Assembly: GCA_005776395.1 (NCBI GenBank)
Contig: SXPJ01000011.1
Span: 1-58,539, forward strand
DNA from: Bdellovibrionales bacterium
GTDB taxonomy: Bacteria > Bdellovibrionota > FAC87 > UBA2466
Reading direction: 5' to 3'
Length of the DNA: 58,539 nt
Part shown: positions 1-58,539 of the stretch, piece after piece
Layout of the letters: each line of letters begins with the position of its first letter
How positions within the stretch are numbered: position 1 is the first letter of the stretch
Made by a program: the position numbers and the translations under genes
The notes under the pieces: model-generated
Databases searched by the model: none
Told to the model about the DNA's origin: nothing
Seen by the model: the letters and a program-made list of their open reading frames with translations, nothing else

Positions 1-18
1 CTTCATTCGCTCGTCCAT
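1..18 (-). CDS. Transposase N-terminus, partial (IS481-like)
   Basis: Only the first six codons (M-D-E-R-M-K) are inside the window, read on the minus strand from ATG at 18. An AAGGAG ribosome binding site lies nine bases upstream, which supports a real start. IS481-family transposases commonly begin with a DER-(M/T)-(K/R) motif, so the identity is plausible but rests on very little sequence. Confidence 0.4.
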
Positions 19-125
19 GACACACGTCTCCTTCCAAGGCATAGCTCTCCCCCTGTTTGAGAATTGTTATGCCTTAAAGTGTAAACCATGTGCCCGGAAT
101 GAAATGTAAAGGGGGTGCCCGGAAT
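1..125 (-). mobile_element. End of an IS481-like insertion sequence (partial, cut by window edge)
   Basis: The first 125 bases hold the 5' non-coding end of an insertion sequence and the first codons of its transposase. Two tandem direct repeats of about 25 bases (76-100 and 101-125) share TGTAAA, a four-base variable stretch and GTGCCCGGAAT; I count 19 of 25 matches. Such repeats are the kind of site a transposase binds near an element end. The element stops a few bases before the CCA end of tRNA-Pro. Assignment to IS481 rests on the MDERMK start of the encoded protein and the look of the terminal repeats, so it is tentative. The rest of the element lies outside the window. Confidence 0.55.
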
Positions 126-133
126 ATACCAAA

Positions 134-210
134 TGGTCGGGGTGCGGGGATTTGAACCCCGGACCTCTTCGTCCCGAACGAAGCGCGCTAGCCAACTGCG
201 CTACACCCCG
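134..210 (-). tRNA. tRNA-Pro(CGG)
   Basis: Read on the minus strand, a 7-bp acceptor stem (CGGGGTG/CACCCCG) starts with C1 as is usual for bacterial tRNA-Pro. The anticodon stem CTTCG/CGAAG frames the loop TTCGGGA, giving anticodon CGG (codon CCG). The T arm CGGGG-TTCAAAT-CCCCG is canonical, and discriminator A plus CCA is encoded at 137-134. The first ten bases overlap the 3' end of the upstream acyltransferase gene, whose stop codon TAG is U8-A9-G10 of this tRNA. Confidence 0.97.
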
Positions 211-899
211 GAAGTTATTAACTCAGATGATTTTGTAAAAATATTTTGAGAAACTGCGAAATGCTCTTCAACCTCTTTCTTCAGAGCTTGCATTCGAAGC
301 TCTAAAGTTTTTCTTAAACTTTCAAATTCCTCAACCGAAGTATTTGCTGGAACTAACATCGGCTCTCCATACCAAACAATGCATTTTGAAAAGGGCATCG
401 GCAAATAACATTGATTCCAAGATCTTTTAAAAACAAATTTGTTCGAAGTCCAAGCCGCAGCAGGAATAATGGGAAGTCCTGTCTCTTGAGCTAATTTTAA
501 AACTCCAGGCTTCACTTGGTAAATAGGACCTCGAGGACCATCCACCGCAAGTGAACTGTGGTACTTTCCGGTCTTCATGAGATCAATGAGCCCTTTCAAT
601 CCCCCTGCCCCACCTCGAGAACTTGAACCCCTCACCACTTTATAACCTAAAAAACTCAAAACTCTTTTCATGAGTTCGCCGTCAGAACTTCGACTCGCCA
701 TAATAGCCATCTGTTTTCGAATTGAAACCGCAACCAAAAGAAGTTCATCTCCATGCCAATGGGCATAGAGTTTGGGATTTCTAGCTGAAGGGCCTAAAGG
801 CAGCCCCATTTCCTTCATGCGCCATGTACGGCTTAAAAGCCAATAAAAGCTCGCAACCCCTACACCCATAAAGAATATCTTTACACGTCGAATCATCAT
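201..899 (-). CDS. DUF374 lysophospholipid acyltransferase-like protein
   Basis: A 232-residue protein with one N-terminal hydrophobic segment (about residues 8-22) followed by a DUF374-type acyltransferase core. Visible signatures are HWHGDELL near residue 47, a Ser/Asp-rich SRSSDGE motif and DGPRGPIYQVKPG, which is diagnostic for DUF374. These proteins are related to PlsC and the lipid A acyltransferases and are thought to transfer acyl chains to a lipid or LPS precursor at the inner membrane; the exact substrate is not known here. Two ATG codons in a row (899, 896) compete as start. The stop codon lies within the downstream tRNA-Pro gene, which is odd because tRNA maturation would cut the message before its stop. 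Confidence 0.85.
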   Translation of the reverse strand: MMIRRVKIFFMGVGVASFYWLLSRTWRMKEMGLPLGPSARNPKLYAHWHGDELLLVAVSIRKQMAIMASRSSDGELMKRVLSFLGYKVVRGSSSRGGAGGLKGLIDLMKTGKYHSSLAVDGPRGPIYQVKPGVLKLAQETGLPIIPAAAWTSNKFVFKRSWNQCYLPMPFSKCIVWYGEPMLVPANTSVEEFESLRKTLELRMQALKKEVEEHFAVSQNIFTKSSELITSGV

Positions 900-1057
900 T
901 TTCTGTATCTCATAGCTACTAAATTAAAGCTAGAATTGTAAACATCCCATACTAGCTGAATAAAATCACCTACTTTTACAGCTCTTAACTTATCGAAATC
1001 TAGATAAAAAAAATCCTTTACCCAGTTCTTCTCTTAAAGGACACTTAAAGCCACTTT

Positions 1058-2107
1058 ATGAAGATCTGTTTTGTCGTTAGATCCGTTTATTCACAGCATT
1101 TGACCTACACGACCACCCACTTGGCTTATGAAGCCCATCGGCAAGGTCATGAGGTGGTCTATACGACTGTAAACAGCTTTTCTGCAACCCACGATCTTAC
1201 AGTTCGAGCCACGGTCATCAGTCCAGGCAAAAACCCCTTCAATAGCCGTTTAGAATTTTTACGAACCCTTCAAGGCGGTTTTGCAGAGAGAGAAGAGGTC
1301 ACCTTAAGTGACTTCGACGTCGTTTTCTTAAGATACAATCCCAATGAATCGGATGGAGAAAAAGATAAATCAAAAAATCCTGCAATTGAATTTGGAAGGC
1401 TCTTAAAACTTCATGGCGTTTTTGTCGTAAATGATCCCGCAGGTCTCTCAAAGGCCGCTAGTAAAATGTATCTCTCTTCGTTCCCCGCTGAGATTCGAGC
1501 TAAAACACTCATCACACGAAGCGCCTATAAGATCAAAGAATTTGTACGAGAGATTAAAAAACCCACCATTTTAAAACCGCTCTCAGGCTTTGGCGGCCAA
1601 GATGTATTTTTCTTAAAAAATGCCAAAGAGATCAATATCAATCAAATTATCTCTACCGTCGCTAAAAGCGGCTATGTAATGGCCCAGGAATATATTCCTG
1701 AAGTCAAAAACGGCGATAAACGATTGCTTCTTCTTAATGGTTCTCCTATTTTTATAGGAAAACGGGCCGCCATGTACCGACGAATGTCTCCTAAAGGAGA
1801 TATTCGCAGCAACATGCATGTAGGGGGCAAGCGTAAAAAAGTAGAGTTTACCAAAGTTGAAGCTCAGATCGCAGAACTCATTCGCCCCAAACTTATTGCA
1901 GATGGTCTTTATTTCGTAGGTGCCGATATCGTGGGTAACAAGCTTTTAGAGATCAATGTTTTCTGTCCAGGTGGCATTAACAATATTAATGAACTTTATA
2001 ATATCAATGTAGGGGCTGCAGTGATTGAGGATCTTGAAAAGAGAGTTCGCCTCATGAAATCCAGTTCTCAAGGTCGCAGCTCCCTTTCTTTAGTCAAAAA
2101 CGGATAA
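1058..2107 (+). CDS. gshB: Glutathione synthetase-like ATP-grasp ligase
   Basis: A 349-residue ATP-grasp enzyme resembling prokaryotic glutathione synthetase, which joins gamma-glutamylcysteine and glycine with ATP in the cytosol. The GshB-like N-terminal domain is followed by an ATP-binding region with KPLSGFGGQDV at 173-183 and QEYIPEVKNGDKRLL at about 210-224. A C-terminal LEINVFCPGGINN segment corresponds to the metal/ATP site LEINVxxPxG of the family. The gene is followed after two bases by ddl, another ATP-grasp ligase, so the two are surely co-transcribed. No gshA partner is seen in the window. A related peptide ligase with another substrate is possible. Confidence 0.8.
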   Translation: MKICFVVRSVYSQHLTYTTTHLAYEAHRQGHEVVYTTVNSFSATHDLTVRATVISPGKNPFNSRLEFLRTLQGGFAEREEVTLSDFDVVFLRYNPNESDGEKDKSKNPAIEFGRLLKLHGVFVVNDPAGLSKAASKMYLSSFPAEIRAKTLITRSAYKIKEFVREIKKPTILKPLSGFGGQDVFFLKNAKEININQIISTVAKSGYVMAQEYIPEVKNGDKRLLLLNGSPIFIGKRAAMYRRMSPKGDIRSNMHVGGKRKKVEFTKVEAQIAELIRPKLIADGLYFVGADIVGNKLLEINVFCPGGINNINELYNINVGAAVIEDLEKRVRLMKSSSQGRSSLSLVKNG

Positions 2108-2109
2108 AC

Positions 2110-3165
2110 ATGAAAACAGTTCTTATTCTTTGTGGAGGAAGATCAGAGGAGCATGAGATCTCTCTCATTTCAGCTAAAGGTATTTTAGATGCTTTAGATA
2201 GAAAAGTTTATACTCCTCTCTTAATTGGTATTTCCAAAAAAGGAATTTGGCATTTAGAACAGGAAAATTCATTTTACATTGGGGAATTTCGTGCTGATAA
2301 AATTAAGCTCAATGAAAAGACTCCCACAGTAACTCTAGCTCCATTTTCCAATGAAAAAAAACAGGGAACTCTTCTTTGTGAAGAGAAGGGTTATAATTTC
2401 GATATCGTTTTTCCAATTCTTCATGGAAGATTCGGGGAAGATGGAACACTTCAAGGCATGCTTGATATGATTGGAGTTCCCTATGTGGGTTCCAATTGTG
2501 GAAGCTCCTGGCTCTGTATGGATAAAGTTTTAACGAAAATACTCTGTTTAAGGGAAGGCATTCCTACTGCTAAATTCACTTGGGTAGAATCGGTAGAGGG
2601 TTTAACGAAAGTTCAATCTGAGCTTTCTCAACTTAAATATCCCTTATTTGTAAAGCCTCCTCGTCAAGGAAGTTCGGTAGGGGTAAGTAAAGTTAACTCT
2701 CCCAAAGAATTGAAAACTGCCGTAGAAACGGCTCTCAAATACGATAACAAATGCCTTATTGAAGAGGGTATCAAGGGTCGAGAGATCGAGTGCGCAGTTC
2801 TCGGACGGCATGGTCAAGCTAAAGTGGCAACTCCAGGTGAGATTATTCCTTCAAAGAAAATCGGCTGGTATTCCTTTGAAGCAAAATACCTCTTAGCAGA
2901 GGGGGCCGAAACCAAAGTTCCTACAGATCTAGATTCCCAAACTACCGAAGCCATAAAAGCCTTTGCTTTAAAGGCTTTTGATTGTTTAGAGTGCAGTGGA
3001 ATGGCAAGAGTCGATCTATTTCTAGAAGAAACCACAAATCAACTCTATTTAAATGAAATTAACACTATCCCAGGCTTTACCCCCATTAGCATGTATCCCA
3101 AAATGTGGCAGGCTTCGGGGTTAAGTTACTCGGAACTTATCTCTGAACTTTTAAGATTGGCTTAA
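2110..3165 (+). CDS. ddl: D-alanine--D-alanine ligase
   Basis: A 351-residue Ddl, which makes the D-Ala-D-Ala dipeptide for peptidoglycan precursors in the cytosol. The N-terminus has the family motif CGGRSEEHEISLISA. It is followed by HGRFGEDGTLQG, the ATP-grasp loop KPPRQGSSVGVSKV, and the C-terminal catalytic and metal segment LNEINTIPGFTPISMYP. Length and motif order fit full-length Ddl. It lies two bases after gshB and six before the aminopeptidase gene, forming a four-gene plus-strand operon that ends with a small lipoprotein. Confidence 0.95.
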   Translation: MKTVLILCGGRSEEHEISLISAKGILDALDRKVYTPLLIGISKKGIWHLEQENSFYIGEFRADKIKLNEKTPTVTLAPFSNEKKQGTLLCEEKGYNFDIVFPILHGRFGEDGTLQGMLDMIGVPYVGSNCGSSWLCMDKVLTKILCLREGIPTAKFTWVESVEGLTKVQSELSQLKYPLFVKPPRQGSSVGVSKVNSPKELKTAVETALKYDNKCLIEEGIKGREIECAVLGRHGQAKVATPGEIIPSKKIGWYSFEAKYLLAEGAETKVPTDLDSQTTEAIKAFALKAFDCLECSGMARVDLFLEETTNQLYLNEINTIPGFTPISMYPKMWQASGLSYSELISELLRLA

Positions 3166-3171
3166 TTTGTT

Positions 3172-4500
3172 ATGAAAAAATCTCTACACACTATCGACTT
3201 TGAACAACGTAGGAAACAGCTCCTCACTAAAATAAAAAAAGGGGTCGCGGTATTTCCTGCAGCGCCTGAGCACATTCGAAACAATGATGTTCACCACGAA
3301 TACCGTCAAGACAGTAACTTTTATTACTTAAGCGGTTTTGAAGAGGCTAATAGCATTTTACTCTTTGATTCAAATAGCAAAACCCATTTTCAGATGTTTG
3401 TGCAGCCCAAAGATGCCACTAAAGAACTTTGGGAAGGAAAAATTATTGGCCCCGAAGGGGCAAAAAAAGATTTTGGTGCTGAGGCTGCTTTTCCTTCAAA
3501 TGATCCTAAATTTTTCGATGAGGCTTTTATAAAAGCTCTTCTCGAAGCTGAAGTTCTCTACTATCGAGTGGGGCATAATGAGGATTGGGATCGACGTATC
3601 TTCACCTTAATGAAAAAGGCAATAAGACAACTCGGCCGAACAGGTCGAGCCTTTTGGCCTATCCACGATCCTAACGAAATCTTAGGAGAGATGCGACTCA
3701 TTAAAACTCGAGCTGAAGCAGAACAGCTCGAACAGGCTGCCAATATCACCGCTGAAGCTCACGTAAGTGCTATGAAGATCGCAAAGCCTGGAATGTTTGA
3801 ATATGAAATTGAGGCAGCTCTATATCATGCCTTTCGAGGTCAAGGGGCAGGGCGATTAGGTTACGGCTCCATCGTTGCTGGAGGTTCTAATGCCTGTGTC
3901 CTCCACTATGTCGCCAACAACAAAAAACTTGAAGATAAAGATCTCCTTCTTATCGATGCCGGTGCTGAGTTTGAATATTACACAGCCGATATTACGAGAT
4001 GTTTTCCGGTTAATGGAAGATTTACTCCTGAGCAAAAAGAGATCTACTCAGCGGTATTAAAAGCTCAGAAATCTTGTGTAAAAATGGCCAGACCCGGAAA
4101 ATCCATGAAAGATCTCCACAACCATGCGATCGAGATCTTAGTTGAAGAGTTGAAAAGACTTAAAATTCTCAAAGGCACAACTACGAACCTGATTAAACAT
4201 AAAGCCTACATTCCCTATTACCCCCACGGAACAGGCCACTGGCTAGGTATGGATGTTCACGATACAGGGCGATACTTTTCTGAAAGTTATGATACACCAA
4301 GAAAACTAGAGCCCGGAATGGTTATTACCATCGAGCCCGGCCTTTATTTTGCTGCAAATGCTAAAGGGCCCCATAAATATCAAGGGATTGGAATTCGAAT
4401 TGAGGATGATGTTCTTATCACCGCCTCTGGAAATAAGGTTTTAACAACAGGCGCCCCAAAAGAGATTGAAGAGATCGAATCGCTATGCAACTCAAACTAG
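3172..4500 (+). CDS. pepP: Xaa-Pro aminopeptidase (M24B)
   Basis: A 442-residue aminopeptidase P that removes N-terminal residues preceding proline. An N-terminal creatinase-like domain (FPAAPEHIRNNDVHHEYRQD, then FYYLSGFEE) precedes the pita-bread catalytic domain. Candidate dinuclear metal ligands are visible in order: Asp in LLIDAGAEF, Asp in YTADITRCF, His in PHGTGHWLGMDVHDTG, Glu in ITIEPGLYF and Glu in GIRIEDDVL. No signal peptide is evident, so it should be cytosolic. It starts six bases after ddl, and its stop is closely followed by a lipoprotein gene. Confidence 0.95.
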   Translation: MKKSLHTIDFEQRRKQLLTKIKKGVAVFPAAPEHIRNNDVHHEYRQDSNFYYLSGFEEANSILLFDSNSKTHFQMFVQPKDATKELWEGKIIGPEGAKKDFGAEAAFPSNDPKFFDEAFIKALLEAEVLYYRVGHNEDWDRRIFTLMKKAIRQLGRTGRAFWPIHDPNEILGEMRLIKTRAEAEQLEQAANITAEAHVSAMKIAKPGMFEYEIEAALYHAFRGQGAGRLGYGSIVAGGSNACVLHYVANNKKLEDKDLLLIDAGAEFEYYTADITRCFPVNGRFTPEQKEIYSAVLKAQKSCVKMARPGKSMKDLHNHAIEILVEELKRLKILKGTTTNLIKHKAYIPYYPHGTGHWLGMDVHDTGRYFSESYDTPRKLEPGMVITIEPGLYFAANAKGPHKYQGIGIRIEDDVLITASGNKVLTTGAPKEIEEIESLCNSN

Positions 4501-4508
4501 GAAACTCT

Positions 4509-4853
4509 ATGAAAAAATTAACCTCACTATTCTTAATAGCTATTATATTCACAGGATGTTCCAGCTCTCCCGAAACCAGTAAACAGGCCCAAGCTAAACT
4601 CGAAGAGAACTTCGAAGAAAAGATTGGCTCTGCTACCAAAAGTGAATTGGTTGAGTATTTCGGAAATGCAGAATGGTGCAAATTAGAAGACTCTGGAAGA
4701 GAAACCTGCCGGTTTTATCTTAAAAAAGGGATTAAATGGATCGGTGAGAAACTACAAAAAGATAAAAAAGCTCTCGAAACTGGAAATCAAATCATCGCTG
4801 AATTCGACAAAGATGGAGTTTTAAGAGCTTTTAAAGCTTCAGCTCAAAGGTAA
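4509..4853 (+). CDS. Small lipoprotein of unknown function
   Basis: From ATG 4509 the gene encodes 114 residues with a lipoprotein signal peptide: basic KK, a hydrophobic stretch and the lipobox F-T-G-C with lipidated Cys17. AGGA about six bases upstream supports this start; an in-frame earlier ATG at 4485 lies inside pepP and would destroy the signal peptide. The mature part is charged and has two cysteines (in EWCK and ETCRF) that may pair. I do not recognise a family. It follows pepP directly and is the last gene of the operon, ending a few bases from the convergent mlaC-like gene. Confidence 0.8.
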   Translation: MKKLTSLFLIAIIFTGCSSSPETSKQAQAKLEENFEEKIGSATKSELVEYFGNAEWCKLEDSGRETCRFYLKKGIKWIGEKLQKDKKALETGNQIIAEFDKDGVLRAFKASAQR

Positions 4854-4859
4854 AAAGCC

Positions 4860-5498
4860 TCAGGTTTTTTTAGACTTTGTAGTTTCTTCGATGAGTTCAT
4901 CTCGACGTTTTCTTAATTTATCAAGAAGAGTCGCAAAACTTCCCTCTTTTAAGAAAGCGTCAATTTGCTCACTAATATGAGTAGAGTAGCGCTCTTCTTC
5001 ATAAGAAATATCGTAAATCAGCCAGTTGTTATCCTTTTTAGAAAGGTAATACTCCAACATTGAGGACTCACCCTTCACAATAAATTTAGTGGGAATTTTT
5101 GCGATGTTCCCTTTAACTTCGATATCCTGAAAAACATACCTGGTATTACTATTCCAAAACTTATCCAAGCGAGGATAAGCTGTTTTTAGAACCACATCTT
5201 TCAAAAGGATTCTAAAATCTTCGAAGTTTTTACCGGCATTTTTCTTAGCGTATTTAGCTCCCAAACACATTTGAGCAATTTTGTCCCAGTCCATCGCATT
5301 TTCGATCTCACTTCTTGCTTTTTGTTGTTCCTCTCCAGGAGTATTTACTTTTTTTGAAGAGGTAAAAAGATTCTCTAATTTCGTTACAATCTCTTTCGAG
5401 GCTCCTGAGCTCTCAGCTTTTACTGAGAAAACAAAAAGGAAATTAAAGATAAGACTTAACAGAAATAGGTTTTTAATAGATTTCATGGAGAATATCAT
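4860..5498 (-). CDS. MlaC/Ttg2D-family periplasmic lipid-binding protein
   Basis: A secreted protein of about 212 residues with a signal peptide ending near VKA-E. The mature part matches the MlaC (Tol_Tol_Ttg2) family: a conserved WDKIAQMCLGAKYAKK segment, LKDVVLKTAYPRLDKFW, the YVFQDIEVKGNIAKIPTKF beta region and the W-L-I-Y-D-I-SYEE strand that precedes the final helices. MlaC shuttles phospholipids between the outer-membrane and inner-membrane Mla complexes. No MlaD, E, F or A genes are adjacent, so this is a stand-alone member. ATG 5498 is preferred over the upstream in-frame TTG (5504) because GGGAG lies eight bases before it. Confidence 0.8.
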   Translation of the reverse strand: MIFSMKSIKNLFLLSLIFNFLFVFSVKAESSGASKEIVTKLENLFTSSKKVNTPGEEQQKARSEIENAMDWDKIAQMCLGAKYAKKNAGKNFEDFRILLKDVVLKTAYPRLDKFWNSNTRYVFQDIEVKGNIAKIPTKFIVKGESSMLEYYLSKKDNNWLIYDISYEEERYSTHISEQIDAFLKEGSFATLLDKLRKRRDELIEETTKSKKT

Positions 5499-5539
5499 AC
5501 TCAAAACTCCCGTGAACTCAACTAGGAAGACCCACCTAC

Positions 5540-6523
5540 CTACTTAGGAACAAGCCCAAAGACCTTAGAAAGAACCCTATCAAGAGAAATAGACTTCAAA
5601 CAAGCTTGGTAACCATACTTTTCATGGCAGTAGGGCTTCTCACAAGGATGACAAGGAACTCCAACCGGAATCTCACAAAAAACTCTTCGACCCAAAGGGC
5701 GAATATAATTGGAACATCCAGGCCCCAATAGAACTAAAGTAGGAGCTTGGGCCATAGTTCCAGATAAATGAGCTACACCAGAATCATTAGCTATCACTAA
5801 AGAGCTTTCCCGACATAATTCGATAAGCTCAGGGAGTGTAGTTTTCTCTACCCAGTTCTTTACATTTCTTAGATTTAAACTCTCGATGATCGAATGCCAT
5901 TGGCTCTCCTGTTTAGATCCCACAACTCCAATTTCATATTCCGGATATTCTTGAGATAATTTACCCAATAACTCTTGAAAATAGGGCCAAACGCGAAGTG
6001 AAATCGAAGCCCCAGGAGCCAAAATAATCCTCTTTTTAGCAGTCACAAAAGTTTCCTCGTAAGACTTAAACTTCCAATGGCTTCCTGTCATAAAGTCCAA
6101 AAGCTCTAAATAAATTTCGGTTTTATGTTTACCTGAGTCGATACCTTTCCATTTCAAAGAGTCGGTTAGAAACAGCCCACTTCCACTTTGAGAAAAACCT
6201 AATCTAATAGGGATTCGAGCCACACTTAAAAGTAAACTACTAGAAAAGCTAGAGGTCAGTGAAATAGCAATATCATATTTTTCTTTTTTAAGTTTCTTCG
6301 CTAAAGTAAAAAACTCGCGTCCCACATTCTTAGCATTCTTAATAAGTACGATTTTCTTCTTACAAAAATTATCCTCTTTAAAACTCTGAAGAGCTTCACT
6401 ACATAACAAATGAATTTCCGAATCGGGATAGGCCCGATTTAAAGACTCATAAAAGGGTTGAGCCATCACATGGTCACCAATCCAATTGGGGGTACGAACT
6501 AAAATTTTTAGAGAAACGCTCAC
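5540..6523 (-). CDS. waaF: LPS heptosyltransferase (GT9, WaaF-like)
   Basis: A glycosyltransferase family 9 enzyme that should add a heptose to the LPS inner core on the cytosolic side of the inner membrane. The N-terminus LKILVRTPNWIGDHVMAQPF is typical of WaaF. The C-terminal half holds APGASISLRVWP, a GVVGSKQE segment and the nucleotide-sugar site ANDSGVAHLSGTMAQAP, then GPGCSNYIRPLG. Near the end a cysteine-rich CHPCEKPYCH segment is also common in WaaF. The start is uncertain: GTG 6523 best matches family N-termini but has its purine-rich stretch directly adjacent, and an in-frame TTG lies at 6559. It is divergent from the thioesterase gene. Confidence 0.85.
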   Translation of the reverse strand: MSVSLKILVRTPNWIGDHVMAQPFYESLNRAYPDSEIHLLCSEALQSFKEDNFCKKKIVLIKNAKNVGREFFTLAKKLKKEKYDIAISLTSSFSSSLLLSVARIPIRLGFSQSGSGLFLTDSLKWKGIDSGKHKTEIYLELLDFMTGSHWKFKSYEETFVTAKKRIILAPGASISLRVWPYFQELLGKLSQEYPEYEIGVVGSKQESQWHSIIESLNLRNVKNWVEKTTLPELIELCRESSLVIANDSGVAHLSGTMAQAPTLVLLGPGCSNYIRPLGRRVFCEIPVGVPCHPCEKPYCHEKYGYQACLKSISLDRVLSKVFGLVPK

Positions 6524-6607
6524 TCCCTTGGGTATAAAAGAGGGGGCTCGTCTAATCAATTAAATTTTGATTGCAATGCGACCTCAGAGTAGAAGAGAAT
6601 TCTCCCC

Positions 6608-7078
6608 ATGAGGCACCAAGAATTCCATCTATTTCCCTTAACTATCGATTTTGATCTACTTGATGCCGGAAACATCGTACATCACCCCAACTACTTAGTT
6701 CTATGTGAACGAGCCCGAGCTCGCGCGTTAGAGGATATCGAGGTTCCTTACTCAGAACTTTTAAGTCAGGGAATGGCCTTTGCATTAACTGAGACCCATT
6801 CAAAATATCAAAAACCCGCAGTTTTAGGCCAAAGGCTATCGATTATCACAAGAGGTATCAATTTCTCTCGAACTACTATCACTTTGGAGCAACAACTAAT
6901 TTTGGTAAATCCTAACTACCGATCACTCTCAGGTTACTTGCAAAAATTACCTGAGGATTTTATCGAGCAGACCTATTTTTGGATTAAAATGAGACTAGTC
7001 TGTGTAAAACTTAATCCTTTAAAAGCTCAATCTATTCCAGAGATCTTAATTAAAAAACTCAACTTAAAAAACCCATGA
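6608..7078 (+). CDS. Acyl-CoA thioesterase, hotdog fold (YbgC/FadM-like)
   Basis: A 156-residue single hotdog-domain protein. The 4-hydroxybenzoyl-CoA thioesterase motif is present as DLLDAGNIVHHPNYLVLCER, with the Asp-x-x-G-x-(I/V)-x(H/Y)-x-x-Y core. It should hydrolyse short- to medium-chain acyl-CoA thioesters in the cytosol; the substrate cannot be told. The stop codon overlaps the start of the CPBP protease gene (ATGA at 7075), so the two are translationally coupled. Confidence 0.85.
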   Translation: MRHQEFHLFPLTIDFDLLDAGNIVHHPNYLVLCERARARALEDIEVPYSELLSQGMAFALTETHSKYQKPAVLGQRLSIITRGINFSRTTITLEQQLILVNPNYRSLSGYLQKLPEDFIEQTYFWIKMRLVCVKLNPLKAQSIPEILIKKLNLKNP

Positions 7079-7770
7079 GGGAATTGTCTTTTATTTCACA
7101 AAAGGATCGGTTGTTTGGAATCTTTTTAAGTTTGGGATTTGGCATCACCCTAGCCTTTACCCTTCTCCCTGCGATTCACTATTTCTACCTTTTTCTGGCC
7201 CAAAGCCTCTCTTATCCCTCACCTTGGACTTCAAAATTCACTGAAATGGCTTTTTTCACAGTGATCTCAGCGGTCTTTTTCTTCTCAATACCTAAAAGTT
7301 CAAGAGCTCCACAGCCCGTTATCGAACCTCTTAGATCTTTGCTACCAAGCTTTGTACTTCCAATAGCCATTGCTTTTATTTTTGGAATAGTTCTTCGAAA
7401 TCAATTTTTAGTCTCAAGTCAAAATACTTTGCAAGATCTCTTTTGGTTTGTTGTTTGTATCCCTTGGGGAGAAGAGCTTTTATTTCGAGGTTGGTTCTGG
7501 GCTGTTTTTAAAAGCCTTTTTAAAGGCCACTTTTTTACTCTTACCAATCCCCTACCTGCAGAACTGGTCTTTTCAAGCTTGGCTTTTTCTCTTTGGCATC
7601 TACAGAATTATAGCCAGTTTTCGTTGAGCTTTCTGCTCTTTCAATTGTTGTACACATTTTTGACAGGTCTTTGGCTAGGCTATCTTCGCTGGAAAACTGG
7701 AAAAATTACCTCATCGGTCTTAGCCCATGTTCTTATTAATTTAGCCACCAGTCTTATGACCCTCTTGTGA
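7075..7770 (+). CDS. CPBP-family intramembrane metalloprotease
   Basis: A 231-residue, very hydrophobic protein with about six predicted membrane helices. The CPBP (CAAX protease and bacteriocin-processing) motifs are visible: GEELLFRGW (EExxxR) in the middle, then SLAFSLWHLQNY with the second-motif His, and LAHVLINLATS with the third. Members of this family cleave or process membrane-associated peptides. It is coupled to the thioesterase upstream by a four-base overlap and lies 13 bases before a pilin-like gene; whether it acts on that small protein is only a guess from position. Confidence 0.85.
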   Translation: MRELSFISQKDRLFGIFLSLGFGITLAFTLLPAIHYFYLFLAQSLSYPSPWTSKFTEMAFFTVISAVFFFSIPKSSRAPQPVIEPLRSLLPSFVLPIAIAFIFGIVLRNQFLVSSQNTLQDLFWFVVCIPWGEELLFRGWFWAVFKSLFKGHFFTLTNPLPAELVFSSLAFSLWHLQNYSQFSLSFLLFQLLYTFLTGLWLGYLRWKTGKITSSVLAHVLINLATSLMTLL

Positions 7771-7783
7771 TAAAATTACAGAA

Positions 7784-7972
7784 ATGAAGAAAAATAAAGG
7801 ACAAGCTATTGTTGAATACATTCTACTGATAGTGATGATCGCCGTCACCGTAGCGGTTTCAATTCGAAACATCAATCTTCAAATCTATAACTTATGGACC
7901 GGTCTTGCCCGTCAGGTAGCTAAACCCTGCGCCTCATGTGACACTCCTCCTGCCCCAAGTTTCAAGAAATAA
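7784..7972 (+). CDS. Small Flp/TadE-like pilin-type protein
   Basis: A 62-residue protein with a class III (type IV pilin-like) signal: KKNKG followed by QAIVEYILLIVMIAVTVAV. That is a basic leader, Gly as the likely prepilin-peptidase cleavage residue, Glu5 in the mature chain and a hydrophobic helix. This resembles Flp-type pilins and TadE/F pseudopilins. The C-terminus is short with a CASC pair and a proline-rich tail. No Tad assembly genes are in the window, so it would rely on machinery encoded elsewhere. It is the last gene of the plus-strand run and faces the convergent VWA gene. Confidence 0.65.
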   Translation: MKKNKGQAIVEYILLIVMIAVTVAVSIRNINLQIYNLWTGLARQVAKPCASCDTPPAPSFKK

Positions 7973-7988
7973 AGAGAGCCTTTTTATC

Positions 7989-8759
7989 TTATCTTCTCGC
8001 AAGAAGCCTTACTGCATCGTAAAGTTTTTTAGGTAGCTGATCAAAGGTTTCCACCTCAAGGCAAATCCCATTTCCATGGGTTGCCATAGTTTGAGAGGCC
8101 TCTAAATGGCTACCAGCCCCATGCAGATGTAACACCACGAGAAAATCATATTTTTTTGCGACCTCTATAGGATCTGTTCCTTCCGTCGTCCTCCCATCGG
8201 TAGCAATGAGCCCAATTTTCTTCTTACCCGCACCGAAATGTTTAAACTGATTTAACCCCTCTTCAAGCCCTAACGAGATATTGGTAAAACCTCTAGGTTG
8301 TGACTTTAAAAATTTGAGAACGGTGCTCTCTCTAGACTCTTCAACAGAAAGTTTTTTAATCACTTGAGCCTTAGAAGAAAAAACGATAACCGAAGCATCA
8401 CGAGCTTGAATCTCCAGCAACAAAACCGCGACCGCAATACTGGCTAAAAGATGTTTATCTCCAGACATCGAGGAACTTGCATCTATCATTGTGACACAGG
8501 TAAAGGGTTTTTCTTCAGTTATCTCCACCTGAAGGGTCTCGGGAGTCACCTCCTCTAAGATTGGATTTTCTTCAAGGGTCTCCTCAATTGCGATCTCTCC
8601 GAAAGGAACTCTCGCAAAACAATCTCTTTTCAAAACTTGAGGCCGAGAGGGATGGGCGATAACTTTTTTTGCATGGTCCAATACGAGCGAAACCAACTTT
8701 CTATCAGAGGCTTCATCCGATTGCGTTAAGCCGCTCCGATGAAAGTAGAGCTGTCTCAT
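7989..8759 (-). CDS. VWA domain protein, ChlD/CobT-like C-terminal part
   Basis: From ATG 8759 this encodes 256 residues dominated by a von Willebrand A domain. An intact MIDAS is visible: DASSSMS (DxSxS), FTNIS supplying Thr, and ATDGRT supplying Asp, so it should bind a metal ion. Its reading frame stays open upstream to 8891 with 44 further codons and no ATG, GTG or TTG, and ATG 8759 lacks a convincing ribosome binding site. The open part begins at the A10 tract ending the AAA+ gene. The likely main product is therefore a -1 frameshift fusion of about 574-585 residues (AAA+, linker with FFPPELSD, VWA), the architecture of magnesium/cobalt chelatase D subunits. Separate internal initiation at 8759 remains possible. 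Confidence 0.8.
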   Translation of the reverse strand: MRQLYFHRSGLTQSDEASDRKLVSLVLDHAKKVIAHPSRPQVLKRDCFARVPFGEIAIEETLEENPILEEVTPETLQVEITEEKPFTCVTMIDASSSMSGDKHLLASIAVAVLLLEIQARDASVIVFSSKAQVIKKLSVEESRESTVLKFLKSQPRGFTNISLGLEEGLNQFKHFGAGKKKIGLIATDGRTTEGTDPIEVAKKYDFLVVLHLHGAGSHLEASQTMATHGNGICLEVETFDQLPKKLYDAVRLLARR

Positions 8760-8884
8760 AAGATCCGTTTTAACATCGCCAACTCCCCCCTCTAAATCCT
8801 GAAATTCTTGCTGATCAGAAAGTTCGGGGGGGAAAAAGACTGGAATGACTTTAAGAGCAAGCCCTTCTAACCGGTTTTTAGGAT

Positions 8885-8902
8885 TTAATTCTTTTTTTTT
8901 TC
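8885..8902 (-). promoter_or_regulatory. Probable programmed -1 frameshift site (A10 slippery tract)
   Basis: On the minus strand the AAA+ frame reads GAA AAA AAA AAG AAT TAA. The A-AAA-AAG heptamer (8897-8891), the same as the E. coli dnaX slip site, is followed by one sense codon and the stop (8887-8885). Moving back one base puts the ribosome into GAA TTA AAT CCT, the frame that continues without a stop into the VWA domain. A weak 5-bp hairpin with a CTTG loop lies about 30 bases downstream; no clear Shine-Dalgarno stimulator is seen upstream. RNA polymerase slippage on the A10 run, or a one-base assembly error, would give the same fusion. Confidence 0.7.
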
Positions 8903-9745
8903 GCTAAGAGTGGGAAACTCATTGAGTGAAATAAGATTTAAAATTAAATCCTTTGGATCCTCTTCACTGGAAACAAGTTCAATTCGACTGGGCAAAGCCA
9001 TAAGAGCTGCAGATTCAAAATCAAGACCTGCTTCCATAAGTTTTGCCATAGAAATTGCAGCTCGAATGCTTGCACCACGTTTAATGCCGACATGGCTTCG
9101 AGTGGCTCGAATGAGATCTACCATTCGTTCTAGAAGATCGTTTTTAATCTTAGAGGAAACTTCCTGTTTTAAAATTACCAACTCCTCTTCTTTAGTTTGA
9201 TATTTTAAACAGATCATTTCAAAACGATCTAATAGAGCCTCAGAAAGAGCGTGAGTTGCTGTGAATTCTCTAGGGTTTTGAGTCGCAATTACACAGAATC
9301 CAGACTTTGCCTCAAGCTCACCCAGTTTCGGCATTACAATTCTTCGTTCATCCATTGCAGGCAATAAAATATTCTGAACTGCCTCTGGCATTCGGTTAAG
9401 TTCATTAATAAAAAGAATTTTTCCACCCTTCATGGCAGATACCAAAGGCCCTTCAATAAAAGACTCTTTAGAATACCCCTTCTTAAGAACGATAGGAGGA
9501 TCAAACCAACCCGTTAGTTTCTGTTCGGTATAACGGGTGTCCCCATCAACTCTTTCAAACTTTCTCTGAATCTCAGTTAAGATTTGTTGAACAAGAAAAG
9601 TTTTGCCAACTCCTACAGCCCCTTCAATTAAAATATTACGATGAAGGGCTATAACCTTTTTAAGCTGCTGAAGCTCTTTTTCTCGGCCAATGATTTTGGA
9701 TTTACTTGCCACGTTTTTTCTTTCTGGACATAGGCTCAGTTTCAC
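8885..9745 (-). CDS. MoxR/ChlI-like AAA+ ATPase
   Basis: A AAA+ ATPase of 275-286 residues resembling the chelatase small subunit ChlI/CobS and MoxR proteins. Walker A is GAVGVGKTF, Walker B is GGKILFINELNR (Asn-Glu rather than Asp-Glu), sensor 1 is CVIATQNPREF and an Arg-finger region is LLDRFEM. Such ATPases pair with VWA proteins to insert metal ions or remodel cofactor enzymes. The start is either GTG 9745 or GTG 9712; both lie inside the end of kamE, so translation is coupled to it. Zero-frame translation stops right after an A10 tract; a -1 shift there would append the VWA domain. Confidence 0.85.
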   Translation of the reverse strand: MKLSLCPERKNVASKSKIIGREKELQQLKKVIALHRNILIEGAVGVGKTFLVQQILTEIQRKFERVDGDTRYTEQKLTGWFDPPIVLKKGYSKESFIEGPLVSAMKGGKILFINELNRMPEAVQNILLPAMDERRIVMPKLGELEAKSGFCVIATQNPREFTATHALSEALLDRFEMICLKYQTKEEELVILKQEVSSKIKNDLLERMVDLIRATRSHVGIKRGASIRAAISMAKLMEAGLDFESAALMALPSRIELVSSEEDPKDLILNLISLNEFPTLSEKKKN

Positions 9746-10493
9746 CTTTATCCATCCGTTCTACCAACTTCTCATATAAGAAGTTTGCCACATCACTGGG
9801 CCTAGCACCAATAGTAAATCCAGCATCATACCCAAGTTCTAGCGCCATTTTATGGGTGACTCGGGGTCCACCTGCTACCAAAATAAACTTTCCTTCAAGG
9901 CCACGTTTTTTAAGCCTTGCCATCAGATCTCTCATATCCGAAAGATGGATATCTTTTTGAGAAACAACTTTAGAGAGCAATATGGCATCTGCTTTTTCTT
10001 TAACAGCTCTATCTATCAGCTCCTCAGTTGGAACTTGGCTCCCCATATTAACCGTTCTAAAACCTTTATAACGCTCGAGTCCAATATCACCGTCAAAACC
10101 CTTCATACTTAAAATGGCATCAAGCCCCACGGTATGAGCATCATAGCCGGTACAGGCTCCAACCACACGAATAGGTCTCTTCACATTAGCTAAAATCAGC
10201 CGATCAATCTCTTTGTAGCTTCGCTTCTCCCCCCCCAGATCCGGAACCTCAAGTTGAGTGTAATCGATCCCCTTGTCGGTTCTTGCAAAGACCACAAAGA
10301 GGGAATAGTTCACCCCAATTTTAGACATGTGGGCGATTTTTACATCAAAAAAACCCCAGTTTCTCACAAGTTGGGTCGCAGCTTCTCGAGCCTTGGCCGA
10401 AGGCTCTATAGGCAAAGTAAAACTAAGCTGAATAGCTCCATCATCGGTTGTGTCGCCGTAGGGTTTTAATGAAGTGAGATTAATCTCGGCCAT
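9702..10493 (-). CDS. kamE: D-lysine 5,6-aminomutase beta subunit
   Basis: A 263-residue beta subunit of the adenosylcobalamin- and PLP-dependent lysine 5,6-aminomutase, which moves the terminal amino group of D-lysine or beta-lysine from C6 to C5. The B12-binding motif ACTGYDAHTVGLDAI carries His120, the expected cobalt ligand, and Lys131 (SMKGFDG) lies eleven residues later, matching the spacing of cobalt His and PLP Lys in the characterised enzyme. The C-terminal Rossmann domain shows LLSKVVSQ and LVAGGPRV. An N-terminal dimerisation domain precedes it. The gene lies immediately downstream of kamD and overlaps the AAA+ gene. Confidence 0.95.
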   Translation of the reverse strand: MAEINLTSLKPYGDTTDDGAIQLSFTLPIEPSAKAREAATQLVRNWGFFDVKIAHMSKIGVNYSLFVVFARTDKGIDYTQLEVPDLGGEKRSYKEIDRLILANVKRPIRVVGACTGYDAHTVGLDAILSMKGFDGDIGLERYKGFRTVNMGSQVPTEELIDRAVKEKADAILLSKVVSQKDIHLSDMRDLMARLKKRGLEGKFILVAGGPRVTHKMALELGYDAGFTIGARPSDVANFLYEKLVERMDKGETEPMSRKKKRGK

Positions 10494-12076
10494 TAGATCT
10501 TACTCCCCATCATTTCAAAGAAAGGATTAAGATAACGACCTCTCTCCACTTCGAATACGCCATTGGCCCCTTTGCCCCCATCAATCGTACGACTTACGTC
10601 TGCAAATGTTCTCTTTTCAATCGCTTTGTAAATACCCATACGATCAATCTTTTCAAGTAATTTGACCGCATCGTCTAAAACATTTTGAGCAAAAGTTGCA
10701 ATAAAACCATCGGAACGATATCCAAACTCGTCCCCAAGCCCAACCGCTCCTCCCACCACATAGTTAGCATTTCGGATACTCACACTTCGATCTTGCAGAA
10801 ACGGAGTGTGTACCGCTTCGGTTAACATGCCTAGTAAAATGACCCCTTGATTGGTCATCGATCCAATTAAATTAAAAATCGTATCAATAGCATGGCTTGT
10901 AAAAATATCGCCCGATTTATATTTGGTATTGCACATGTACTTAAGTGGGGCTTCAGGGAAAATTTGCCGAGTCATCTGAGCTCTAGCGATCTCCATCAAA
11001 ATCACCTTCTCATAATTGGGATCCATCTCCATTGCATGACCTATCGACATCTGATTTTTCGCCATTCCCGCATTGAGAGCTGCCACTTCATTAATAAATT
11101 GAGAAGCTAAAACCTGATCTCCGCTTTTAGCCGCATCGGTGGTCTTCATATAGTTATCTTCACCGGTCATGATCCAAATCCCGCTTTTCGAACAGATCAA
11201 ACGAGAAAAATGCTGATCAATGAGAGTTCTTCTCATATTAATATCTCGGAACAAAATTCCATACATTGCATCATTAAGAAGACAATCAAGCCCTTCCATG
11301 GCCCCAAGAGCCGCAATCTCGGACATGCAAAGCCCAGAGCAATAATTGGTAAGACGAATATATCGATTTACCTCTTTACCCACTTCATCAAGGGCTTGTC
11401 TCATTACTCTAAAATTAGCTTGAGTCGCATAGGTGCCTCCAAACCCCTCAGTCGTGGTCCCTTGAGGCACATAATCCAGTAGGGATTGAGCCGTACTTCT
11501 AATAACTGCAATAACATCGGCCCCGTCCCGCACAGCACTTTTAGCTTGAATGACATCTTCAAAAATATTTCCAGTGGCCACAATCACATACTTCAAAGGC
11601 CGTTTTTCTTTGAGAGGATCCTTAATTTGTTTAGCGATTTGGATCCGTTCTTTGCGGTATCGAATTAAATTTTGATAAGAATCTTTAGCTAACTTGTGGG
11701 CCAGTGCTTTGACCTTTTTGGCATCTTGAGAGGCCAGAGATCCGATATCTATTTCCTCAATAAGCACCTTTTCTTGAAGGGCTGCAATATCAAAGCCCGT
11801 GGCGATCATGGCATTGGCAATCCAATAAAGAGCCCCTTCATGCAAACGATCGTGGCCCTTCACCTGGTCACAGATTAAATTGGCTATAGGAAAAAGCTGA
11901 TCTTGGTCATTTGGAGTTGCTTCATTAAAGCCCAATAATCTTAAAACGGCCCTTTCTGTTCCAACTGTGGAATTAACTTTTATCAGCTCAGCGACTTCAG
12001 AGCCGATTGATTTTGCAATCTCTCTACACCGAGCGATCTTTTTGGAGGATAATGGTATTGTTGAAGCATAACTCAT
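10493..12076 (-). CDS. kamD: D-lysine 5,6-aminomutase alpha subunit
   Basis: A 527-residue alpha subunit (540 if TTG 12115 is used) with the TIM barrel that holds substrate, PLP and the adenosyl group of B12. It carries long conserved blocks such as ATGNIFEDVIQAKSAVRDGA, the TTTEGFGGTYATQANFR region and MTGEDNYMKTTDA. I prefer ATG 12076 because homology to the family appears to begin just after it and the upstream TTG has no ribosome binding site. The last base of the gene overlaps kamE. No lysine 2,3-aminomutase or downstream lysine-fermentation genes occur in the window, and I saw no cobalamin riboswitch in the short leader. Confidence 0.93.
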   Translation of the reverse strand: MSYASTIPLSSKKIARCREIAKSIGSEVAELIKVNSTVGTERAVLRLLGFNEATPNDQDQLFPIANLICDQVKGHDRLHEGALYWIANAMIATGFDIAALQEKVLIEEIDIGSLASQDAKKVKALAHKLAKDSYQNLIRYRKERIQIAKQIKDPLKEKRPLKYVIVATGNIFEDVIQAKSAVRDGADVIAVIRSTAQSLLDYVPQGTTTEGFGGTYATQANFRVMRQALDEVGKEVNRYIRLTNYCSGLCMSEIAALGAMEGLDCLLNDAMYGILFRDINMRRTLIDQHFSRLICSKSGIWIMTGEDNYMKTTDAAKSGDQVLASQFINEVAALNAGMAKNQMSIGHAMEMDPNYEKVILMEIARAQMTRQIFPEAPLKYMCNTKYKSGDIFTSHAIDTIFNLIGSMTNQGVILLGMLTEAVHTPFLQDRSVSIRNANYVVGGAVGLGDEFGYRSDGFIATFAQNVLDDAVKLLEKIDRMGIYKAIEKRTFADVSRTIDGGKGANGVFEVERGRYLNPFFEMMGSKI

Positions 12077-12190
12077 AAGGCCATGATATTGCCTCAGCCG
12101 TGGGTAACTTTTCAAGCAAGATTAAATAGTTTTTGCCGTGGGTTTCATCCGGTAAAAACGTAACCTTCATGAAGCGAAGAGTCTCGGCTG

Positions 12191-12856
12191 TTATAAAGCC
12201 CGTCTTACGAACTCTTGAATCGCCGACAGATCTTTTTCAGCCAAGTTCTTAAATTGAATTCCCATACCAGGCTTGGTTTCAGAATCGCAAACCCATCGAA
12301 TCTCCCCCTCTACTTGAATAACTGAAACCGATAAAGGAACGGGCAAAAGCATATTGAGAAAAACCTTTTCAGAGATAACGCCAAATTGCTTAGTTTCTAG
12401 AAAACAGCCCCCTTCAGAAATGTTTCTCATGGTGGGATACTCCCAGCTGTTGTTACGGTTAATAATCATCGGCAAATAGGTTTCAAAACGTGGCTTAGTA
12501 CGCCACCAACGAAGTTTAGGATCAAAATAAAGGTGTCTAATTCGTGGATTGATAAAGTAACTCAAACTAAAAAGATAGATTCCAAGATGGGAGATAAAGT
12601 TCCAGGCTTTGCCACGGGTACTATAATAAATATTTAGATCTTGAACCCCCCACAAAGCAATCAGAGCCACCAAAGCATACCAACCCACTTGGGTCACTCT
12701 CACAAGCCCCACAATGAGAAGGCAAGGAAGGACACCTAAAAGAATGGCCTCAATCCAATTAAAAGGATGCTTTTGATAAAGTCGATACCCCCACTCCATA
12801 GGAAAGTAGAGAAAGAACAGCGCAAAAATGATTAGTAGTATCGGTCTACGATGCAT
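12191..12856 (-). CDS. Membrane protein with C-terminal PilZ-like domain
   Basis: A 221-residue protein with about four hydrophobic helices in residues 5-110, followed by a cytosolic domain of about 100 residues. This domain resembles PilZ, the c-di-GMP receptor fold: basic WWRTKPRFETYLP, NISEGGCFLET (the N-x-S-x-x-G motif), GEIRWV and PGMGIQFKNL. The first PilZ motif RxxxR is present only loosely as RTKPR, so ligand binding is likely but not certain. It is probably a membrane-bound effector responding to c-di-GMP; a diguanylate cyclase is encoded at 28.7 kb. Confidence 0.75.
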   Translation of the reverse strand: MHRRPILLIIFALFFLYFPMEWGYRLYQKHPFNWIEAILLGVLPCLLIVGLVRVTQVGWYALVALIALWGVQDLNIYYSTRGKAWNFISHLGIYLFSLSYFINPRIRHLYFDPKLRWWRTKPRFETYLPMIINRNNSWEYPTMRNISEGGCFLETKQFGVISEKVFLNMLLPVPLSVSVIQVEGEIRWVCDSETKPGMGIQFKNLAEKDLSAIQEFVRRAL

Positions 12857-12909
12857 AAAAGAATTATATCAATTTCAAGAAAGCAATTAAGGGGATTTAG
12901 TGGAAAGAA

Positions 12910-13644
12910 TTAAGCAGCGGTTTTATTTTCATCTTCATCGTCATCGTCAATGGAGTTGTCTTGAGAAAGGGGGCTCGGATTAAACCGATACCCCTCTCCA
13001 TAAATGGATTCTATGTGACCTTTGAAAGATCCCAATTTTTTACGAATAGTTCGAATATGTGAGTCAACAACCCGGTCACTCACAAATGTTTCGCCCCAAA
13101 CGCTATTTAGTATTTTATCTCGAGCAAGGACTCGATCAGGGTGACGAATGAAGAAAGATAATAGCTTAAACTCTAAAGCAGAGAAGCCTACTTCTTTATC
13201 ACTCAAAAAAACCCGATGTCCTACGAAGTCTACCTTTAAACCTTTATATTCAAAGGCAGCTAAGTTCTCTCTATTGACTTTGCTCTGTTTGATTCGAGTT
13301 TTAATACGTGCTATTAGCTCTTCAGCCTCAAACGGCTTTTGAACATAGTCATCAGCCCCAAGATCAAAGCCCATTTTCTTAGCACTCGTGTCACTTCGGG
13401 ACGAAAGAAAAATAATGGGTATTTTTTCAGTCTCTTTTTGTGCTCTTAAACGATGACAGACTTCAAAACCATCTACCTCTCCCAAACTTATATCGAGAAG
13501 TATTAAATCAGGGCGGTGCTCTTTGGCTAACTCAACACCAATATTGCCATTGTCAGCTACCACGACCCGATAATCTTTCCCGAGAGAAGTTTGGATTAGG
13601 AATTGATAATCTTTGTTATCTTCAATAACTAGAATTTTTTCCAT
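12910..13644 (-). CDS. OmpR/PhoB-family response regulator
   Basis: A two-domain regulator. The N-terminal receiver has the acidic pair IEDN, the phosphoacceptor in LILLDISLGEVDG and the conserved Lys in YVQKPFEAEEL. The C-terminal winged helix shows ALEFKLLSFFIRHPDRVLARDKI and VVDSHIRTIRKKLG, typical of OmpR/PhoB DNA-binding domains, and ends with an acidic DDDDEDEN tail. ATG 13644 is chosen because GAGAGGAGA lies just upstream; an in-frame TTG lies five codons earlier. No histidine kinase is adjacent, so it is an orphan regulator. Confidence 0.9.
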   Translation of the reverse strand: MEKILVIEDNKDYQFLIQTSLGKDYRVVVADNGNIGVELAKEHRPDLILLDISLGEVDGFEVCHRLRAQKETEKIPIIFLSSRSDTSAKKMGFDLGADDYVQKPFEAEELIARIKTRIKQSKVNRENLAAFEYKGLKVDFVGHRVFLSDKEVGFSALEFKLLSFFIRHPDRVLARDKILNSVWGETFVSDRVVDSHIRTIRKKLGSFKGHIESIYGEGYRFNPSPLSQDNSIDDDDEDENKTAA

Positions 13645-13839
13645 AAGTCTCCTCTCCAAAAACCTTATCGGAATATGGAGGAAATATTTGAGTATTTTTA
13701 CGGTTAATTGAAATTATGCGGTCGTTACAAACAAGATTCCACACAACGCCCAGCGACAAGATATTTAAATTTTCTTAATTAGTTCTTTGCTTTTTTAAAA
13801 TCTTCACCATTACAATAAACTTTCTTGGGGGAGAAAAAA

Positions 13840-14256
13840 GTGTCCTATGAAAATGTAGTGTTCTTGTCCCGGTTTGGGCAAATGAGTTCAAAAAAAAAGA
13901 AACAGATTCTTTACCTTTCAAATCAGGAGGAATCCCTTTCTCTTTTACAATCATTCCATGGTATCGCGGTTGAAAGCACCTCTTCGATACAGGCTCTCAA
14001 TATTCAGCTTTTTTCTTGGAAACGTTGGGACCTTGTCTTAATTGAATCCAATATTGAGTGGACAGATCCTAAAGAAACGGTGGCACTCATTAACGAGAAG
14101 CTCCAAATCCCAGTGACTTTAATAGACAGGCATTCCAATGAGGAAGAATCACTCTTTCGCTTAAAGGCTTTTTATGAAGCAGGTCTTCATGATTGCATAA
14201 AAGCCCCTCTTTGCCCTAAAGAACTCGCAGAGGTTTTTAAAACCTTAATACGATAA
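13840..14256 (+). CDS. Degenerate receiver-domain protein (pseudo-receiver)
   Basis: A 138-residue protein with the general layout of a CheY-like receiver: KKQILYLSNQEESLSLLQSF at the first strand, WDLVLIESNIEW where the phosphorylated Asp should be, and DCIKAPLCPKEL near the conserved Lys. The acceptor Asp position reads Glu in LIES, so phosphorylation is unlikely and the protein may be locked in one state. GTG 13840 is preferred because a GGGGGAG site lies six bases upstream; an in-frame TTG at 13825 overlaps that site. It is divergent from the OmpR-type regulator. Confidence 0.6.
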   Translation: MSYENVVFLSRFGQMSSKKKKQILYLSNQEESLSLLQSFHGIAVESTSSIQALNIQLFSWKRWDLVLIESNIEWTDPKETVALINEKLQIPVTLIDRHSNEEESLFRLKAFYEAGLHDCIKAPLCPKELAEVFKTLIR

Positions 14257-14285
14257 CTATCCTACTCACCCGTTAACCCATATTC

Positions 14286-15095
14286 CTACCGAAGGATAAT
14301 TTTTCTTACAGAACCTGGAAGCTCTAAACTAAAAATCCCCTTTCCCTTTTCAGAAGGGGGAACTATTTCTACCCACTCTAAATCAAGTTCACTTGCTTGA
14401 TTCTCGATTTTTAAGAAGACACTGCGCCCCACTCTAGGCAACTCATTTTGAGTCGTATACTCTTCGCAACACTTGGCAAATTCAGAGAACTCGAAATTGG
14501 CCTTAAAATCAAAGTTTTTCCATTCTAGATTTAAAATTTCACCAGTTGTCGAATCAACTAAGGCATCAATTTGAAGTTTTCCTTTTTTTAAAACCGCTAA
14601 AAGCTGCCCTTCTCGATCGGTCTTTTCCACACTTTCTAATTGAAGCTCTGATCTCTTAAAAGGCAAAATTCCCAACCACAGATCCTTAAGATCATAAAAG
14701 CTCATCCCCAATCCTAAAAATTCTCTCAGGTAAATTCCCCCCTGAGCCTTATCCGAATAGGCTCTGTTTTGTGAGGGATAATAGGCCAAAAAAAATTTCT
14801 TGCCATCAAGAACTGCGGCATACTGTAATCTTCCCAAAGGATCTCGAAGCTCCAACCTTAAACCCTCAGGACTCGAATAAAGAGTTCCAGTTCCGGAGAG
14901 AGTCTGTTTTTTTTCTGCCATATCCAATCGGATTTTTCCCTGAATGGCCTGGGTCTCCAGCTTTTTTCTAGTTTGATTTCGCCAAAAAACAGCCCAAAAT
15001 TCTTTGGCTTCGATCGGTTTAACAGGAGGTCTGGGCTGTAAAAAGGCGCAGCTCGAAATCAAGAATAAAAAAACTAATAGACCTATTTTTCTCAT
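14286..15095 (-). CDS. LolB/DUF4292-like outer-membrane lipoprotein
   Basis: A 269-residue lipoprotein with a signal peptide and lipobox L-I-S-S-C (Cys16). The mature part has the alternating beta pattern of LolB-type half-barrels: AIQGKIRLDM, LSGTGTLYSSPEGLRLELRD, LGRLQYAAVLDGKKFFLAYY and FLGLGMSFYDLKDLWLGILP. LolB-like proteins receive lipoproteins at the outer membrane; DUF4292 relatives are of unknown role. A C-terminal strand region is longer than in classical LolB. The start overlaps the stop of the upstream hydrolase gene (ATGA), so the two are coupled. Confidence 0.6.
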   Translation of the reverse strand: MRKIGLLVFLFLISSCAFLQPRPPVKPIEAKEFWAVFWRNQTRKKLETQAIQGKIRLDMAEKKQTLSGTGTLYSSPEGLRLELRDPLGRLQYAAVLDGKKFFLAYYPSQNRAYSDKAQGGIYLREFLGLGMSFYDLKDLWLGILPFKRSELQLESVEKTDREGQLLAVLKKGKLQIDALVDSTTGEILNLEWKNFDFKANFEFSEFAKCCEEYTTQNELPRVGRSVFLKIENQASELDLEWVEIVPPSEKGKGIFSLELPGSVRKIILR

Positions 15096-16012
15096 CGATA
15101 ACCAATCTTCTCTAAAAACATCTCAATCTTCCCATTCACCTCTTCTGGAAAATCAATGTGCGTATTATGGCTGCCTTCTGGAATAAAATGCATTTCCGCT
15201 TCAGCAAGGGAGGCGGCCATCTCCTCTTGAACTGGCGTAGGAGTGATAACATCTTTATCTCCTGCGATTACTAATGCCGGACATTCAATCTGTTTCAAAT
15301 AACCTTTTCCATCGAACCGAGTGTAATCATCTATCAGAGCATGAAAAATCGAAAAAGGAATTTGATTAACCCCCTCGATATAGCTATTAACATCTTTCTC
15401 ATGTGATTTTTCAGCATTAAATCCCAAGTGAGAAGTTAAAATAAAATTAAAGAGGTTATTTTTAGTAAATCGATGCCACAGAGTTGAGACAGTTCCGGGC
15501 ATAAGATCAAAAAGCATCGTTGTTAAACGATGAACACGATTCATGCGGTCCGAATAAAACATCTGCTCAAAAGGATTATTAACAGTTCCACAGATAAAGA
15601 TAATTGCTTTGAATTTAAGTTTTTCTAATAAGACGACTCGAGTTAAAATCCCAACTCCCATGCTGTGCCCTAACCCAACGACCTCTGTAACTTTAAGATA
15701 GTTCAAAAGATCTTGAATATCATTAGCACACCACTCCAGAGTCAAATGCCGATCATTAGCGGGTCGCCCCGAAAATGAATGCCCTCGATAATCAAACAAA
15801 ATAACTTTGTATTTTTTTGCAAAATAGGCCAGTTGATGCCGCCAATGTTCCCTGCGACAAACAAGCCCGTAACACATCAATAGAGACTTTCCCTCTCCAT
15901 AGACTTCATAATAGATACTGGTTTTATCCCGACTTTGAAAAACCCCCTTCGTATGGGGCTCTAAACCCTCTTCCTTTTTAGAAGCTATCATTACAGGTTT
16001 TAAATCCTCCAT
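15092..16012 (-). CDS. Alpha/beta hydrolase
   Basis: A cytosolic-looking alpha/beta hydrolase of 306 residues. The nucleophile elbow is GLGHSMGVG (Ser), the acid is in AGDKDVITP (Asp) and the catalytic His is in PEGSHNTHIDFP; the oxyanion region is LLMCYGLVCRREHW. The substrate is unknown. ATG 16012 is preferred because AAGGA lies ten bases upstream and the family-like sequence begins after it; in-frame upstream starts (ATG 16108, TTG 16126) would add a proline- and lysine-rich leader. It is coupled to the lipoprotein downstream. Confidence 0.85.
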   Translation of the reverse strand: MEDLKPVMIASKKEEGLEPHTKGVFQSRDKTSIYYEVYGEGKSLLMCYGLVCRREHWRHQLAYFAKKYKVILFDYRGHSFSGRPANDRHLTLEWCANDIQDLLNYLKVTEVVGLGHSMGVGILTRVVLLEKLKFKAIIFICGTVNNPFEQMFYSDRMNRVHRLTTMLFDLMPGTVSTLWHRFTKNNLFNFILTSHLGFNAEKSHEKDVNSYIEGVNQIPFSIFHALIDDYTRFDGKGYLKQIECPALVIAGDKDVITPTPVQEEMAASLAEAEMHFIPEGSHNTHIDFPEEVNGKIEMFLEKIGYR

Positions 16013-16258
16013 TTCTTTGGGTTCCTTCTTAAGAGGCTTCTGAGGAGGTGTAGGATTGAGATTGTAAGTAACTGTAATTTTATTGTTTTTGAAGATTTCT
16101 CGCCACATACCATCCCATTGTAGCAAATCAACCCCACCTGAAAAGCATTAAGGTTCCTTTTTTCTATTAAATCCCCTGTCAATTTCTGATTTTTCGTAAG
16201 CATTCTACCCTTTTAAATTCGGTAAAAACTTGCTACACCCTTGAAGCGAGGAAAGACT

Positions 16259-17587
16259 ATGACAAAAACAAATGTAAAAGTAACCCCGGCTACCGGGAAA
16301 TTAGGAATCTTACTTCCAGGTATGGGAGCTGTTGCCACCACTTTTATTGCGGGGGTCGAGGCAGTTAAACGCGGTTTAGCAGAACCTGTAGGTTCGCTGA
16401 CTCAAATAGGTCAGCTACGCTTAGGCAAGCGAAGTGAAAATCGCTCTGCCATGATTAAAGATTTTATCTCTCTCTCTTCTTTAGAAAACCTCTGTTTCGG
16501 AGGGTGGGACATCTTTGAAGACAATGTTTACGAAGCCGCTTCTAAGGCTCGTGTTCTAGAGCAAACTTTACTCGAACAGCTCAAAGAGCCTCTTTCTAAA
16601 ATCAAACCCATGAGTGCTGTGTTTGATAAAAATTACATTACTCTCATTGATGGTAAAAACAAAAAGTCCGGTAAAAACAAAAAAGAGTTGGCCGAACAAC
16701 TAAGAGAAGACATTCGTAGATTTAAAAAAGAAAACAACTGCGAGCGACTTGTGATGGTTTGGTGTGCCAGCACCGAAAGATACACTGAACAAGCTCCTTG
16801 CCATGAAACTGTAGCTAAATTTGAAAAGGCACTAGTGGACAACGATCCCATGATCTCTCCAAGCCAAATCTATGCTTACGCTGCCCTCATGGAGCGAGTT
16901 CCTTATGCAAACGGATCTCCTAATCGTAGTGTTGATTGCCCTGCGCTTCAAGAATTGGCTAAAGAGCTAAGAGTCCCCATTTGCGGAAGTGACTTCAAAA
17001 CCGGTCAAACCTTGATGAAGACTGTTCTAGCGCCTGGGCTAAAAAGCCGTCTTTTAGGACTCTCAGGATGGTACTCCACTAATATTTTAGGAAATCGGGA
17101 CGGGGAGGTTTTAGCAGATCCAGGCTCCTTTAAGTCAAAAGAGGTTTCTAAGCTTTCTGTACTTGAGCAAATTCTTGAGCCTGAAACCTATCCAAGTCTT
17201 TACGGCGATGTTCACCACCAAGTTCAAATCAATTACTACCCACCCCGCGGTGATAACAAAGAGGGTTGGGACAATATTGATATCTTTGGTTGGTTAGGCT
17301 ATCCGATGCAGATCAAAGTTAATTTTCTCTGCCGAGATAGTATTCTGGCGGCTCCTATCGTTTTAGACTTAGCTCTATTTATGGACTTAGCTCAAAGAAC
17401 AGAACTCTACGGAATTCAAGAATGGCTCTCGTTCTACTTTAAGAGCCCTCTTGCCGCTCCTGGTTTAAAACCTGAGCATGATCTTCAAGTTCAGTTGTTA
17501 AAACTTCACAACACCTTAAGATTCATGGGTGGCGAAGAGCTTATCAACCATTTAGGCCTTACCTATTACGGTATCGTAGAGGAATAA
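16259..17587 (+). CDS. ino1: Inositol-3-phosphate synthase
   Basis: A 442-residue enzyme that converts glucose 6-phosphate to inositol 3-phosphate using bound NAD. Features are the Rossmann start GKLGILLPGMGAVATTFIAG, MVWCASTERY, PICGSDFKTGQTLMKTVLAP, GWYSTNILGNRDGEVL and SLYGDVHHQVQINYYPPRGD, all in family order. Length fits bacterial Ino1. ATG 16259 follows a GAGGAAAG site; an in-frame TTG at 16241 is less likely. Inositol phosphate may feed a phosphatidylinositol-type lipid or a solute; a monophosphatase of the right superfamily is encoded at 57.4 kb. Confidence 0.93.
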   Translation: MTKTNVKVTPATGKLGILLPGMGAVATTFIAGVEAVKRGLAEPVGSLTQIGQLRLGKRSENRSAMIKDFISLSSLENLCFGGWDIFEDNVYEAASKARVLEQTLLEQLKEPLSKIKPMSAVFDKNYITLIDGKNKKSGKNKKELAEQLREDIRRFKKENNCERLVMVWCASTERYTEQAPCHETVAKFEKALVDNDPMISPSQIYAYAALMERVPYANGSPNRSVDCPALQELAKELRVPICGSDFKTGQTLMKTVLAPGLKSRLLGLSGWYSTNILGNRDGEVLADPGSFKSKEVSKLSVLEQILEPETYPSLYGDVHHQVQINYYPPRGDNKEGWDNIDIFGWLGYPMQIKVNFLCRDSILAAPIVLDLALFMDLAQRTELYGIQEWLSFYFKSPLAAPGLKPEHDLQVQLLKLHNTLRFMGGEELINHLGLTYYGIVEE

Positions 17588-17598
17588 AAAGATATCAA

Positions 17599-17649
17599 CC
17601 TGCCCCGTTTCATCTTCAAAAGATGTCGAATGGCTGAAACGGAGGCGGG
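17599..17649. repeat. Long branched inverted repeat between convergent genes
   Basis: A near-perfect stem of about 14 bp pairs 17599-17612 with 17635-17649, with one bulged A and one T-G pair. CCGTTTCA pairs with TGAAACGG, and the outer CCTGCC pairs with GGCGGG. Inside is a second small stem (TCTT/AAGA). It lies just after the inositol synthase stop and before the end of the convergent phosphodiesterase gene. There is no T tract on either side, so it is not a classical intrinsic terminator; it may still end transcription, stabilise the 3' end, or be part of a small RNA. Confidence 0.6.
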
Positions 17650-17676
17650 TACAGAGTTACCTAGTGAATGCTATAT

Positions 17677-18930
17677 TCACTTAGATTTCAAACCCACCAC
17701 TTTTGAAACTCTTTCAAAATTACCATCTGTCTGACTAGGTTTAATTTTTAGAAGATTTGCAATTAAGGGATAAAGATCAATATTCTGAACTTCTCCTGCT
17801 TTTTGATTTTTGGGAAATCGAGGCCCGGTCGCTAGAAACACAGCCTGCATCTCAGGTAGCGAATTATCATAGCCATGCAAACCAAAAACCGCAGGTTTTA
17901 TAGAGGGAAAAAGATCCGTGTCTAAATACCAACCCTGATTAGCTACAAAAACAATAGGTGAGATTCTTCGGTGTTTAGAATAGTGGAATTGTGGAGGCAT
18001 ATTTTCCTTTGTAAACAGCTGAAAGTGGCCAGGTTTACTTTTAACTCGCTCTAAAATTCGCGCGGTCTCTTTTTTCCCTTTGGGCCACACCAAAGCAATC
18101 GCCCCCTTGCCCACAACTCTGGCTTCACTCAATTTAATATATTGAGAGGTCCTAATACGATTCTCTCTCTCTACCTGCGCCATCCCATGATCGGAAAGTA
18201 AGAGTAGGGTAGTATCTTCTTCAATCCCTCTAGCTTTAAGCCCCTCCCACAACAGCCCTAAAGCCTCATCTAGATTCTTAATGGCCTGCTTAACCTCTTT
18301 AGATTCAGGGCCATGAGCATGTCCAGCCTCATCGGCATCTTCGAAATAAAGAGTAATGAATTTAGGCCTTTTTTCCTCTGGTAAATCGATCCATTCCAGC
18401 ACTTTTAGGACCCTCTTTAATCGTGGAAAAGATCGATCATAAGGAAGCCAATAAGTAGGTCTCACACCTTTAATCTCAGCAGAACTCCCCACCCAAAACA
18501 TAGAGGCCGACTTAACCCCCTGCTTCTCAGCTGTAACCCATAGGGGCTCTCCCTCCCACCACTCACTTCGATCCACTTCTGAGATATCGCGAATTTCAAA
18601 AGCTCTTTGGGTAAAGGGATCCCACATCGAATTATTCACAATCCCATGATTTTCTGAAAATAGCCCCGTCACAATGGAAAAGTGATTTACGAACGTCACC
18701 GAGGGAAATACAGGCTTTAAATTAGAGGCTGTCATCCCACGTTTCATAAGTTCATGAAAATAAGGAGTTTCAACCTTATCCCAGTAATCAGCTCTAAAAC
18801 CATCCATTGAAATCAAAATAACCGGAGAATTTGAAGAGTTCTGTGATTGAAGAGACTCAATCACTGGAAGCAAAGCAAAGGCTTCGCCCGTACTTAGTAA
18901 AAAACTAAATAGCAAAAGAAGCATTCTCAT
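17677..18930 (-). CDS. Secreted NPP-type nucleotide pyrophosphatase/phosphodiesterase
   Basis: A 417-residue alkaline-phosphatase-superfamily enzyme with an N-terminal signal peptide (hydrophobic MRMLLLLFSFLLSTGEAFA). Metal and nucleophile motifs of the NPP family are in order: ILISMDGFRADYW (Asp), FPSVTFVNHFSIVTG (Thr nucleophile), LYFEDADEAGHAHGP (Asp and His), LLLSDHGM (Asp-His) and GLHGYDN (His). It should cleave phosphodiester or pyrophosphate bonds of nucleotides or lipid head groups in the periplasm. It is the last gene of a tight minus-strand run and begins one base after the Ste24 gene. Confidence 0.88.
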   Translation of the reverse strand: MRMLLLLFSFLLSTGEAFALLPVIESLQSQNSSNSPVILISMDGFRADYWDKVETPYFHELMKRGMTASNLKPVFPSVTFVNHFSIVTGLFSENHGIVNNSMWDPFTQRAFEIRDISEVDRSEWWEGEPLWVTAEKQGVKSASMFWVGSSAEIKGVRPTYWLPYDRSFPRLKRVLKVLEWIDLPEEKRPKFITLYFEDADEAGHAHGPESKEVKQAIKNLDEALGLLWEGLKARGIEEDTTLLLLSDHGMAQVERENRIRTSQYIKLSEARVVGKGAIALVWPKGKKETARILERVKSKPGHFQLFTKENMPPQFHYSKHRRISPIVFVANQGWYLDTDLFPSIKPAVFGLHGYDNSLPEMQAVFLATGPRFPKNQKAGEVQNIDLYPLIANLLKIKPSQTDGNFERVSKVVGLKSK

Positions 18931-18931
18931 T

Positions 18932-20068
18932 TTAGGAAACTTTAACCTCTCTCAATTTTGTAATTCGCCTCCATGGAGCGGGATGAGAGTAGGTAAAAAA
19001 CTCGATAAAACGATTAGGTTTAAAAAGCCCACGATTTTGGTAGGTAAGCTTTTCTAAAGCATCGGCCAATTTCTCTCCACTTCCAATCCTTTCAAAAGCA
19101 AATTGATCGGCCATTCGCTCTCTCCATCTAGAAAATAGTATCTGAATAAAACCCACCGGAATCTGAACCAATGAAAAAACCACAAAGAAAGAAAAAACTC
19201 CAAAAGGATGAACCATTTCAGTTTGAAAAAAGGGATGAACATAATGAGAGAGAAGAACTTGCGTCACATAGAATACCGCAAATAAAAACACCCCAGAAAG
19301 CAGAATCCCTTTCCATAAATCATTATGAACTTGATGGCCCAATTCGTGAGCAAAGACAGCTTCAACTTCCTCTGGAGCGAACTTTTTATAGAGGGTATCG
19401 CCTATCATGATACGTTTTGTTTTTCCTAACCCCACAAAGGCAGCATTCCCTTTCTCGGTCTTTTCTCCCATTCCAAGATGATAAACCTCTTTGACCTCAA
19501 CTTTAAAACTCTCGCACATCTTAAGAAGGCGATCTTTTAAGGGACTAGGCTCCATCGGCTCTAATTTAAAGAATAGAGGAATTAATAAAACCGGGGCTAG
19601 TTGAGCTAACCCGATAGAGACTAAAATAAAGAGAAAAGCCGTAATCCACCACCACGAAGATTCAAAATAGATAACACAGCCGAAAAGAATACCTAAAAAA
19701 AGAACGCCTAGTACGCCTCCAACGAGCCATCCCTTAACTTTGTCCCAAAACCAACTCAAATAGGTCTGTTTCGAAAGCTGGTAACTTTTCTCAATCCAAT
19801 GATGAGCTATACTAAAAGGAAAAGTTGTGACTTCAAGAACGGCTCCTATAATTCCAAAATAGGCTAACCATACCCCAAAGGAATAAGAGATGTTTTTCTC
19901 TAAATACATCTCCAAGTAAAAGGCTCTTAGGCTCACAACGAACCAAATCGTCAGTCCAAGAGTTAAACAGGTTCTGCCAATTCTTAAAACAAAGTGGCTC
20001 CAAATATAGGGACGAATATTTTTATCGTGATCGATCCATTGTTGTGAAATTGTCATATTTAAATTCAT
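18932..20068 (-). CDS. Ste24/CAAX-type M48 membrane metalloprotease
   Basis: A 378-residue integral membrane protease. The zinc motif HELGHQVH lies in VEAVFAHELGHQVHNDLW and a downstream third-ligand region is RERMADQFAFERIG. At least six hydrophobic helices surround it, and the N-terminal part resembles the CAAX prenyl protease 1 (Ste24) N-domain. Bacterial members probably degrade membrane or signal-peptide-like substrates. It is packed between the ABC ATPase gene (two bases) and the phosphodiesterase gene (one base). Confidence 0.9.
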   Translation of the reverse strand: MNLNMTISQQWIDHDKNIRPYIWSHFVLRIGRTCLTLGLTIWFVVSLRAFYLEMYLEKNISYSFGVWLAYFGIIGAVLEVTTFPFSIAHHWIEKSYQLSKQTYLSWFWDKVKGWLVGGVLGVLFLGILFGCVIYFESSWWWITAFLFILVSIGLAQLAPVLLIPLFFKLEPMEPSPLKDRLLKMCESFKVEVKEVYHLGMGEKTEKGNAAFVGLGKTKRIMIGDTLYKKFAPEEVEAVFAHELGHQVHNDLWKGILLSGVFLFAVFYVTQVLLSHYVHPFFQTEMVHPFGVFSFFVVFSLVQIPVGFIQILFSRWRERMADQFAFERIGSGEKLADALEKLTYQNRGLFKPNRFIEFFTYSHPAPWRRITKLREVKVS

Positions 20069-20070
20069 AA

Positions 20071-20847
20071 TTAAGTTCTCGTTGAATGGGTAACATTATT
20101 CAAATAGTGGCTCATCCCCTCGTTCATACTTCCGTCAAAAACCAACTTTCCCTCTTTTAAGCACAGTGCACGTTCACAAAGAGATCTCACTCTTTCGCAA
20201 TCGTGCGACACAAAAAGAATAGCTTTGCCCTCTTTTTTTCTCTCAATCATTTTTTGAATCGCTTTCTTTTGAAAAATAAGATCTCCCATTTCAAGGACTT
20301 CATCTAAAAGCAAAATATCCGCATTTAAGTGGGCTGCGACAGAGAAAGCCAATCGAGTATACATTCCCTTTGAGTAATGTTTAACGGGAGTATCTATAAA
20401 GGCTTCATTTTCAGAGAACTGAACAATGGCATCAAATTGCTCTGCGACCTCTCGCTTATTCATCCCCAAAAAAGCGCCATTGAGATAAATATTTTCCCTT
20501 CCCGTAAGATCAGGATGAAAACCGCTTCCCACTTCAAGAAGAGAGGCAATACGCCCACGAATTACAGCCTGCCCCTCGGTAGGATCAGTAAGACTAGCTA
20601 GAATTCTCAACAAAGTAGACTTACCTGCTCCGTTCTGTCCTAAAATTCCAACCGCCTCCCCAGCTCGCAAATTAAAGGAAACATCTTTTAAGGCCCAAAA
20701 ATGATGAAGAGCTTTAGAATCTAAAGAAGCAGACTTTTTTAATGTCTCAACCCACCAATAATGAAATGAATCCCTTAATGAGCGAAAGCCTCTTTCCCCC
20801 ATTCGATACGACTTAGAGATCTTCTCTACTTCAATGAGATTTTTCAT
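20071..20847 (-). CDS. Polysaccharide-export ABC transporter ATPase (Wzt/TagH-like)
   Basis: A 258-residue ATPase. Walker A is GQNGAGKST, the signature is YSKGMYTRLAFSVAAH and Walker B is ADILLLDEVLEMGD; the order and the leader FWALKDVSFNLRAGEAVGIL are typical of the Wzt, KpsT and TagH group. It lacks the C-terminal sugar-binding domain of long Wzt proteins, so export should not depend on recognising a capped chain end. It overlaps the permease gene by four bases. With the permease it forms an exporter of a lipid-linked glycan or similar polymer across the inner membrane. Confidence 0.9.
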   Translation of the reverse strand: MKNLIEVEKISKSYRMGERGFRSLRDSFHYWWVETLKKSASLDSKALHHFWALKDVSFNLRAGEAVGILGQNGAGKSTLLRILASLTDPTEGQAVIRGRIASLLEVGSGFHPDLTGRENIYLNGAFLGMNKREVAEQFDAIVQFSENEAFIDTPVKHYSKGMYTRLAFSVAAHLNADILLLDEVLEMGDLIFQKKAIQKMIERKKEGKAILFVSHDCERVRSLCERALCLKEGKLVFDGSMNEGMSHYLNNVTHSTRT

Positions 20848-21692
20848 ACAGTATCAATAAAGTTTCTTTGAACTCGATTAAAAAATAATAGACCAGTTAA
20901 ACAGATTAAAAATGAAACCCCTAACGAACCCAATTGAATTCTCAGACTAAGACCCTCGGTTCCAAAAAGAGCAGCACGAATTGAAAGAATAACTGGCGAA
21001 ACCGGATTGGCTAAAACAAGCCATTTCCACTTCTCTGAAACAAGTTTTAAAGAATAACTAATAGGTGAAGCATACATCCACAAAGTAAGCCCGAGCTGAG
21101 TTAAATGATGAAAATCCCGATATCTTGAAGTTAATCCAGCAATCCAGGTCCCCACTCCTAGACTCAGCATAGCTAACTGAAACAACCCCACTGGCAAAAG
21201 CAAGACTTTACCATTGGAAAAAAAGGTCGGACTATCGCTAGTAAAGTAATAGTAGAGATAGAGAATTAACAAAACCCCCATCTGAATCAGCAGAGCAAAG
21301 AAGCTTGAAAAGAGTTGGGAAACAGGAAGAAAAAGCCTTGGAAAGTAAACCTTTTTACAAAGTTCTGCATGATGAAGCATAGAAAGCGAAATAGCCCCCA
21401 GAGAACTTGAAAGAAAATTCCAAATAACTATTCCAGAAAAATAAAAAAGAACAGGAGGTATCCCATCGGTCGGCACATGCATTGTCTCTGAAAAAAGAAA
21501 CACAAAGACCATCGCCATAAGGACTGGCTGTATCACAAACCAGAGAGGGCCCAAGAGAGTTTGTTTGTATTTAGAAACAAATTCCCGTCTAACCATTAAA
21601 AAAAGAAGGTCTCGATAGAGAATGAAACTCTTAAAATCAAAGGACAACCAACTTTTCTCTGCCCTAATGACTTTTGTAAAGAGTTCGCTCAC
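20844..21692 (-). CDS. Polysaccharide-export ABC-2 permease (Wzm/TagG-like)
   Basis: A 282-residue permease with about six membrane helices and the family segment VRREFVSKYKQTLLGPLWFV near residue 35, followed by PVLMAMVFVFLFSE. The order and length fit ABC-2 membrane subunits of polysaccharide exporters. It overlaps the ATPase gene downstream and the aconitase gene upstream by four bases each, so all three are translated together. No glycosyltransferase cluster lies next to it, so the substrate is unknown. Confidence 0.88.
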   Translation of the reverse strand: MSELFTKVIRAEKSWLSFDFKSFILYRDLLFLMVRREFVSKYKQTLLGPLWFVIQPVLMAMVFVFLFSETMHVPTDGIPPVLFYFSGIVIWNFLSSSLGAISLSMLHHAELCKKVYFPRLFLPVSQLFSSFFALLIQMGVLLILYLYYYFTSDSPTFFSNGKVLLLPVGLFQLAMLSLGVGTWIAGLTSRYRDFHHLTQLGLTLWMYASPISYSLKLVSEKWKWLVLANPVSPVILSIRAALFGTEGLSLRIQLGSLGVSFLICLTGLLFFNRVQRNFIDTV

Positions 21693-23959
21693 CCCACCCC
21701 TGCTAATAGGTTAAGAGCCGAGCCGGCTTTAAACCAGCCGATTTGATCTTGAGTCATTGAGTGGTTCAAAAGAATGTTGTCTTCAGTTCCATCTGCGTGA
21801 TGCAAAACTGCTGTAACCTGTTTTTTGGGAGCGAGATCTTTTAGTCCTAAAATACTTATGCGATCAGTCTCTCTAACCTTGTCGTAATCCTGAGACAAAT
21901 TAAAGGTAAAGGGAAGAATTCCCTGCTTTTTCAAGTTTGTTTCATGGATTCGAGCGAAGCTTTTTACGATAACAGCCGCACCACTTAAAAATCTTGGCGA
22001 CATAGCTGCGTGCTCTCGGCTACTGCCCTCACCATAGTTTTCATCACCCACCACAATCCATCTCATGGCCTTAGCTTTGTAATCACGAGCCACTGCAGGA
22101 ATACTCTGATTTTCAGAGGTTAGAAGATTTTTTGTTAAGCCAGCTTGCCCCGTAAAAGCATTGATAGCCCCAGTGAACATGTTGTCGCTGATATTATCTA
22201 AATGGCCCCTAAATTTGAGCCAGGGTCCTGCAGGAGAGATGTGATCAGTTGTACATTTTCCTTTAGCTTTTAAAAGAAGGGGGAGATTTTCAAAATCTTT
22301 TCCATTCCATATAGCAAAAGGCTTAAGTAGTTGCAGACGCTTGCTAGTCGGATTGACTACGACCTCAACTTTAGATCCATCAGAGAGGGGCTCAACATAT
22401 CCAGCTTGAGAAAACTGAAAACCATTCACTGGAACCGCAGGAGCCTTTTTGGGCGGATTTAACTTAAATTTCTTCCCAGACTTAGAGGTGAGTTCATCAA
22501 CCAAGGGGTTGAAGGTTAACTTTCCAGAAAGAGCGACACCCAACACAATCTCCGGACTACTAATAAACGATAGGGTCTCTGGATTTCCATCATTTCGAGC
22601 GGGGAAGTTACGGTTAAATGAACTCAAAATGGCATTGCTCTCCCCCTTCTTAATGTCACTTCGCTTCCATTGTCCAATACAAGGGCCGCAAGCATTTGAC
22701 ATCACAGTAGCACCGATAGCCTCAAGAGCTGCCAATTGCCCATCTCTTTTAATCGTCTCAAAAACTTGTTCTGATCCTGGAGATACTAAAAAAGGAATGG
22801 GCAATGTGACTCCATACTCTGCTGCCTGCTTAGCCACATCCATACATCTAGAGATATCTTCATAAGATGAGTTGGTGCAACTTCCCACGAGAGCCGAGGA
22901 AAGTTTCTCGGGCCACCCCTTTTCTTCTACATCTTTAGCTAACTGAGAAATAGAACGGGCCACATCGGGAGAATGTGGGCCTACAACTTGAGGCTCAAGA
23001 GTCGACAGATCAATTTCAATCACCTGATCAAAATATTTTGATGGATTTTTTTCTACATCATCATCAGCTCTAAGCAAGGCTTCATTCTTTCTCGCCAGAG
23101 CTGCTAAATCTTCTCGTCGAGTGGCCTTTAAATATTTTTCCATCTCATCATCAAATGGGAAAACCGAAGTGGTCGCTCCAAGTTCAGCCCCCATATTTGT
23201 AATAGTAGCTTTACCAGTACAGCTAATCGAACGAGCTCCAGAACCAAAGTACTCAATAATTCTATTAGTTCCACCTTTAACAGTAAGAATTCCACAAAGT
23301 TTGCAGATCACATCTTTAGGAGAGGTCCAACCCTTCATCTCCCCTTTTAAGTGTACTCCGATCAATTTCGGATATTTAACTTCCCAAGGAAGTCCGGCCA
23401 TCACATCAACCGCATCAGCCCCCCCTACTCCACAGGCCAACATTCCCATTCCTCCCCCGTTAGGAGTATGGGAATCGGTTCCGATAATTAATCCCCCTGG
23501 AAATGCATAATTTTCTAAAACCACCTGGTGAATAATTCCAGATCCTGGTTTCCAAAAACCAATCCCTGCTTTAGCAGAAGCTGTTTGCAAGAAATCATAA
23601 ACTTCATAATTCTCATCCAATGCCGTTTTCATATCCGTACTGGCACCCGACTCAGCTCGAATCAAGTGATCACAATGAACTGTCGTAGGAACTGCAGTCT
23701 GTTTTTTACCTGAACTTAAATACTGAAGAATCGCCATTTGAGCCGTCGCATCTTGCATAGCGACTCGATCCGGCCTTAGAGCCAGAATACTTTCCCCCGA
23801 TTTCAACTCTTGAGATTTAGGGGCATCTAAATGACCGAATAAGATCTTTTCAGCTAAAGTGAATGGGCGATTAATCCTCGTTTTCACTTCATCAATGCGA
23901 GACTGCATCTCGAAATAGAGTTTAGAGACCATTTCCTTGGTTGTATTAATGTTCGGCAT
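21689..23959 (-). CDS. acn: Aconitate hydratase, mitochondrial type
   Basis: A 756-residue aconitase that interconverts citrate and isocitrate in the TCA cycle. Cluster cysteines are visible in VGSCTNSSYEDISR and SNACGPCIGQW, plus the upstream GTDSHTPNGGGMG block and the C-terminal swivel domain with GDENYGEGSSREHAAMSPR. The length and sequence style are those of the mitochondrial-type aconitase rather than the longer AcnA or the AcnB form. It heads a tight run of five minus-strand genes and overlaps the permease gene by four bases. The sdh genes lie nearby in the opposite direction. Confidence 0.95.
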   Translation of the reverse strand: MPNINTTKEMVSKLYFEMQSRIDEVKTRINRPFTLAEKILFGHLDAPKSQELKSGESILALRPDRVAMQDATAQMAILQYLSSGKKQTAVPTTVHCDHLIRAESGASTDMKTALDENYEVYDFLQTASAKAGIGFWKPGSGIIHQVVLENYAFPGGLIIGTDSHTPNGGGMGMLACGVGGADAVDVMAGLPWEVKYPKLIGVHLKGEMKGWTSPKDVICKLCGILTVKGGTNRIIEYFGSGARSISCTGKATITNMGAELGATTSVFPFDDEMEKYLKATRREDLAALARKNEALLRADDDVEKNPSKYFDQVIEIDLSTLEPQVVGPHSPDVARSISQLAKDVEEKGWPEKLSSALVGSCTNSSYEDISRCMDVAKQAAEYGVTLPIPFLVSPGSEQVFETIKRDGQLAALEAIGATVMSNACGPCIGQWKRSDIKKGESNAILSSFNRNFPARNDGNPETLSFISSPEIVLGVALSGKLTFNPLVDELTSKSGKKFKLNPPKKAPAVPVNGFQFSQAGYVEPLSDGSKVEVVVNPTSKRLQLLKPFAIWNGKDFENLPLLLKAKGKCTTDHISPAGPWLKFRGHLDNISDNMFTGAINAFTGQAGLTKNLLTSENQSIPAVARDYKAKAMRWIVVGDENYGEGSSREHAAMSPRFLSGAAVIVKSFARIHETNLKKQGILPFTFNLSQDYDKVRETDRISILGLKDLAPKKQVTAVLHHADGTEDNILLNHSMTQDQIGWFKAGSALNLLAGVG

Positions 23960-24004
23960 AATGTGGCATTATAATCACTCATCTTGGCTTGGAAAGTCTT
24001 TTAT

Positions 24005-24703
24005 ATGCACAAAAAAGCCCTCCCTCTTTTTTGCTTTTTCTTGATGGGGATATCTCTGTTTTCTCGAGCTGAGTTTAGCAAAAGCGGCCCCCAATTATTA
24101 ACTCCCAAATCGAGTACTGCCCCCAAGAACTCGGTAAATCTAGAACAGCCTATAACCCAACCTAACTTACTGCGTCCTAAAGGCTATCCCTCCCCTCCTA
24201 AAATCGACCCTATAAAGTCCAGTACTTTTGAGTCGGTCAGTTTTTCTGCTTTACTAGGAACTCCTCTTGGCTATGAAAACTTTTATGAAAAGAGATTTGC
24301 CTCTTTTGGAAACTTTTATCTCTTTTCCATCCCGATTTTTCGTTTAAACAGAGTTTTATTCTTACACCTGGAAACGGGACCTGGATTCAGCTTTGCCAAA
24401 CTAACTTTTGAAAATCCTCCCCAGAACTATTCTCATCTCTTTTTAGTGGCCCCAGTGAGATTCAGACTTATCTATTCACTCTCCCCAAACCTCCATTTAG
24501 AAGGACTTGCGGGCGTTATGCTTCGTCCCATTGAATATGATTCTCGAGAAACAACCGACGGAGGAACCCATGCGGTCAAAGGGGCTAACTTTATAACTGG
24601 AGATGTCGGAGTAGGATTAGATTACAATCTTACCCCTCCGTTAAAAGTGAGACTTCTAATAGGCTATCTATTTCTCGCTGGAGGTCTCGAGCTTACTTTA
24701 TGA
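24005..24703 (+). CDS. Secreted protein, predicted outer-membrane beta-barrel
   Basis: From ATG 24005 the gene encodes 232 residues with a clear signal peptide (MHKKALPLFCFFLMGISLFSRA). After a proline-rich spacer, the rest alternates hydrophobic and polar residues in strands such as FGNFYLFSIPIF, LFLHLETGPGFSFAKLTF and LHLEGLAGVMLRP, as in small outer-membrane barrels. No named family is recognised. An in-frame TTG at 23984 would add a leader that spoils the signal peptide. It precedes sdhC by about 75 bases. Confidence 0.6.
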   Translation: MHKKALPLFCFFLMGISLFSRAEFSKSGPQLLTPKSSTAPKNSVNLEQPITQPNLLRPKGYPSPPKIDPIKSSTFESVSFSALLGTPLGYENFYEKRFASFGNFYLFSIPIFRLNRVLFLHLETGPGFSFAKLTFENPPQNYSHLFLVAPVRFRLIYSLSPNLHLEGLAGVMLRPIEYDSRETTDGGTHAVKGANFITGDVGVGLDYNLTPPLKVRLLIGYLFLAGGLELTL

Positions 24704-24777
24704 ACAGAAAAAATGTAGACTAATGGGGCTTTTTCGTCGTACTTTGTGACCTTCAATTTTTTTAAGAAAAGGCATCT

Positions 24778-25449
24778 ATGGCTTCTATCAAACTCTTTTT
24801 AAAATCGTCGGTAGGAAGAAAATTTTTGGTGGGGATTACAGGGCTTGGACTCTCGGGCTTTGTCCTAACCCACATGGCCGGCAACATGTTAATGTTTGTC
24901 GGTCCAGAAGCTTATAATACTTACGGACATAAACTCATTACCAATCCTTTTATCTATATTGCTGAAGTGGGATTATTAGCGATATTTTTTGTTCATATGG
25001 GTCTGGCACTTTGCTTGGCACTTGAAAATAAAAAAGCCCGAGCCCTAGCCCCTTCACAGAAACCTTCTAATTGTGAAAAAGATGCACGATTGGGTTCCAG
25101 ATACATGGTACACACCGGAATTTTGGTGTTTGTTTTCGTAGTTCTACATTTGATTACTTTTAAATATGGCCCTTACTACCCTGTCAGTTATCACGGGGTT
25201 GAAATGAGAGATCTTCACAGACTCATAGTAGAAAATTTCAAATCGCCTCTTTATTCGGGCTGGTATCTCTTTTCAATGGTTATTCTCTTCTCTCACTTAG
25301 TCCATGGTTTTTCAGCTTCATTTCAATCCCTTGGCTTTTTTAGTGTAAGAAACTGTTTAATCAAAAAAATGGGATGGGCCTTCGCATTCATAATTGCAGG
25401 TGGTTTTTTTATCCAACCCATTTACGGCTACTTTTACGGAGGTAACTAA
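24778..25449 (+). CDS. sdhC: Succinate dehydrogenase cytochrome b558 subunit
   Basis: A 223-residue membrane anchor with five hydrophobic helices, like the di-haem b-type subunit of SdhCAB/FrdCAB complexes of Bacteroidetes and epsilonproteobacteria. Likely haem-ligand histidines are in [34 protein letters not shown] and LFSHLVHGF. It passes electrons between the iron-sulfur subunit and quinone. It is followed two bases later by sdhA. A short stretch upstream (24704-24777) must hold the promoter. Confidence 0.92.
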
Positions 25450-25451
25450 TC

Positions 25452-27356
25452 ATGTTGGACTCCAAAATTCCTAGTGGATCTATCGAGAGCAAATGGACCC
25501 AAAGAAAATTTGAAAATAAACTGGTTAATCCAGCAAATCGTCGAAAACACACTGTTTTAGTCGTGGGAACTGGACTAGCTGGAGCTTCGGCGGCTGCAAG
25601 TTTGGCAGAGCAAGGCTACAAAGTAAAAGTCTTCACTTATCATGAGAGCCCTAGAAGAGCACACTCCATTGCAGCTCAAGGCGGAATCAACGCCGCTAAA
25701 AACTATCAAAATGATGGAGACTCAATACAAAGACTTTTCTACGATACGATTAAAGGTGGAGATTATCGAGCACGAGAGGCCAATGTCTATCGACTCGCAG
25801 AGGTTTCGGTTAATATTATCGACCAATGTGTAGCCCAAGGCGTTCCCTTTGCTAGAGAATATGGTGGAACCCTCACCAACCGTTCATTTGGTGGAACCCA
25901 AGTTTCTCGAACCTTTTATGCTAAAGGCCAAACAGGTCAGCAACTCTTAATAGGCGCCTATAGTTCTCTGATGAGACAAGTGGGAGAAAAAACTATTGAG
26001 CTGTTCTCCCGACATGAGATGCTGGACCTTATCATGAGCGATGGGAAAGCCCGCGGTATTGTAACTCGTAACCTCGTAAACGGTGAAATTACCACTCATA
26101 CAGGAGATGCCGTTCTACTTTGCACCGGAGGTTACTCGAACGTTTTCTTTCTTTCCACCAATGCAAAAGCCAGTAATGCAACCGCCGCATGGAGAGCTTA
26201 TAAACGGGGGGCTTACATGGCAAACCCCTGTTTCACACAGATTCATCCCACCTGTATTCCTGTATCAGGAGATCATCAATCTAAGCTAACTTTGATGTCT
26301 GAATCCTTAAGGAATGATGGAAGAGTTTGGGTTCCCAAAAAAGAGGGAGACAACCGAAGCCCAGATAAAATTGCAGAAGATGAAAGGGATTACTACCTTG
26401 AAAGAATATATCCTGCCTTCGGAAATTTAGTACCTCGAGATGTAGCCTCTCGAGCTGCCAAAAGAATGTGCGATGAGGGGCGAGGGGTAGGAAAAAGTAA
26501 ACTCGCTGTTTACTTGGATTTTCAAGAGTCCATTCAACGTATGGGAGAGGGAAAAGTTAGAGAAAAATACGGCAATCTTTTTCAAATGTATGAAAAAATC
26601 ACCGATGAAAACCCTTACAAAGTTCCCATGAGAATTTTCCCAGCCGTTCACTATGTCATGGGTGGACTGTGGATTGATTACAATTTAATGAGCAATATTC
26701 CAGGTCTCTTTGTTCTGGGTGAGGCCAACTTCTCTGATCATGGTGCTAACCGCCTAGGCGCTTCGGCTCTTATGCAGGGACTAGCTGATGGTTACTTTGT
26801 AGCCCCCTACAGCGTCGGAAATTATCTAGGCTCTGAAAAGCTATCCCCGATAAAATCGGATAGCGATGCGGTTAAATCAACCTCTCAAGCCGTTCAAGAA
26901 CGACTTGAAACATTTAAAAAGGTCAAAGGAAACCAGAGTGCAGAAACTCTTCATCGTAAACTCGGCAAGATCATGTGGGACAAATGTGGAATGGCTCGCA
27001 ATGAAAAAGGGCTCAAAGAGGCAATCACTCAGATTAAATCTCTTAAAGACGAGTTCTGGAATACCTTGTGGGTTCCTCAAGATGATAAATGCTTAAGTTC
27101 TGAAATTGAAAAGGCCGGCCGAGTCGCTGATTTCATCGAGTTAGGTGAAGTGATGTGCTTGGATGCTTTAGAGAGAAAAGAGTCTTGCGGTGGCCATTTC
27201 CGAGAGGAAATGCAAACCCCCGAAGGGGAAACCTTAAGGGATGATGACAATTTCTCCCATGTAGCCGCTTGGGAGTTCACGGGAGACAAACCCAAACTCC
27301 ACAAAGAGCCTTTAAAGTTTGAACACGCTCACATTGCCCAGAGAAACTACAAGTAA
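25452..27356 (+). CDS. sdhA: Succinate dehydrogenase flavoprotein subunit
   Basis: A 634-residue flavoprotein that oxidises succinate to fumarate. The FAD Rossmann motif is [20 protein letters not shown] at 35-54, and the covalent flavin attachment site is AHSIAAQGG with His71. Substrate-site signatures include the FTQIHPT segment, [17 protein letters not shown] and the C-terminal [18 protein letters not shown]. Length is that of the longer SdhA of the C-A-B type. It lies between sdhC and sdhB in one operon. Confidence 0.96.
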
Positions 27357-27367
27357 GGGGAATACTC

Positions 27368-28111
27368 ATGAAGCTCCATTTAAAAATTTGGCGACAAAAC
27401 GGACCCTCCGCTCCAGGAAATTTCAAAGATTATGAAATGGATCATGTCTCTGCTGATATGTCATTTTTAGAAATGCTTGATGTTCTGAATGTAACCTTAG
27501 TAAAAAAGGGGGAAACCCCCATTGAGTTTGATCATGACTGTCGTGAGGGAATTTGTGGATCTTGTGCCTTAATGATTAATGGAAATGCACATGGTCCTGA
27601 TACTGGAACCGCAACCTGCCAGCTCCACATGCGACGATTCAAAGAGAATGACACTATTGTCATCGAACCTTGGAGAGCTAAGGCATTCCCTGTTATTAAA
27701 GATCTAGCCACAGACAGAACTGCTTTTGACCGTATTATGGCAGCAGGAGGCTATATCTCGGTTAACACTGGAAATGCTCCCGAAGCTAACAGTAATTTGG
27801 TAGGTAAAGACACTTCTGAAAGAGCCATGGATGCTGCTGCTTGTATCGGGTGTGGTGCTTGTGTAGCGGCCTGTAAAAATTCTTCAGCGATGCTTTTTGT
27901 CTCAGCAAAAGTTTCTCATCTGGCTCAACTACCTCAAGGAGCTCCAGAGAGAGCCAAACGAGTTCGCGGTATGGTCACACAGATGGATCAGGAAGGCTTT
28001 GGAAACTGTTCTAATACTGGCGCCTGCGAAGCTGCCTGTCCTAAAGAAATTAAACTTGAGAATATAACTCGTCTTAACCGAGAGATGGTAAGAGCTGCTT
28101 TCACTGAATAG
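27368..28111 (+). CDS. sdhB: Succinate dehydrogenase iron-sulfur subunit
   Basis: A 247-residue iron-sulfur protein. Residues for the [2Fe-2S] cluster are in [12 protein letters not shown] with a later Cys in ATCQLH. The [4Fe-4S] and [3Fe-4S] clusters are served by [13 protein letters not shown] and [12 protein letters not shown]. It connects the flavin of SdhA with the haem of SdhC. It is the last gene of sdhCAB and is followed by a strong terminator. Confidence 0.95.
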
Positions 28112-28130
28112 GAATTCAGTTCTAGAAACG

Positions 28131-28166
28131 AAAAAAGATGAGGGCTTAAAACCTCTCATCTTTTTT
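28131..28166. terminator. Bidirectional intrinsic terminator after sdhB and khpA
   Basis: A 12-bp perfect stem (AAAAAAGATGAG with CTCATCTTTTTT) encloses a 12-base loop. The A run on one side and T run on the other allow it to stop transcription in both directions, serving the convergent sdhCAB operon and the khpA gene. Confidence 0.88.
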
Positions 28167-28177
28167 CTATTTAAACT

Positions 28178-28426
28178 CTATTCAATAATTTCTAAAACAG
28201 AACGTTTTCTAAGCTTTGTTGAGGCTCCGGTAAGAATGGTTCTTAAAGCCTTGGCCGTCTTGCCCTGTTTTCCAATGACCTTTCCTAAGTCCTCTTTGGC
28301 CACCAGTAATTCAAAAACAGTTGTCTGCTCACCCCTTACCTCAGAAATCTTAACCTCCTCTGGAAGATCCACCAGAGCTCGAATCATTGTCTCTAACAAC
28401 TCTTTTAACGTAGGCTCGTTCGCCAT
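28178..28426 (-). CDS. khpA: KH-domain RNA-binding protein KhpA
   Basis: An 82-residue protein that is one KH domain, with the GxxG loop in KVIGKQGKTAKALRTI. It matches the KhpA/YlqC family, small RNA-binding proteins involved in sRNA or cell-division control in other bacteria. A textbook AGGAGG site precedes ATG 28426. It is a single-gene unit facing sdhB across a shared terminator. Confidence 0.92.
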   Translation of the reverse strand: MANEPTLKELLETMIRALVDLPEEVKISEVRGEQTTVFELLVAKEDLGKVIGKQGKTAKALRTILTGASTKLRKRSVLEIIE

Positions 28427-28676
28427 ATTCGCCTCCTCAATTAGCGCATCAACGATGTAATTATATAAAATTACTACTCGATTTACAGTGGAGCAACTCT
28501 ATTTTTTTTACGCGATGCACCTCGCTTACTTTTATCCAAAGGAACTTAGTTTATTCAGGGGGCGACAAAGCGTCCAGTATTAATATTTCTTTTAAGAAAT
28601 TCACTATTTCTGTCGATACCACAGTGTCATCCGTTCATTTTTTTAAAATGGATTAAGACAAAAAAGTGAGGTTCTC

Positions 28677-29603
28677 TTGGGGGACAAAAACCACAAGGAT
28701 GAAAACGAGCAGAACGACAAAACTCAGATAGCTGCTCCGAAAACTAAAGTTGATGAAAATGCTCAGGCTATGGATCCGTGTTTAACTCAACTCTCCGGCC
28801 TTGGGAATGGGCAGGTCTTCAATCTTCGAAATAAAACCTTAACGATCGGAAGAGATCCCTCTTGCTCCATTTGGATAGAGGATCCTCATATCTCCCGAGT
28901 TCACGCTACTATTACAGATAAAGATGGCTGCACTACCCTATCTGACGAGGGCAGTACCAACGGGGTCTTTATTAATGGCAAAAAAATTGAAAAACAGGCT
29001 CTAAATACTGGAGACAGACTTCTTATCGGAACACGTCTTTATTTTAAGTTTTCCAATGAATTTGCAGATTATCAAAAGGTGCAAAATCAAAAATACCAAG
29101 AGGCTAACTATGACAGCCTCACCCAACTTTATAACAAACGTTTCTTTATCGATATTCTTTCCCGAGAATTTAGTTATAGCCGAAGAAATAAAAACCCCTT
29201 AAGCCTCTTAATGATTGATATCGATTATTTTAAAAAAATTAATGATGCTCACGGACACTTAGTGGGAGACCATGTTTTAGCAAATGTAGGTGAACTTCTA
29301 AAAAAAGGCTTGCGCCATGAAAACATCGCCTGTCGCTATGGCGGTGAAGAGTTTGCGATTATTCTAAGAAATACGTCATCTAAAGCCGCCGAAAATGTAG
29401 CTGAAAGAATTCGCTCTTCAATTGAAAATCTAGAGTTCAACTACCTCTCTCATCATTTAAAAATTACTGTGAGCATTGGTATTGCTACCTATGAACACAA
29501 TAACTTTGAGACCTACGAAGAACTCATCAAGTGTGCCGATGAATTTCTCTATGAATCTAAGCTAACAGGGAGAAATCGAATCACTCTGAAGAAAGCTGCC
29601 TAA
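28677..29603 (+). CDS. FHA-GGDEF diguanylate cyclase (DgcB-like)
   Basis: A 308-residue protein with an N-terminal charged tail (residues 1-35), an FHA domain (about 36-125; LTIGRDPSCSIWIEDPHISR and GSTNGVFING) and a C-terminal GGDEF domain with active-site signature GGEEF. FHA domains bind phosphothreonine; the tail has candidate Thr residues such as Thr16 in DKTQIAAP. It should make c-di-GMP from GTP. The layout is that of Bdellovibrio DgcB, a cyclase required for prey invasion; orthology is inferred, not shown. The start is TTG 28677, with GAGG five bases upstream. Confidence 0.9.
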   Translation: MGDKNHKDENEQNDKTQIAAPKTKVDENAQAMDPCLTQLSGLGNGQVFNLRNKTLTIGRDPSCSIWIEDPHISRVHATITDKDGCTTLSDEGSTNGVFINGKKIEKQALNTGDRLLIGTRLYFKFSNEFADYQKVQNQKYQEANYDSLTQLYNKRFFIDILSREFSYSRRNKNPLSLLMIDIDYFKKINDAHGHLVGDHVLANVGELLKKGLRHENIACRYGGEEFAIILRNTSSKAAENVAERIRSSIENLEFNYLSHHLKITVSIGIATYEHNNFETYEELIKCADEFLYESKLTGRNRITLKKAA

Positions 29604-30148
29604 GGTTTTTTTAATTTCGGAATGGGATTGGGATAGATTGAAGGGGGTAACACCCCAGATATAATCTCTTCTTTTAAAGATCTCTCAAAATCTGAAACAA
29701 GAACAAATCCCAGTGAATCGCCATATATGGGACCACAAATTTTAATTGGAACCACTAAGGCACGCCCCATCTTCTGAGGCTTAGAATTTTTAATACTCTG
29801 TAGAGAAGAGTTGTCTCTTAATCTTGGATCTACCAGTTCATATAATTTTGAAATGATTCCAAAATTTTTAAACTCACTGGGGCCCCCTAATTTCATTAAA
29901 TAAACAGTGCCTTGAAGAGTCGTTAGAATAGGGGTTTCATTCATTAAACTCTGCCATCCCTGTTGAGGATCATTATACATTTGACCTAAACTTCCAATAA
30001 AGAGACTTGGATCTTTATAAACTCGTAGCCCCTTAGTGAGACGAAACTCTTCACAAGCACAAAAGTCCAACTCAGATAGCACTTGTACCCCTCGAGTCTT
30101 TAAGGGGAGCACAAAAAATACTAATAAAAAAATAGGTAAGCGGTTCAT
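29600..30148 (-). CDS. Secreted protein of unknown function
   Basis: A 182-residue protein with a short signal peptide (MNRLPIFLLVFFVLPLKTRG). The mature part has a CAC motif near its start and one later Cys in KICGPIYG. The layout (LRVYKDPSLFIGSLGQM, TVYLMKLGGPSEF, ALVVPIKICGPIYGDSLGFVLV) suggests a small beta-rich, SH3-like module, but I do not recognise a family. It overlaps the NrnA gene upstream by four bases and ends against the convergent FHA-GGDEF gene. Confidence 0.6.
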   Translation of the reverse strand: MNRLPIFLLVFFVLPLKTRGVQVLSELDFCACEEFRLTKGLRVYKDPSLFIGSLGQMYNDPQQGWQSLMNETPILTTLQGTVYLMKLGGPSEFKNFGIISKLYELVDPRLRDNSSLQSIKNSKPQKMGRALVVPIKICGPIYGDSLGFVLVSDFERSLKEEIISGVLPPSIYPNPIPKLKKP

Positions 30149-31170
30149 ACTTGCCCCACCATTATTTTCTCCAATTGATTCAAAACATAAGGTGCCGCAT
30201 CACAAAGCTTTTGATCTAATAACGCACCTGCCGATTTATTATGTCCCCCCCCATGCTCGGTTAGAGATCTTGCAAATTTAGCCACATTCACGTTTCCCTG
30301 AGAACGAAGGGATACCTTTGTTTTTCCAGAACCCAGCTCAAAAAACAGAACCGCAACTTCAATTCCACGAGTAAGAAACATATGATCGATAATGCCCTCT
30401 CGATCATCATCCAGAGCTTGGTATTTTTTTAGGGTTTCCTGAGGCAATAAACTCCAAATAATTTTACCGCCCGCACTTAATTGTGATTGGTTTAAAGTTT
30501 CGGACATCATTTTAAGACTAGAAAAACTTCGCTCTAGCATTCCTCTCTCACCTACTCGGGTAAAATCAAATCCAGTTCTGAGTAGCGAGGCAGAAAGCTC
30601 CATTACTTCAGGGGTCGTATTGGAGTGTCTGAAAAAACCGGTATCAAAAACCAACCCCAAATAAACTAACTGCGCAAAGTCCGAATCGACTCGAGTTTTA
30701 AAATCAGCGCTTTGGGATAGGTGATACAAAAGTTCCGTAGTAGAAGATGCGGTAGGTTCAACGATTCGAATCGTGTAGGGAAATTCAATACTAATCGCAT
30801 GATGATCAATAAATACAGTGGTCTTAGATTTTTCAAAATAGGATCGAACTCTGCCTGCCCTGTCTATTCCCCCATCTACAATAATAGAAACATCAAAATG
30901 GGGAGTCTCTCTAGAGGCTAAAAAAGATTCGGGGGTATAAACCACTTCAGCTCCTGGCAGAAACCGATATCTAATGGGCAGAGCCTCATCATTAATGATC
31001 CAAACTGAAGTTTTGGGAAATCTTTGTAATATCATTCGACGTAGAGCCAGTTGAGCGCCAATGGAATCGCCATCAGCGACTCCGGGAGATGTAATGAGAA
31101 CCCGTGATGCCTTTTCTAATGCACCCACCCACCCATCCATCTCTTTCTTAAACTTTCCAATATCAACCAT
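30145..31170 (-). CDS. nrnA: NrnA-like DHH/DHHA1 phosphoesterase
   Basis: A DHH-superfamily phosphoesterase of 341 residues. Metal-binding motifs are ADGDSIGAQLAL (D-x-D), SIIVDGGIDRAG, the signature IDHHAI, and the C-terminal DHHA1 substrate motif EHGGGHNKSAGA. Family members degrade nanoRNA and some also hydrolyse pAp or cyclic dinucleotide products such as pGpG. ATG 31170 is chosen because GGTGGAAG lies just before it; an in-frame ATG at 31197 is weaker. It is coupled to the small secreted protein downstream. Confidence 0.9.
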   Translation of the reverse strand: MVDIGKFKKEMDGWVGALEKASRVLITSPGVADGDSIGAQLALRRMILQRFPKTSVWIINDEALPIRYRFLPGAEVVYTPESFLASRETPHFDVSIIVDGGIDRAGRVRSYFEKSKTTVFIDHHAISIEFPYTIRIVEPTASSTTELLYHLSQSADFKTRVDSDFAQLVYLGLVFDTGFFRHSNTTPEVMELSASLLRTGFDFTRVGERGMLERSFSSLKMMSETLNQSQLSAGGKIIWSLLPQETLKKYQALDDDREGIIDHMFLTRGIEVAVLFFELGSGKTKVSLRSQGNVNVAKFARSLTEHGGGHNKSAGALLDQKLCDAAPYVLNQLEKIMVGQV

Positions 31171-31613
31171 ACTGACTTCCACCTGCATTGAGGGCATGTC
31201 CTATATCACAACCGAAAGTAAACTCCTACAATGCGAAAGCGTCAATATGTTTTTATTCTATATTTTCAATATCTTATGACGGTCTCCAGAGAGAGCAACC
31301 CTCTAAAGTTAACTGACAGCAGTTCTCGGTGAATAAATTTTGAGACTAATTATTGAGGAGTACTAAAAAAACCTTTTCGCAAAATCTCGATGTGCCATTG
31401 AGGTAATTTTATGCGGGTTCGTTCAAGAATTTGGATATGAAAGTGGGACTATCAGCTCCAAAGAAAGTCGCTGTACGCCCCACTTTCATATCCAAATTCT
31501 TGAACGACTCCGCATTTTACCATGCGCTGTGGCTCACCGAGAATTGCTGTATTAAAAGACTCAGGCTTTAATTTATGGCTATGGGGGCGTACTATTCTCT
31601 TTAAGACCCTTTT
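31171..31613. other. Intergenic region between nrnA and the DOMON-like gene
   Basis: This 443-base gap holds the nrnA promoter side (31171-31315) and a MITE-like element (31318-31548). The rest (31549-31613) leads into the DOMON-like gene. No protein-coding signal with a credible start was seen. Confidence 0.6.
31318..31548 (+). mobile_element. MITE-like element, copy 1
   Basis: A 231-bp non-coding element with terminal inverted repeats AGCAGTTCTCGGTGA (31318-31332) and TCACCGAGAATTGCT (31534-31548). Its centre is a large hairpin: arms 31421-31447 and 31479-31505 are perfect 27-base inverted repeats, extended outward by ten bases with two mismatches, around a 31-base loop. Copy 2 lies at 48642-48802 in inverse orientation by its flanks. 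No transposase is encoded, so it would need one in trans. No target-site duplication is visible at this copy. Confidence 0.8.
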
Positions 31614-32147
31614 ATGAACCGCCATCCCCTTAAACCCTTTTCCCCTGTGCCCTCCCCCTTCTCTATTCATGTTGATGCTTGTCGTCTCGGGGATCAGCTT
31701 AAAATTCATTTTGCTTTAACGGGTGATATTAGATCTTTAAACTTACCTTCCCCCGCCGAAAGCCCGAAAAGGGTCGATGGGTTATATAACCACACTTGCC
31801 TTGAAATTTTTTTAAAGCATGGAAATCAATACCTAGAGTGGAATTTTTCCTTTTCCGGAGATTGGTGTATTTTTCTTTTTGAAGGCTATCGAAAAAAAAG
31901 TAATTTGAAAGTAAATTTGGATTCGTCCCTATTTTCGATTCAGCATATTTCTCATTCAAGTTCAGAGGCCAATTTAAAAGCCAATCTCAATTTAGATAAA
32001 TTAACTTTTATGGAAAGAACGGAAAACAAAATCGGCTTTTCAGCTATATTAGAACATCCGCAAAATAACATCTCCTACTGGGCCCTAACTCATGTGGCTC
32101 AGAGACCTGACTTTCACCAAGAAAAAAGTTTTATTGTGACACTTTAA
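31614..32147 (+). CDS. DOMON-like domain protein
   Basis: A 177-residue protein matching the DOMON/CBM9-like family of small bacterial proteins: LKPFSPVPSPFSIHVDACRL at the start, RVDGLYNHTCLEIFL in the middle, YLEWNFSFSGDWCIFLFEGY and a final SYWALTHVAQRPDFHQE. The fold is a beta sandwich that in relatives binds sugar or haem; the function of this subgroup is unknown. No signal peptide is seen. It lies just downstream of a MITE-like element and ends 12 bases from the convergent exchanger gene. Confidence 0.8.
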   Translation: MNRHPLKPFSPVPSPFSIHVDACRLGDQLKIHFALTGDIRSLNLPSPAESPKRVDGLYNHTCLEIFLKHGNQYLEWNFSFSGDWCIFLFEGYRKKSNLKVNLDSSLFSIQHISHSSSEANLKANLNLDKLTFMERTENKIGFSAILEHPQNNISYWALTHVAQRPDFHQEKSFIVTL

Positions 32148-32158
32148 TGATGCAGATC

Positions 32159-33289
32159 TCACGATTTTTTTCCATAAGTTTGCTGAGCCATTACTAAGGC
32201 CTTGGGTAACTTTTTTTGGTTTACATAGGAAAGAAAATGCTTACCCATCTCCCATACAATCCACACTAAATAGACATAGGTAATGGCATCACGCGTGGAG
32301 GAGAACACACATTGAACTAACCACAAAACAAAAACAAGAGCTGCATCTCCTATCGAAAATTCGAGATCGAGTAACAAAACCCCCACTAAAAAGGATTGAA
32401 CAATCGTAAGAAGTAATTCAGCTTTATGGCTGGTATCGAAAGTTACCGCTTCGTAATGGCCTAAAGACAAATTAAAAACAATGGGAATCATCCCTGCAAG
32501 CATGGTCCATTGATTGATATTGCTCCCTATCATATTCATGACAGCCATAGGGGCCTTATTCCTCTGACGAGCCCAATTAAAGGCCGATACCTTCTCTGGA
32601 AATTCAGAAAGAAAAGGGGCCACCCACTGAATAAAGATAAAAGTAGAGATCCCCAATTTAAGAGCCCACTTTTGTAGTGTATCTACGAAGGGGTGAACAC
32701 TAAAATAAAGGGCAGTACCGCCAACAATAAAAAGCAAAACCGTCCCTAATATTTTAGGAACCGGAGCTAGTTTCACCAACTGTTTTCCAATCCATGGAAG
32801 ATCCTCAATCTCTTCTTCATTATGAGCTGGAAAAGATTTAAGAAGCCACAAATAGAAGCCATAAATACCGAATAAAACAACAGAGTCATATAGAGTTAAA
32901 GAACCTTTAGCCCAGATAAATAAAAAATAAATAATAGAAACAAAAACACAAAGAATGCTCAAAAAATCCTGGCTATCTAACTGAATGGCACGAATAAACT
33001 TTTTTGTTCTGACACCTTGAAAGAAAAAATGAACAAAAAAGATCATCGGAAGTCCAAGCCCTGTGATGAGTCTAAGAGATCCCGTTAGGTTCGCAATCAT
33101 TAAACTTCGTTCTTGTCGCCAAGCAATATTGGCTTCGACAGCAAATTCAGGAAGAGTTTGAAGCCAGGCTAAAATACTAAAAGCTAAAGCCCGTGACATA
33201 AAGGTCTGTGCGGTTTCAGCGGCCCACCCAATGACAAATGCCGACAATAGAATAACAATCAAACTCCAGCTTTCTGAAAAGATCTCCAT
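32159..33289 (-). CDS. Divergent sodium/calcium exchanger-family membrane protein
   Basis: A 376-residue protein with about ten membrane helices. Two alpha-repeat-like segments are visible: WLQTLPEFAVEANIAW with NLTGSLRLITG, and FLSEFPEKVSAFNWAR with NMIGSNINQWTMLAG. These correspond to the ion-binding LPE/GS-N motifs of the CaCA exchanger superfamily, with the acidic residues retained but the surroundings diverged. It probably exchanges a cation against sodium or protons at the inner membrane; the ion is unknown. It is divergent from ftsK. Confidence 0.72.
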   Translation of the reverse strand: MEIFSESWSLIVILLSAFVIGWAAETAQTFMSRALAFSILAWLQTLPEFAVEANIAWRQERSLMIANLTGSLRLITGLGLPMIFFVHFFFQGVRTKKFIRAIQLDSQDFLSILCVFVSIIYFLFIWAKGSLTLYDSVVLFGIYGFYLWLLKSFPAHNEEEIEDLPWIGKQLVKLAPVPKILGTVLLFIVGGTALYFSVHPFVDTLQKWALKLGISTFIFIQWVAPFLSEFPEKVSAFNWARQRNKAPMAVMNMIGSNINQWTMLAGMIPIVFNLSLGHYEAVTFDTSHKAELLLTIVQSFLVGVLLLDLEFSIGDAALVFVLWLVQCVFSSTRDAITYVYLVWIVWEMGKHFLSYVNQKKLPKALVMAQQTYGKKS

Positions 33290-33375
33290 AACTTCGAAAA
33301 TTCTCCTGCATTAAAGTTAGACAGTTTATGCCAAGTTTGAGCTATCCTTCCAATTCAAGCCCAAACCAGCCCATC

Positions 33376-33401
33376 AAAAACAGCGGTATTATCGCTGTTT
33401 T
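33376..33401. repeat. Hairpin between the exchanger gene and ftsK
   Basis: AAAACAGCG (33377-33385) and CGCTGTTTT (33393-33401) form a perfect 9-bp inverted repeat with a 7-base loop, and it is followed by TCTCT. It lies in the shared upstream region of two divergent genes, about 110 bases before the ftsK start. It could be a terminator-like attenuator or the operator of a dimeric regulator. Confidence 0.55.
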
Positions 33402-33511
33402 CTCTAAATTTGTCACAGATAAATACGGCACTCCCCTTGCACTAAAGCCGCTTGCCCAGGATGGCTAATGAGAGAGGTTTGCTCTCCCCCTGAGTTTTGA
33501 GGTACGTTGGA

Positions 33512-35587
33512 ATGAATAAGTTGCGTCAAGCTATGGGTATGCTCTTTTATCGCCCTAGCAAAGAGACATCTGAAACCTTAGTTCACGATAGAACCCTAAG
33601 AGAGATCAAAGGAAGTCTTTATACTCTCTTAGCTCTATTTCTTTTAATTGCTTTAACCTCCTATATTCCACTAGATACGTTTAATCTTCTCAATGGCCGC
33701 ATCGATCATATTAATAATATGGGGGGGCTGGTTGGAGCTATTTTAAGTGAAATCTTCTTAGGTAGTTTAGGCGTTATGGGCTACAGCAGTATAATCCTAG
33801 CGACTTGGATGTCCTTACTCTCTTTTCGAGGACAGTCCGTTAAATCCCATTGGCTTTCGATGCTAGGTTTCATTATTTCAAGTTTTTTAGGTGCTTTGGG
33901 ATGCCGACTTATCTGGGGAGATAAAGTTGCAGAAATTAGTCTTCTTCAAGGAGGATTAGCTGGCCGTTATATAGGCTCTATGCTTCAAGGGCTCTTTAAT
34001 ACGATGGGGGCCTTAATTCTGGTAGGGGGAGGATTTGTTATTACTCTAATTTTCACTGCCCATCTCTCAATGCTGGGATTCACTCGAAAAATTTTTGGCG
34101 ATAAAGATGAAGAAGAGGAAATCAAACCTGAGATCACCCCCCACCTCAAAACCCAAACTACAGTAGCTGTAATTGAAACACCGACTCACGCTCCAATGGT
34201 TGCATTAAAAAAACCGACCTCAAAACCTAAGAAAGGTCGCGCAAAAAAACAGGACGAGGAACAAAGCCCTATTGCCGAACTGGCCGCTGAAGAAAAATCC
34301 ATACCTACTGAAGGGCTTCTAACTACTGCAGAAACAAACGAGTCTATGGACTCTCAAAAGATTTTCACATTCAAAGAACTTATTCCTTTCAAAGAAACTT
34401 ACTCCCTACCCTCAACCCGTCTTCTAAAGTCTCCCTCAAACAATCCAAGAAAGATGAATAAAGGAGAACTTAAAGAAAACATTCAAAAACTTTGCGAACA
34501 TCTATTGTCCTTCCAGATCACAGGAGAGATTACTGCAGTTTCTCAAGGTCCAGTATTAACGACTTATGAGTACAAACCTAGTGCCGGAATTAAGCTGAGT
34601 AAAATTGCAGCCCTCCAGAAGGACTTAGGAGTCGTCTTAGGAACCCGAGAACTTAGAATCGTAGCCCCTATTCCAGGAAAAACTGTCGTAGGTATCGAAG
34701 TTCCCCGTTCCGAATCTGAAACCATTGCTCTAAAAGACTGTTTAAATGAAAAAGATTATTTAGATAAGAAGTTAAGAATTCCTGTGGCCCTTGGCCGAAC
34801 CACCGATGGAAATGCTGTCTTTGCGGACTTAGTATCAATGCCCCATCTTCTAGTTGCAGGTGCCACCGGCTCTGGAAAATCGGTATTTATTAATTCACTC
34901 ATTATGAGTTTTCTTTTTAGAATGTCACCTCAACAGTTACGAATGATCTTAGTGGATCCCAAAATGTTAGAACTTAATGTTTTTGATGGGCTTCCTCATT
35001 TGATTACCAATGTAATCACCGACAACAAAATCGCTTTCAATGCTCTTAGTTGGGCCGTTTGGGAAATGGACCGTCGATATGCATTAATGGCAAAAACAGC
35101 TTCCAAAAATATTGACTCCTATAATGAAAAACAAAAATCTTCTTCGGATAAATTGCCTTTTATCGTTGTGGTGGTCGATGAATTAGCAGATCTAATGATG
35201 TCAGGAGGGGAACAGGTAGAGATCGCCATTACCCGCCTCGCTCAAAAAGCCCGTGCTGCAGGAATTCACTTAGTCATTGCAACACAAAGACCCTCTACCG
35301 ATGTGATCACAGGTCTTATTAAGGCCAATATTCCATCACGATTATCTTTTAAGGTTCCTTCAGGCATTGACTCACGAACTATTCTCGATACCTCAGGTGC
35401 TGAAGGCTTAATCGGACGAGGAGATAGTTTGATGATTCAACCCTCAGTTCCTCTAAGACGACTCCATGGAACCTTCGTAACCGAAGAGGAACTTAAACGA
35501 ACAGTAAAATATTGCATAGATGGAAAAGATTACTCTGAAAACTACATCGATTTTTCCGGTGTAAATCCGGACTCAGAAGAAAAATAA
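33512..35587 (+). CDS. ftsK: FtsK/SpoIIIE DNA translocase lacking the gamma domain
   Basis: A 691-residue septal DNA pump. The N-terminal quarter has four membrane helices, then a charged lysine- and glutamate-rich linker, then the motor: ITAVSQGPVLTTYEYKP, Walker A GATGSGKSVFI, Walker B FIVVVVDELADLMM and ATQRPSTDVITG. After the motor the protein ends at residues YIDFSGVNPDSEEK, where SpoIIIE and FtsK normally continue for 70 or more residues with the winged-helix gamma domain that reads KOPS and activates XerD. ATG 33512 has GAGG upstream; an in-frame TTG lies at 33497. Confidence 0.93.
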   Translation: MNKLRQAMGMLFYRPSKETSETLVHDRTLREIKGSLYTLLALFLLIALTSYIPLDTFNLLNGRIDHINNMGGLVGAILSEIFLGSLGVMGYSSIILATWMSLLSFRGQSVKSHWLSMLGFIISSFLGALGCRLIWGDKVAEISLLQGGLAGRYIGSMLQGLFNTMGALILVGGGFVITLIFTAHLSMLGFTRKIFGDKDEEEEIKPEITPHLKTQTTVAVIETPTHAPMVALKKPTSKPKKGRAKKQDEEQSPIAELAAEEKSIPTEGLLTTAETNESMDSQKIFTFKELIPFKETYSLPSTRLLKSPSNNPRKMNKGELKENIQKLCEHLLSFQITGEITAVSQGPVLTTYEYKPSAGIKLSKIAALQKDLGVVLGTRELRIVAPIPGKTVVGIEVPRSESETIALKDCLNEKDYLDKKLRIPVALGRTTDGNAVFADLVSMPHLLVAGATGSGKSVFINSLIMSFLFRMSPQQLRMILVDPKMLELNVFDGLPHLITNVITDNKIAFNALSWAVWEMDRRYALMAKTASKNIDSYNEKQKSSSDKLPFIVVVVDELADLMMSGGEQVEIAITRLAQKARAAGIHLVIATQRPSTDVITGLIKANIPSRLSFKVPSGIDSRTILDTSGAEGLIGRGDSLMIQPSVPLRRLHGTFVTEEELKRTVKYCIDGKDYSENYIDFSGVNPDSEEK

Positions 35588-35591
35588 CAAT

Positions 35592-36356
35592 TCAATTCCA
35601 GTAAGGCCCTTTTTCTTCTTTCTGATTTTTCTCATTCACTATCAACGTAAACTGCCGTTTTAGTTTTTCTCTATCCTGATCTCTTTTTGACTGTCCTGAC
35701 TTAGGACCCCGGGGACGTAGATAGCGTATATAAATATAAATAGCGCCCACAAACATTCCACCAATATGAGCAAAGTGAGCCACGTTATCTGATGCACTAG
35801 ACTCAACTCCGGTAATTAGCTCTACCAGAGCCATGATCAATACGAAATATTTGGCCTTCATGGGAAAAACAAAAAACACAAGAAAGTATCTCTCTCCAAA
35901 GAAGATCCCGTAAGCCGCCAAGATTCCAAAGATAGCTCCACTAGCCCCAATAATAGGATGACTCAATCGAGTCACATCTGAGAAAATCATATTTACAGCG
36001 TAGTTAAAAACTCCCGCCCCAATTCCACATAAAAGAAAATAGAAAAGAAACTGTTTTCGCCCCAACTTCATCTCAATCTCGGAGCCGAAGTACCAAAGAA
36101 TCAGCATGTTAAGAAGCAAATGCAAGGGATGCCCATGCATAAAAATATAGGTAACAAACTGCCATACCCATCCTTTTTCTTTCACCAGGGCCGGAACCAA
36201 TCCTAAAATTTCTTTGAGATAGAAATCATAAAATTGAAATCCCAAATGGGTCAGTACGAAATCGATAAAATACATTACGATACAACCTATAATGATATTT
36301 TTCGTAACTGCAGTTAGGGGGGGAATCGGGCTTAGTTGATCATACCTTGTGTCCAT
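35592..36356 (-). CDS. Rhomboid intramembrane serine protease
   Basis: A 254-residue six-helix membrane protease. The catalytic Ser is in IIGASGAIFGILAAYG and the His in VAHFAHIGGMFVGA; the upstream MHGHPLHLLLNMLILWYFG segment is the typical HxxxN region. Rhomboids cut transmembrane helices of substrates. A charged cytosolic C-terminal tail of about 40 residues follows the last helix. The gene ends four bases from the convergent ftsK stop and has the methylmalonyl-CoA epimerase gene downstream. Confidence 0.93.
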   Translation of the reverse strand: MDTRYDQLSPIPPLTAVTKNIIIGCIVMYFIDFVLTHLGFQFYDFYLKEILGLVPALVKEKGWVWQFVTYIFMHGHPLHLLLNMLILWYFGSEIEMKLGRKQFLFYFLLCGIGAGVFNYAVNMIFSDVTRLSHPIIGASGAIFGILAAYGIFFGERYFLVFFVFPMKAKYFVLIMALVELITGVESSASDNVAHFAHIGGMFVGAIYIYIRYLRPRGPKSGQSKRDQDREKLKRQFTLIVNEKNQKEEKGPYWN

Positions 36357-36365
36357 AGGGCTTTC

Positions 36366-36776
36366 TTATGAATTAATCTCTTCTAATTCAACTAAAACTC
36401 CCCCCATACTTTTGGGGTGAATAAAAAGAGCATTGCCTCTAGCTGCTTTCCTAATGCCAGGAGGCAAAATTTCAAAACCACATTGAGTTAAAAGAGTTTG
36501 CCATTTTTCGATATGAGTAACTTCAAAACTCACATGGTGAATTCCCCCTTGAGGTCTCTTAGATAAGAACTTTGAAATGGGGGAATCAGTTTGTGTGGGC
36601 TCTAAAAGTTCCAAACGAAAATGTTCAGAAACTTCCACCGGTAACATCGCTGCTTTTACTTTCTCAGTTGGAACCTCATGCATCTCAGTAATACTTAGCG
36701 AAAGAATCTTCAACTTTTCTGCCACCTGAGCAATTTGGGGACAAGCGATGGCAATGTGAGACAACTGTAATTTCAT
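36366..36776 (-). CDS. mce: Methylmalonyl-CoA epimerase
   Basis: A 136-residue enzyme of the glyoxalase/VOC superfamily that interconverts R- and S-methylmalonyl-CoA. Family features are the first metal ligand in LSHIAIACP, AMLPVEVSEHFRLELLEPT, then GGIHHVSFEV with the next ligand and the final GGVLVELEEI with a Glu ligand. It feeds the B12-dependent methylmalonyl-CoA mutase, which is not in this window. It is a second hint, with kamDE, that this organism uses cobalamin enzymes. Confidence 0.88.
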   Translation of the reverse strand: MKLQLSHIAIACPQIAQVAEKLKILSLSITEMHEVPTEKVKAAMLPVEVSEHFRLELLEPTQTDSPISKFLSKRPQGGIHHVSFEVTHIEKWQTLLTQCGFEILPPGIRKAARGNALFIHPKSMGGVLVELEEINS

Positions 36777-36798
36777 GTAAAAACTCTCTTTAGACTAC

Positions 36799-36828
36799 TA
36801 ATCAGTTCATAAATAATTGAACTGATTA
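36799..36828. repeat. Perfect 11-bp inverted repeat
   Basis: TAATCAGTTCA (36799-36809) and TGAACTGATTA (36818-36828) match perfectly around an 8-base loop. It sits between the stop of the G-tract secreted gene and the start of mce. No T run follows, so it may be an operator or an RNA processing signal rather than a terminator. Confidence 0.6.
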
Positions 36829-36859
36829 ATAAGTGAAATGTTTATTTAAATTTTTTACT

Positions 36860-37324
36860 CTAGTCTTCTTCGTTAAACCCGCTTGGATTTCTCTTCTGTT
36901 CTTCTATTAAGGAATTTGGAGTATTACTCAAAGGAATACTTTGTCGTTTCTCGACCTCATCATAACTTTCCTGAATCCCCTTTTTTACATTAACCATATC
37001 TTTTTGATAGCACTCTTGATACTTAGCAAAATCTCTATTTTTCAGAGATTCACACTTATCCAACGCCCTTTGTCTCGTTTCGGTATTGTAATCGGGTTCA
37101 TCTGCATAACTCCGTCCCTTAGGAGTCGTATTATTCACCGGAACTACGATCTTATCCTTAAAAAAATCATTATCAAACACTTGAATGGAATTCGAATTTA
37201 ACCGGTTAGCCCCATTCACCGGATATCCCCCCCCCCCCGCGGCAGGATTCGCCACAATAGGCGGCGTATTCTCAGCTAAAATGTATTTACCCAGAATAAA
37301 TAAAACTAAAATGGAATAGCGCAT
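36860..37324 (-). CDS. Secreted protein with a poly-G tract, function unknown
   Basis: A 154-residue secreted protein with a signal peptide (MRYSILVLFILGKYILA) and a mature region rich in Asn, Lys and Glu. Residues 30-33 are four glycines encoded by an uninterrupted run of twelve G bases (37238-37227 on the minus strand). The C-terminal half holds LDKCESLKNRDFAKYQECYQ with two Cys spaced like a helical hairpin. I recognise no family. A change in length of the G run would put the rest of the gene out of frame, so expression may be phase variable. Confidence 0.65.
   Translation of the reverse strand: MRYSILVLFILGKYILAENTPPIVANPAAGGGGYPVNGANRLNSNSIQVFDNDFFKDKIVVPVNNTTPKGRSYADEPDYNTETRQRALDKCESLKNRDFAKYQECYQKDMVNVKKGIQESYDEVEKRQSIPLSNTPNSLIEEQKRNPSGFNEED
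37227..37238 (-). repeat. G12 homopolymer inside a signal-peptide gene
   Basis: Twelve C on the plus strand, twelve G in the coding sense, encode Gly30-Gly33 just after the signal peptide of a secreted protein. Tracts of this length are prone to slipped-strand changes. The present length keeps the frame open. Confidence 0.85.
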
Positions 37325-37473
37325 AAAACCCTATCCTTCCGGCTACAGCCAACCCATTAGGGTGTGGGTTTATTTTATCTGATTGAGACCAGCGCATCAA
37401 TATACTGCTATTGCCAGATAGCTTCCAGGCTCGTACCCTAGTGTCAAACTTTTAGACGCAAGGAGACCTCTAC

Positions 37474-38004
37474 ATGGCAAAAATTAAAGCAGTAAAAGAA
37501 ACTTCAAAGAAACCTAAGGAAGCGGTAAAAACAGCTAAAGAAACAACAGCTCCAGAAAAATCGGCTGTACAAGCCTCTAAAAAATCTTCAAATGATATCA
37601 TTGAAGCTCTTGATCGAATTTTAGAGGCGGAGCTTTCCGGAGTTGTAAGATATCTCCACTACAGTTTCATGATCTTTGGACCCAATCGAATTCCTATTAC
37701 AAAGTGGTTTAGAGATCATGCCATGGAAGGCATTCAACATGCTGTAACTATTGGAGAGAAAATTACGGCTCTTGGCGGACACCCTTCAGTCACTGTAAAG
37801 CCAGTTCCCGAAACCAATAAACACAATGTTATGGAAATTTTAAAAGAGAGCTTAGAGTTCGAACACGAAGGCTTAAGACTTTACCACGAGCTCTTAGAAA
37901 AAATTGAGAGTGACGTCGCTCTTGAAGAGATGGTGAGAGGACTTATTCTCGAGGAAACAACCCATATTGAAGAGGTTGAAAAGATGACTCGATCTCTCAA
38001 ATAA
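37474..38004 (+). CDS. Bacterioferritin-like protein with a basic Lys/Ala-rich tail
   Basis: A 176-residue protein. Residues 1-40 are rich in Lys, Ala and Thr (AKIKAVKETSKKPKEAVK and following), like histone H1 tails. Residues 41-176 are a four-helix ferritin-like domain with candidate ferroxidase residues in ILEAELSGVVRYLHY, HAMEGIQHAV, LEFEHEGLRLYHEL and ILEETTHIEEVEKM. It could store iron or protect DNA, with the tail binding nucleic acid in the manner of some Dps proteins; that is inference. AAGGAG precedes the start, and a hairpin follows the stop. Confidence 0.75.
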   Translation: MAKIKAVKETSKKPKEAVKTAKETTAPEKSAVQASKKSSNDIIEALDRILEAELSGVVRYLHYSFMIFGPNRIPITKWFRDHAMEGIQHAVTIGEKITALGGHPSVTVKPVPETNKHNVMEILKESLEFEHEGLRLYHELLEKIESDVALEEMVRGLILEETTHIEEVEKMTRSLK

Positions 38005-38035
38005 AACCGTCAAATTTTTAGACACTTTATCAGGC

Positions 38036-38067
38036 TCCGGGAGTGCCTTATTAAGGGCATTCTCGGA
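38036..38067 (+). terminator. Likely terminator after the ferritin-like gene
   Basis: TCCGGGAGTGCC and GGCATTCTCGGA form a 12-bp stem with two G-T pairs around an 8-base loop, and it is followed by TTTTAAAG. It lies about 30 bases after the stop of the ferritin-like gene. Confidence 0.6.
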
Positions 38068-38213
38068 TTTTAAAGCGCTCAAGAGTGTCACTTTAAATCC
38101 CTCTCTTAAGCGTAGTTAGCCTTCTCCTAGCTTGGCTTTAAACTTGCTCAAGTTCCTCTCATGGCAATAAACCCTAGGGGTTTGTCTTGCCTTAATTTAG
38201 GGGGATCTTTGGG

Positions 38214-38960
38214 ATGGCTAAAAAAAGAAATAATGAATCCACCTCAACATTAACTCTAGGCACGACTGAAGACACTCAAATTATAAATTCAGCCGATTTA
38301 GAAGCTCAAGAGGCTGAACTACTTAACGACATAGAAAAGGGCTCTGAAGAAAAAAAAGCAGAAGAAAAAGAAGAGGCCCCTATCTCTGAAGTCTCAGACC
38401 TTAAAGAAACTGCAATTCAACCCAAAAAACCGAGAAAACAAAGACACTCTAGGAAAGCTACTCCTGTTGAAATAACTACGAGTGAAGCAATAGCTCCAAC
38501 TCTTGATCTCTCTAAAGAGGTCACAATGGTTAAAGAAACCGTAGAGATGACCATGAATACGATGGTTGCACAGTTCACTGCCATTAAAGAACTCACCACC
38601 GGAATGAACGCTCAACTAGAGAAAATGAATACTTTAATTCAAGAGATGTCCCCAACCCAAAGCTCAAATTTAGAAGAATGGGTCAAACCTCAGGTTCAAA
38701 GTCAATTCATCACAAAATTTGCAACTGCAGCAAGCCTTGCCGCTATGTTACTTTCTATTTTAAGTATGTCGATGGCTCAATCGGCTCGCCAAACTATTCT
38801 CTCAGCTAGTTTTAAAAACAATGAAAGCTTATCAATTCAAGCCAATGATTCAAAGGAAACCTCTAATGAACTAGCTCTCGCCAATAAAGACACTTCAAAC
38901 AAAAAAAACAGTTTCACTAGTAATTCAAAATCTCTAATCCCGTTCAAATCAAAAAAGTAA
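38214..38960 (+). CDS. Single-span membrane protein with a charged N-domain, unknown
   Basis: A 248-residue protein I do not recognise. Residues 1-85 are highly charged (Glu/Lys-rich, then a basic patch KKPRKQRHSRK). Residues 100-147 look like a coiled coil (VKETVEMTMNTMVAQFTAIK). Residues 168-190 are one hydrophobic segment, and the last 45 residues are Ser/Asn/Lys-rich. The basic patch before the helical part may bind nucleic acid. It is monocistronic, after a 200-base gap. Confidence 0.6.
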   Translation: MAKKRNNESTSTLTLGTTEDTQIINSADLEAQEAELLNDIEKGSEEKKAEEKEEAPISEVSDLKETAIQPKKPRKQRHSRKATPVEITTSEAIAPTLDLSKEVTMVKETVEMTMNTMVAQFTAIKELTTGMNAQLEKMNTLIQEMSPTQSSNLEEWVKPQVQSQFITKFATAASLAAMLLSILSMSMAQSARQTILSASFKNNESLSIQANDSKETSNELALANKDTSNKKNSFTSNSKSLIPFKSKK

Positions 38961-39004
38961 TTAGAAATTGAGTTTGAGCAAGGGGTAGTTCATGATGATT
39001 TATT

Positions 39005-39661
39005 ATGAGCTCCGCCCATTTTTCTTCGAATATTATTGAGACTGAACTCAAATATGCGCTAACCAAAACTGAATATAATATTCTCAAAAAACAGCTAGAC
39101 TCTTTTCCTCACAAGACGCAACTACAAACAAATTACTATTTTGACTCTTTATCCTTAAGATTACAGACAAAGAAAATTGGCCTTAGAATCAGAACTTCGG
39201 GTTCCAATCCTCCAGTACTCACACTCAAATTTCCGAAACCCTCTAAAAAAAGCTTAATTACCTCTCTTAAAATACGATACGAGTACGAGGCCAATCTTTC
39301 CATTCGGGAGACAAAAGATATCCTTGCCGGGAAAAAAAGGATCTCTACTTTAAGCTCATTACCTCTTGAAATTTTAAAAACCAAAATTCAGCCTGCTCTA
39401 ATGAACAGACTTATAAACCTGGGTTCTCTTCAGACCCAAAGGACCCTCTATCGCTACTCTCATGGACAGGCTTTAGAACTTGATCAATCGAAGTTTTTTA
39501 ACCAGAAGTTCTATGAACTTGAAGTTGAAACCACTACCCCTAGAAAAACTGATCGACTCATAAAAAAAATATTCACAGAAAATGGAATCAAGTACCGCGC
39601 TGAGAAAATTTCCAAGCTAGAACGCTTTTTAAAAGAATGGAAAAAGCAAAAAAAAACCTGA
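39005..39661 (+). CDS. CYTH-domain triphosphatase-like protein
   Basis: A 218-residue CYTH/triphosphate tunnel enzyme. The ExExK signature is IETELKYAL at the N-terminus. Other tunnel residues are in NYYFDSLSLRL, IGLRIRTS, VLTLKFPK, YELEVETTT and the final KISKLERFL. Such enzymes hydrolyse inorganic triphosphate or thiamine triphosphate, or bind polyphosphate. The stop codon lies within a hairpin that ends transcription from the opposite strand. Confidence 0.85.
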   Translation: MSSAHFSSNIIETELKYALTKTEYNILKKQLDSFPHKTQLQTNYYFDSLSLRLQTKKIGLRIRTSGSNPPVLTLKFPKPSKKSLITSLKIRYEYEANLSIRETKDILAGKKRISTLSSLPLEILKTKIQPALMNRLINLGSLQTQRTLYRYSHGQALELDQSKFFNQKFYELEVETTTPRKTDRLIKKIFTENGIKYRAEKISKLERFLKEWKKQKKT

Positions 39662-39676
39662 GATAATAATCTCAGG
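39651..39676 (-). terminator. Intrinsic terminator for the TIGR02147 gene
   Basis: On the minus strand CCTGAGAT-TATT-ATCTCAGG (8-bp perfect stem, 4-base loop) is followed by a run of at least nine T, a textbook terminator for the minus-strand gene. The stem overlaps the stop codon of the convergent CYTH gene. Confidence 0.88.
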
Positions 39677-39703
39677 CCCTTCTCTAAGGTTAATTTCTCT
39701 TAA

Positions 39704-40567
39704 TTAAGCTGCCTTCTCGGCCCCTTTTTTAGCCTCTCCGATTCCAGGCTGGGTAATTGCGAAAAGCTGTACGTTAAGCTGGAACACAGCATGTTCAGGA
39801 TTATTACTGTGCTCTTGGGCTACAGATTGAATCAATTGAGCAATCTTACCTTTAAGCTCTGCAATTTTTTCTAAAGGCAAACTAAGAGTAACACTCTCAA
39901 AGTCCTGTGTCTCTGGTCCTTGAGTATAGAGTGACTGAGCTGCCAATTCAGCCATTTGTTCATAGTGGATTTTTTGAGATAAGGCTGCTGTTTCAGCATC
40001 TATGGTTCCACCGGTTTCTTTGGCCTCTAAGTATCCTTCAGTGTTTATTTCTACAAATTTGAGAGCTATTAAGAGCTCAATCGATTTCTTAGCCTCTTCT
40101 TCGCTAATATTAGGGACTAAGCTATTTGCGATAGCCGCAGGGTCATTTTTAACTTTACCCTTTTTTATAGTTTCTCGAATCGCTGAGTGATACCACTCAT
40201 GGTAATAGTCATAAAGCTCGGGAATTAATGTCTTAACTTTGAAGAGTTCTCTTAAGTACATTAATTTAGCTTCATAAACCTTTTGTTTGGTTAGGCTGTC
40301 ACATTGATTGCACTCAACCATATATCTAAAAAATTCAGTTTCATGACTATCTAAACGTAAGCCCTTAGCGAACTTTCCGATAGCTTCAGCACTTAAATTT
40401 CGTTTTCCATCCATCACAAGCTTTAAATAGTTAGGCGAACCAAAACCGGCCTGTTTAGAAAAGTTTCGAAAGCTAAATAAAGGATCGGTATCTTTTAATT
40501 GCTTATACCGATCTTTTAAAAACTCACGATAATCACCAAAGTTATAAATATTTGATGGTGTGTTCAC
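39704..40567 (-). CDS. TIGR02147-family protein
   Basis: A 287-residue protein of the TIGR02147 family, a paralogous group known from Fibrobacter and Bdellovibrio. The signature start is IYNFGDYREFLKDRYKQLK, followed by FRNFSKQAGFGSPNYLKLVMDGKRNLS, a helix-turn-helix-like block, then YYHEWYHSAIRE in the middle. The likely role is transcriptional regulation, with an N-terminal DNA-binding part and a larger C-terminal sensor, but that is not established. It is monocistronic with a strong terminator. Confidence 0.88.
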   Translation of the reverse strand: MNTPSNIYNFGDYREFLKDRYKQLKDTDPLFSFRNFSKQAGFGSPNYLKLVMDGKRNLSAEAIGKFAKGLRLDSHETEFFRYMVECNQCDSLTKQKVYEAKLMYLRELFKVKTLIPELYDYYHEWYHSAIRETIKKGKVKNDPAAIANSLVPNISEEEAKKSIELLIALKFVEINTEGYLEAKETGGTIDAETAALSQKIHYEQMAELAAQSLYTQGPETQDFESVTLSLPLEKIAELKGKIAQLIQSVAQEHSNNPEHAVFQLNVQLFAITQPGIGEAKKGAEKAA

Positions 40568-40817
40568 AGTCTCCCCCTTAAAAAAATCATAAGAACTTTT
40601 TATTCGTTTTGATTTTTAAGTTGCAACAGAAAGGCCAGAGTCCTCTGTGAGTTCACAGGCCATTTTTCTTTGTATTCTTTGGAACTTAAGAGGTTTTCAT
40701 TTTGTGTTTTAACTTTAATCACACGTCGAATTCGATGGTAAGTGCTATACACTATTCTTCTAAAGCCTTGAAATAACGTAGTTTCCTCTGTATGGACTTT
40801 AAACAGGCGGATACTGC

Positions 40818-42056
40818 ATGACCGACTTAGAAAAATTGGAAGCCCTTTTAGAGTCTCTGGGTGGGGAAAAACGAATTCGGTACGCACTCGACCACTTCCA
40901 AACAGCCCTAAAATCGGTAGGAAACCCTGAACAAACTGTCAAAAGTATTCTCATTGGTGGCACCAATGGCAAAGGAACAACGACCCTTTTAATTTCGCAG
41001 ACTCTTAAGGCTCAGGGTTTTAAAGTTTCCACCTATCTCTCCCCTCATCTTCAGAGCCCAACCGAAAGGATTCTAAACAACTTAAATCCAATCGAAGAAA
41101 AAGAGCTATTAGCCTTAGCGGAGGAGTTTAAATCCACTGCCGATAAGTTTGAACTTACCTATTTTGAATACTTAACCCTGCTCTTTTTCGTACAGGCACA
41201 GAGAAACCAAAGCGATTTTTCAATTATAGAGGTGGGCCTTGGGGGCCGTCTCGATTCAACTAATGTCACAGATCCCATTGCAACGGTTCTAACTAATGTC
41301 TCTTTTGATCATCAATCTCTTTTAGGAAATACTTTAGAAACTATTCTAAAAGAAAAGCTAGGAATTCTTCGAAATGAAAGCCTATTATTCACAGGGATCA
41401 GAGAACCCCAACTTAAAGAGATTATTGAGACCCAATGCCAGGAACTTGATGCCATCTTTTACTATTCTCAAGAGCTCACCACTGAAATTCACAAGATCAC
41501 CTGGGAAGGGCAGGAGATATCGATCAATGGATACCCTTTTTTCCTAAGAAATCCTTCTCCTGGGACTTTAGCCAATGCCGCTCTAGCCTTTTTAACTTTG
41601 AGAATCATATTTCCAGCAATTCCTATTTCAACTCTCCAAACAGCTTTTAGAAAAACGAAAACTCCGGGCCGATTTGAAACTCTAAGCCTTAATCCCCGAG
41701 TTGTTTTATCGGGCGATCACAATCCAGCGGGTATCACCTGTTTGAAATCAACTCTAAATAAAGTTAGTTCCGGCAAGCTTCTAATCCTTTGTGGGTTTTC
41801 TCCCGATAAACCCTATCAAGAAATGTACCTAGAATTAAAAGAAATATCCGATGATATTCTTTTGACTCAGATCCCTAGACTTAGCGACAAAACAACTGAG
41901 CAATATCGAGCCATGGGCAATTTCGAAGAGAATGCAGAGATCGCAGTACAAAAAATGCTAGCTAAAACTGGCCCCGAAGACACCCTACTTATCACTGGCT
42001 CTCTCTACTTAGTAGGGGAGCTCAGAAGGCTATGGAAAAACAAAGTGAGTTTTTAA
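40818..42056 (+). CDS. folC: Dihydrofolate/folylpolyglutamate synthase
   Basis: A 412-residue bifunctional FolC. The ATP loop is ILIGGTNGKGTTT, followed by TYLSPHLQSPTERI and VGLGGRLDSTNV, all family-typical, then DHQSLLGNTLE and LSGDHNPAGI. It adds glutamate to dihydropteroate and to reduced folates in the cytosol. The gene stands alone after a 250-base gap and faces a degraded transposase gene. Confidence 0.93.
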   Translation: MTDLEKLEALLESLGGEKRIRYALDHFQTALKSVGNPEQTVKSILIGGTNGKGTTTLLISQTLKAQGFKVSTYLSPHLQSPTERILNNLNPIEEKELLALAEEFKSTADKFELTYFEYLTLLFFVQAQRNQSDFSIIEVGLGGRLDSTNVTDPIATVLTNVSFDHQSLLGNTLETILKEKLGILRNESLLFTGIREPQLKEIIETQCQELDAIFYYSQELTTEIHKITWEGQEISINGYPFFLRNPSPGTLANAALAFLTLRIIFPAIPISTLQTAFRKTKTPGRFETLSLNPRVVLSGDHNPAGITCLKSTLNKVSSGKLLILCGFSPDKPYQEMYLELKEISDDILLTQIPRLSDKTTEQYRAMGNFEENAEIAVQKMLAKTGPEDTLLITGSLYLVGELRRLWKNKVSF

Positions 42057-42261
42057 GAACTGGTTTATCTCGATTTGCTATGTTCTTTCGATAAACCTGC
42101 GCGAGACCCAATTGCTAATTTGATGAAATAAAGTGCTGCAAAGGGAGATTGCATAAAAGTAATTGGATTTCGACGCCCTTATTTGTTTCTCTTTAACATT
42201 AAAAAACTGTCTTTTTTTTTCGAGGTTTATATTTTACAAATCCTAAACTTTCTAACTGATT

Positions 42262-42618
42262 CTAAAAAATATAGTAACTAAAATTTAAAAAATCTCGTCC
42301 CCAGTGGACAGCTATTTTCCACATAGGTTTTAGCCAGAAGCCCATTTTTAATTTTTTGCCACTTACGGCATGAGTTATTCTCTGTGCTATTTGCCCAGCT
42401 AGGACTCTTAAAAAGTTATTTAAATTATCTAGAGAATTCGATTTTACTAAAAGATGAATGTGCTTGCTATTTAAAGAGTTGTTATAAACTTTAACCTGAA
42501 AGCACTTTGAGGTCGCAAGAAGAAGAGTTGAAATCAGCTTTTTATTTCTAGCAAGTCTTAACACAGGGACTCTAGCTCTTAAAACTAACACAAGTTTCCA
42601 ATATCTCACGACGTGCAA
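42262..42618 (-). pseudogene. Remnant of a RAYT/Y1-type transposase
   Basis: A 118-residue remnant of a REP-associated tyrosine transposase. The middle matches the family well: the HUH motif as SKHIHLLVKSN, then NNFLRVLAGQIAQRITHA and WGRDFLNFSYYI. The protein starts with TTG inside what is normally the N-terminal third and ends abruptly at YYIF where relatives continue for 20 or more residues, so I take it as truncated at both ends. Catalytic Tyr assignment was not possible. Confidence 0.6.
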
Positions 42619-42857
42619 TCAAGTAGTTGCACAAAAATGATAGAGACCCTATTCTGTGGGATCTCTAACAAATAAGTGAGATGCCCAGCGCAGTGGGTGC
42701 TCCACGCCGCGCCGAACCAGTCATGTAACTTCATCATAATTTTATAACGGCTTAGCAACCCTCCGCTTTGCTGCGCAAAACTACGGGTCCTATTATTTTT
42801 TGGCGTCGGTACCCCTCTTCAAATCGGTCATGATTTTTGTATCAGGTTCTCTATTCG

Positions 42858-43760
42858 TTAGAAGATTCTTTGATGAAGGAATCTGTGATGCTGTCGGCAC
42901 AGAGTAATAATATTATTAAGGCTATGCTCTCCACCATCCGCAATGGGTTTTTTGTGATGGAGATCTATCCATCTTTTATTCTGACATGGGTTAGCTACTT
43001 TATCTTTAAAAGTACATTGGCCACGGTCCCGTTTCATGACTTCGTGTCGGATTTGGGCTGGGATTGTAGTTCGCTTGCCTTGGGAGTTACCTACTCTCCT
43101 TAAGGATAAAAAAGAGGGGCCCTCTCTTTTCAAAGAAGGAGAAGAGAAAAGCTGTTTTTTTTCAAGAACTCGTTCAGCCTTTTTAATAGGATCTTTTCTT
43201 TCAAGATATAAAGTGGCCATGGCTTTAAGGGTCTCTTCAAGGTTTGCTGGCCTTCCCGTATTTTGAGAGACAATCTCCTTTACTCGTTCTATCTCTTTCA
43301 TAAGCTCTTCTGAAATACCACACACGAGTTTCACTTGGCTGGGCTGTAGATAGGTCATCTTATCTCTCACTGCCTCTTTAGGTCTTTCTGCCACAATTTT
43401 CTTTTCAAGTTCTCTTTGAGAAAGAGTTTGTGACATGGCAATCCACTCGTTTTTATTATCTGGCGTAATCACAGATACAATCCTTCTGGCCTGACTGCTA
43501 TTAAGAGTGCCCTGTGAGATAGCCTCTTTAAGTTCTGGAACCTCTCTTGATTTTCTTGAGATAGAGATCAGAGCATAGGCCTGTCCCTCAGAGAGTTTTA
43601 AAGAGCTGACAGCGTATTGAAAGAGTGAAGTGTAGCCGAAGTGAAAAAAGGCTTTTTTGTCATCTAGCTCTTGCAATATATTAATAAGCTCACTCTCTAG
43701 TTTTAAAAAGTCCTTAGCACATTGAAGAGCCTTTTCGTGAAGTTGTTGAATGGTATTCAT
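42858..43760 (-). CDS. HNH endonuclease with a helical N-domain
   Basis: A 300-residue protein. Residues 1-190 are helical and resemble the DUF222-like domain found before many HNH nucleases (FGYTSLFQYAVSSLKLSEGQAY). A short linker then leads to the HNH domain with CTFKDK, DLHHKKPIADGGEHSLNN and the last CRQHHRFLHQ. Similar proteins are found in many copies in Bdellovibrio-like genomes. The linker is encoded by a long palindrome (43096-43141). A GGAGGC site precedes the start. The target is unknown; it may be part of a mobile or defence function. Confidence 0.82.
   Translation of the reverse strand: MNTIQQLHEKALQCAKDFLKLESELINILQELDDKKAFFHFGYTSLFQYAVSSLKLSEGQAYALISISRKSREVPELKEAISQGTLNSSQARRIVSVITPDNKNEWIAMSQTLSQRELEKKIVAERPKEAVRDKMTYLQPSQVKLVCGISEELMKEIERVKEIVSQNTGRPANLEETLKAMATLYLERKDPIKKAERVLEKKQLFSSPSLKREGPSFLSLRRVGNSQGKRTTIPAQIRHEVMKRDRGQCTFKDKVANPCQNKRWIDLHHKKPIADGGEHSLNNIITLCRQHHRFLHQRIF
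43096..43141. repeat. Nested palindrome inside the HNH gene
   Basis: An outer CTCCTT/AAGGAG pair (43096-43101 and 43136-43141) encloses an inner near-palindrome built on AAAAGAG-GGGCCC-CTCTTTT. It encodes the linker SPSLKREGPSFLSLRR, which has a biased composition, and looks like a palindromic repeat inserted in frame. Confidence 0.55.
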
Positions 43761-44078
43761 ATTTAATGCCTCCTAATAAAGAGAGATACCATGCCTTTTT
43801 TGGGGGCTCTATTTGTCTTTACACCAAGAAAAGTAGAGCCCTTAGGTCATAACCCAGGAGAGAAAAAACAAAATGCAATGAGAAGGGTCTCTAGGATGTA
43901 AAAAAGGTATTCCTGCAGAGTTTTCCATATGTATCGTCGATAAGATATAAAAGTCGTCAAGAGAGATTAAGAAAAATGGGGGGCGTGTTTTTTTGCCGTA
44001 TAAAGCGAGCTCTAACAGAAAATGCGAAGGAAGGCTGAAGACGGGTCTTTTTGATATTTTTAAAGTGCCACTTCTAAG
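43761..44078. other. Gap between the HNH gene and the toxin-like gene
   Basis: 318 bases without a credible gene. It holds the HNH promoter side and a perfect 8-bp inverted repeat GGGCTCTA/TAGAGCCC (43804-43811 and 43834-43841) with a 22-base loop, which could be a regulatory hairpin. The remainder shows no clear signal. Confidence 0.55.
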
Positions 44079-44609
44079 TTAATGGGTTGTGAGACTCTTT
44101 AAAAGCAGATCACATCTAAGCTTAAACATAGTCGTTGTCTTTTTACTCTTTATAGCCCGATTAATTTCAGCCTTTAAATTTTGAGCTTGTTTAGCTGTTA
44201 CCGGCTCTATTTTTAGCATATTGAGACAATCGGAAAGATCCGACTCGGAAAGACGAGAAATTTTTAATTGAAGAAATAAAAAAGAGTTGGGTCGGTAAAG
44301 AGAGAATTGTTTAGTTTCTATTATTGGCATCAAGTTTTCCTGCCACTTTGGAATTCTATAAAGAAAAAAAGCCCCTGCTTGATTGATAGCCTCTGGAGGT
44401 AAGCCTATTTTTTCAGCAATCGCCATAAGCTTTAGCGTATCTGCTTGTGTAGCCGTTTCAGGACCCGCTAAATCGATGTCGACTGTGAATCTCTCTTTTA
44501 CACCCAGTAGAACCATCACCGTTCCGCCTAAAACAACCCATTTTCCTTTTAGCTCTTTTGATGCCAGCTCGAGAAATTTTTTACCTGTTTTTAAGTCAAT
44601 CGCCATCAT
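44079..44609 (-). CDS. Nucleotidyltransferase-like protein, likely toxin of a TA pair
   Basis: A 176-residue protein of the AbiEii/MenT-like nucleotidyltransferase type. The core motif is LGGTVMVLLGVKERFTVDIDL, that is GG followed by the D-x-D of the nucleotidyltransferase fold. The rest is helical with no clear further motif. The gene overlaps the HTH gene upstream by four bases (ATGA). Paired with a helix-turn-helix partner, the layout fits a type IV-like toxin-antitoxin module, in which the enzyme would modify tRNA or a protein. Function is inferred from fold and context. Confidence 0.7.
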   Translation of the reverse strand: MMAIDLKTGKKFLELASKELKGKWVVLGGTVMVLLGVKERFTVDIDLAGPETATQADTLKLMAIAEKIGLPPEAINQAGAFFLYRIPKWQENLMPIIETKQFSLYRPNSFLFLQLKISRLSESDLSDCLNMLKIEPVTAKQAQNLKAEINRAIKSKKTTTMFKLRCDLLLKSLTTH

Positions 44610-45145
44610 AAAAACTCCATTAAACCTACTAAGGCAATTCGCCTTAACTTTTCAAGCCCACTTTGAGATAGAAGTTTTTTAGCAATTTCAGATCTCAAAA
44701 ACTCTGCATAGACTGAAGGGTAGTGCGTTCGTAACGCCATGAGAGTCGCCCCAATAGCTTTTAATTTTCGAGCCTTTTCACCAGAGTTATGATCAGAGTC
44801 TTTGCCAAAATCTTTCAAAGCGTGACATTCTAGCAGGGCCAATCGCATCTCTTCAATAAACCGATCTTTAGTACAGACCTCTTGAGGTTTAGGTCTCTCA
44901 GAAGAGTTAAGGATAGTGAGAGGGACTCCGCATAAGCTTAAAAAATCCCAGTCCGCCTTTTTTACAACGAACTGAGCTTTCATACCCAAGGCAAGTAAAA
45001 GCCGTTGGACCGTCTCCAGTTCGGGGTTAGCTCGACCTGCTTCTATAATTTGAATAGTAGGTAAACTTACTCCTGATAGAAAACTAAGTTTTGTCTGTGT
45101 GAAACCCAAAAGCTCTCTATGCTTGCGTAGGTGCTTATAAAACAT
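44606..45145 (-). CDS. XRE-family regulator, likely antitoxin
   Basis: A 179-residue protein with an N-terminal Cro/C1-type helix-turn-helix (LRKHRELLGFTQTKLSFLSG, VSLPTIQIIEAGRANPELET) and a C-terminal helical part of about 100 residues. It probably represses its own promoter: ATG 45145 lies inside a double palindrome (45141-45172). The gene overlaps the nucleotidyltransferase gene and is likely its antitoxin or regulator. Confidence 0.78.
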   Translation of the reverse strand: MFYKHLRKHRELLGFTQTKLSFLSGVSLPTIQIIEAGRANPELETVQRLLLALGMKAQFVVKKADWDFLSLCGVPLTILNSSERPKPQEVCTKDRFIEEMRLALLECHALKDFGKDSDHNSGEKARKLKAIGATLMALRTHYPSVYAEFLRSEIAKKLLSQSGLEKLRRIALVGLMEFL

Positions 45146-45172
45146 AATATATTATACATAATATATTATGTT
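45141..45172. promoter_or_regulatory. Double palindromic operator over the TA start
   Basis: Two copies of CATAATATATTAT(A/G) stand one after the other (45143-45156 and 45157-45170), each self-complementary. The first contains the ATG of the HTH gene. On the minus strand TATAAT lies directly before the ATG, so transcription may begin at or near the start codon (leaderless). Binding of the HTH protein here would block its own operon. Confidence 0.65.
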
Positions 45173-45300
45173 ATTAGAAGACTCTTAATCCCTCCTGGCA
45201 TAAAAGTGAAGAGACCTCTCTAATTGACCAGTCTACTCTTAGTCTACACCCCCTGGCACCTACTTTGCTTTTTAGGGCACTAGTAAAACCTAAGGGTGAA

Positions 45301-46197
45301 GTGTTTGTGAATACAGCGATCTTTAAAAAGAAGAAAAAGCACAAAGAGGGCGATACTGAAAAGTTTAATCGCGAAGGGCAGTGGAGCCGAGCCTTTGATG
45401 TGCGCTCAGAATCTTGGTTTGCCTTTGAGAGTTGGGCCCACGAACATCGTTATCATATGATCGCTTGTAAAGCTCATCGACGTCTTTATTCGAAAGGCAC
45501 AAATCCCAATTACTACACGACTTTTGTAGATATTCGTCATGACGAATCCAGGACTGTTTTAGCCTCTTGGATTCAGGTTGGATTTAAACTAAGAGCTCTT
45601 TCCTTCTTTTTATTGCCCTCTACACTACCTCTTAGCCCTCTTGGATTGCGTGGCATTAGAACTCGTCGACAGGCTTGTCATGATCTTAATGAACTTTTAG
45701 AGAAGTTTAAGCAGTTACCTATTCATCAAAGTAAAGGGCTTCACATCGCTGATATGGATCTGAGCTCTCTCTATCTTTTAGGGAAGATGATTTTAGTGGT
45801 GGCTAGTTTTACAGCTGCGTTATCTGCTCGAATCGAACTTTCTCCTGGGCTTTCAAACTTTTTGATGAATGAACTCTTTAAAAGGGTCATGGTTATTTCG
45901 GCCTTAGGCTCTCTTTTATTTTTAATCCACCATTTTGGCGTGGCTCGTAGAGCCATTAGTTCTTGGAAAAAAATACTCTCTTCAGGTGTTGTGGGATTAA
46001 TATTTACAACTCTCACCGTTTTTTTACTTACACGAACTCGAACCGAGGCTCTTGAAGCCAAAGTAAATTATTATTGTCTTTTGCACTTTAATGCTCATCG
46101 GTGCTCTGAGGCGGTTCAGGCCTTACCTGAAAAGTTACGTGAAAATCTAGTACAAAGAATTCAGTTATTCCAAAAAGAACTCGCAGTTAAGAAATAA
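45301..46197 (+). CDS. Membrane protein of unknown function
   Basis: A protein of about 298 residues. The first 120 residues are cytosolic-looking with many aromatic and His residues (WFAFESWAHEHRYHMIACKA). Three hydrophobic segments follow in the C-terminal half (LGKMILVVASFTAALSA, VMVISALGSLLFLIHHFGVA, SGVVGLIFTTLTVFLLT), and the end is a short cysteine-containing tail. I do not recognise a family. The start is GTG 45301 or GTG 45307; AAGGG lies four to ten bases upstream. It stands alone after the TA pair. Confidence 0.55.
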   Translation: MFVNTAIFKKKKKHKEGDTEKFNREGQWSRAFDVRSESWFAFESWAHEHRYHMIACKAHRRLYSKGTNPNYYTTFVDIRHDESRTVLASWIQVGFKLRALSFFLLPSTLPLSPLGLRGIRTRRQACHDLNELLEKFKQLPIHQSKGLHIADMDLSSLYLLGKMILVVASFTAALSARIELSPGLSNFLMNELFKRVMVISALGSLLFLIHHFGVARRAISSWKKILSSGVVGLIFTTLTVFLLTRTRTEALEAKVNYYCLLHFNAHRCSEAVQALPEKLRENLVQRIQLFQKELAVKK

Positions 46198-46243
46198 CTC
46201 TCCCTAACTTGGCAGAGCTTAAAAGTTAGTATAGCCAATAGGA

Positions 46244-48010
46244 ATGAAATATCTTTTTTTTCTAGCTTTTTCATGGATTTGTTCTCAGAGCATCGCTGAC
46301 AGTAAAGCCTTAAAGACCTTAGCCGAACTTTCCCATTGGAAACAGACCGGCCATTATGTGGAGGTCGAAAGATTGTGTAAGGCTTTTGCTAATAAGTTTC
46401 CGAGCCAAGTCGATTGTGTGACCTTTGGAACCACTCCTGAAGGAAGAAAAATGAGAGCTTTGGTGGTTGCGGATTCTAAAAAGGGGCTTTTATCTTTTTG
46501 GGCTAAGAGATCTAAACGTCCCGTAATCTATTTTCAGGGGGCAATCCATGCAGGTGAAATAGATGGAAAAGATGCAGGATTTTGGTTGTTGCGACAGATC
46601 TTAGAGAAAGAGAGTAACCCCAAACTCAATGAGGCTTTAAAGACTGTGACTTTAGTTTTTGTTCCAGTTTTTAATGTGGATGGTCATGAACGTTTTGGAG
46701 TTAATAATCGTCCCAATCAAGTGGGGCCAGAGGCAATGGGGTGGAGGACAACTTCTCAGAATTATAATTTGAACCGAGATTATGTAAAAGCAGATAGCCC
46801 CGAGATGCTTGCTTTATTAAAGTTTATTGAAAAATGGGATCCCCTTATAAGCTTAGATCTTCATGTAACCGATGGGGCTCAATTTCAACATGATGTTTCT
46901 ATTATCTTGGAGCCCCTATTTCGTGGAACTGAAGAGCTGAAAAATATCGCTCAAGAGATTCAAAACTCTATGTTATCGAGCCTCAAGGCTCAGGGCCATT
47001 TACCTTTAGGCTTTTATCCCTCATTTAGAATAGATGATGATCCTTCCTCAGGATTTGCATTAGGGGTCACTCGACCCCGATACTCACAAGGTTACCTAGC
47101 TTTAAGAAATAGAATCGGTATTTTGGTGGAGACCCATTCTTGGAAAGACTATGCGATTCGAGTTAAAGCAACCCGAGATACATTAGAAAATATCATTCTC
47201 CTCTCAGCTCAAAAAGGAGGGGGATGGAGAAAAAAGATAGATGAAATTGATCTCAAGATTACAAATAGCGTCGGTCAGTCTGAAGGGCTAACTTTTGAAA
47301 ACACCGATAAGTATCGGGAGATAGAATTTTTGGGCTATAAGTATGAAAGAGAAGATTCTTCTATTTCAGGAGGAACTAAAATCACCTATTTTCCTAATCA
47401 GCCGGAGGTGTGGAGAGTGCCTTTTTATGAAGAGGTTACTCCGAAGGTGTCGGCAAAGATTCCCGAAGGGTATATTGTTCCCAGATCTTTTGCTTCAGTT
47501 GTGATTCCTAAACTTCAAGCTCATAGTATTAAGTTTAAAGAGATCTTAGAGGATGTAGGGGCTAGAGAAGTTGAGTCTTTTCGTGCCGATACTTTTAGTT
47601 TTGCTAACAAGTCCTTTGAAGGCCATCAAGGATTGTCTGTAACGGGTGAATGGAAAAAGGAAACAATGACTATTTATCCTGGGGATCTGTTTGTGAGCTG
47701 TAGGCAACCTAAAGCTCTCCTGATTTTTAATCTCTTTGAACCCAAGGGACCTGATTCGCTTCTCTCTTGGGGATTTTTTAATACTCGATTTGAGCCTAAA
47801 GAGTATATGGAGAGTTATGTGGCTGAAGTTGTGGCTAAAGAGATGTTAGTTAAGCCTGAAATTAAAAAAGAGTTTGAAGATAAACTCAATGATTCTGAGT
47901 TTGAGAACTCTCCGGAAAAAAGGCTTGAATTTTTCCATAAGCAACACCCGAGCTGGGATAGGTCGCTTGGCCATTATCCTATTTATAAGACGGATAAAAA
48001 AATTAAATAG
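46244..48010 (+). CDS. Secreted M14 zinc carboxypeptidase
   Basis: A 588-residue protein with a signal peptide (MKYLFFLAFSWICSQSIA). The zinc motif is GAIHAGEIDGKD with His102 and Glu105, and the third-ligand His is in ISLDLHVTDGAQF. The Arg/Asn specificity block is NYNLNRDYVKAD, and a late GILVETHSW lies where the catalytic Glu is expected. It should trim C-terminal residues of peptides in the periplasm or outside. The C-terminal 200 residues form an extra domain. The gene ends six bases from the convergent greB gene. Confidence 0.88.
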   Translation: MKYLFFLAFSWICSQSIADSKALKTLAELSHWKQTGHYVEVERLCKAFANKFPSQVDCVTFGTTPEGRKMRALVVADSKKGLLSFWAKRSKRPVIYFQGAIHAGEIDGKDAGFWLLRQILEKESNPKLNEALKTVTLVFVPVFNVDGHERFGVNNRPNQVGPEAMGWRTTSQNYNLNRDYVKADSPEMLALLKFIEKWDPLISLDLHVTDGAQFQHDVSIILEPLFRGTEELKNIAQEIQNSMLSSLKAQGHLPLGFYPSFRIDDDPSSGFALGVTRPRYSQGYLALRNRIGILVETHSWKDYAIRVKATRDTLENIILLSAQKGGGWRKKIDEIDLKITNSVGQSEGLTFENTDKYREIEFLGYKYEREDSSISGGTKITYFPNQPEVWRVPFYEEVTPKVSAKIPEGYIVPRSFASVVIPKLQAHSIKFKEILEDVGAREVESFRADTFSFANKSFEGHQGLSVTGEWKKETMTIYPGDLFVSCRQPKALLIFNLFEPKGPDSLLSWGFFNTRFEPKEYMESYVAEVVAKEMLVKPEIKKEFEDKLNDSEFENSPEKRLEFFHKQHPSWDRSLGHYPIYKTDKKIK

Positions 48011-48016
48011 GATCTA

Positions 48017-48589
48017 TTAATCACCTAGAGTTAGGTATTCGATTTTAATTATCTCAAAATCCTCTTCCCCTTTCGGGAGTTGAACAGTAGCTGTATCGCC
48101 TACTTTCTTTTGAAGAAGAGCTTTAGCAATGGGAGAGATCCAACTAATACGATTTCGTTTTCCATCGGTTTCATCAATTCCGATAATGGAATAGGTTTTT
48201 TCATGTCCCTGTTCATCTAATACGGTGACCCTAGCTCCGAAAAGAACTTTGTCTGAGTTTTGTTGGGTAGGATCTATGATTTCGGCATTTTCCATCCGTT
48301 TGGTGAGGAATCTAATTCTTCGGTCTATCTCGCGGAGTTTACGCTTTCCATAAATGTAATCGCCATTTTCAGAACGATCGCCATTTCCTGCGGCCCATTG
48401 AATAACTTTTACGATTTCAGGACGGTCTACATCCATGAGCTTTTTCCACTCTGAACGCAACTTCTCAATCCCTTGAGGGGTAATGTAATTTTTTTTACCT
48501 GGAGGGGAGATCTGTGAGTTATCCTGAGCCTCTTCCAGGGATAGATCTTTATCATCATCATCATTTTCTTTAGTGAAGGCTTTAGACAT
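48017..48589 (-). CDS. greB: GreB-like transcription elongation factor
   Basis: A 190-residue Gre factor that rescues backtracked RNA polymerase by stimulating transcript cleavage. The coiled-coil tip and conserved part read GNGDRSENGDYIYGKRKLRE, followed by RRIRFLTKRMENAEI typical of GreB rather than GreA. The C-terminal FKBP-like domain ends with PKGEEDFEIIKIEYL. An extra N-terminal tail of about 30 residues is acidic (NDDDDKDLSLEEAQDN), unusual for this family. A MITE-like element lies upstream of the start. Confidence 0.88.
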   Translation of the reverse strand: MSKAFTKENDDDDKDLSLEEAQDNSQISPPGKKNYITPQGIEKLRSEWKKLMDVDRPEIVKVIQWAAGNGDRSENGDYIYGKRKLREIDRRIRFLTKRMENAEIIDPTQQNSDKVLFGARVTVLDEQGHEKTYSIIGIDETDGKRNRISWISPIAKALLQKKVGDTATVQLPKGEEDFEIIKIEYLTLGD

Positions 48590-48630
48590 ATAAATTATCT
48601 AACACACGGATTGAATAAAAACAAAAGCTG

Positions 48631-48641
48631 AGACTAGTTCC
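48631..48641 (+). repeat. Left target-site duplication of MITE copy 2
   Basis: AGACTAGTTCC occurs directly to the left of the element at 48642 and again directly to its right at 48803-48813. An 11-base perfect direct repeat at both ends is the mark of a transposition event. The right copy contains the stop codon of the downstream nuclease gene. Confidence 0.8.
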
Positions 48642-48802
48642 AGTAGTTCTTGCTGAGCCACAGTGCATATTAGAAAGCGGAGTCATTCAAGAATTTGGAT
48701 GTGAAAGTGGGGCTACCAGCTCCAAGCAAAGTCGCTGTACGCCCAACTTTCACATTCCGCCAGGGACTAATTAGCCTCAAAATTTATTCACCGAGAATTG
48801 CT
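48642..48802 (-). mobile_element. MITE-like element, copy 2
   Basis: A 161-bp non-coding element related to copy 1 (31318-31548). Its ends AGTAGTTCTTGCTGA and TCACCGAGAATTGCT are imperfect inverted repeats (11 of 15). The flank reading CCTCAAAATTTATTCACC is the reverse complement of the left flank of copy 1, and GAGCCACAGTGCAT matches its other flank. The internal hairpin keeps about 17 bases of its arms; one arm is truncated. It is inserted between greB and the EEP-family gene, with 11-base direct repeats at both sides. Confidence 0.8.
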
Positions 48803-48805
48803 AGA

Positions 48806-50032
48806 CTAGTTCCTTTTGATAAGCTTTTGTAAATCAAGTTCAGTCCAGATTGGGTAGTGATCTGATGGGTTCGTTTGCCGTTCAGCGTAAGTTTGGGGAA
48901 TAGCTTTTAAAGATCCATCCTCATTTTTATAACGATAGACTTCGGCCTTTAGGACAAAATCTTGATGAGGGGGAACCAGTAGAATGGAATCCAGTTGAGA
49001 AGCTTTTCTTGAGCCGCCTTGAGGATGGTAGGTGTGGGTGATACGGCCAAAATCTCCAACTGGAAGAGCATTGGGGGTGAGATCTAATACATCTTTTATG
49101 TTGAACTCTCTTAGTGCGCTGTACTCAGGTTCCGAGTGAACTTCAGCATTAAAGTCCCCCATAAGCATTATAGGAATATTGGGGTGTTTTTCTTGATAGT
49201 ATTTAATTATTTCTACCATTCGCTCTTCTTGAGCAGTTCGGATCTCTCGACTTTCAGGGTCCAATTTATTTTCACTGCGTTTCGATTTTCCATGAACTCC
49301 GGCCAAAATAAAAAGAGGATCGCCACCGGTTGGGGGTCTAGCAAGAAGCACGGCAAAGTCTCTTGAAAAGACCTTTTTAATTTCAGGGTGATGCTCATTG
49401 GAGAAAGGCTCATCTCTATGGGATTCATAATCAAAATGGAGAGGGATAGTTTTTTTGATGAGAACGCCTATATGAATACCTCGAGAATCATTGCCCTTAA
49501 TAATTAAAGGGCGCCATTGGTTTTGAAGATCCTGTTCAGCAAAATTGGCAAGTGATTCCACCCCCTCAACCTCTTGTAGAAATAGGATGTCAGGTGAAAT
49601 TTCTTTAATGACTTCAGCGACTCCAGTGATTTGGCTTTGAGACTTGGGTGCTTCTGGTTTTGTTTTGACTCTTCTGCCAGTAGTTAAATCGGGTTCATAT
49701 CGGCCGACCATTTGTTTCAGGTTTAATACATTGTAAGTGGAAATAGTAATCTTGTTCTCTTCACTGAATCTTTTGTAGTTCTGAGGTTCAAGAGGTTCTA
49801 AAGTTAAGATCTCTGAGGGAGGAAGAATAGCACTGGAGTTAACCTCTACAGATCTCTTGTTTACTGCTTTGAGTTTTTTATAGCTTTGGGTGTTAAGCGC
49901 ACTAAACTGACCTACGCAATCTCTTTGAGATTTAAGGTTATTCGGGGCTCTTAATTGATCTAGATGAGTATGAGCGCAGTGTAAGTTGAGAAATAGAACA
50001 GCACTTAAAATGAAGAGTCTAAGTAAAGTCAT
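48806..50032 (-). CDS. Lipoprotein of the endonuclease/exonuclease/phosphatase family
   Basis: A 408-residue lipoprotein with a lipobox L-N-L-H-C (Cys19) and an EEP catalytic domain in the last 310 residues. Motifs are TISTYNVLNL, LFLQEVEGVE, GVHGKSKRSENK, LMGDFNAEVH, QLDSILLVP and NPSDHYPIW, giving the full set of Asn, Glu, Asp-x-Asn and Asp-His catalytic residues. It is exported and anchored in the envelope, and may degrade DNA, RNA or phospholipid head groups. The gene ends inside the right target duplication of the MITE-like element. Confidence 0.87.
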   Translation of the reverse strand: MTLLRLFILSAVLFLNLHCAHTHLDQLRAPNNLKSQRDCVGQFSALNTQSYKKLKAVNKRSVEVNSSAILPPSEILTLEPLEPQNYKRFSEENKITISTYNVLNLKQMVGRYEPDLTTGRRVKTKPEAPKSQSQITGVAEVIKEISPDILFLQEVEGVESLANFAEQDLQNQWRPLIIKGNDSRGIHIGVLIKKTIPLHFDYESHRDEPFSNEHHPEIKKVFSRDFAVLLARPPTGGDPLFILAGVHGKSKRSENKLDPESREIRTAQEERMVEIIKYYQEKHPNIPIMLMGDFNAEVHSEPEYSALREFNIKDVLDLTPNALPVGDFGRITHTYHPQGGSRKASQLDSILLVPPHQDFVLKAEVYRYKNEDGSLKAIPQTYAERQTNPSDHYPIWTELDLQKLIKRN

Positions 50033-50628
50033 GGCGTGTAATTTTCCTTGGAAGAGTGAAAAATAATTATAGCACTAACCAGTTAACGATGATACCTGCC
50101 GATTCTTTGGTATAAGTAGTGATTTAGAATGGGATTAGATAGTTAAAGCAAAGGGCATGGAAGCTTTGTAAGTCCTTATTTTCTTTTCTATGCATGCCCC
50201 ACTCTAAAAATTGGCAGAGTTTTTATTGGAATAGGCAGCTTATAGAGCTGTAGTTAGGTTTATTAACAGAAAACTTTTATTTGAGTTAAAACCAATCCCT
50301 GCAAGATATTATAAAATCGTCTTAAACATTATCAAATAGAGAGACTAAGTACTATACAAGCTAACTACTTAAAACCTCTTAATGAAAATAGGCCTCATGC
50401 TTAAGCAGTGTATACTTCTTCATCTGTCTAACTTTTCAACAGATAAAAATTAATTATTCGAAAGAGCTATAACTTCAAATCTTTGCAGATAACTTCTCAA
50501 GTATACTCATTGTGGCTTCAGGCTTGCAAAATAAAGGCTTAAACAACTGTGAGTTTTGGGTCTGAAAGTATGGACCTTGGCAACATTTACAAGTAACTCG
50601 ACGTGAAGATGCTTTTAGAGAGTAAACT
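50033..50628. other. 596-base gap upstream of an envelope cluster
   Basis: No gene with a credible start is seen here. The region holds the promoter side of the EEP-family gene, one copy of a 46-base dispersed repeat (50100-50145), and at its right end the leader of the lipoprotein gene at 50629. The AT content is high and several stop codons occur in every frame. Confidence 0.55.
50100..50145 (+). repeat. 46-base dispersed repeat, copy A
   Basis: This stretch starts CGATTCTTTGGTATAAGTAG and recurs in inverse orientation at 58372-58327. Forty-one of 46 bases match, and all five differences are transitions. Flanks differ on both sides. It does not code for protein and its role is unknown. Confidence 0.75.
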
Positions 50629-51195
50629 ATGAAAAAACTTTTTCTTTTTTTAAGTCCCCTAGTACTAACCTTAATGGTGGGTTGTGGCGGAAACGACAAT
50701 GCTCCTCCTCCTCAGCCGCCTCAGTTGCAAATGAATAATGCAATTGATCAGCAACAGCTTCAATCTATGTTTGCTCTGGCTAAAGAGACTAAAAGCACAT
50801 GCGCAGATTCGGGAGCTAACAGTTTAATTCCCCTGCTTCCTTTTATTACAAGGCAACCCGGCAATCCAGGTCCAGGTCCAGGTCTACTACCCTCGCTTCC
50901 CCCTATCTCGGGAGGTTGTTCTAATTCTTTAATCAATTTTATTTTGATGTACATCACCATGAAAGGGGGCCGTTACGCTAATGATTACTCGACTCGGCCT
51001 TGGTTTATATCTCAAATTGGAGGAATCATAACTCGAGTAGGGGAAAAACTTGGACCGCTCACCCGTGATACCCAAGAGAAATTATATCAAGGGGGATGGG
51101 GATTGGTTCAGCGAGATATTATAAATCAACCTCAACTTCAAACTGTTCGGCCCGCTATGTGTTCAGGAGCCGGGCAATTCGGTTTGCCCTGCTAA
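50629..51195 (+). CDS. Pro/Gln-rich lipoprotein, unknown
   Basis: A 188-residue lipoprotein with a signal peptide and lipobox L-M-V-G-C (Cys19). A proline- and glutamine-rich segment follows (NAPPPQPPQLQM), then a helical part with two Cys, a PGNPGPGPG stretch, and a C-terminal part with three further Cys. No family is recognised. AGAGAG stands before the start. It opens a plus-strand cluster of envelope genes. Confidence 0.65.
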   Translation: MKKLFLFLSPLVLTLMVGCGGNDNAPPPQPPQLQMNNAIDQQQLQSMFALAKETKSTCADSGANSLIPLLPFITRQPGNPGPGPGLLPSLPPISGGCSNSLINFILMYITMKGGRYANDYSTRPWFISQIGGIITRVGEKLGPLTRDTQEKLYQGGWGLVQRDIINQPQLQTVRPAMCSGAGQFGLPC

Positions 51196-51252
51196 AACTA
51201 CTTCTCAATAAAATTGTCTTGCTGCGCTATTTTTTTACCCGTCCTTTAAATA

Positions 51253-51301
51253 CTTTTCGTGAGCTTTTTATGGTAAATTTCCATAAACTAACTACGAAAA
51301 G
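51253..51301. promoter_or_regulatory. Imperfect 49-base palindrome before the start of 51304
   Basis: CTTTTCGT (51253) and ACGAAAAG (ending 51301) pair, and an inner TTTATGG/CCATAAA pair closes a 7-base loop; 15 of 21 arm positions match. The element ends two bases before ATG 51304, so the hairpin would cover the ribosome binding region or act as an operator. Confidence 0.5.
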
Positions 51302-51303
51302 CT

Positions 51304-52044
51304 ATGAAATCACTTCTATCTTTAATCACTTCAAGCATAATTATTTGCATCGTCACAGCCTGTAATATATATGCCCCTTTTAATTCCAATAATTCTGATC
51401 TTGATAAATTGGAAGAGGCTCAAAAATGTTTAAAAGATTCTGACTATTCGTGTGCAATTGAGCAATATAACGGTATTAAGGACACTAATCTAAAGAATGA
51501 AAAGTTGTGTCTGGTTTATCTGACAAAGGGAGGGCTGACTCTCAACATTCTTATCAATACTTTGAATCAGAATTCAGCAACAATGCTTTCAAGTTTAGCA
51601 AGAGCCTTGGTGCCATGGAGTGTTCTTAAGGGTAGTGATTTTGATTCGGCTCAAACTCATTGTGAAAGCTTAGGGAGTGATTCAAGTTCTCAAGGGATTT
51701 TTCTTAAAGCGGTGGGGGCCTTTTCACATTGTGCCATTCGAATGGCTAAGGCCGATATAATTCGTTCTACGTCAGATAGTGATTGTAATATAACAGGAAA
51801 TAGCGACGGTAATCTAACCTCGACTGATATTATACAAAACGGGACTGGTGCAATTGGTGACGGCAATGCGGGTATGTGCAAAGTGGATGTGGACACCTGT
51901 AGAAATGACTTAAGTTCATTAGTGGTAAGCGAACTTTCTAATGCAGGTTACAGTGAGTTAGCAGGGGCTATATCTCTGTTACCCGCAGGTGTCTTAAGTG
52001 CAGATACTAATGTAGTAAGAGCTGCCCTTAAAGGAACTTTCTAG
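51304..52044 (+). CDS. Lipoprotein, Ser/Asn-rich, unknown
   Basis: A 246-residue protein with an N-terminal lipoprotein signal; lipobox C-I-V-T-A-C places Cys20. Residues 30-75 resemble a short TPR-like helix pair (LEEAQKCLKDSDYSCAIEQY). A middle stretch (SDCNITGNSDGNLTSTD) is polar and low in complexity, and the end is helical. No family is recognised. A long palindrome touches its start, and the next gene begins four bases after its stop. Confidence 0.6.
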   Translation: MKSLLSLITSSIIICIVTACNIYAPFNSNNSDLDKLEEAQKCLKDSDYSCAIEQYNGIKDTNLKNEKLCLVYLTKGGLTLNILINTLNQNSATMLSSLARALVPWSVLKGSDFDSAQTHCESLGSDSSSQGIFLKAVGAFSHCAIRMAKADIIRSTSDSDCNITGNSDGNLTSTDIIQNGTGAIGDGNAGMCKVDVDTCRNDLSSLVVSELSNAGYSELAGAISLLPAGVLSADTNVVRAALKGTF

Positions 52045-52047
52045 AAC

Positions 52048-53475
52048 ATGAGAAAACTCGTTATCTATTTTTGCTTAATCGCATCTCCTCTTTTTGGAAT
52101 GAAAGAGTATTACTCTATTAGTCGAAGTTTACGGGCGCTTGGGATGGGGGGCGCTTTTTATGGCCTCTCTAACGATGAATACGCAATGTTTTATAATCCA
52201 GCGGGCTTAAGTCTTTACGATCATAGAGCTCAGGCCATGGTTAATATTAATGGCCAGTTGGGAAAAGAGACCCTTTCGGCATTTAAGACTCAAAACACTC
52301 TATCTTCGAAAACTATCTCCGAATCGGTGGATGCTCTTATAAAATATCAGGGAGAGCCTCTCTATTTAGGGGCCAGTGTGTTGCCCTATTTCTTAATGAA
52401 ACATCTAGCTGTGGGAATTTTAGTACCCGATATTAAAGCCGATTATCTTATGACAGGTAGAGAGCTTGATTCGGCAGTGGATTTTACAGCAATTTCGGAT
52501 GCTGGAATTGTAGTTAGTTATGGCCGTTCAGTAATTAATGAAAATTTGCATATCGGGTTAACAACTAAAGGGATTGCCCGAGCTGGGGGACGAACGAGTT
52601 TCAGTTTGGGAGATGTGATCCAAGGTGGCAAAATCAAATTAAATCCAGATGAACTAGGAGGTACGGGACTGGGGATCGACTTTGATTTGGGGGCTATTTA
52701 CGATATTCCTTATTTGCCTTTTGGAGAATCAAATCGTGTATCTATGGTTGTTTCAAATATACTAGCTACCAATTTTTCAATTGGAAGTAAAAGTATGGGT
52801 AAACCCCCGGGACTTCCTAGACTAGTTTCTTTGGGATGGCACTCTGTCTTTTCTGGCGGAGAGATTGTAGATCTCATTCATGTTTTAGCTGATTTAGCTG
52901 AGTTTCAAATAGGTGGAGAGAGTGATCCAGAATTTGGAGCTCGTACTGGAAAATTATTAAAACATTTGAATCTTGGAGTTGAAGTTCCTATAGGGGTTTT
53001 AACTTTAAGAACGGGAATTCATCAGGGGTATCTTACTGGGGGAATTGGGGTTAATTTAACCTACTTCAAGTTGGAGTTTGCAACCTATGGCGAAGAACTT
53101 TCTAGCGGTCCTGGAAGGCTTCCCAGTCGTCGATTTGGATTGACTCTAGCACTTGGAGCTGGAGCCCCCAATAAAGCTTTTAGATCGCTTATAAAGGGAA
53201 CCAGAGTGGCCCCTGGAAAAGATGAAATACAATTTAAAGTTAAACCTAAGCCCCCCGAAGAGCCTAAAATCGATCCCGCATTAGAAATTACTCCATCAGA
53301 AACCTTGTCTCCCGTAAGAGAAAATCCCGATGAGCCTTTATCAGAGTATCAGATTGGTGCGCCCGATGAGAAAGGTTCGGCTGGATCTTTAAATAACTCA
53401 AAGTTTCCTAAAGAAAAAAACAAACCTTCGAAACCCAATATTTCTTCAGATAAGCTTGAGGAATTAACTAACTAA
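52048..53475 (+). CDS. PorV/FadL-like outer-membrane barrel protein
   Basis: A 475-residue protein with a signal peptide (MRKLVIYFCLIASPLFG). The mature start RALGMGGAFYGLSNDEYAMF with YNPAGLSLY is typical of the PorV/UPF0164 and FadL-type barrels. About 14 amphipathic strands follow. The C-terminal 90 residues are a proline-rich, charged tail (KPKPPEEPKIDPALEITP) that is probably periplasmic or flexible. The role is not known; PorV proteins act in secretion of surface proteins in other phyla. The next gene, an M16 protease, begins seven bases after the stop. Confidence 0.72.
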   Translation: MRKLVIYFCLIASPLFGMKEYYSISRSLRALGMGGAFYGLSNDEYAMFYNPAGLSLYDHRAQAMVNINGQLGKETLSAFKTQNTLSSKTISESVDALIKYQGEPLYLGASVLPYFLMKHLAVGILVPDIKADYLMTGRELDSAVDFTAISDAGIVVSYGRSVINENLHIGLTTKGIARAGGRTSFSLGDVIQGGKIKLNPDELGGTGLGIDFDLGAIYDIPYLPFGESNRVSMVVSNILATNFSIGSKSMGKPPGLPRLVSLGWHSVFSGGEIVDLIHVLADLAEFQIGGESDPEFGARTGKLLKHLNLGVEVPIGVLTLRTGIHQGYLTGGIGVNLTYFKLEFATYGEELSSGPGRLPSRRFGLTLALGAGAPNKAFRSLIKGTRVAPGKDEIQFKVKPKPPEEPKIDPALEITPSETLSPVRENPDEPLSEYQIGAPDEKGSAGSLNNSKFPKEKNKPSKPNISSDKLEELTN

Positions 53476-53482
53476 AAATCCT

Positions 53483-54856
53483 ATGAATAAAAAATTTATT
53501 TTTGTTTCGGCGATAGTTTTATTGTTTCAGACAACCTCTCTTTTTAGCGCTAATTATGAAAAGATAGGGGAGAAAAAGCTTTTTAATGGAGAGATTCTTT
53601 CAGAATACAAACTTTCCAATGGGCTTAAGGTTCTTTTCCTTCCCCGTCATGAGGCCAAAGTTTTAACCTTTCAGACATGGTTTGATATCGGTTCACTTGA
53701 TGAAAAAATGGATGCAAAACTCAAAAAGACAGGGTTAGCCCATTTATTTGAACATATGATGTTTCGTGGGACCGACCAATATCCTGATGGGAAATTTGAT
53801 GAGCTTACCTCTCGTATGGGAAGCGAAAAGCAGAATGCAACCACCTTTTTCTATCGAACGAATTATTACGAGAGCATTCCTTCTAATCAGTTAAATAAAT
53901 TACTTGAGCTTGAATCAGACCGAATGGCCAATCTTAAGTTGGATGCAGCTTTATTGGATAAAGAAAAAGGTGCAGTCGTGGGGGAGCTAAGAAGAGCTCT
54001 GGATAATCCTGGAAGACTGGCTTGGGACGAGCTGAATCGTACTGTTTTCGAAGTTGCCCCCTTTCGTTATACTGTGTTGGGAACTGAAGAGGAGATCAAA
54101 GGATTCACTTTAGAAGAGGCTCAGTATTTCTACAAAACCTTTTACGCTCCGAATAATGCCACAATTATTATAGTCGGAGACACCGAAGAGGAAGAGCTTA
54201 TGAAGTTCATCGTGAAGTATTACGGTGATATGAAGGCTCAAGAAGTTCCTAGATACAAAATGCCTGAAGAACCTGTTCAAAAGAGAGAGAGACGGGTTGA
54301 AAAGACCCATCCCCAAGCCACCTCCGATATTCTTTTGGTTGGATATCGTATCCCTTCAGTTAACTCTCCTGATGTGGTTCCTCTTTCGTTACTTAGTACC
54401 CATCTCTCCACGGGTATGGAGGCAAGATTAAGAAAGTCTTTAGTCGATAAAGGAATTGCCGTGTCAGCGGGTTGTGAGGTTAGCAGTGTTCCTGATTATC
54501 TAGAGTTCGCTGTTTCTTTGGCCGAAAAACATCGTGCTGAAGAGGCATTAGAGGTGATCAATCGAGAGGTGAGTAATTTAAAGACTCAAGTAATCAAAAA
54601 AGAGGATTTTGAACGAGCTCTGAATCAAGAGTTATTGTCTCTTTATAATATGATCGAGGATAACTCTTCCATGGCCAATATGTTGGGAGATTATCTTATG
54701 GTGAGTGGAAATTACATGAGGGGCTTCGAAATCATTGATGAGTTTAAAAAAATAAAGCCGATCGATTTAAAAACAGCGGCTAATAAATATTTGAAGAAAG
54801 ATTCTCGATCTGTGGTCATAGTAAGACCGCAACCCAAAAAGTCTTCAAGGAGTTAA
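53483..54856 (+). CDS. Secreted M16 zinc protease, active subunit
   Basis: A 457-residue M16 protease with a signal peptide (MNKKFIFVSAIVLLFQTTSLFSA). The inverted zinc motif HxxEH is present as His87-Leu-Phe-Glu90-His91 in GLAHLFEHMMFRGT, with a later Glu in VVGELRRALDN as the third ligand. Such proteins work as pairs or dimers of an active and an inactive unit; the inactive partner is the next gene, five bases downstream. It is expected in the periplasm, where it would cut unfolded or short peptides. Confidence 0.92.
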   Translation: MNKKFIFVSAIVLLFQTTSLFSANYEKIGEKKLFNGEILSEYKLSNGLKVLFLPRHEAKVLTFQTWFDIGSLDEKMDAKLKKTGLAHLFEHMMFRGTDQYPDGKFDELTSRMGSEKQNATTFFYRTNYYESIPSNQLNKLLELESDRMANLKLDAALLDKEKGAVVGELRRALDNPGRLAWDELNRTVFEVAPFRYTVLGTEEEIKGFTLEEAQYFYKTFYAPNNATIIIVGDTEEEELMKFIVKYYGDMKAQEVPRYKMPEEPVQKRERRVEKTHPQATSDILLVGYRIPSVNSPDVVPLSLLSTHLSTGMEARLRKSLVDKGIAVSAGCEVSSVPDYLEFAVSLAEKHRAEEALEVINREVSNLKTQVIKKEDFERALNQELLSLYNMIEDNSSMANMLGDYLMVSGNYMRGFEIIDEFKKIKPIDLKTAANKYLKKDSRSVVIVRPQPKKSSRS

Positions 54857-54860
54857 TATC

Positions 54861-56285
54861 ATGTTGCGCAAAACTTTCTTTCTTGTTGTTTTAAGTTCCT
54901 TTACCTTTGCAAAGGAAAAGACATCTTTTCGTTCGGCCCCTGCTACGGAAAATGGGGTGCCTGTGGCCCCTAAGGTTTTCTATGAAAAAAATCCTGCCGG
55001 CCTTACTTCAGATATCAGTGTAATTGTGATGAGTGGAAGTATGGAAGATCCTATCGATAAAATAGGTTTAAGTAACTTGGTAGCCGAGATGATTCTTAGG
55101 GGAACTAAAAAAAGGGGCCGAGAAAGATTTCAGGGTGAATTAGAAAGAATGGGAGGAGCGCTTTCAGCAAGCGTTTCAATGGACACTATTCAGTTTTCCG
55201 GAAGTGTTATTAAAGAGAATAACAAAAAGTTTATTGCTCTTCTTGAGGAGGCTCTACTTCAGCCTGCTTTTTCGGAAAAGGATTTTCTTGAACTTAAGAG
55301 AGAAATTTTAAATGACATTGTTCATGTTAAAAACTCAAACAATCGTTTAGGAGGACTGGCGGCAAGAAGAGAGATTTTTAAAGGGAGTCCTTTAGAAAAA
55401 CCTGGTTTTGGAAGTAAATCCACAGTTGAAAAAATTACTTTAGCTGATGTTCAAAGAAGATATAACGACTTCTTTGATAGGCCTAAAATTATTTTTGCTG
55501 CTGCAGCTCCATTTTCAGAGAACGAAATGGTTCAGGAATTTTCTCGTATTTGGCGCCAATTTCCAGATGGAAATAAGCCTGTTAAAAGACTGGTTAATTT
55601 AAAGGTTCCTGAAAAACCCACTCTTATCGTTGTAGATAAGCCCAAAACATCAACGGGTTCGTTATTCTTTGCTCAGCCCGGGATTACCATTCAAGATCCG
55701 GATCGATATACTTTAAGTACTGGAAATTTTTCTTTCGGCGGGGAGCCCCTTGTTTCCAGGCTCTTTAGAATCGTTCGAGGTGAGCTGGGCTGGACCTACG
55801 CTATTGGAAGCTCTTACTCTGCTCTAGGAGGTTTGTCGGGACAGCAGGGGCTTTTTACGATCTCTTCAACTCCAAGCGTAGAATACACATCTAAAACGAT
55901 ATTTAAAATTTTAGAAATGTGGAGATCCTACATGAACGAAGGGTTATCTAGTGACGAATTGGAGTTGGCAAAAGAAAGTTTGATCAATTCCTATCCTTTT
56001 GAATTTGATACCGCTGCCAAAAGAGTCTCTCATAAACTAACAAGTTTTCTATACAATATTCCTATTCTGACCCCTGAGGAATACTCTGAGAAGATAGGTG
56101 AGATCAGTAACCGAAAATTGAAAGCGGCTTTAACAGAGAAGCAAAAGGTGAATAGGTGGCTCATTGCCCTAGTAGCTGATAAAGATGTGGTGGCCAAAGA
56201 TTTAGAGGAGTATCAAAAAGATGTGCCTCAAGATGAGCGGCTTACTATTTCCAAAATCTATACTCCTGATGAACTGGTTAACTAA
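54861..56285 (+). CDS. M16 protease partner, catalytically inactive
   Basis: A 474-residue M16-like protein with a short signal peptide (MLRKTFFLVVLSSFTFA). The zinc site is lost: where the active paralog has GLAHLFEHMMFRGT this one has GLSNLVAEMILRGT, so His, Glu and His are all changed. The R/Y pair and beta regions common to non-catalytic M16 subunits remain (FSFGGEPLVSRLFRIVRGEL and GWTYAIGSSYSALGG). It should form a closed chamber with the preceding gene product. It ends the cluster. Confidence 0.9.
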   Translation: MLRKTFFLVVLSSFTFAKEKTSFRSAPATENGVPVAPKVFYEKNPAGLTSDISVIVMSGSMEDPIDKIGLSNLVAEMILRGTKKRGRERFQGELERMGGALSASVSMDTIQFSGSVIKENNKKFIALLEEALLQPAFSEKDFLELKREILNDIVHVKNSNNRLGGLAARREIFKGSPLEKPGFGSKSTVEKITLADVQRRYNDFFDRPKIIFAAAAPFSENEMVQEFSRIWRQFPDGNKPVKRLVNLKVPEKPTLIVVDKPKTSTGSLFFAQPGITIQDPDRYTLSTGNFSFGGEPLVSRLFRIVRGELGWTYAIGSSYSALGGLSGQQGLFTISSTPSVEYTSKTIFKILEMWRSYMNEGLSSDELELAKESLINSYPFEFDTAAKRVSHKLTSFLYNIPILTPEEYSEKIGEISNRKLKAALTEKQKVNRWLIALVADKDVVAKDLEEYQKDVPQDERLTISKIYTPDELVN

Positions 56286-56675
56286 ATTCTGGGTTCTTTC
56301 TAAACAACGGCTAGAGGAATTCAACGAAAAGGAACGAGATACTTTGGACCCTCTGCCAGCGTCTTCAAACTCTTGCGCAATTGCCGGGTGCCCTGACCGC
56401 AACCCGGTATGCCGGTTTTGTCGCAATGCCGAAATCAGATATGCACTAGGCGGGGACATACAAATAAAAGAAATAGCGTAAATTCTATCGTGTTTTATAT
56501 ACAGTTACCCTGTACCCACAGTGCTTAAACCAACCTAAATATCTGCAATAATTTGATAATTCTATGTCGGAATAAAAGGTCTCTGTAGCCAATGTTCTAA
56601 CTTGTATTCAACTAATAAACCCGCTATAACACAGTGGGTCGTGAGGCTACCATTATTATGTTAGGAGACTAATCT
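56286..56675. other. 390-base gap with a GC-rich patch
   Basis: No gene is assigned. Bases 56375-56455 are visibly richer in G and C than the surroundings and hold two short hairpins (CCGGGT/ACCCGG and CCGG-TATG-CCGG). A reading frame from 56221 to 56481 crosses this region and overlaps the M16 gene; it has no start signal and I do not count it. The rest is AT-rich and leads into the gene at 56676. Confidence 0.5.
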
Positions 56676-57356
56676 ATGAAACAATTTACAATCATATCAA
56701 TTCTTTGTTTCACATTAAGCTATATTTCCATGGCAGCTAGCCCGTTATTAAAATATCAAAGTGAAGTCACTACAGTTGAAGGTAGTTTTTTTTTCACTCT
56801 TATGATCTCAACTGAAGCTCTTCCTTCTCAGGCTCTTGTCTCTAGAGTTACCACCACTATTCCTCACGATCCCGATCTCTTTTCAGATGATCAATATGCA
56901 TGTCAGGTGATAGCTCAATTTCCTCATGCGAAAATTCAAGTCGAAGTTAGAGACAGTTCCAATAAACTCATAGCTCAACAAACTATCAATAAAAGAATTT
57001 CCTTAAGTACTTTTGGCCCTGAGTCTGAACAGCCACCACAAACTTGTAATATACCCATGAGACTTGGAAAAACCCATTTAGATGATGCAGGAATGCATGG
57101 TTTTGATATCCGAATTAAACTTTCTAAAGGATTATTAATTTGGCACCCTTTCTCAGATGGATTGTGGTTAGATGGCGAAATCGGTGGCGATGGAATCAAT
57201 TATATTCAACTTTTATCTCTCTATCCAAGAAAAGATGGGCCAAGAAAAGATGATGATAAAAAAAGTTCTTGGCAATATTTTTTTCACTCTAACGATACAG
57301 GATTGTCTGACTATTATGGGACCGTTGTGATGAGCACTATGAAATTAGAGAAGTAA
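56676..57356 (+). CDS. Secreted protein of unknown function
   Basis: A 226-residue protein with a signal peptide (MKQFTIISILCFTLSYISMA). The mature part is beta-rich with two Cys (ACQVIAQ and QTCNIPM) and a WHPFSDGLWLDGEIGGDG loop. A basic-acidic stretch near the end reads PRKDGPRKDDDKKSS. I recognise no family. An upstream GGAGAC supports the start. It is not part of the M16 cluster. Confidence 0.65.
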   Translation: MKQFTIISILCFTLSYISMAASPLLKYQSEVTTVEGSFFFTLMISTEALPSQALVSRVTTTIPHDPDLFSDDQYACQVIAQFPHAKIQVEVRDSSNKLIAQQTINKRISLSTFGPESEQPPQTCNIPMRLGKTHLDDAGMHGFDIRIKLSKGLLIWHPFSDGLWLDGEIGGDGINYIQLLSLYPRKDGPRKDDDKKSSWQYFFHSNDTGLSDYYGTVVMSTMKLEK

Positions 57357-57381
57357 TAATAATTAGGGATAGTTTCTAGAT

Positions 57382-58146
57382 CTAACCCAAGGCCGATAAG
57401 ATCTCTTTCTTTAGGCCTGGGCCACAGGTGATAAAACTCGATTCATGAACCGTTTGTTTTCCACTGAAACTAAAATAGTCTCCTCCAGCCTCTTTAATTA
57501 AGCAGGCAAGAGGGACAATATCCCAAAGAGAAACTACCGGATCTACCATGGCATCGATTCCACCTCGCATAACGCAAGAGTGACCAAAACAATCAGTATA
57601 GCCACGAACAAATTCTGCTTTATCCAAAATTCGATGCAGCCCTTTTTTATGTCCTGAGGCCTCAAAACAATCTACATCTCCGATAGAAACAAAAGATGAT
57701 TCTAAGGTTGTTTTTTGGGAAACATGTAGCTGATGGCCGTTGCAGTAAGTGCCCAATCCTTGAGCTGCAGTGTAGGTTTCTCTTAATGCCGGTAAAACCA
57801 TGATGCCTAAGATAGGTTCACCATGTTGGAGAAGTCCTATGAGAGTTCCAAAAAGGGGAATGCCTTTAATGAAACTCTTTGTGCCATCAATAGGATCTAC
57901 AGTCCAAACGAGTTCGTGCTCTTTACCCTCCTCTCCAAATTCTTCGCCGCAGATTCCAAAGCCGGGAAAGGCCAAGTTTAATTCGGCTCGAATATTCTCT
58001 TCTGTTTTTTTGTCAGCCACAGTCACTGGGGTCATGTTTTCTTTCATCTCGATGAGAATCTTTTGTCTGAAGTATGACAAGGCTATCTCAGAGGCGGTTT
58101 CTGCAATTTGTGTAGCTGTATTTAAAATGCTTTCTAGTTCGTTCAT
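57382..58146 (-). CDS. Inositol monophosphatase-family phosphatase (HisN-like)
   Basis: A 254-residue magnesium-dependent phosphatase. The metal motif is WTVDPIDGTKSFIKGIP and the second signature is WDIVPLACLIKEAGG; an upstream Glu pair lies in CGEEFGEEG. Within the family it resembles HisN, the histidinol-phosphate phosphatase of some bacteria, but the inositol-1-phosphate phosphatase activity is as likely. If the latter, it would complete the inositol route begun by the synthase at 16.3 kb. It stands alone. Confidence 0.85.
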   Translation of the reverse strand: MNELESILNTATQIAETASEIALSYFRQKILIEMKENMTPVTVADKKTEENIRAELNLAFPGFGICGEEFGEEGKEHELVWTVDPIDGTKSFIKGIPLFGTLIGLLQHGEPILGIMVLPALRETYTAAQGLGTYCNGHQLHVSQKTTLESSFVSIGDVDCFEASGHKKGLHRILDKAEFVRGYTDCFGHSCVMRGGIDAMVDPVVSLWDIVPLACLIKEAGGDYFSFSGKQTVHESSFITCGPGLKKEILSALG

Positions 58147-58539
58147 TAAAGTTATTGTAGAAGGTTATTCCATTTAGGCAAGAAGGCAAAATTAGAAAGA
58201 AAAAATAAAAGATGTATTTCCGTATAATGTCGGGATAGTAACAATTAATATCTGGCCCCGAATACTGTGTAAGGTGGGTGATAAGGGGGGGGATTATTAC
58301 GCCCCTCTAGAACTCTTGAGTGAGAGTAACTACCTAGTCTCATTTCAAATCACTACTTATACCAAAGAATCGATAGAGCTCTAAAAAAGTGTGAAGGCTA
58401 ACCTGAAAGTGACATAAAAGGTGGCACCCTTCGGGTGCAGCATTTAGAATTGCTAATCTAGAAGTAGGGATAAAAAGTAATCTGTCGACGATAAATAACT
58501 TGAAAAGACCTTTCGAATCTGATCTTTAAGAAGTGGATA
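58147..58539. other. Non-coding right end of the window
   Basis: 393 bases without a gene that I can support. It holds the promoter side of the phosphatase gene, a G8 run (58285-58292), copy B of the 46-base repeat (58327-58372) and a GCACCC-TTC-GGGTGC hairpin at about 58424-58438. The combination suggests a regulatory or small-RNA region, but nothing more can be said. Confidence 0.5.
58327..58372 (-). repeat. 46-base dispersed repeat, copy B
   Basis: The reverse complement of this stretch matches 50100-50145 at 41 of 46 positions; all differences are transitions. It is followed by unrelated sequence on both sides. Function unknown. Confidence 0.75.

Follow-up and report, generated by a model that had tools for sequence, protein, structure and literature searches.

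A probable recoding site joins a MoxR-class AAA+ ATPase to a VWA domain beside lysine 5,6-aminomutase genes in Bdellovibrionota

The principle of one gene giving rise to two subunits is already known from chlD. In the frameshifted chlD genes described by Antonov and colleagues (PMC3711429, PMC9227772), a single gene carries an A-rich slippery site at which a -1 shift yields an AAA+-VWA medium subunit in addition to a short AAA+ subunit. Single-ORF fusions of the same kind exist too, and the slippery sites are usually accompanied by a downstream RNA structure (PMC9227772). A comparable scheme operates in dnaX, the source of the tau and gamma subunits, with an unrelated clamp-loader protein and function: the slip sequence is A_AAA_AAG in E. 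coli or A9 in Thermus, a stop codon lies right after it in two-ORF dnaX, and the slip sets the ratio of the two subunits. Other AAA+/VWA systems encode their partners as separate genes. The rubisco activase CbbQ/CbbO and the NorQ/NorD pair each combine a MoxR-class AAA+ ring with a VWA/MIDAS partner and each serve one metabolic enzyme. Finally, ATPase-type genes adjoin kamDE, the genes of the vitamin-B12-dependent lysine 5,6-aminomutase, in Acetoanaerobium. We take these accessory genes to be the KamB/KamC of clostridial lysine fermentation, which are P-loop and MutS-like proteins and include no AAA+/VWA member.

The locus described here lies in a window of 58,539 nucleotides (the whole stretch of DNA that was analyzed) from a Bdellovibrionales bacterium, contig SXPJ01000011.1. 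Like frameshifted chlD, it would give both a short AAA+ subunit and an AAA+-VWA fusion from one gene through a -1 shift at an A-rich site; unlike it, the ATPase is MoxR/NorQ-like, CobN/ChlH is absent, the usual neighbor is kamDE and a downstream RNA structure is generally missing. Similarly, the ring that we predict resembles those of CbbQ/CbbO and NorQ/NorD, but the VWA domain appears to be fused through recoding and the client is putative. With KamB/KamC the gene shares its place beside kamDE, of which it may be a functional counterpart. Our search of the open-access literature turned up no account of frameshifting in MoxR/VWA genes, and as far as the searched literature shows both the AAA+/VWA family and its genomic partner are apparently new.

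Two overlapping frames and a conserved run of adenines

On the minus strand of the window (12115-7989), the genes follow in the order kamD, kamE, AAA+ ATPase and VWA domain. The AAA+ frame (8885-9745) starts with a GTG, encodes 286 amino acids and ends ..SEKKKN*. Direct reading of its 3' end gives AGC GAA AAA AAA AAG AAT TAA, with a run of exactly ten A (8892-8901, T10 on the plus strand) and the zero-frame TAA stop (8885-8887) one codon past the slippery AAG. Within GAA AAA AAA AAG, both A_AAA_AAA and A_AAA_AAG stand in frame, the latter one codon before the stop. The VWA frame (7989-8903) is in -1 relative to the AAA+ frame, overlaps its 3' end and consists of a linker region of about 135 residues followed by the VWA domain. 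Its first ATG, GTG or TTG is the ATG at 8759, which leaves 44 codons between the run and the first possible start. The fused product is predicted at about 585 amino acids counted from the GTG, consistent with the 574-585 residues given in the preliminary description, whose reading of the AAA+ ending, of the heptamer and of the open, start-free linker was also borne out. Elsewhere in the window, further runs of nine A or T are located at 13890-13898, 39648-39656, 42212-42220 and 56786-56794. An Rfam search of the region returned one sub-threshold match, which we took as chance.

The AAA+ domain matched PF07728 (E 3e-25) as well as PF07726 and CbbQ_C, and its Walker A motif (GAVGVGKT, 9599-9622) is intact. 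The Walker B motif at window positions 9401-9409 reads INE, with Asn in place of the usual Asp; N114 and E115 are invariant, and NE instead of DE was seen in all 18 aligned rows. The VWA domain (8031-8495; PF00092, E 1.3e-7, residues 137-291 of the VWA frame) retains the MIDAS that had been noted from the letters alone: D141-x-S143-x-S145 (DASSS), T207 and D236 are invariant in 17 aligned sequences. The protein thus combines a MoxR-type AAA+ domain carrying Walker motifs with a VWA domain carrying a DxSxS-T-D MIDAS, as is typical of the MoxR class. In a profile comparison with the PDB, the closest AAA+ structures were Midasin, MoxR, NorQ and CbbQ, with CobS further off. The NCBIfam models for GvpN (74 bits, cut-off 267) and MadB (56 bits, cut-off 475) fell below threshold, and PADLOC defence models gave only weak AAA matches. 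AlphaFold models of both products, built for three rows, were too poor (pLDDT 40 and 47) and were discarded.

We then surveyed 369 genomes of the phylum with a profile of the AAA+ domain and found the AAA-VWA gene in 60 genomes from 36 genera. All five congeners and the carriers from other genera have the identical layout with ten or nine A, and so does a genome from another family of the order (G014); AAA+ identity to relatives outside the genus is 48-69%. Among loci readable in both frames, the VWA domain lies in the -1 frame in 55 of 57, across nine families, although these loci are kin by descent and mostly from draft or metagenome-assembled genomes, so that the counts are not independent. 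Of the 58 two-frame loci, 56 carry A9-A11 where the frames join (overall, A9 in 28, A10 in 27 and A11, A8 and A6 in one each), and nearly all have A_AAA_AAR in frame. The zero-frame stop follows 0-11 codons after the run, most commonly at a distance of one codon. The bases flanking the run and the residues around the KKK vary among loci, which indicates that the run itself is the conserved element. The -1 transition proposed between the two domains and the slip site that was to be looked for in relatives are both recovered across the family.

Some loci depart from this pattern. In L160 (G327), A8 places the VWA domain in +1, the sole such case, which may be an assembly error or a switch served by polymerase slippage only. 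In L168 (G339, contig C93), a second-copy AAA-VWA gene forms one in-frame ORF of 658 amino acids whose junction coincides precisely with an A8 run. A -1 slip at this run would yield the short AAA+ product, an inverted arrangement within the family, and together with the two-frame loci it parallels the pair of arrangements known for dnaX (PMC5009743). L099 (G343, 64% G+C) has only A6, in CGA AAA AAG ACC TGA, the bare A_AAA_AAG heptamer. A CCCGG-AAG-CCGGG hairpin lies 6 nt downstream, like the E. coli dnaX signal, and the locus does not belong to those with a fold unusually stable for its composition. L044 (G013, contig C128) carries an extra in-frame TGA inside the VWA domain, through decay, sequencing error or something else; an internal TGA is likewise present in the kdd of that genome.

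Probable slippage by the ribosome or by RNA polymerase

Runs of this length are very scarce outside the junction. The sense strands of these loci contain only 6 others of at least nine A in 482,665 nt (0.012 per kb), and the A9-A11 run is kept across 35-63% G+C. The G+C-rich members otherwise write lysine as AAG: within the gene but away from the junction, AAA encodes none of 14 lysines in L150 and 1 of 22 in L099, and each still keeps its A-run at the junction. The frame transition is thus conserved together with a slippery site, at least 7 nt long, that purifying selection maintains. Judged from these sequence comparisons, conserved recoding at the AAA+/VWA junction is very probable.

Which machinery slips is less clear. 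We give the ribosome about an even chance of being the main agent. Polymerase slippage, in which RNA polymerase slips on the A9-A10 run and produces mRNAs with extra or missing A, is a serious possibility that we place somewhat below even. Consistent with the polymerase, the run is held at 9-10 nt in 55 of 58 loci rather than at the 7 nt that a ribosome needs, and Thermus dnaX offers a precedent (PMC3711429, PMC5009743). The +1 locus with A8 could also be served by polymerase slippage and not by a -1 ribosomal shift. Moreover, signals that assist ribosomes were not enriched over the 58 loci. No general hairpin was found 4-44 nt downstream (mean z +0.15, controls -0.06 and +0.07), and an upstream Shine-Dalgarno (SD)-like element was present in 19% against 15% in controls, so that the combination of upstream SD-like element and downstream hairpin known from E. 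coli dnaX is not a feature of the set. Against the polymerase stands the rule of Antonov et al. that a shift in one direction only is ribosomal (PMC3711429), by which the -1 direction in 55 of 57 loci would be read as translational. The near-universal in-frame A_AAA_AAR and the single locus that keeps only A_AAA_AAG, with its hairpin, point the same way. Ribosomal and polymerase slippage may both act. The programmed shift that had been proposed is upheld as conserved recoding, with a ribosomal mechanism possible. In chlD reporters, the shifted product amounted to 63% with 11 A, 40% with 9 A and 10% with 7 A (PMC3711429), and by analogy a fair guess for the shifted share here would be tens of per cent.

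Association with lysine 5,6-aminomutase genes

The two genes upstream scored above the curated cut-offs of the KamD model (10493-12115, minus strand; NF052384, 706 bits, cut-off 600) and the KamE model (9702-10493, minus strand; NF052385, 316 bits, cut-off 280), which identifies the neighbors as lysine 5,6-aminomutase genes. The AAA-VWA gene directly follows kamE on the same fragment at 43 loci, with gaps of at most about 280 nt. It is present in 43 of 57 genomes with kamD and in 17 of 312 others (Fisher p 5e-30, uncorrected for phylogeny). Outside families f9 and f3, fully readable kamDE loci always have the AAA-VWA gene adjacent, the exceptions being loci cut by contig ends. Further lysine degradation genes accompany the locus: kdd was found upstream of kamD at about 30 fetched loci and kce near 4 AAA-VWA loci. 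In the genome of the window itself, kdd and kce are encoded elsewhere, which makes lysine degradation plausible in this host. In two genomes of the same family without kamD (G006 and G011), the AAA-VWA gene, kdd and kce are all absent; G007 lacks kamD and the AAA-VWA gene and retains kdd and kce.

Several lineages have one of the two components only. In family f9 (L047, L049, L050, L052, L055), kamDE occurs without the AAA-VWA gene in an apparent swap of accessory genes. In at least five of its loci, a MutS-like KamC homolog stands upstream of kamD, as in Acetoanaerobium, and takes the place of the AAA-VWA gene. In L040 (G008, contig C314), kamDE is gone, and the AAA-VWA gene follows immediately on the PilZ gene, which in the window stands ahead of kamD. 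In family f13 (L119, L120, L156, L157), the recoded gene sits beside an amino-acid permease and a large DUF455-domain protein, with no kamDE in the genome. Methylmalonyl-CoA mutase, another B12 mutase, was detected in nearly all carriers without kamDE, but close relatives devoid of the AAA-VWA gene have it too, as do 8 of 14 control genomes.

Lysine 5,6-aminomutase undergoes suicide inactivation, and an ATP-using activating protein (E2) was historically described for it (PMC3958899). An ATP-driven reactivase or maturation chaperone for KamDE, acting in the manner of CbbQO or NorQD, is the best-supported role for the AAA-VWA products, and we consider its chances nearly even. The gene may instead encode a general chaperone or one for another client, with the kamDE adjacency reflecting shared transcription or inheritance, an alternative that we hold possible while leaning against it. 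Consistent with another client, 17 of 60 carrier genomes lack kamDE, including all twelve f13 carriers, whose gene neighbors the permease and in places the DUF455 protein, and on the AAA+ tree the no-kam state is scattered, with some 8 label changes. Since G008 keeps the AAA-VWA gene without kamDE, KamDE cannot be the sole client. On the other hand, the tight adjacency to kamE holds in 43 of 60 carriers from several families, and kdd and kce are found nearby.

Remaining alternatives and implications

We next consider explanations that dispense with recoding or with the MoxR assignment. The VWA protein could be made independently, its translation re-initiating or beginning at a start that is weak or non-standard, just as conventional MoxR/VWA pairs are separate genes. 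The nearest relative found outside the phylum is such a pair, recovered in a plasmid search at 38% identity on the Rhodococcus plasmid NZ_AP023173.1 with a 45-nt gap; no relative was found among viral contigs. Start codons do occur near the junction at some loci, yet no start is conserved: a start codon with an SD-like element was found there at only 6 of 57 loci and at varying places, and the first start lies 421 nt after the run in L118. Such few, unfixed starts and long start-free stretches, of which the 44 codons of the window are another, make separate initiation unlikely. In addition, the linker is under coding selection from directly after the run. In the first 41 codons after it, pairwise substitution counts among six congeners, which are not independent, were 123:96:334 at -1 frame positions 1:2:3, compared with 126:38:320 in the AAA+ body and 174:71:332 in later VWA-frame codons. 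This third-position bias ahead of the first possible start indicates that the stretch is translated in the -1 frame. With a downstream frame that lacks its own start, a coding pattern in the linker, a conserved A-run and the in-frame fusion of L168, separate translation appears quite improbable.

The preliminary description had assigned the products to ChlI/CobS-like and ChlD-like chelatase subunits. A frameshifted cobalt or magnesium chelatase with small and medium subunits would follow the same one-gene, two-subunit logic, and CobS appears, at a greater distance, in the set of structural relatives. The chlD precedent invoked there is real (PMC9227772, PMC3711429), and the analogy holds for the principle. 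It fails for membership in the family: no BchI/ChlI appeared among AAA+ profile matches at E<=1e-5, and the BchD/ChlD and Cob-chelat-sub models (TIGR02031, TIGR02442), whose cut-offs are 500 and 779 bits, reached only 31 and 26 bits. No CobN/ChlH turned up in any of the 60 carrier genomes in a search that was positive in 5 control genomes, and we therefore rejected a chelatase identity as very unlikely. Judged by these matches and absences, the protein belongs with the MoxR-class AAA+/VWA machines, not with the chelatases.

Lastly, errors in sequencing or assembly, or decay of the gene, are barely credible and were rejected: homopolymers are error-prone and L044 has its extra TGA, but one phase recurs in 55 loci from independent assemblies with differing run flanks, both domains are conserved, and the ten A found independently in 5 of 5 congeners rule out that the run generally has eleven A in truth.

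Taken as a whole, a recoded two-product gene whose products may form a ring, with KamDE as a putative client, is the best explanation of the sequence data, and we consider it likely. A single gene, usually the third in a kamD-kamE operon, would give rise to two proteins through a slip at 9-10 A. Standard reading would produce the MoxR/NorQ-type AAA+ subunit, stopping just past the run, and a net -1 shift the AAA+-VWA fusion of about 585 residues. Both proteins would be made, and the short and long forms may co-assemble in one ATPase ring, where the slip would determine what proportion of the subunits carries a VWA domain. The VWA arm would hold the client, most often KamDE, which the ring would remodel or reactivate once suicide inactivation has occurred, much as CbbQO acts on rubisco and NorQD on NO reductase. 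More tentatively, and with greater doubt, the recoded gene could supply both subunits of a new ATP-dependent KamDE reactivase in which the length of the A-run sets the VWA share and which has replaced KamB/KamC in this phylum.

Conserved -1 recoding occurs in few cellular gene families, and the AAA-VWA gene brings in a further one that is apparently independent. Encoding a ring ATPase together with its VWA-bearing form in one gene would then be a solution used repeatedly, in chlD, in the present family and, by analogy, in dnaX. In all carrier genomes, gene-calling programs will probably break the AAA-VWA protein in two or cut it short. If the link to KamDE is true, the products would be candidates for an ATP-dependent factor that reactivates lysine 5,6-aminomutase.

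Follow-up and report, generated by a model that had tools for sequence, protein, structure and literature searches.

The window analysed here, a stretch of 58,539 nucleotides from a Bdellovibrionales bacterium, carries two copies of a short MITE-like element whose ends and flanking blocks are opposed in genomic orientation. Copy 1, the full-length one, occupies 31317..31549 on the forward strand, its limits being those of the family ends that gave the best match set in the genome search. Its left (31317..31332, +) and right (31534..31549, -) terminal inverted repeats were recovered by an inverted-repeat search as a 17-nt pair, 94% complementary, at 31316-31332 and 31534-31550. Between them lies a hairpin composed of a left arm of 29 bp (31419..31447, +), a 27-bp loop (31450..31476, +) and a right arm of 29 bp (31479..31507, -) that matches the left one perfectly. 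When folded as single-stranded DNA, this hairpin reaches -40.3 kcal/mol, and none of 200 shuffled sequences did as well. No recognisable 9-bp target duplication flanks copy 1, with 2 of 9 bases agreeing at the family's boundary. Copy 2 (48641..48803, -) is internally truncated; most of its left part is gone, along with the outer portion of the left arm, so it is not a full partner of copy 1. It is enclosed by a 9-bp target duplication (GACTAGTTC; 48632..48640 and 48804..48812), 9/9 identical. Its 27-bp loop (48714..48740, +) runs in the same genomic direction as that of copy 1 even though the element is reversed, so that one of the two loops is turned relative to its own flanks, just as had been noticed from the sequence beforehand. 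The same earlier note had placed the copies at 31318-31548 and 48642-48802 and had given the perfect arms of copy 1 as 27 bp; both copies and the arms are indeed present, but each element end lies one base away from where it had been put and the arms measure 29 bp. We denote the loop orientation of copy 1 as S and that of copy 2 as F; genome-wide, these turned out to be the minority and the majority orientation, respectively, so the window pairs a full-length minority copy with a truncated majority copy. As to a promoter that might be turned with the loop, the sole promoter-like site near copy 1 lies outside the element and is at chance level. Elsewhere in the window, a 118-aa reading frame (42262-42618, -) presumably resembles part of a REP-type (Y1) transposase, and an Rfam search of the window returned one tRNA and nothing else.

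The genome that contains the window (2.76 Mb; 2,758,714 bases in 106 contigs) harbours dozens of copies of this family. Its consensus element of ~230 bp consists, in order, of a terminal inverted repeat (CAGCAGTTCTCGGTGA...), a left block, the hairpin (arms of ~30 bp, loop of 27 bp) and a right block, the family ends being CAGCAGTTCTCGGTGA.../...TCACCGAGAATTGCTG. A genome-wide pattern search allowing up to 3 mismatches found 49 left ends, 50 right ends and 34 loops; the loop pattern matched 14+20 times and its reversed control 0+0 times, which excludes chance. Among the 33 elements with both ends, the 9-bp target duplication is perfect in 15, has one mismatch in 12 and is weaker in the remaining 6; copy 1 belongs to these last 6 and copy 2 to the perfect ones. 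The elements are thus short, non-coding and multi-copy (36 loops, by the more permissive search described below), with terminal inverted repeats and 9-bp target-site duplications, and their MITE-like nature, as proposed before, is borne out. In five copies (L030, L085, L086, L098 and L101) the hairpin has been wholly or mostly lost by internal deletion, the outer arm bases still being joined in L030 and L086, and L082 keeps the hairpin on one side only.

The family probably has an autonomous partner, an insertion sequence of the DDE type, as judged from sequence resemblance. Four left ends situated at contig ends (L080, L081, L084 and L091) continue into another sequence that is common to them. 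Behind the left end of L084, a 67-aa open protein start looks transposase-like: it matches PF13808 (DDE_Tnp_1_assoc) with an E value of 0.0032, below the curated cut-off, and is 48% identical to a plasmid-encoded 'hypothetical protein' of Saccharobesus. The latter protein in turn matches DDE_Tnp_1_assoc (E 1e-5) and DDE_Tnp_1 (E 0.0021), both below cut-off; one unrelated primase model scores just over its cut-off, and among the NCBIfam models IS1634 falls far below. A complete autonomous insertion sequence was sought in the assembly, which yielded fragments at contig ends only. The left end L107 was also considered as a partner and was rejected, as no long reading frame resembling a transposase lies behind it.

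To score loop direction, loops were searched for in the extracted loci with up to 5 substitutions (the stricter limit gave the 34 loops mentioned above), and one or both element ends served to orient each of them. Both orientations occur between matching arms: 32 of the 36 distinct loops are F and 4 are S. The S copies are L001, which is copy 1 of the window (C1:31317), L002 (C63:5547), L003 (C2:869) and L004 (C81:28310). Each of L002, L003 and L004 is flanked by a perfect 9-bp target duplication, which makes a chimeric origin from two copies less likely for these three; the same cannot be claimed for copy 1. The earlier note had named the outcome that would speak against a turned loop, namely one fixed orientation in all other copies with the odd copy explained by rearrangement. 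Instead, three further S copies were found, with perfect 9-bp target duplications and scattered on the tree of the flanks. Could the assembly have produced the flips? Palindromic arms would allow a short-k graph path to run either way round the loop, and many contigs do terminate in or near these repeats. On the other hand, when 21 contig ends were compared, two pairs entering the same repeat were found to share 140 and 141 bases, the other overlaps being 113, 67, 34 and 28 bases. These two pairs suggest a final word length k near 141, which exceeds the ~89-bp hairpin (31 bases in each arm plus 27 in the loop). Judged from the assembled contigs, an assembly artefact therefore appears very unlikely.

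A tree was built from the left and right blocks, with arms and loop excluded, for the 26 of 36 loop copies that have both blocks; L026, L028, L029, L042, L046, L058, L059, L066, L067 and L082, each without a whole flank or arm, were omitted. Parsimony places 4 orientation changes on this flank tree (bootstrap 5-95% range 4-4), and the starred branches alone force 2, although these make up only 2-3 of 23 and the trees are weak. Shuffled orientation labels give a mean of 3.9 changes, so the S copies are not clustered at all. A single S clade is rejected on the flank tree (p-AU 0.032) and again on a tree with outer arm columns added, which also has 4 changes (p-AU 0.005); when copy 1 is omitted, 3 changes remain and the p-AU becomes borderline (0.051). 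Two S copies have F sisters: L002 pairs with L008 (support 89/92, or 99/96 with arm columns) and L003 with L017 (87/74, or 92/73 with arm columns). L002 and L008 differ in 24 aligned columns as they stand and in 8 once the loop is turned. Loop orientation has thus changed separately at least twice among the copies, and 4 times by parsimony, in a direction that these unrooted trees leave unspecified; going by the majority, F would be the ancestral state and the changes would run from F to S.

These data bear on the possibility that two old subfamilies exist, a single flip having occurred in a source element from which all S copies descend. The rarity of S (4/36), the limited tree support and the borderline one-clade test obtained without copy 1 would fit such a history. 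It is nevertheless decidedly unlikely, given that the S copies lie next to different F copies, that the one-clade tests reject it, and that the S loops carry differing variants, those of L001, L003 and L004 being matched by no other listed copy. The same loop variants are relevant to homologous recombination or gene conversion between copies, whereby the palindromic arms would let the loop of another copy enter either way round. Arms of ~30 bp are indeed common to many copies in both genomic orientations. However, the GATA loop variant of L003 is also found in L016, L017 and L023, though not in L013, the fourth F copy of its clade, so its loop seems to have been turned within its own lineage. 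The three unmatched loops likewise point away from a donor among the listed copies, and the perfect target duplications of L002-L004 oppose crossovers between copies, though not conversion. We regard an exchange between copies as unlikely. An inverton-like switch operated by a site-specific recombinase would also turn a segment flanked by inverted repeats, as is seen here; yet this segment is merely 27 bp long, the ~230-bp element is too small for a recombinase gene, and the arm sequence differs between copies (for example, in L027 and L017), which leaves no fixed or conserved recombinase site. Such a switch is extremely unlikely.

The arms of the hairpin evolve in a coupled fashion. Arm changes were counted in the 30 of 36 copies that have two 30-base arms; L006 (both arms one base short), L024 (unequal arms) and L042, L059, L067 and L082 (arm cut or missing) were left out, and L003, in which a 1-base loop insertion had displaced the arm by one base, was trimmed before counting. 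Among the arm positions that differ from the consensus, 29 are paired, that is, changed in the same way on both arms, and 34 are changed on one arm or differently. Shuffling the right arms among copies for 10,000 rounds gave a mean of 3.0 paired positions and a maximum of 11. Related copies share some of these changes; counted once each, 18 are paired and 28 unpaired. In L006, which is outside this count, one base is absent from both arms alike. Paired changes tend to lie farther from the loop than unpaired ones (Mann-Whitney p = 0.009 on the 18 against 28 distinct changes, with no cut). A positional cut at 22 gives p = 0.0004, the cut having been chosen after the data were viewed. All 15 changed cells at the loop-adjacent positions 25-30 are unpaired.

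The excess of paired changes (29 observed, 3.0 expected) indicates arms homogenised in cis, for which selection is the alternative cause. The hairpin could act as an RNA or as a transposase substrate, arm changes being kept only as pairs while the direction of the loop is neutral. Besides the paired changes themselves, this idea is favoured by the low divergence of the loop, which at 0.074 differences per column varies less than any other region (right flank, 0.148). However, selection on structure would not generate loop inversions, and the GC pairs that close the loop should then be the best preserved, yet it is precisely at positions 25-30 that every change is unpaired. Moreover, six copies exist without the hairpin or most of it (the five internal deletions and the one-sided L082). 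A selected structure is, in our judgement, a rather unlikely cause.

Loop inversion in this bacterial MITE family is real and recurrent, and template switching at the hairpin is its simplest explanation. Overall, we consider it about two-thirds probable (0.68) that this is a non-autonomous MITE family whose central hairpin has been reshaped repeatedly by such replication errors. The polymerase would switch to the complementary strand within one arm, copy the loop backwards and switch back in the other arm, leaving the loop inverted and the outer element unmoved. In a foldback switch on one strand, one arm would be copied onto the other, and the arms would stay matched. In that case the loop-side part of the arm would serve as primer and the outer part would be rewritten, and the gradient of paired changes is what this model leads one to expect. 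Template switching could thus have produced both the loop flips and the coupling of the arms; an intermolecular switch for the loop flips and a foldback switch for the arm homogenisation would be two variants, for which a common cause is all that is argued. The flips would have arisen in resident copies, not in source copies that later transposed. We favour template switching over a recombinase or a rearrangement because arm homogenisation together with loop inversion is its published signature. The earlier suggestion that inversion proceeds by recombination or hairpin resolution is accordingly half supported: the coupled arms suggest a polymerase that switches templates at the hairpin, and not classical recombination. 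It is tempting, if rather speculative, to go further and view the hairpin as a standing mutational device, each copy being a hotspot where the loop turns over and back again and each arm is rewritten from the other, except within a fixed clamp of ~6 bp next to the loop. The 27-bp loop sequence would then be kept with its direction free, and the genome would be a natural archive of template-switch events.

As far as our searches show, the type of mutation is already known and its setting in a many-copy bacterial MITE is new. In Saccharomyces, template switching between inverted repeats has been described to homogenise the arms and, when the switch is intermolecular, to invert the spacer (PMC8604942). 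Both signatures recur here; the yeast events concern coding genes, in which spacer inversion substituted 2-5 bp, whereas the present loop measures 27 bp and sits in a MITE. Loop-only inversions have also been found in rRNA hairpins, Bacteria included (PMC8794818). There, too, the loop has flipped on a perfect stem without being displaced, and an inter-strand template switch is held responsible, although the loops are short functional RNA loops, mostly of 4 nt and up to 7-8 nt. Hairpins in chloroplast genomes likewise have loops of 4-24 bp in two orientations that change repeatedly on the tree (PMC6824564); these are orthologous single-copy organelle sites compared across species, unlike the paralogous mobile-element copies in one bacterial genome considered here. 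A further bacterial parallel is a mention, in a review, of inversion of the Correia repeat enclosed elements of Neisseria (PMC10969869). These are MITEs reported to invert, but the wording of the review passage implies the whole element, while in our family only the hairpin loop inside it turns. No paper listed in our literature searches, whose coverage excludes most subscription journals, names an inverted loop or spacer in a bacterial MITE.

Copy 1 had no match in 38 other genomes, and the left end was absent from the 14 among them that belong to the same order. Exact scans, two of genome_contigs and one of viral_contigs, likewise found no copy, though such scans would miss diverged ones. 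Since the family was seen only in this genome among those searched, no orthologous insertion with the opposite loop was found, and the orientation changes are known from the comparison between copies. Evidence for template switching at inverted repeats usually comes from rare, isolated events. The 36 hairpin copies in one genome amount to many parallel trials of the same hairpin, so that one could compare directly how often loops flip, arms are rewritten and hairpins are lost. They also caution against taking paired changes in hairpins of this sort as a sure sign of selection for RNA structure.

A second repeat of ~270 bp, with ends ATACCTGGCCC..., was observed inside MITE copies at an identical spot (TAATTTTAT). 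It is present in L105 at 1590-1857 (C13:14289-14556) and also on contigs C12, C14, C57 and C64. In L105 its direction is opposite to that in L104 and L106, reflecting either two insertions or an inversion. The copy at C41:35770 (L129) and the window copy at 48641 have an unusual right end (CTGTGGCTCAGCAAGAACTACTG) in common and look like sisters; in the former, the second repeat sits in the arm.
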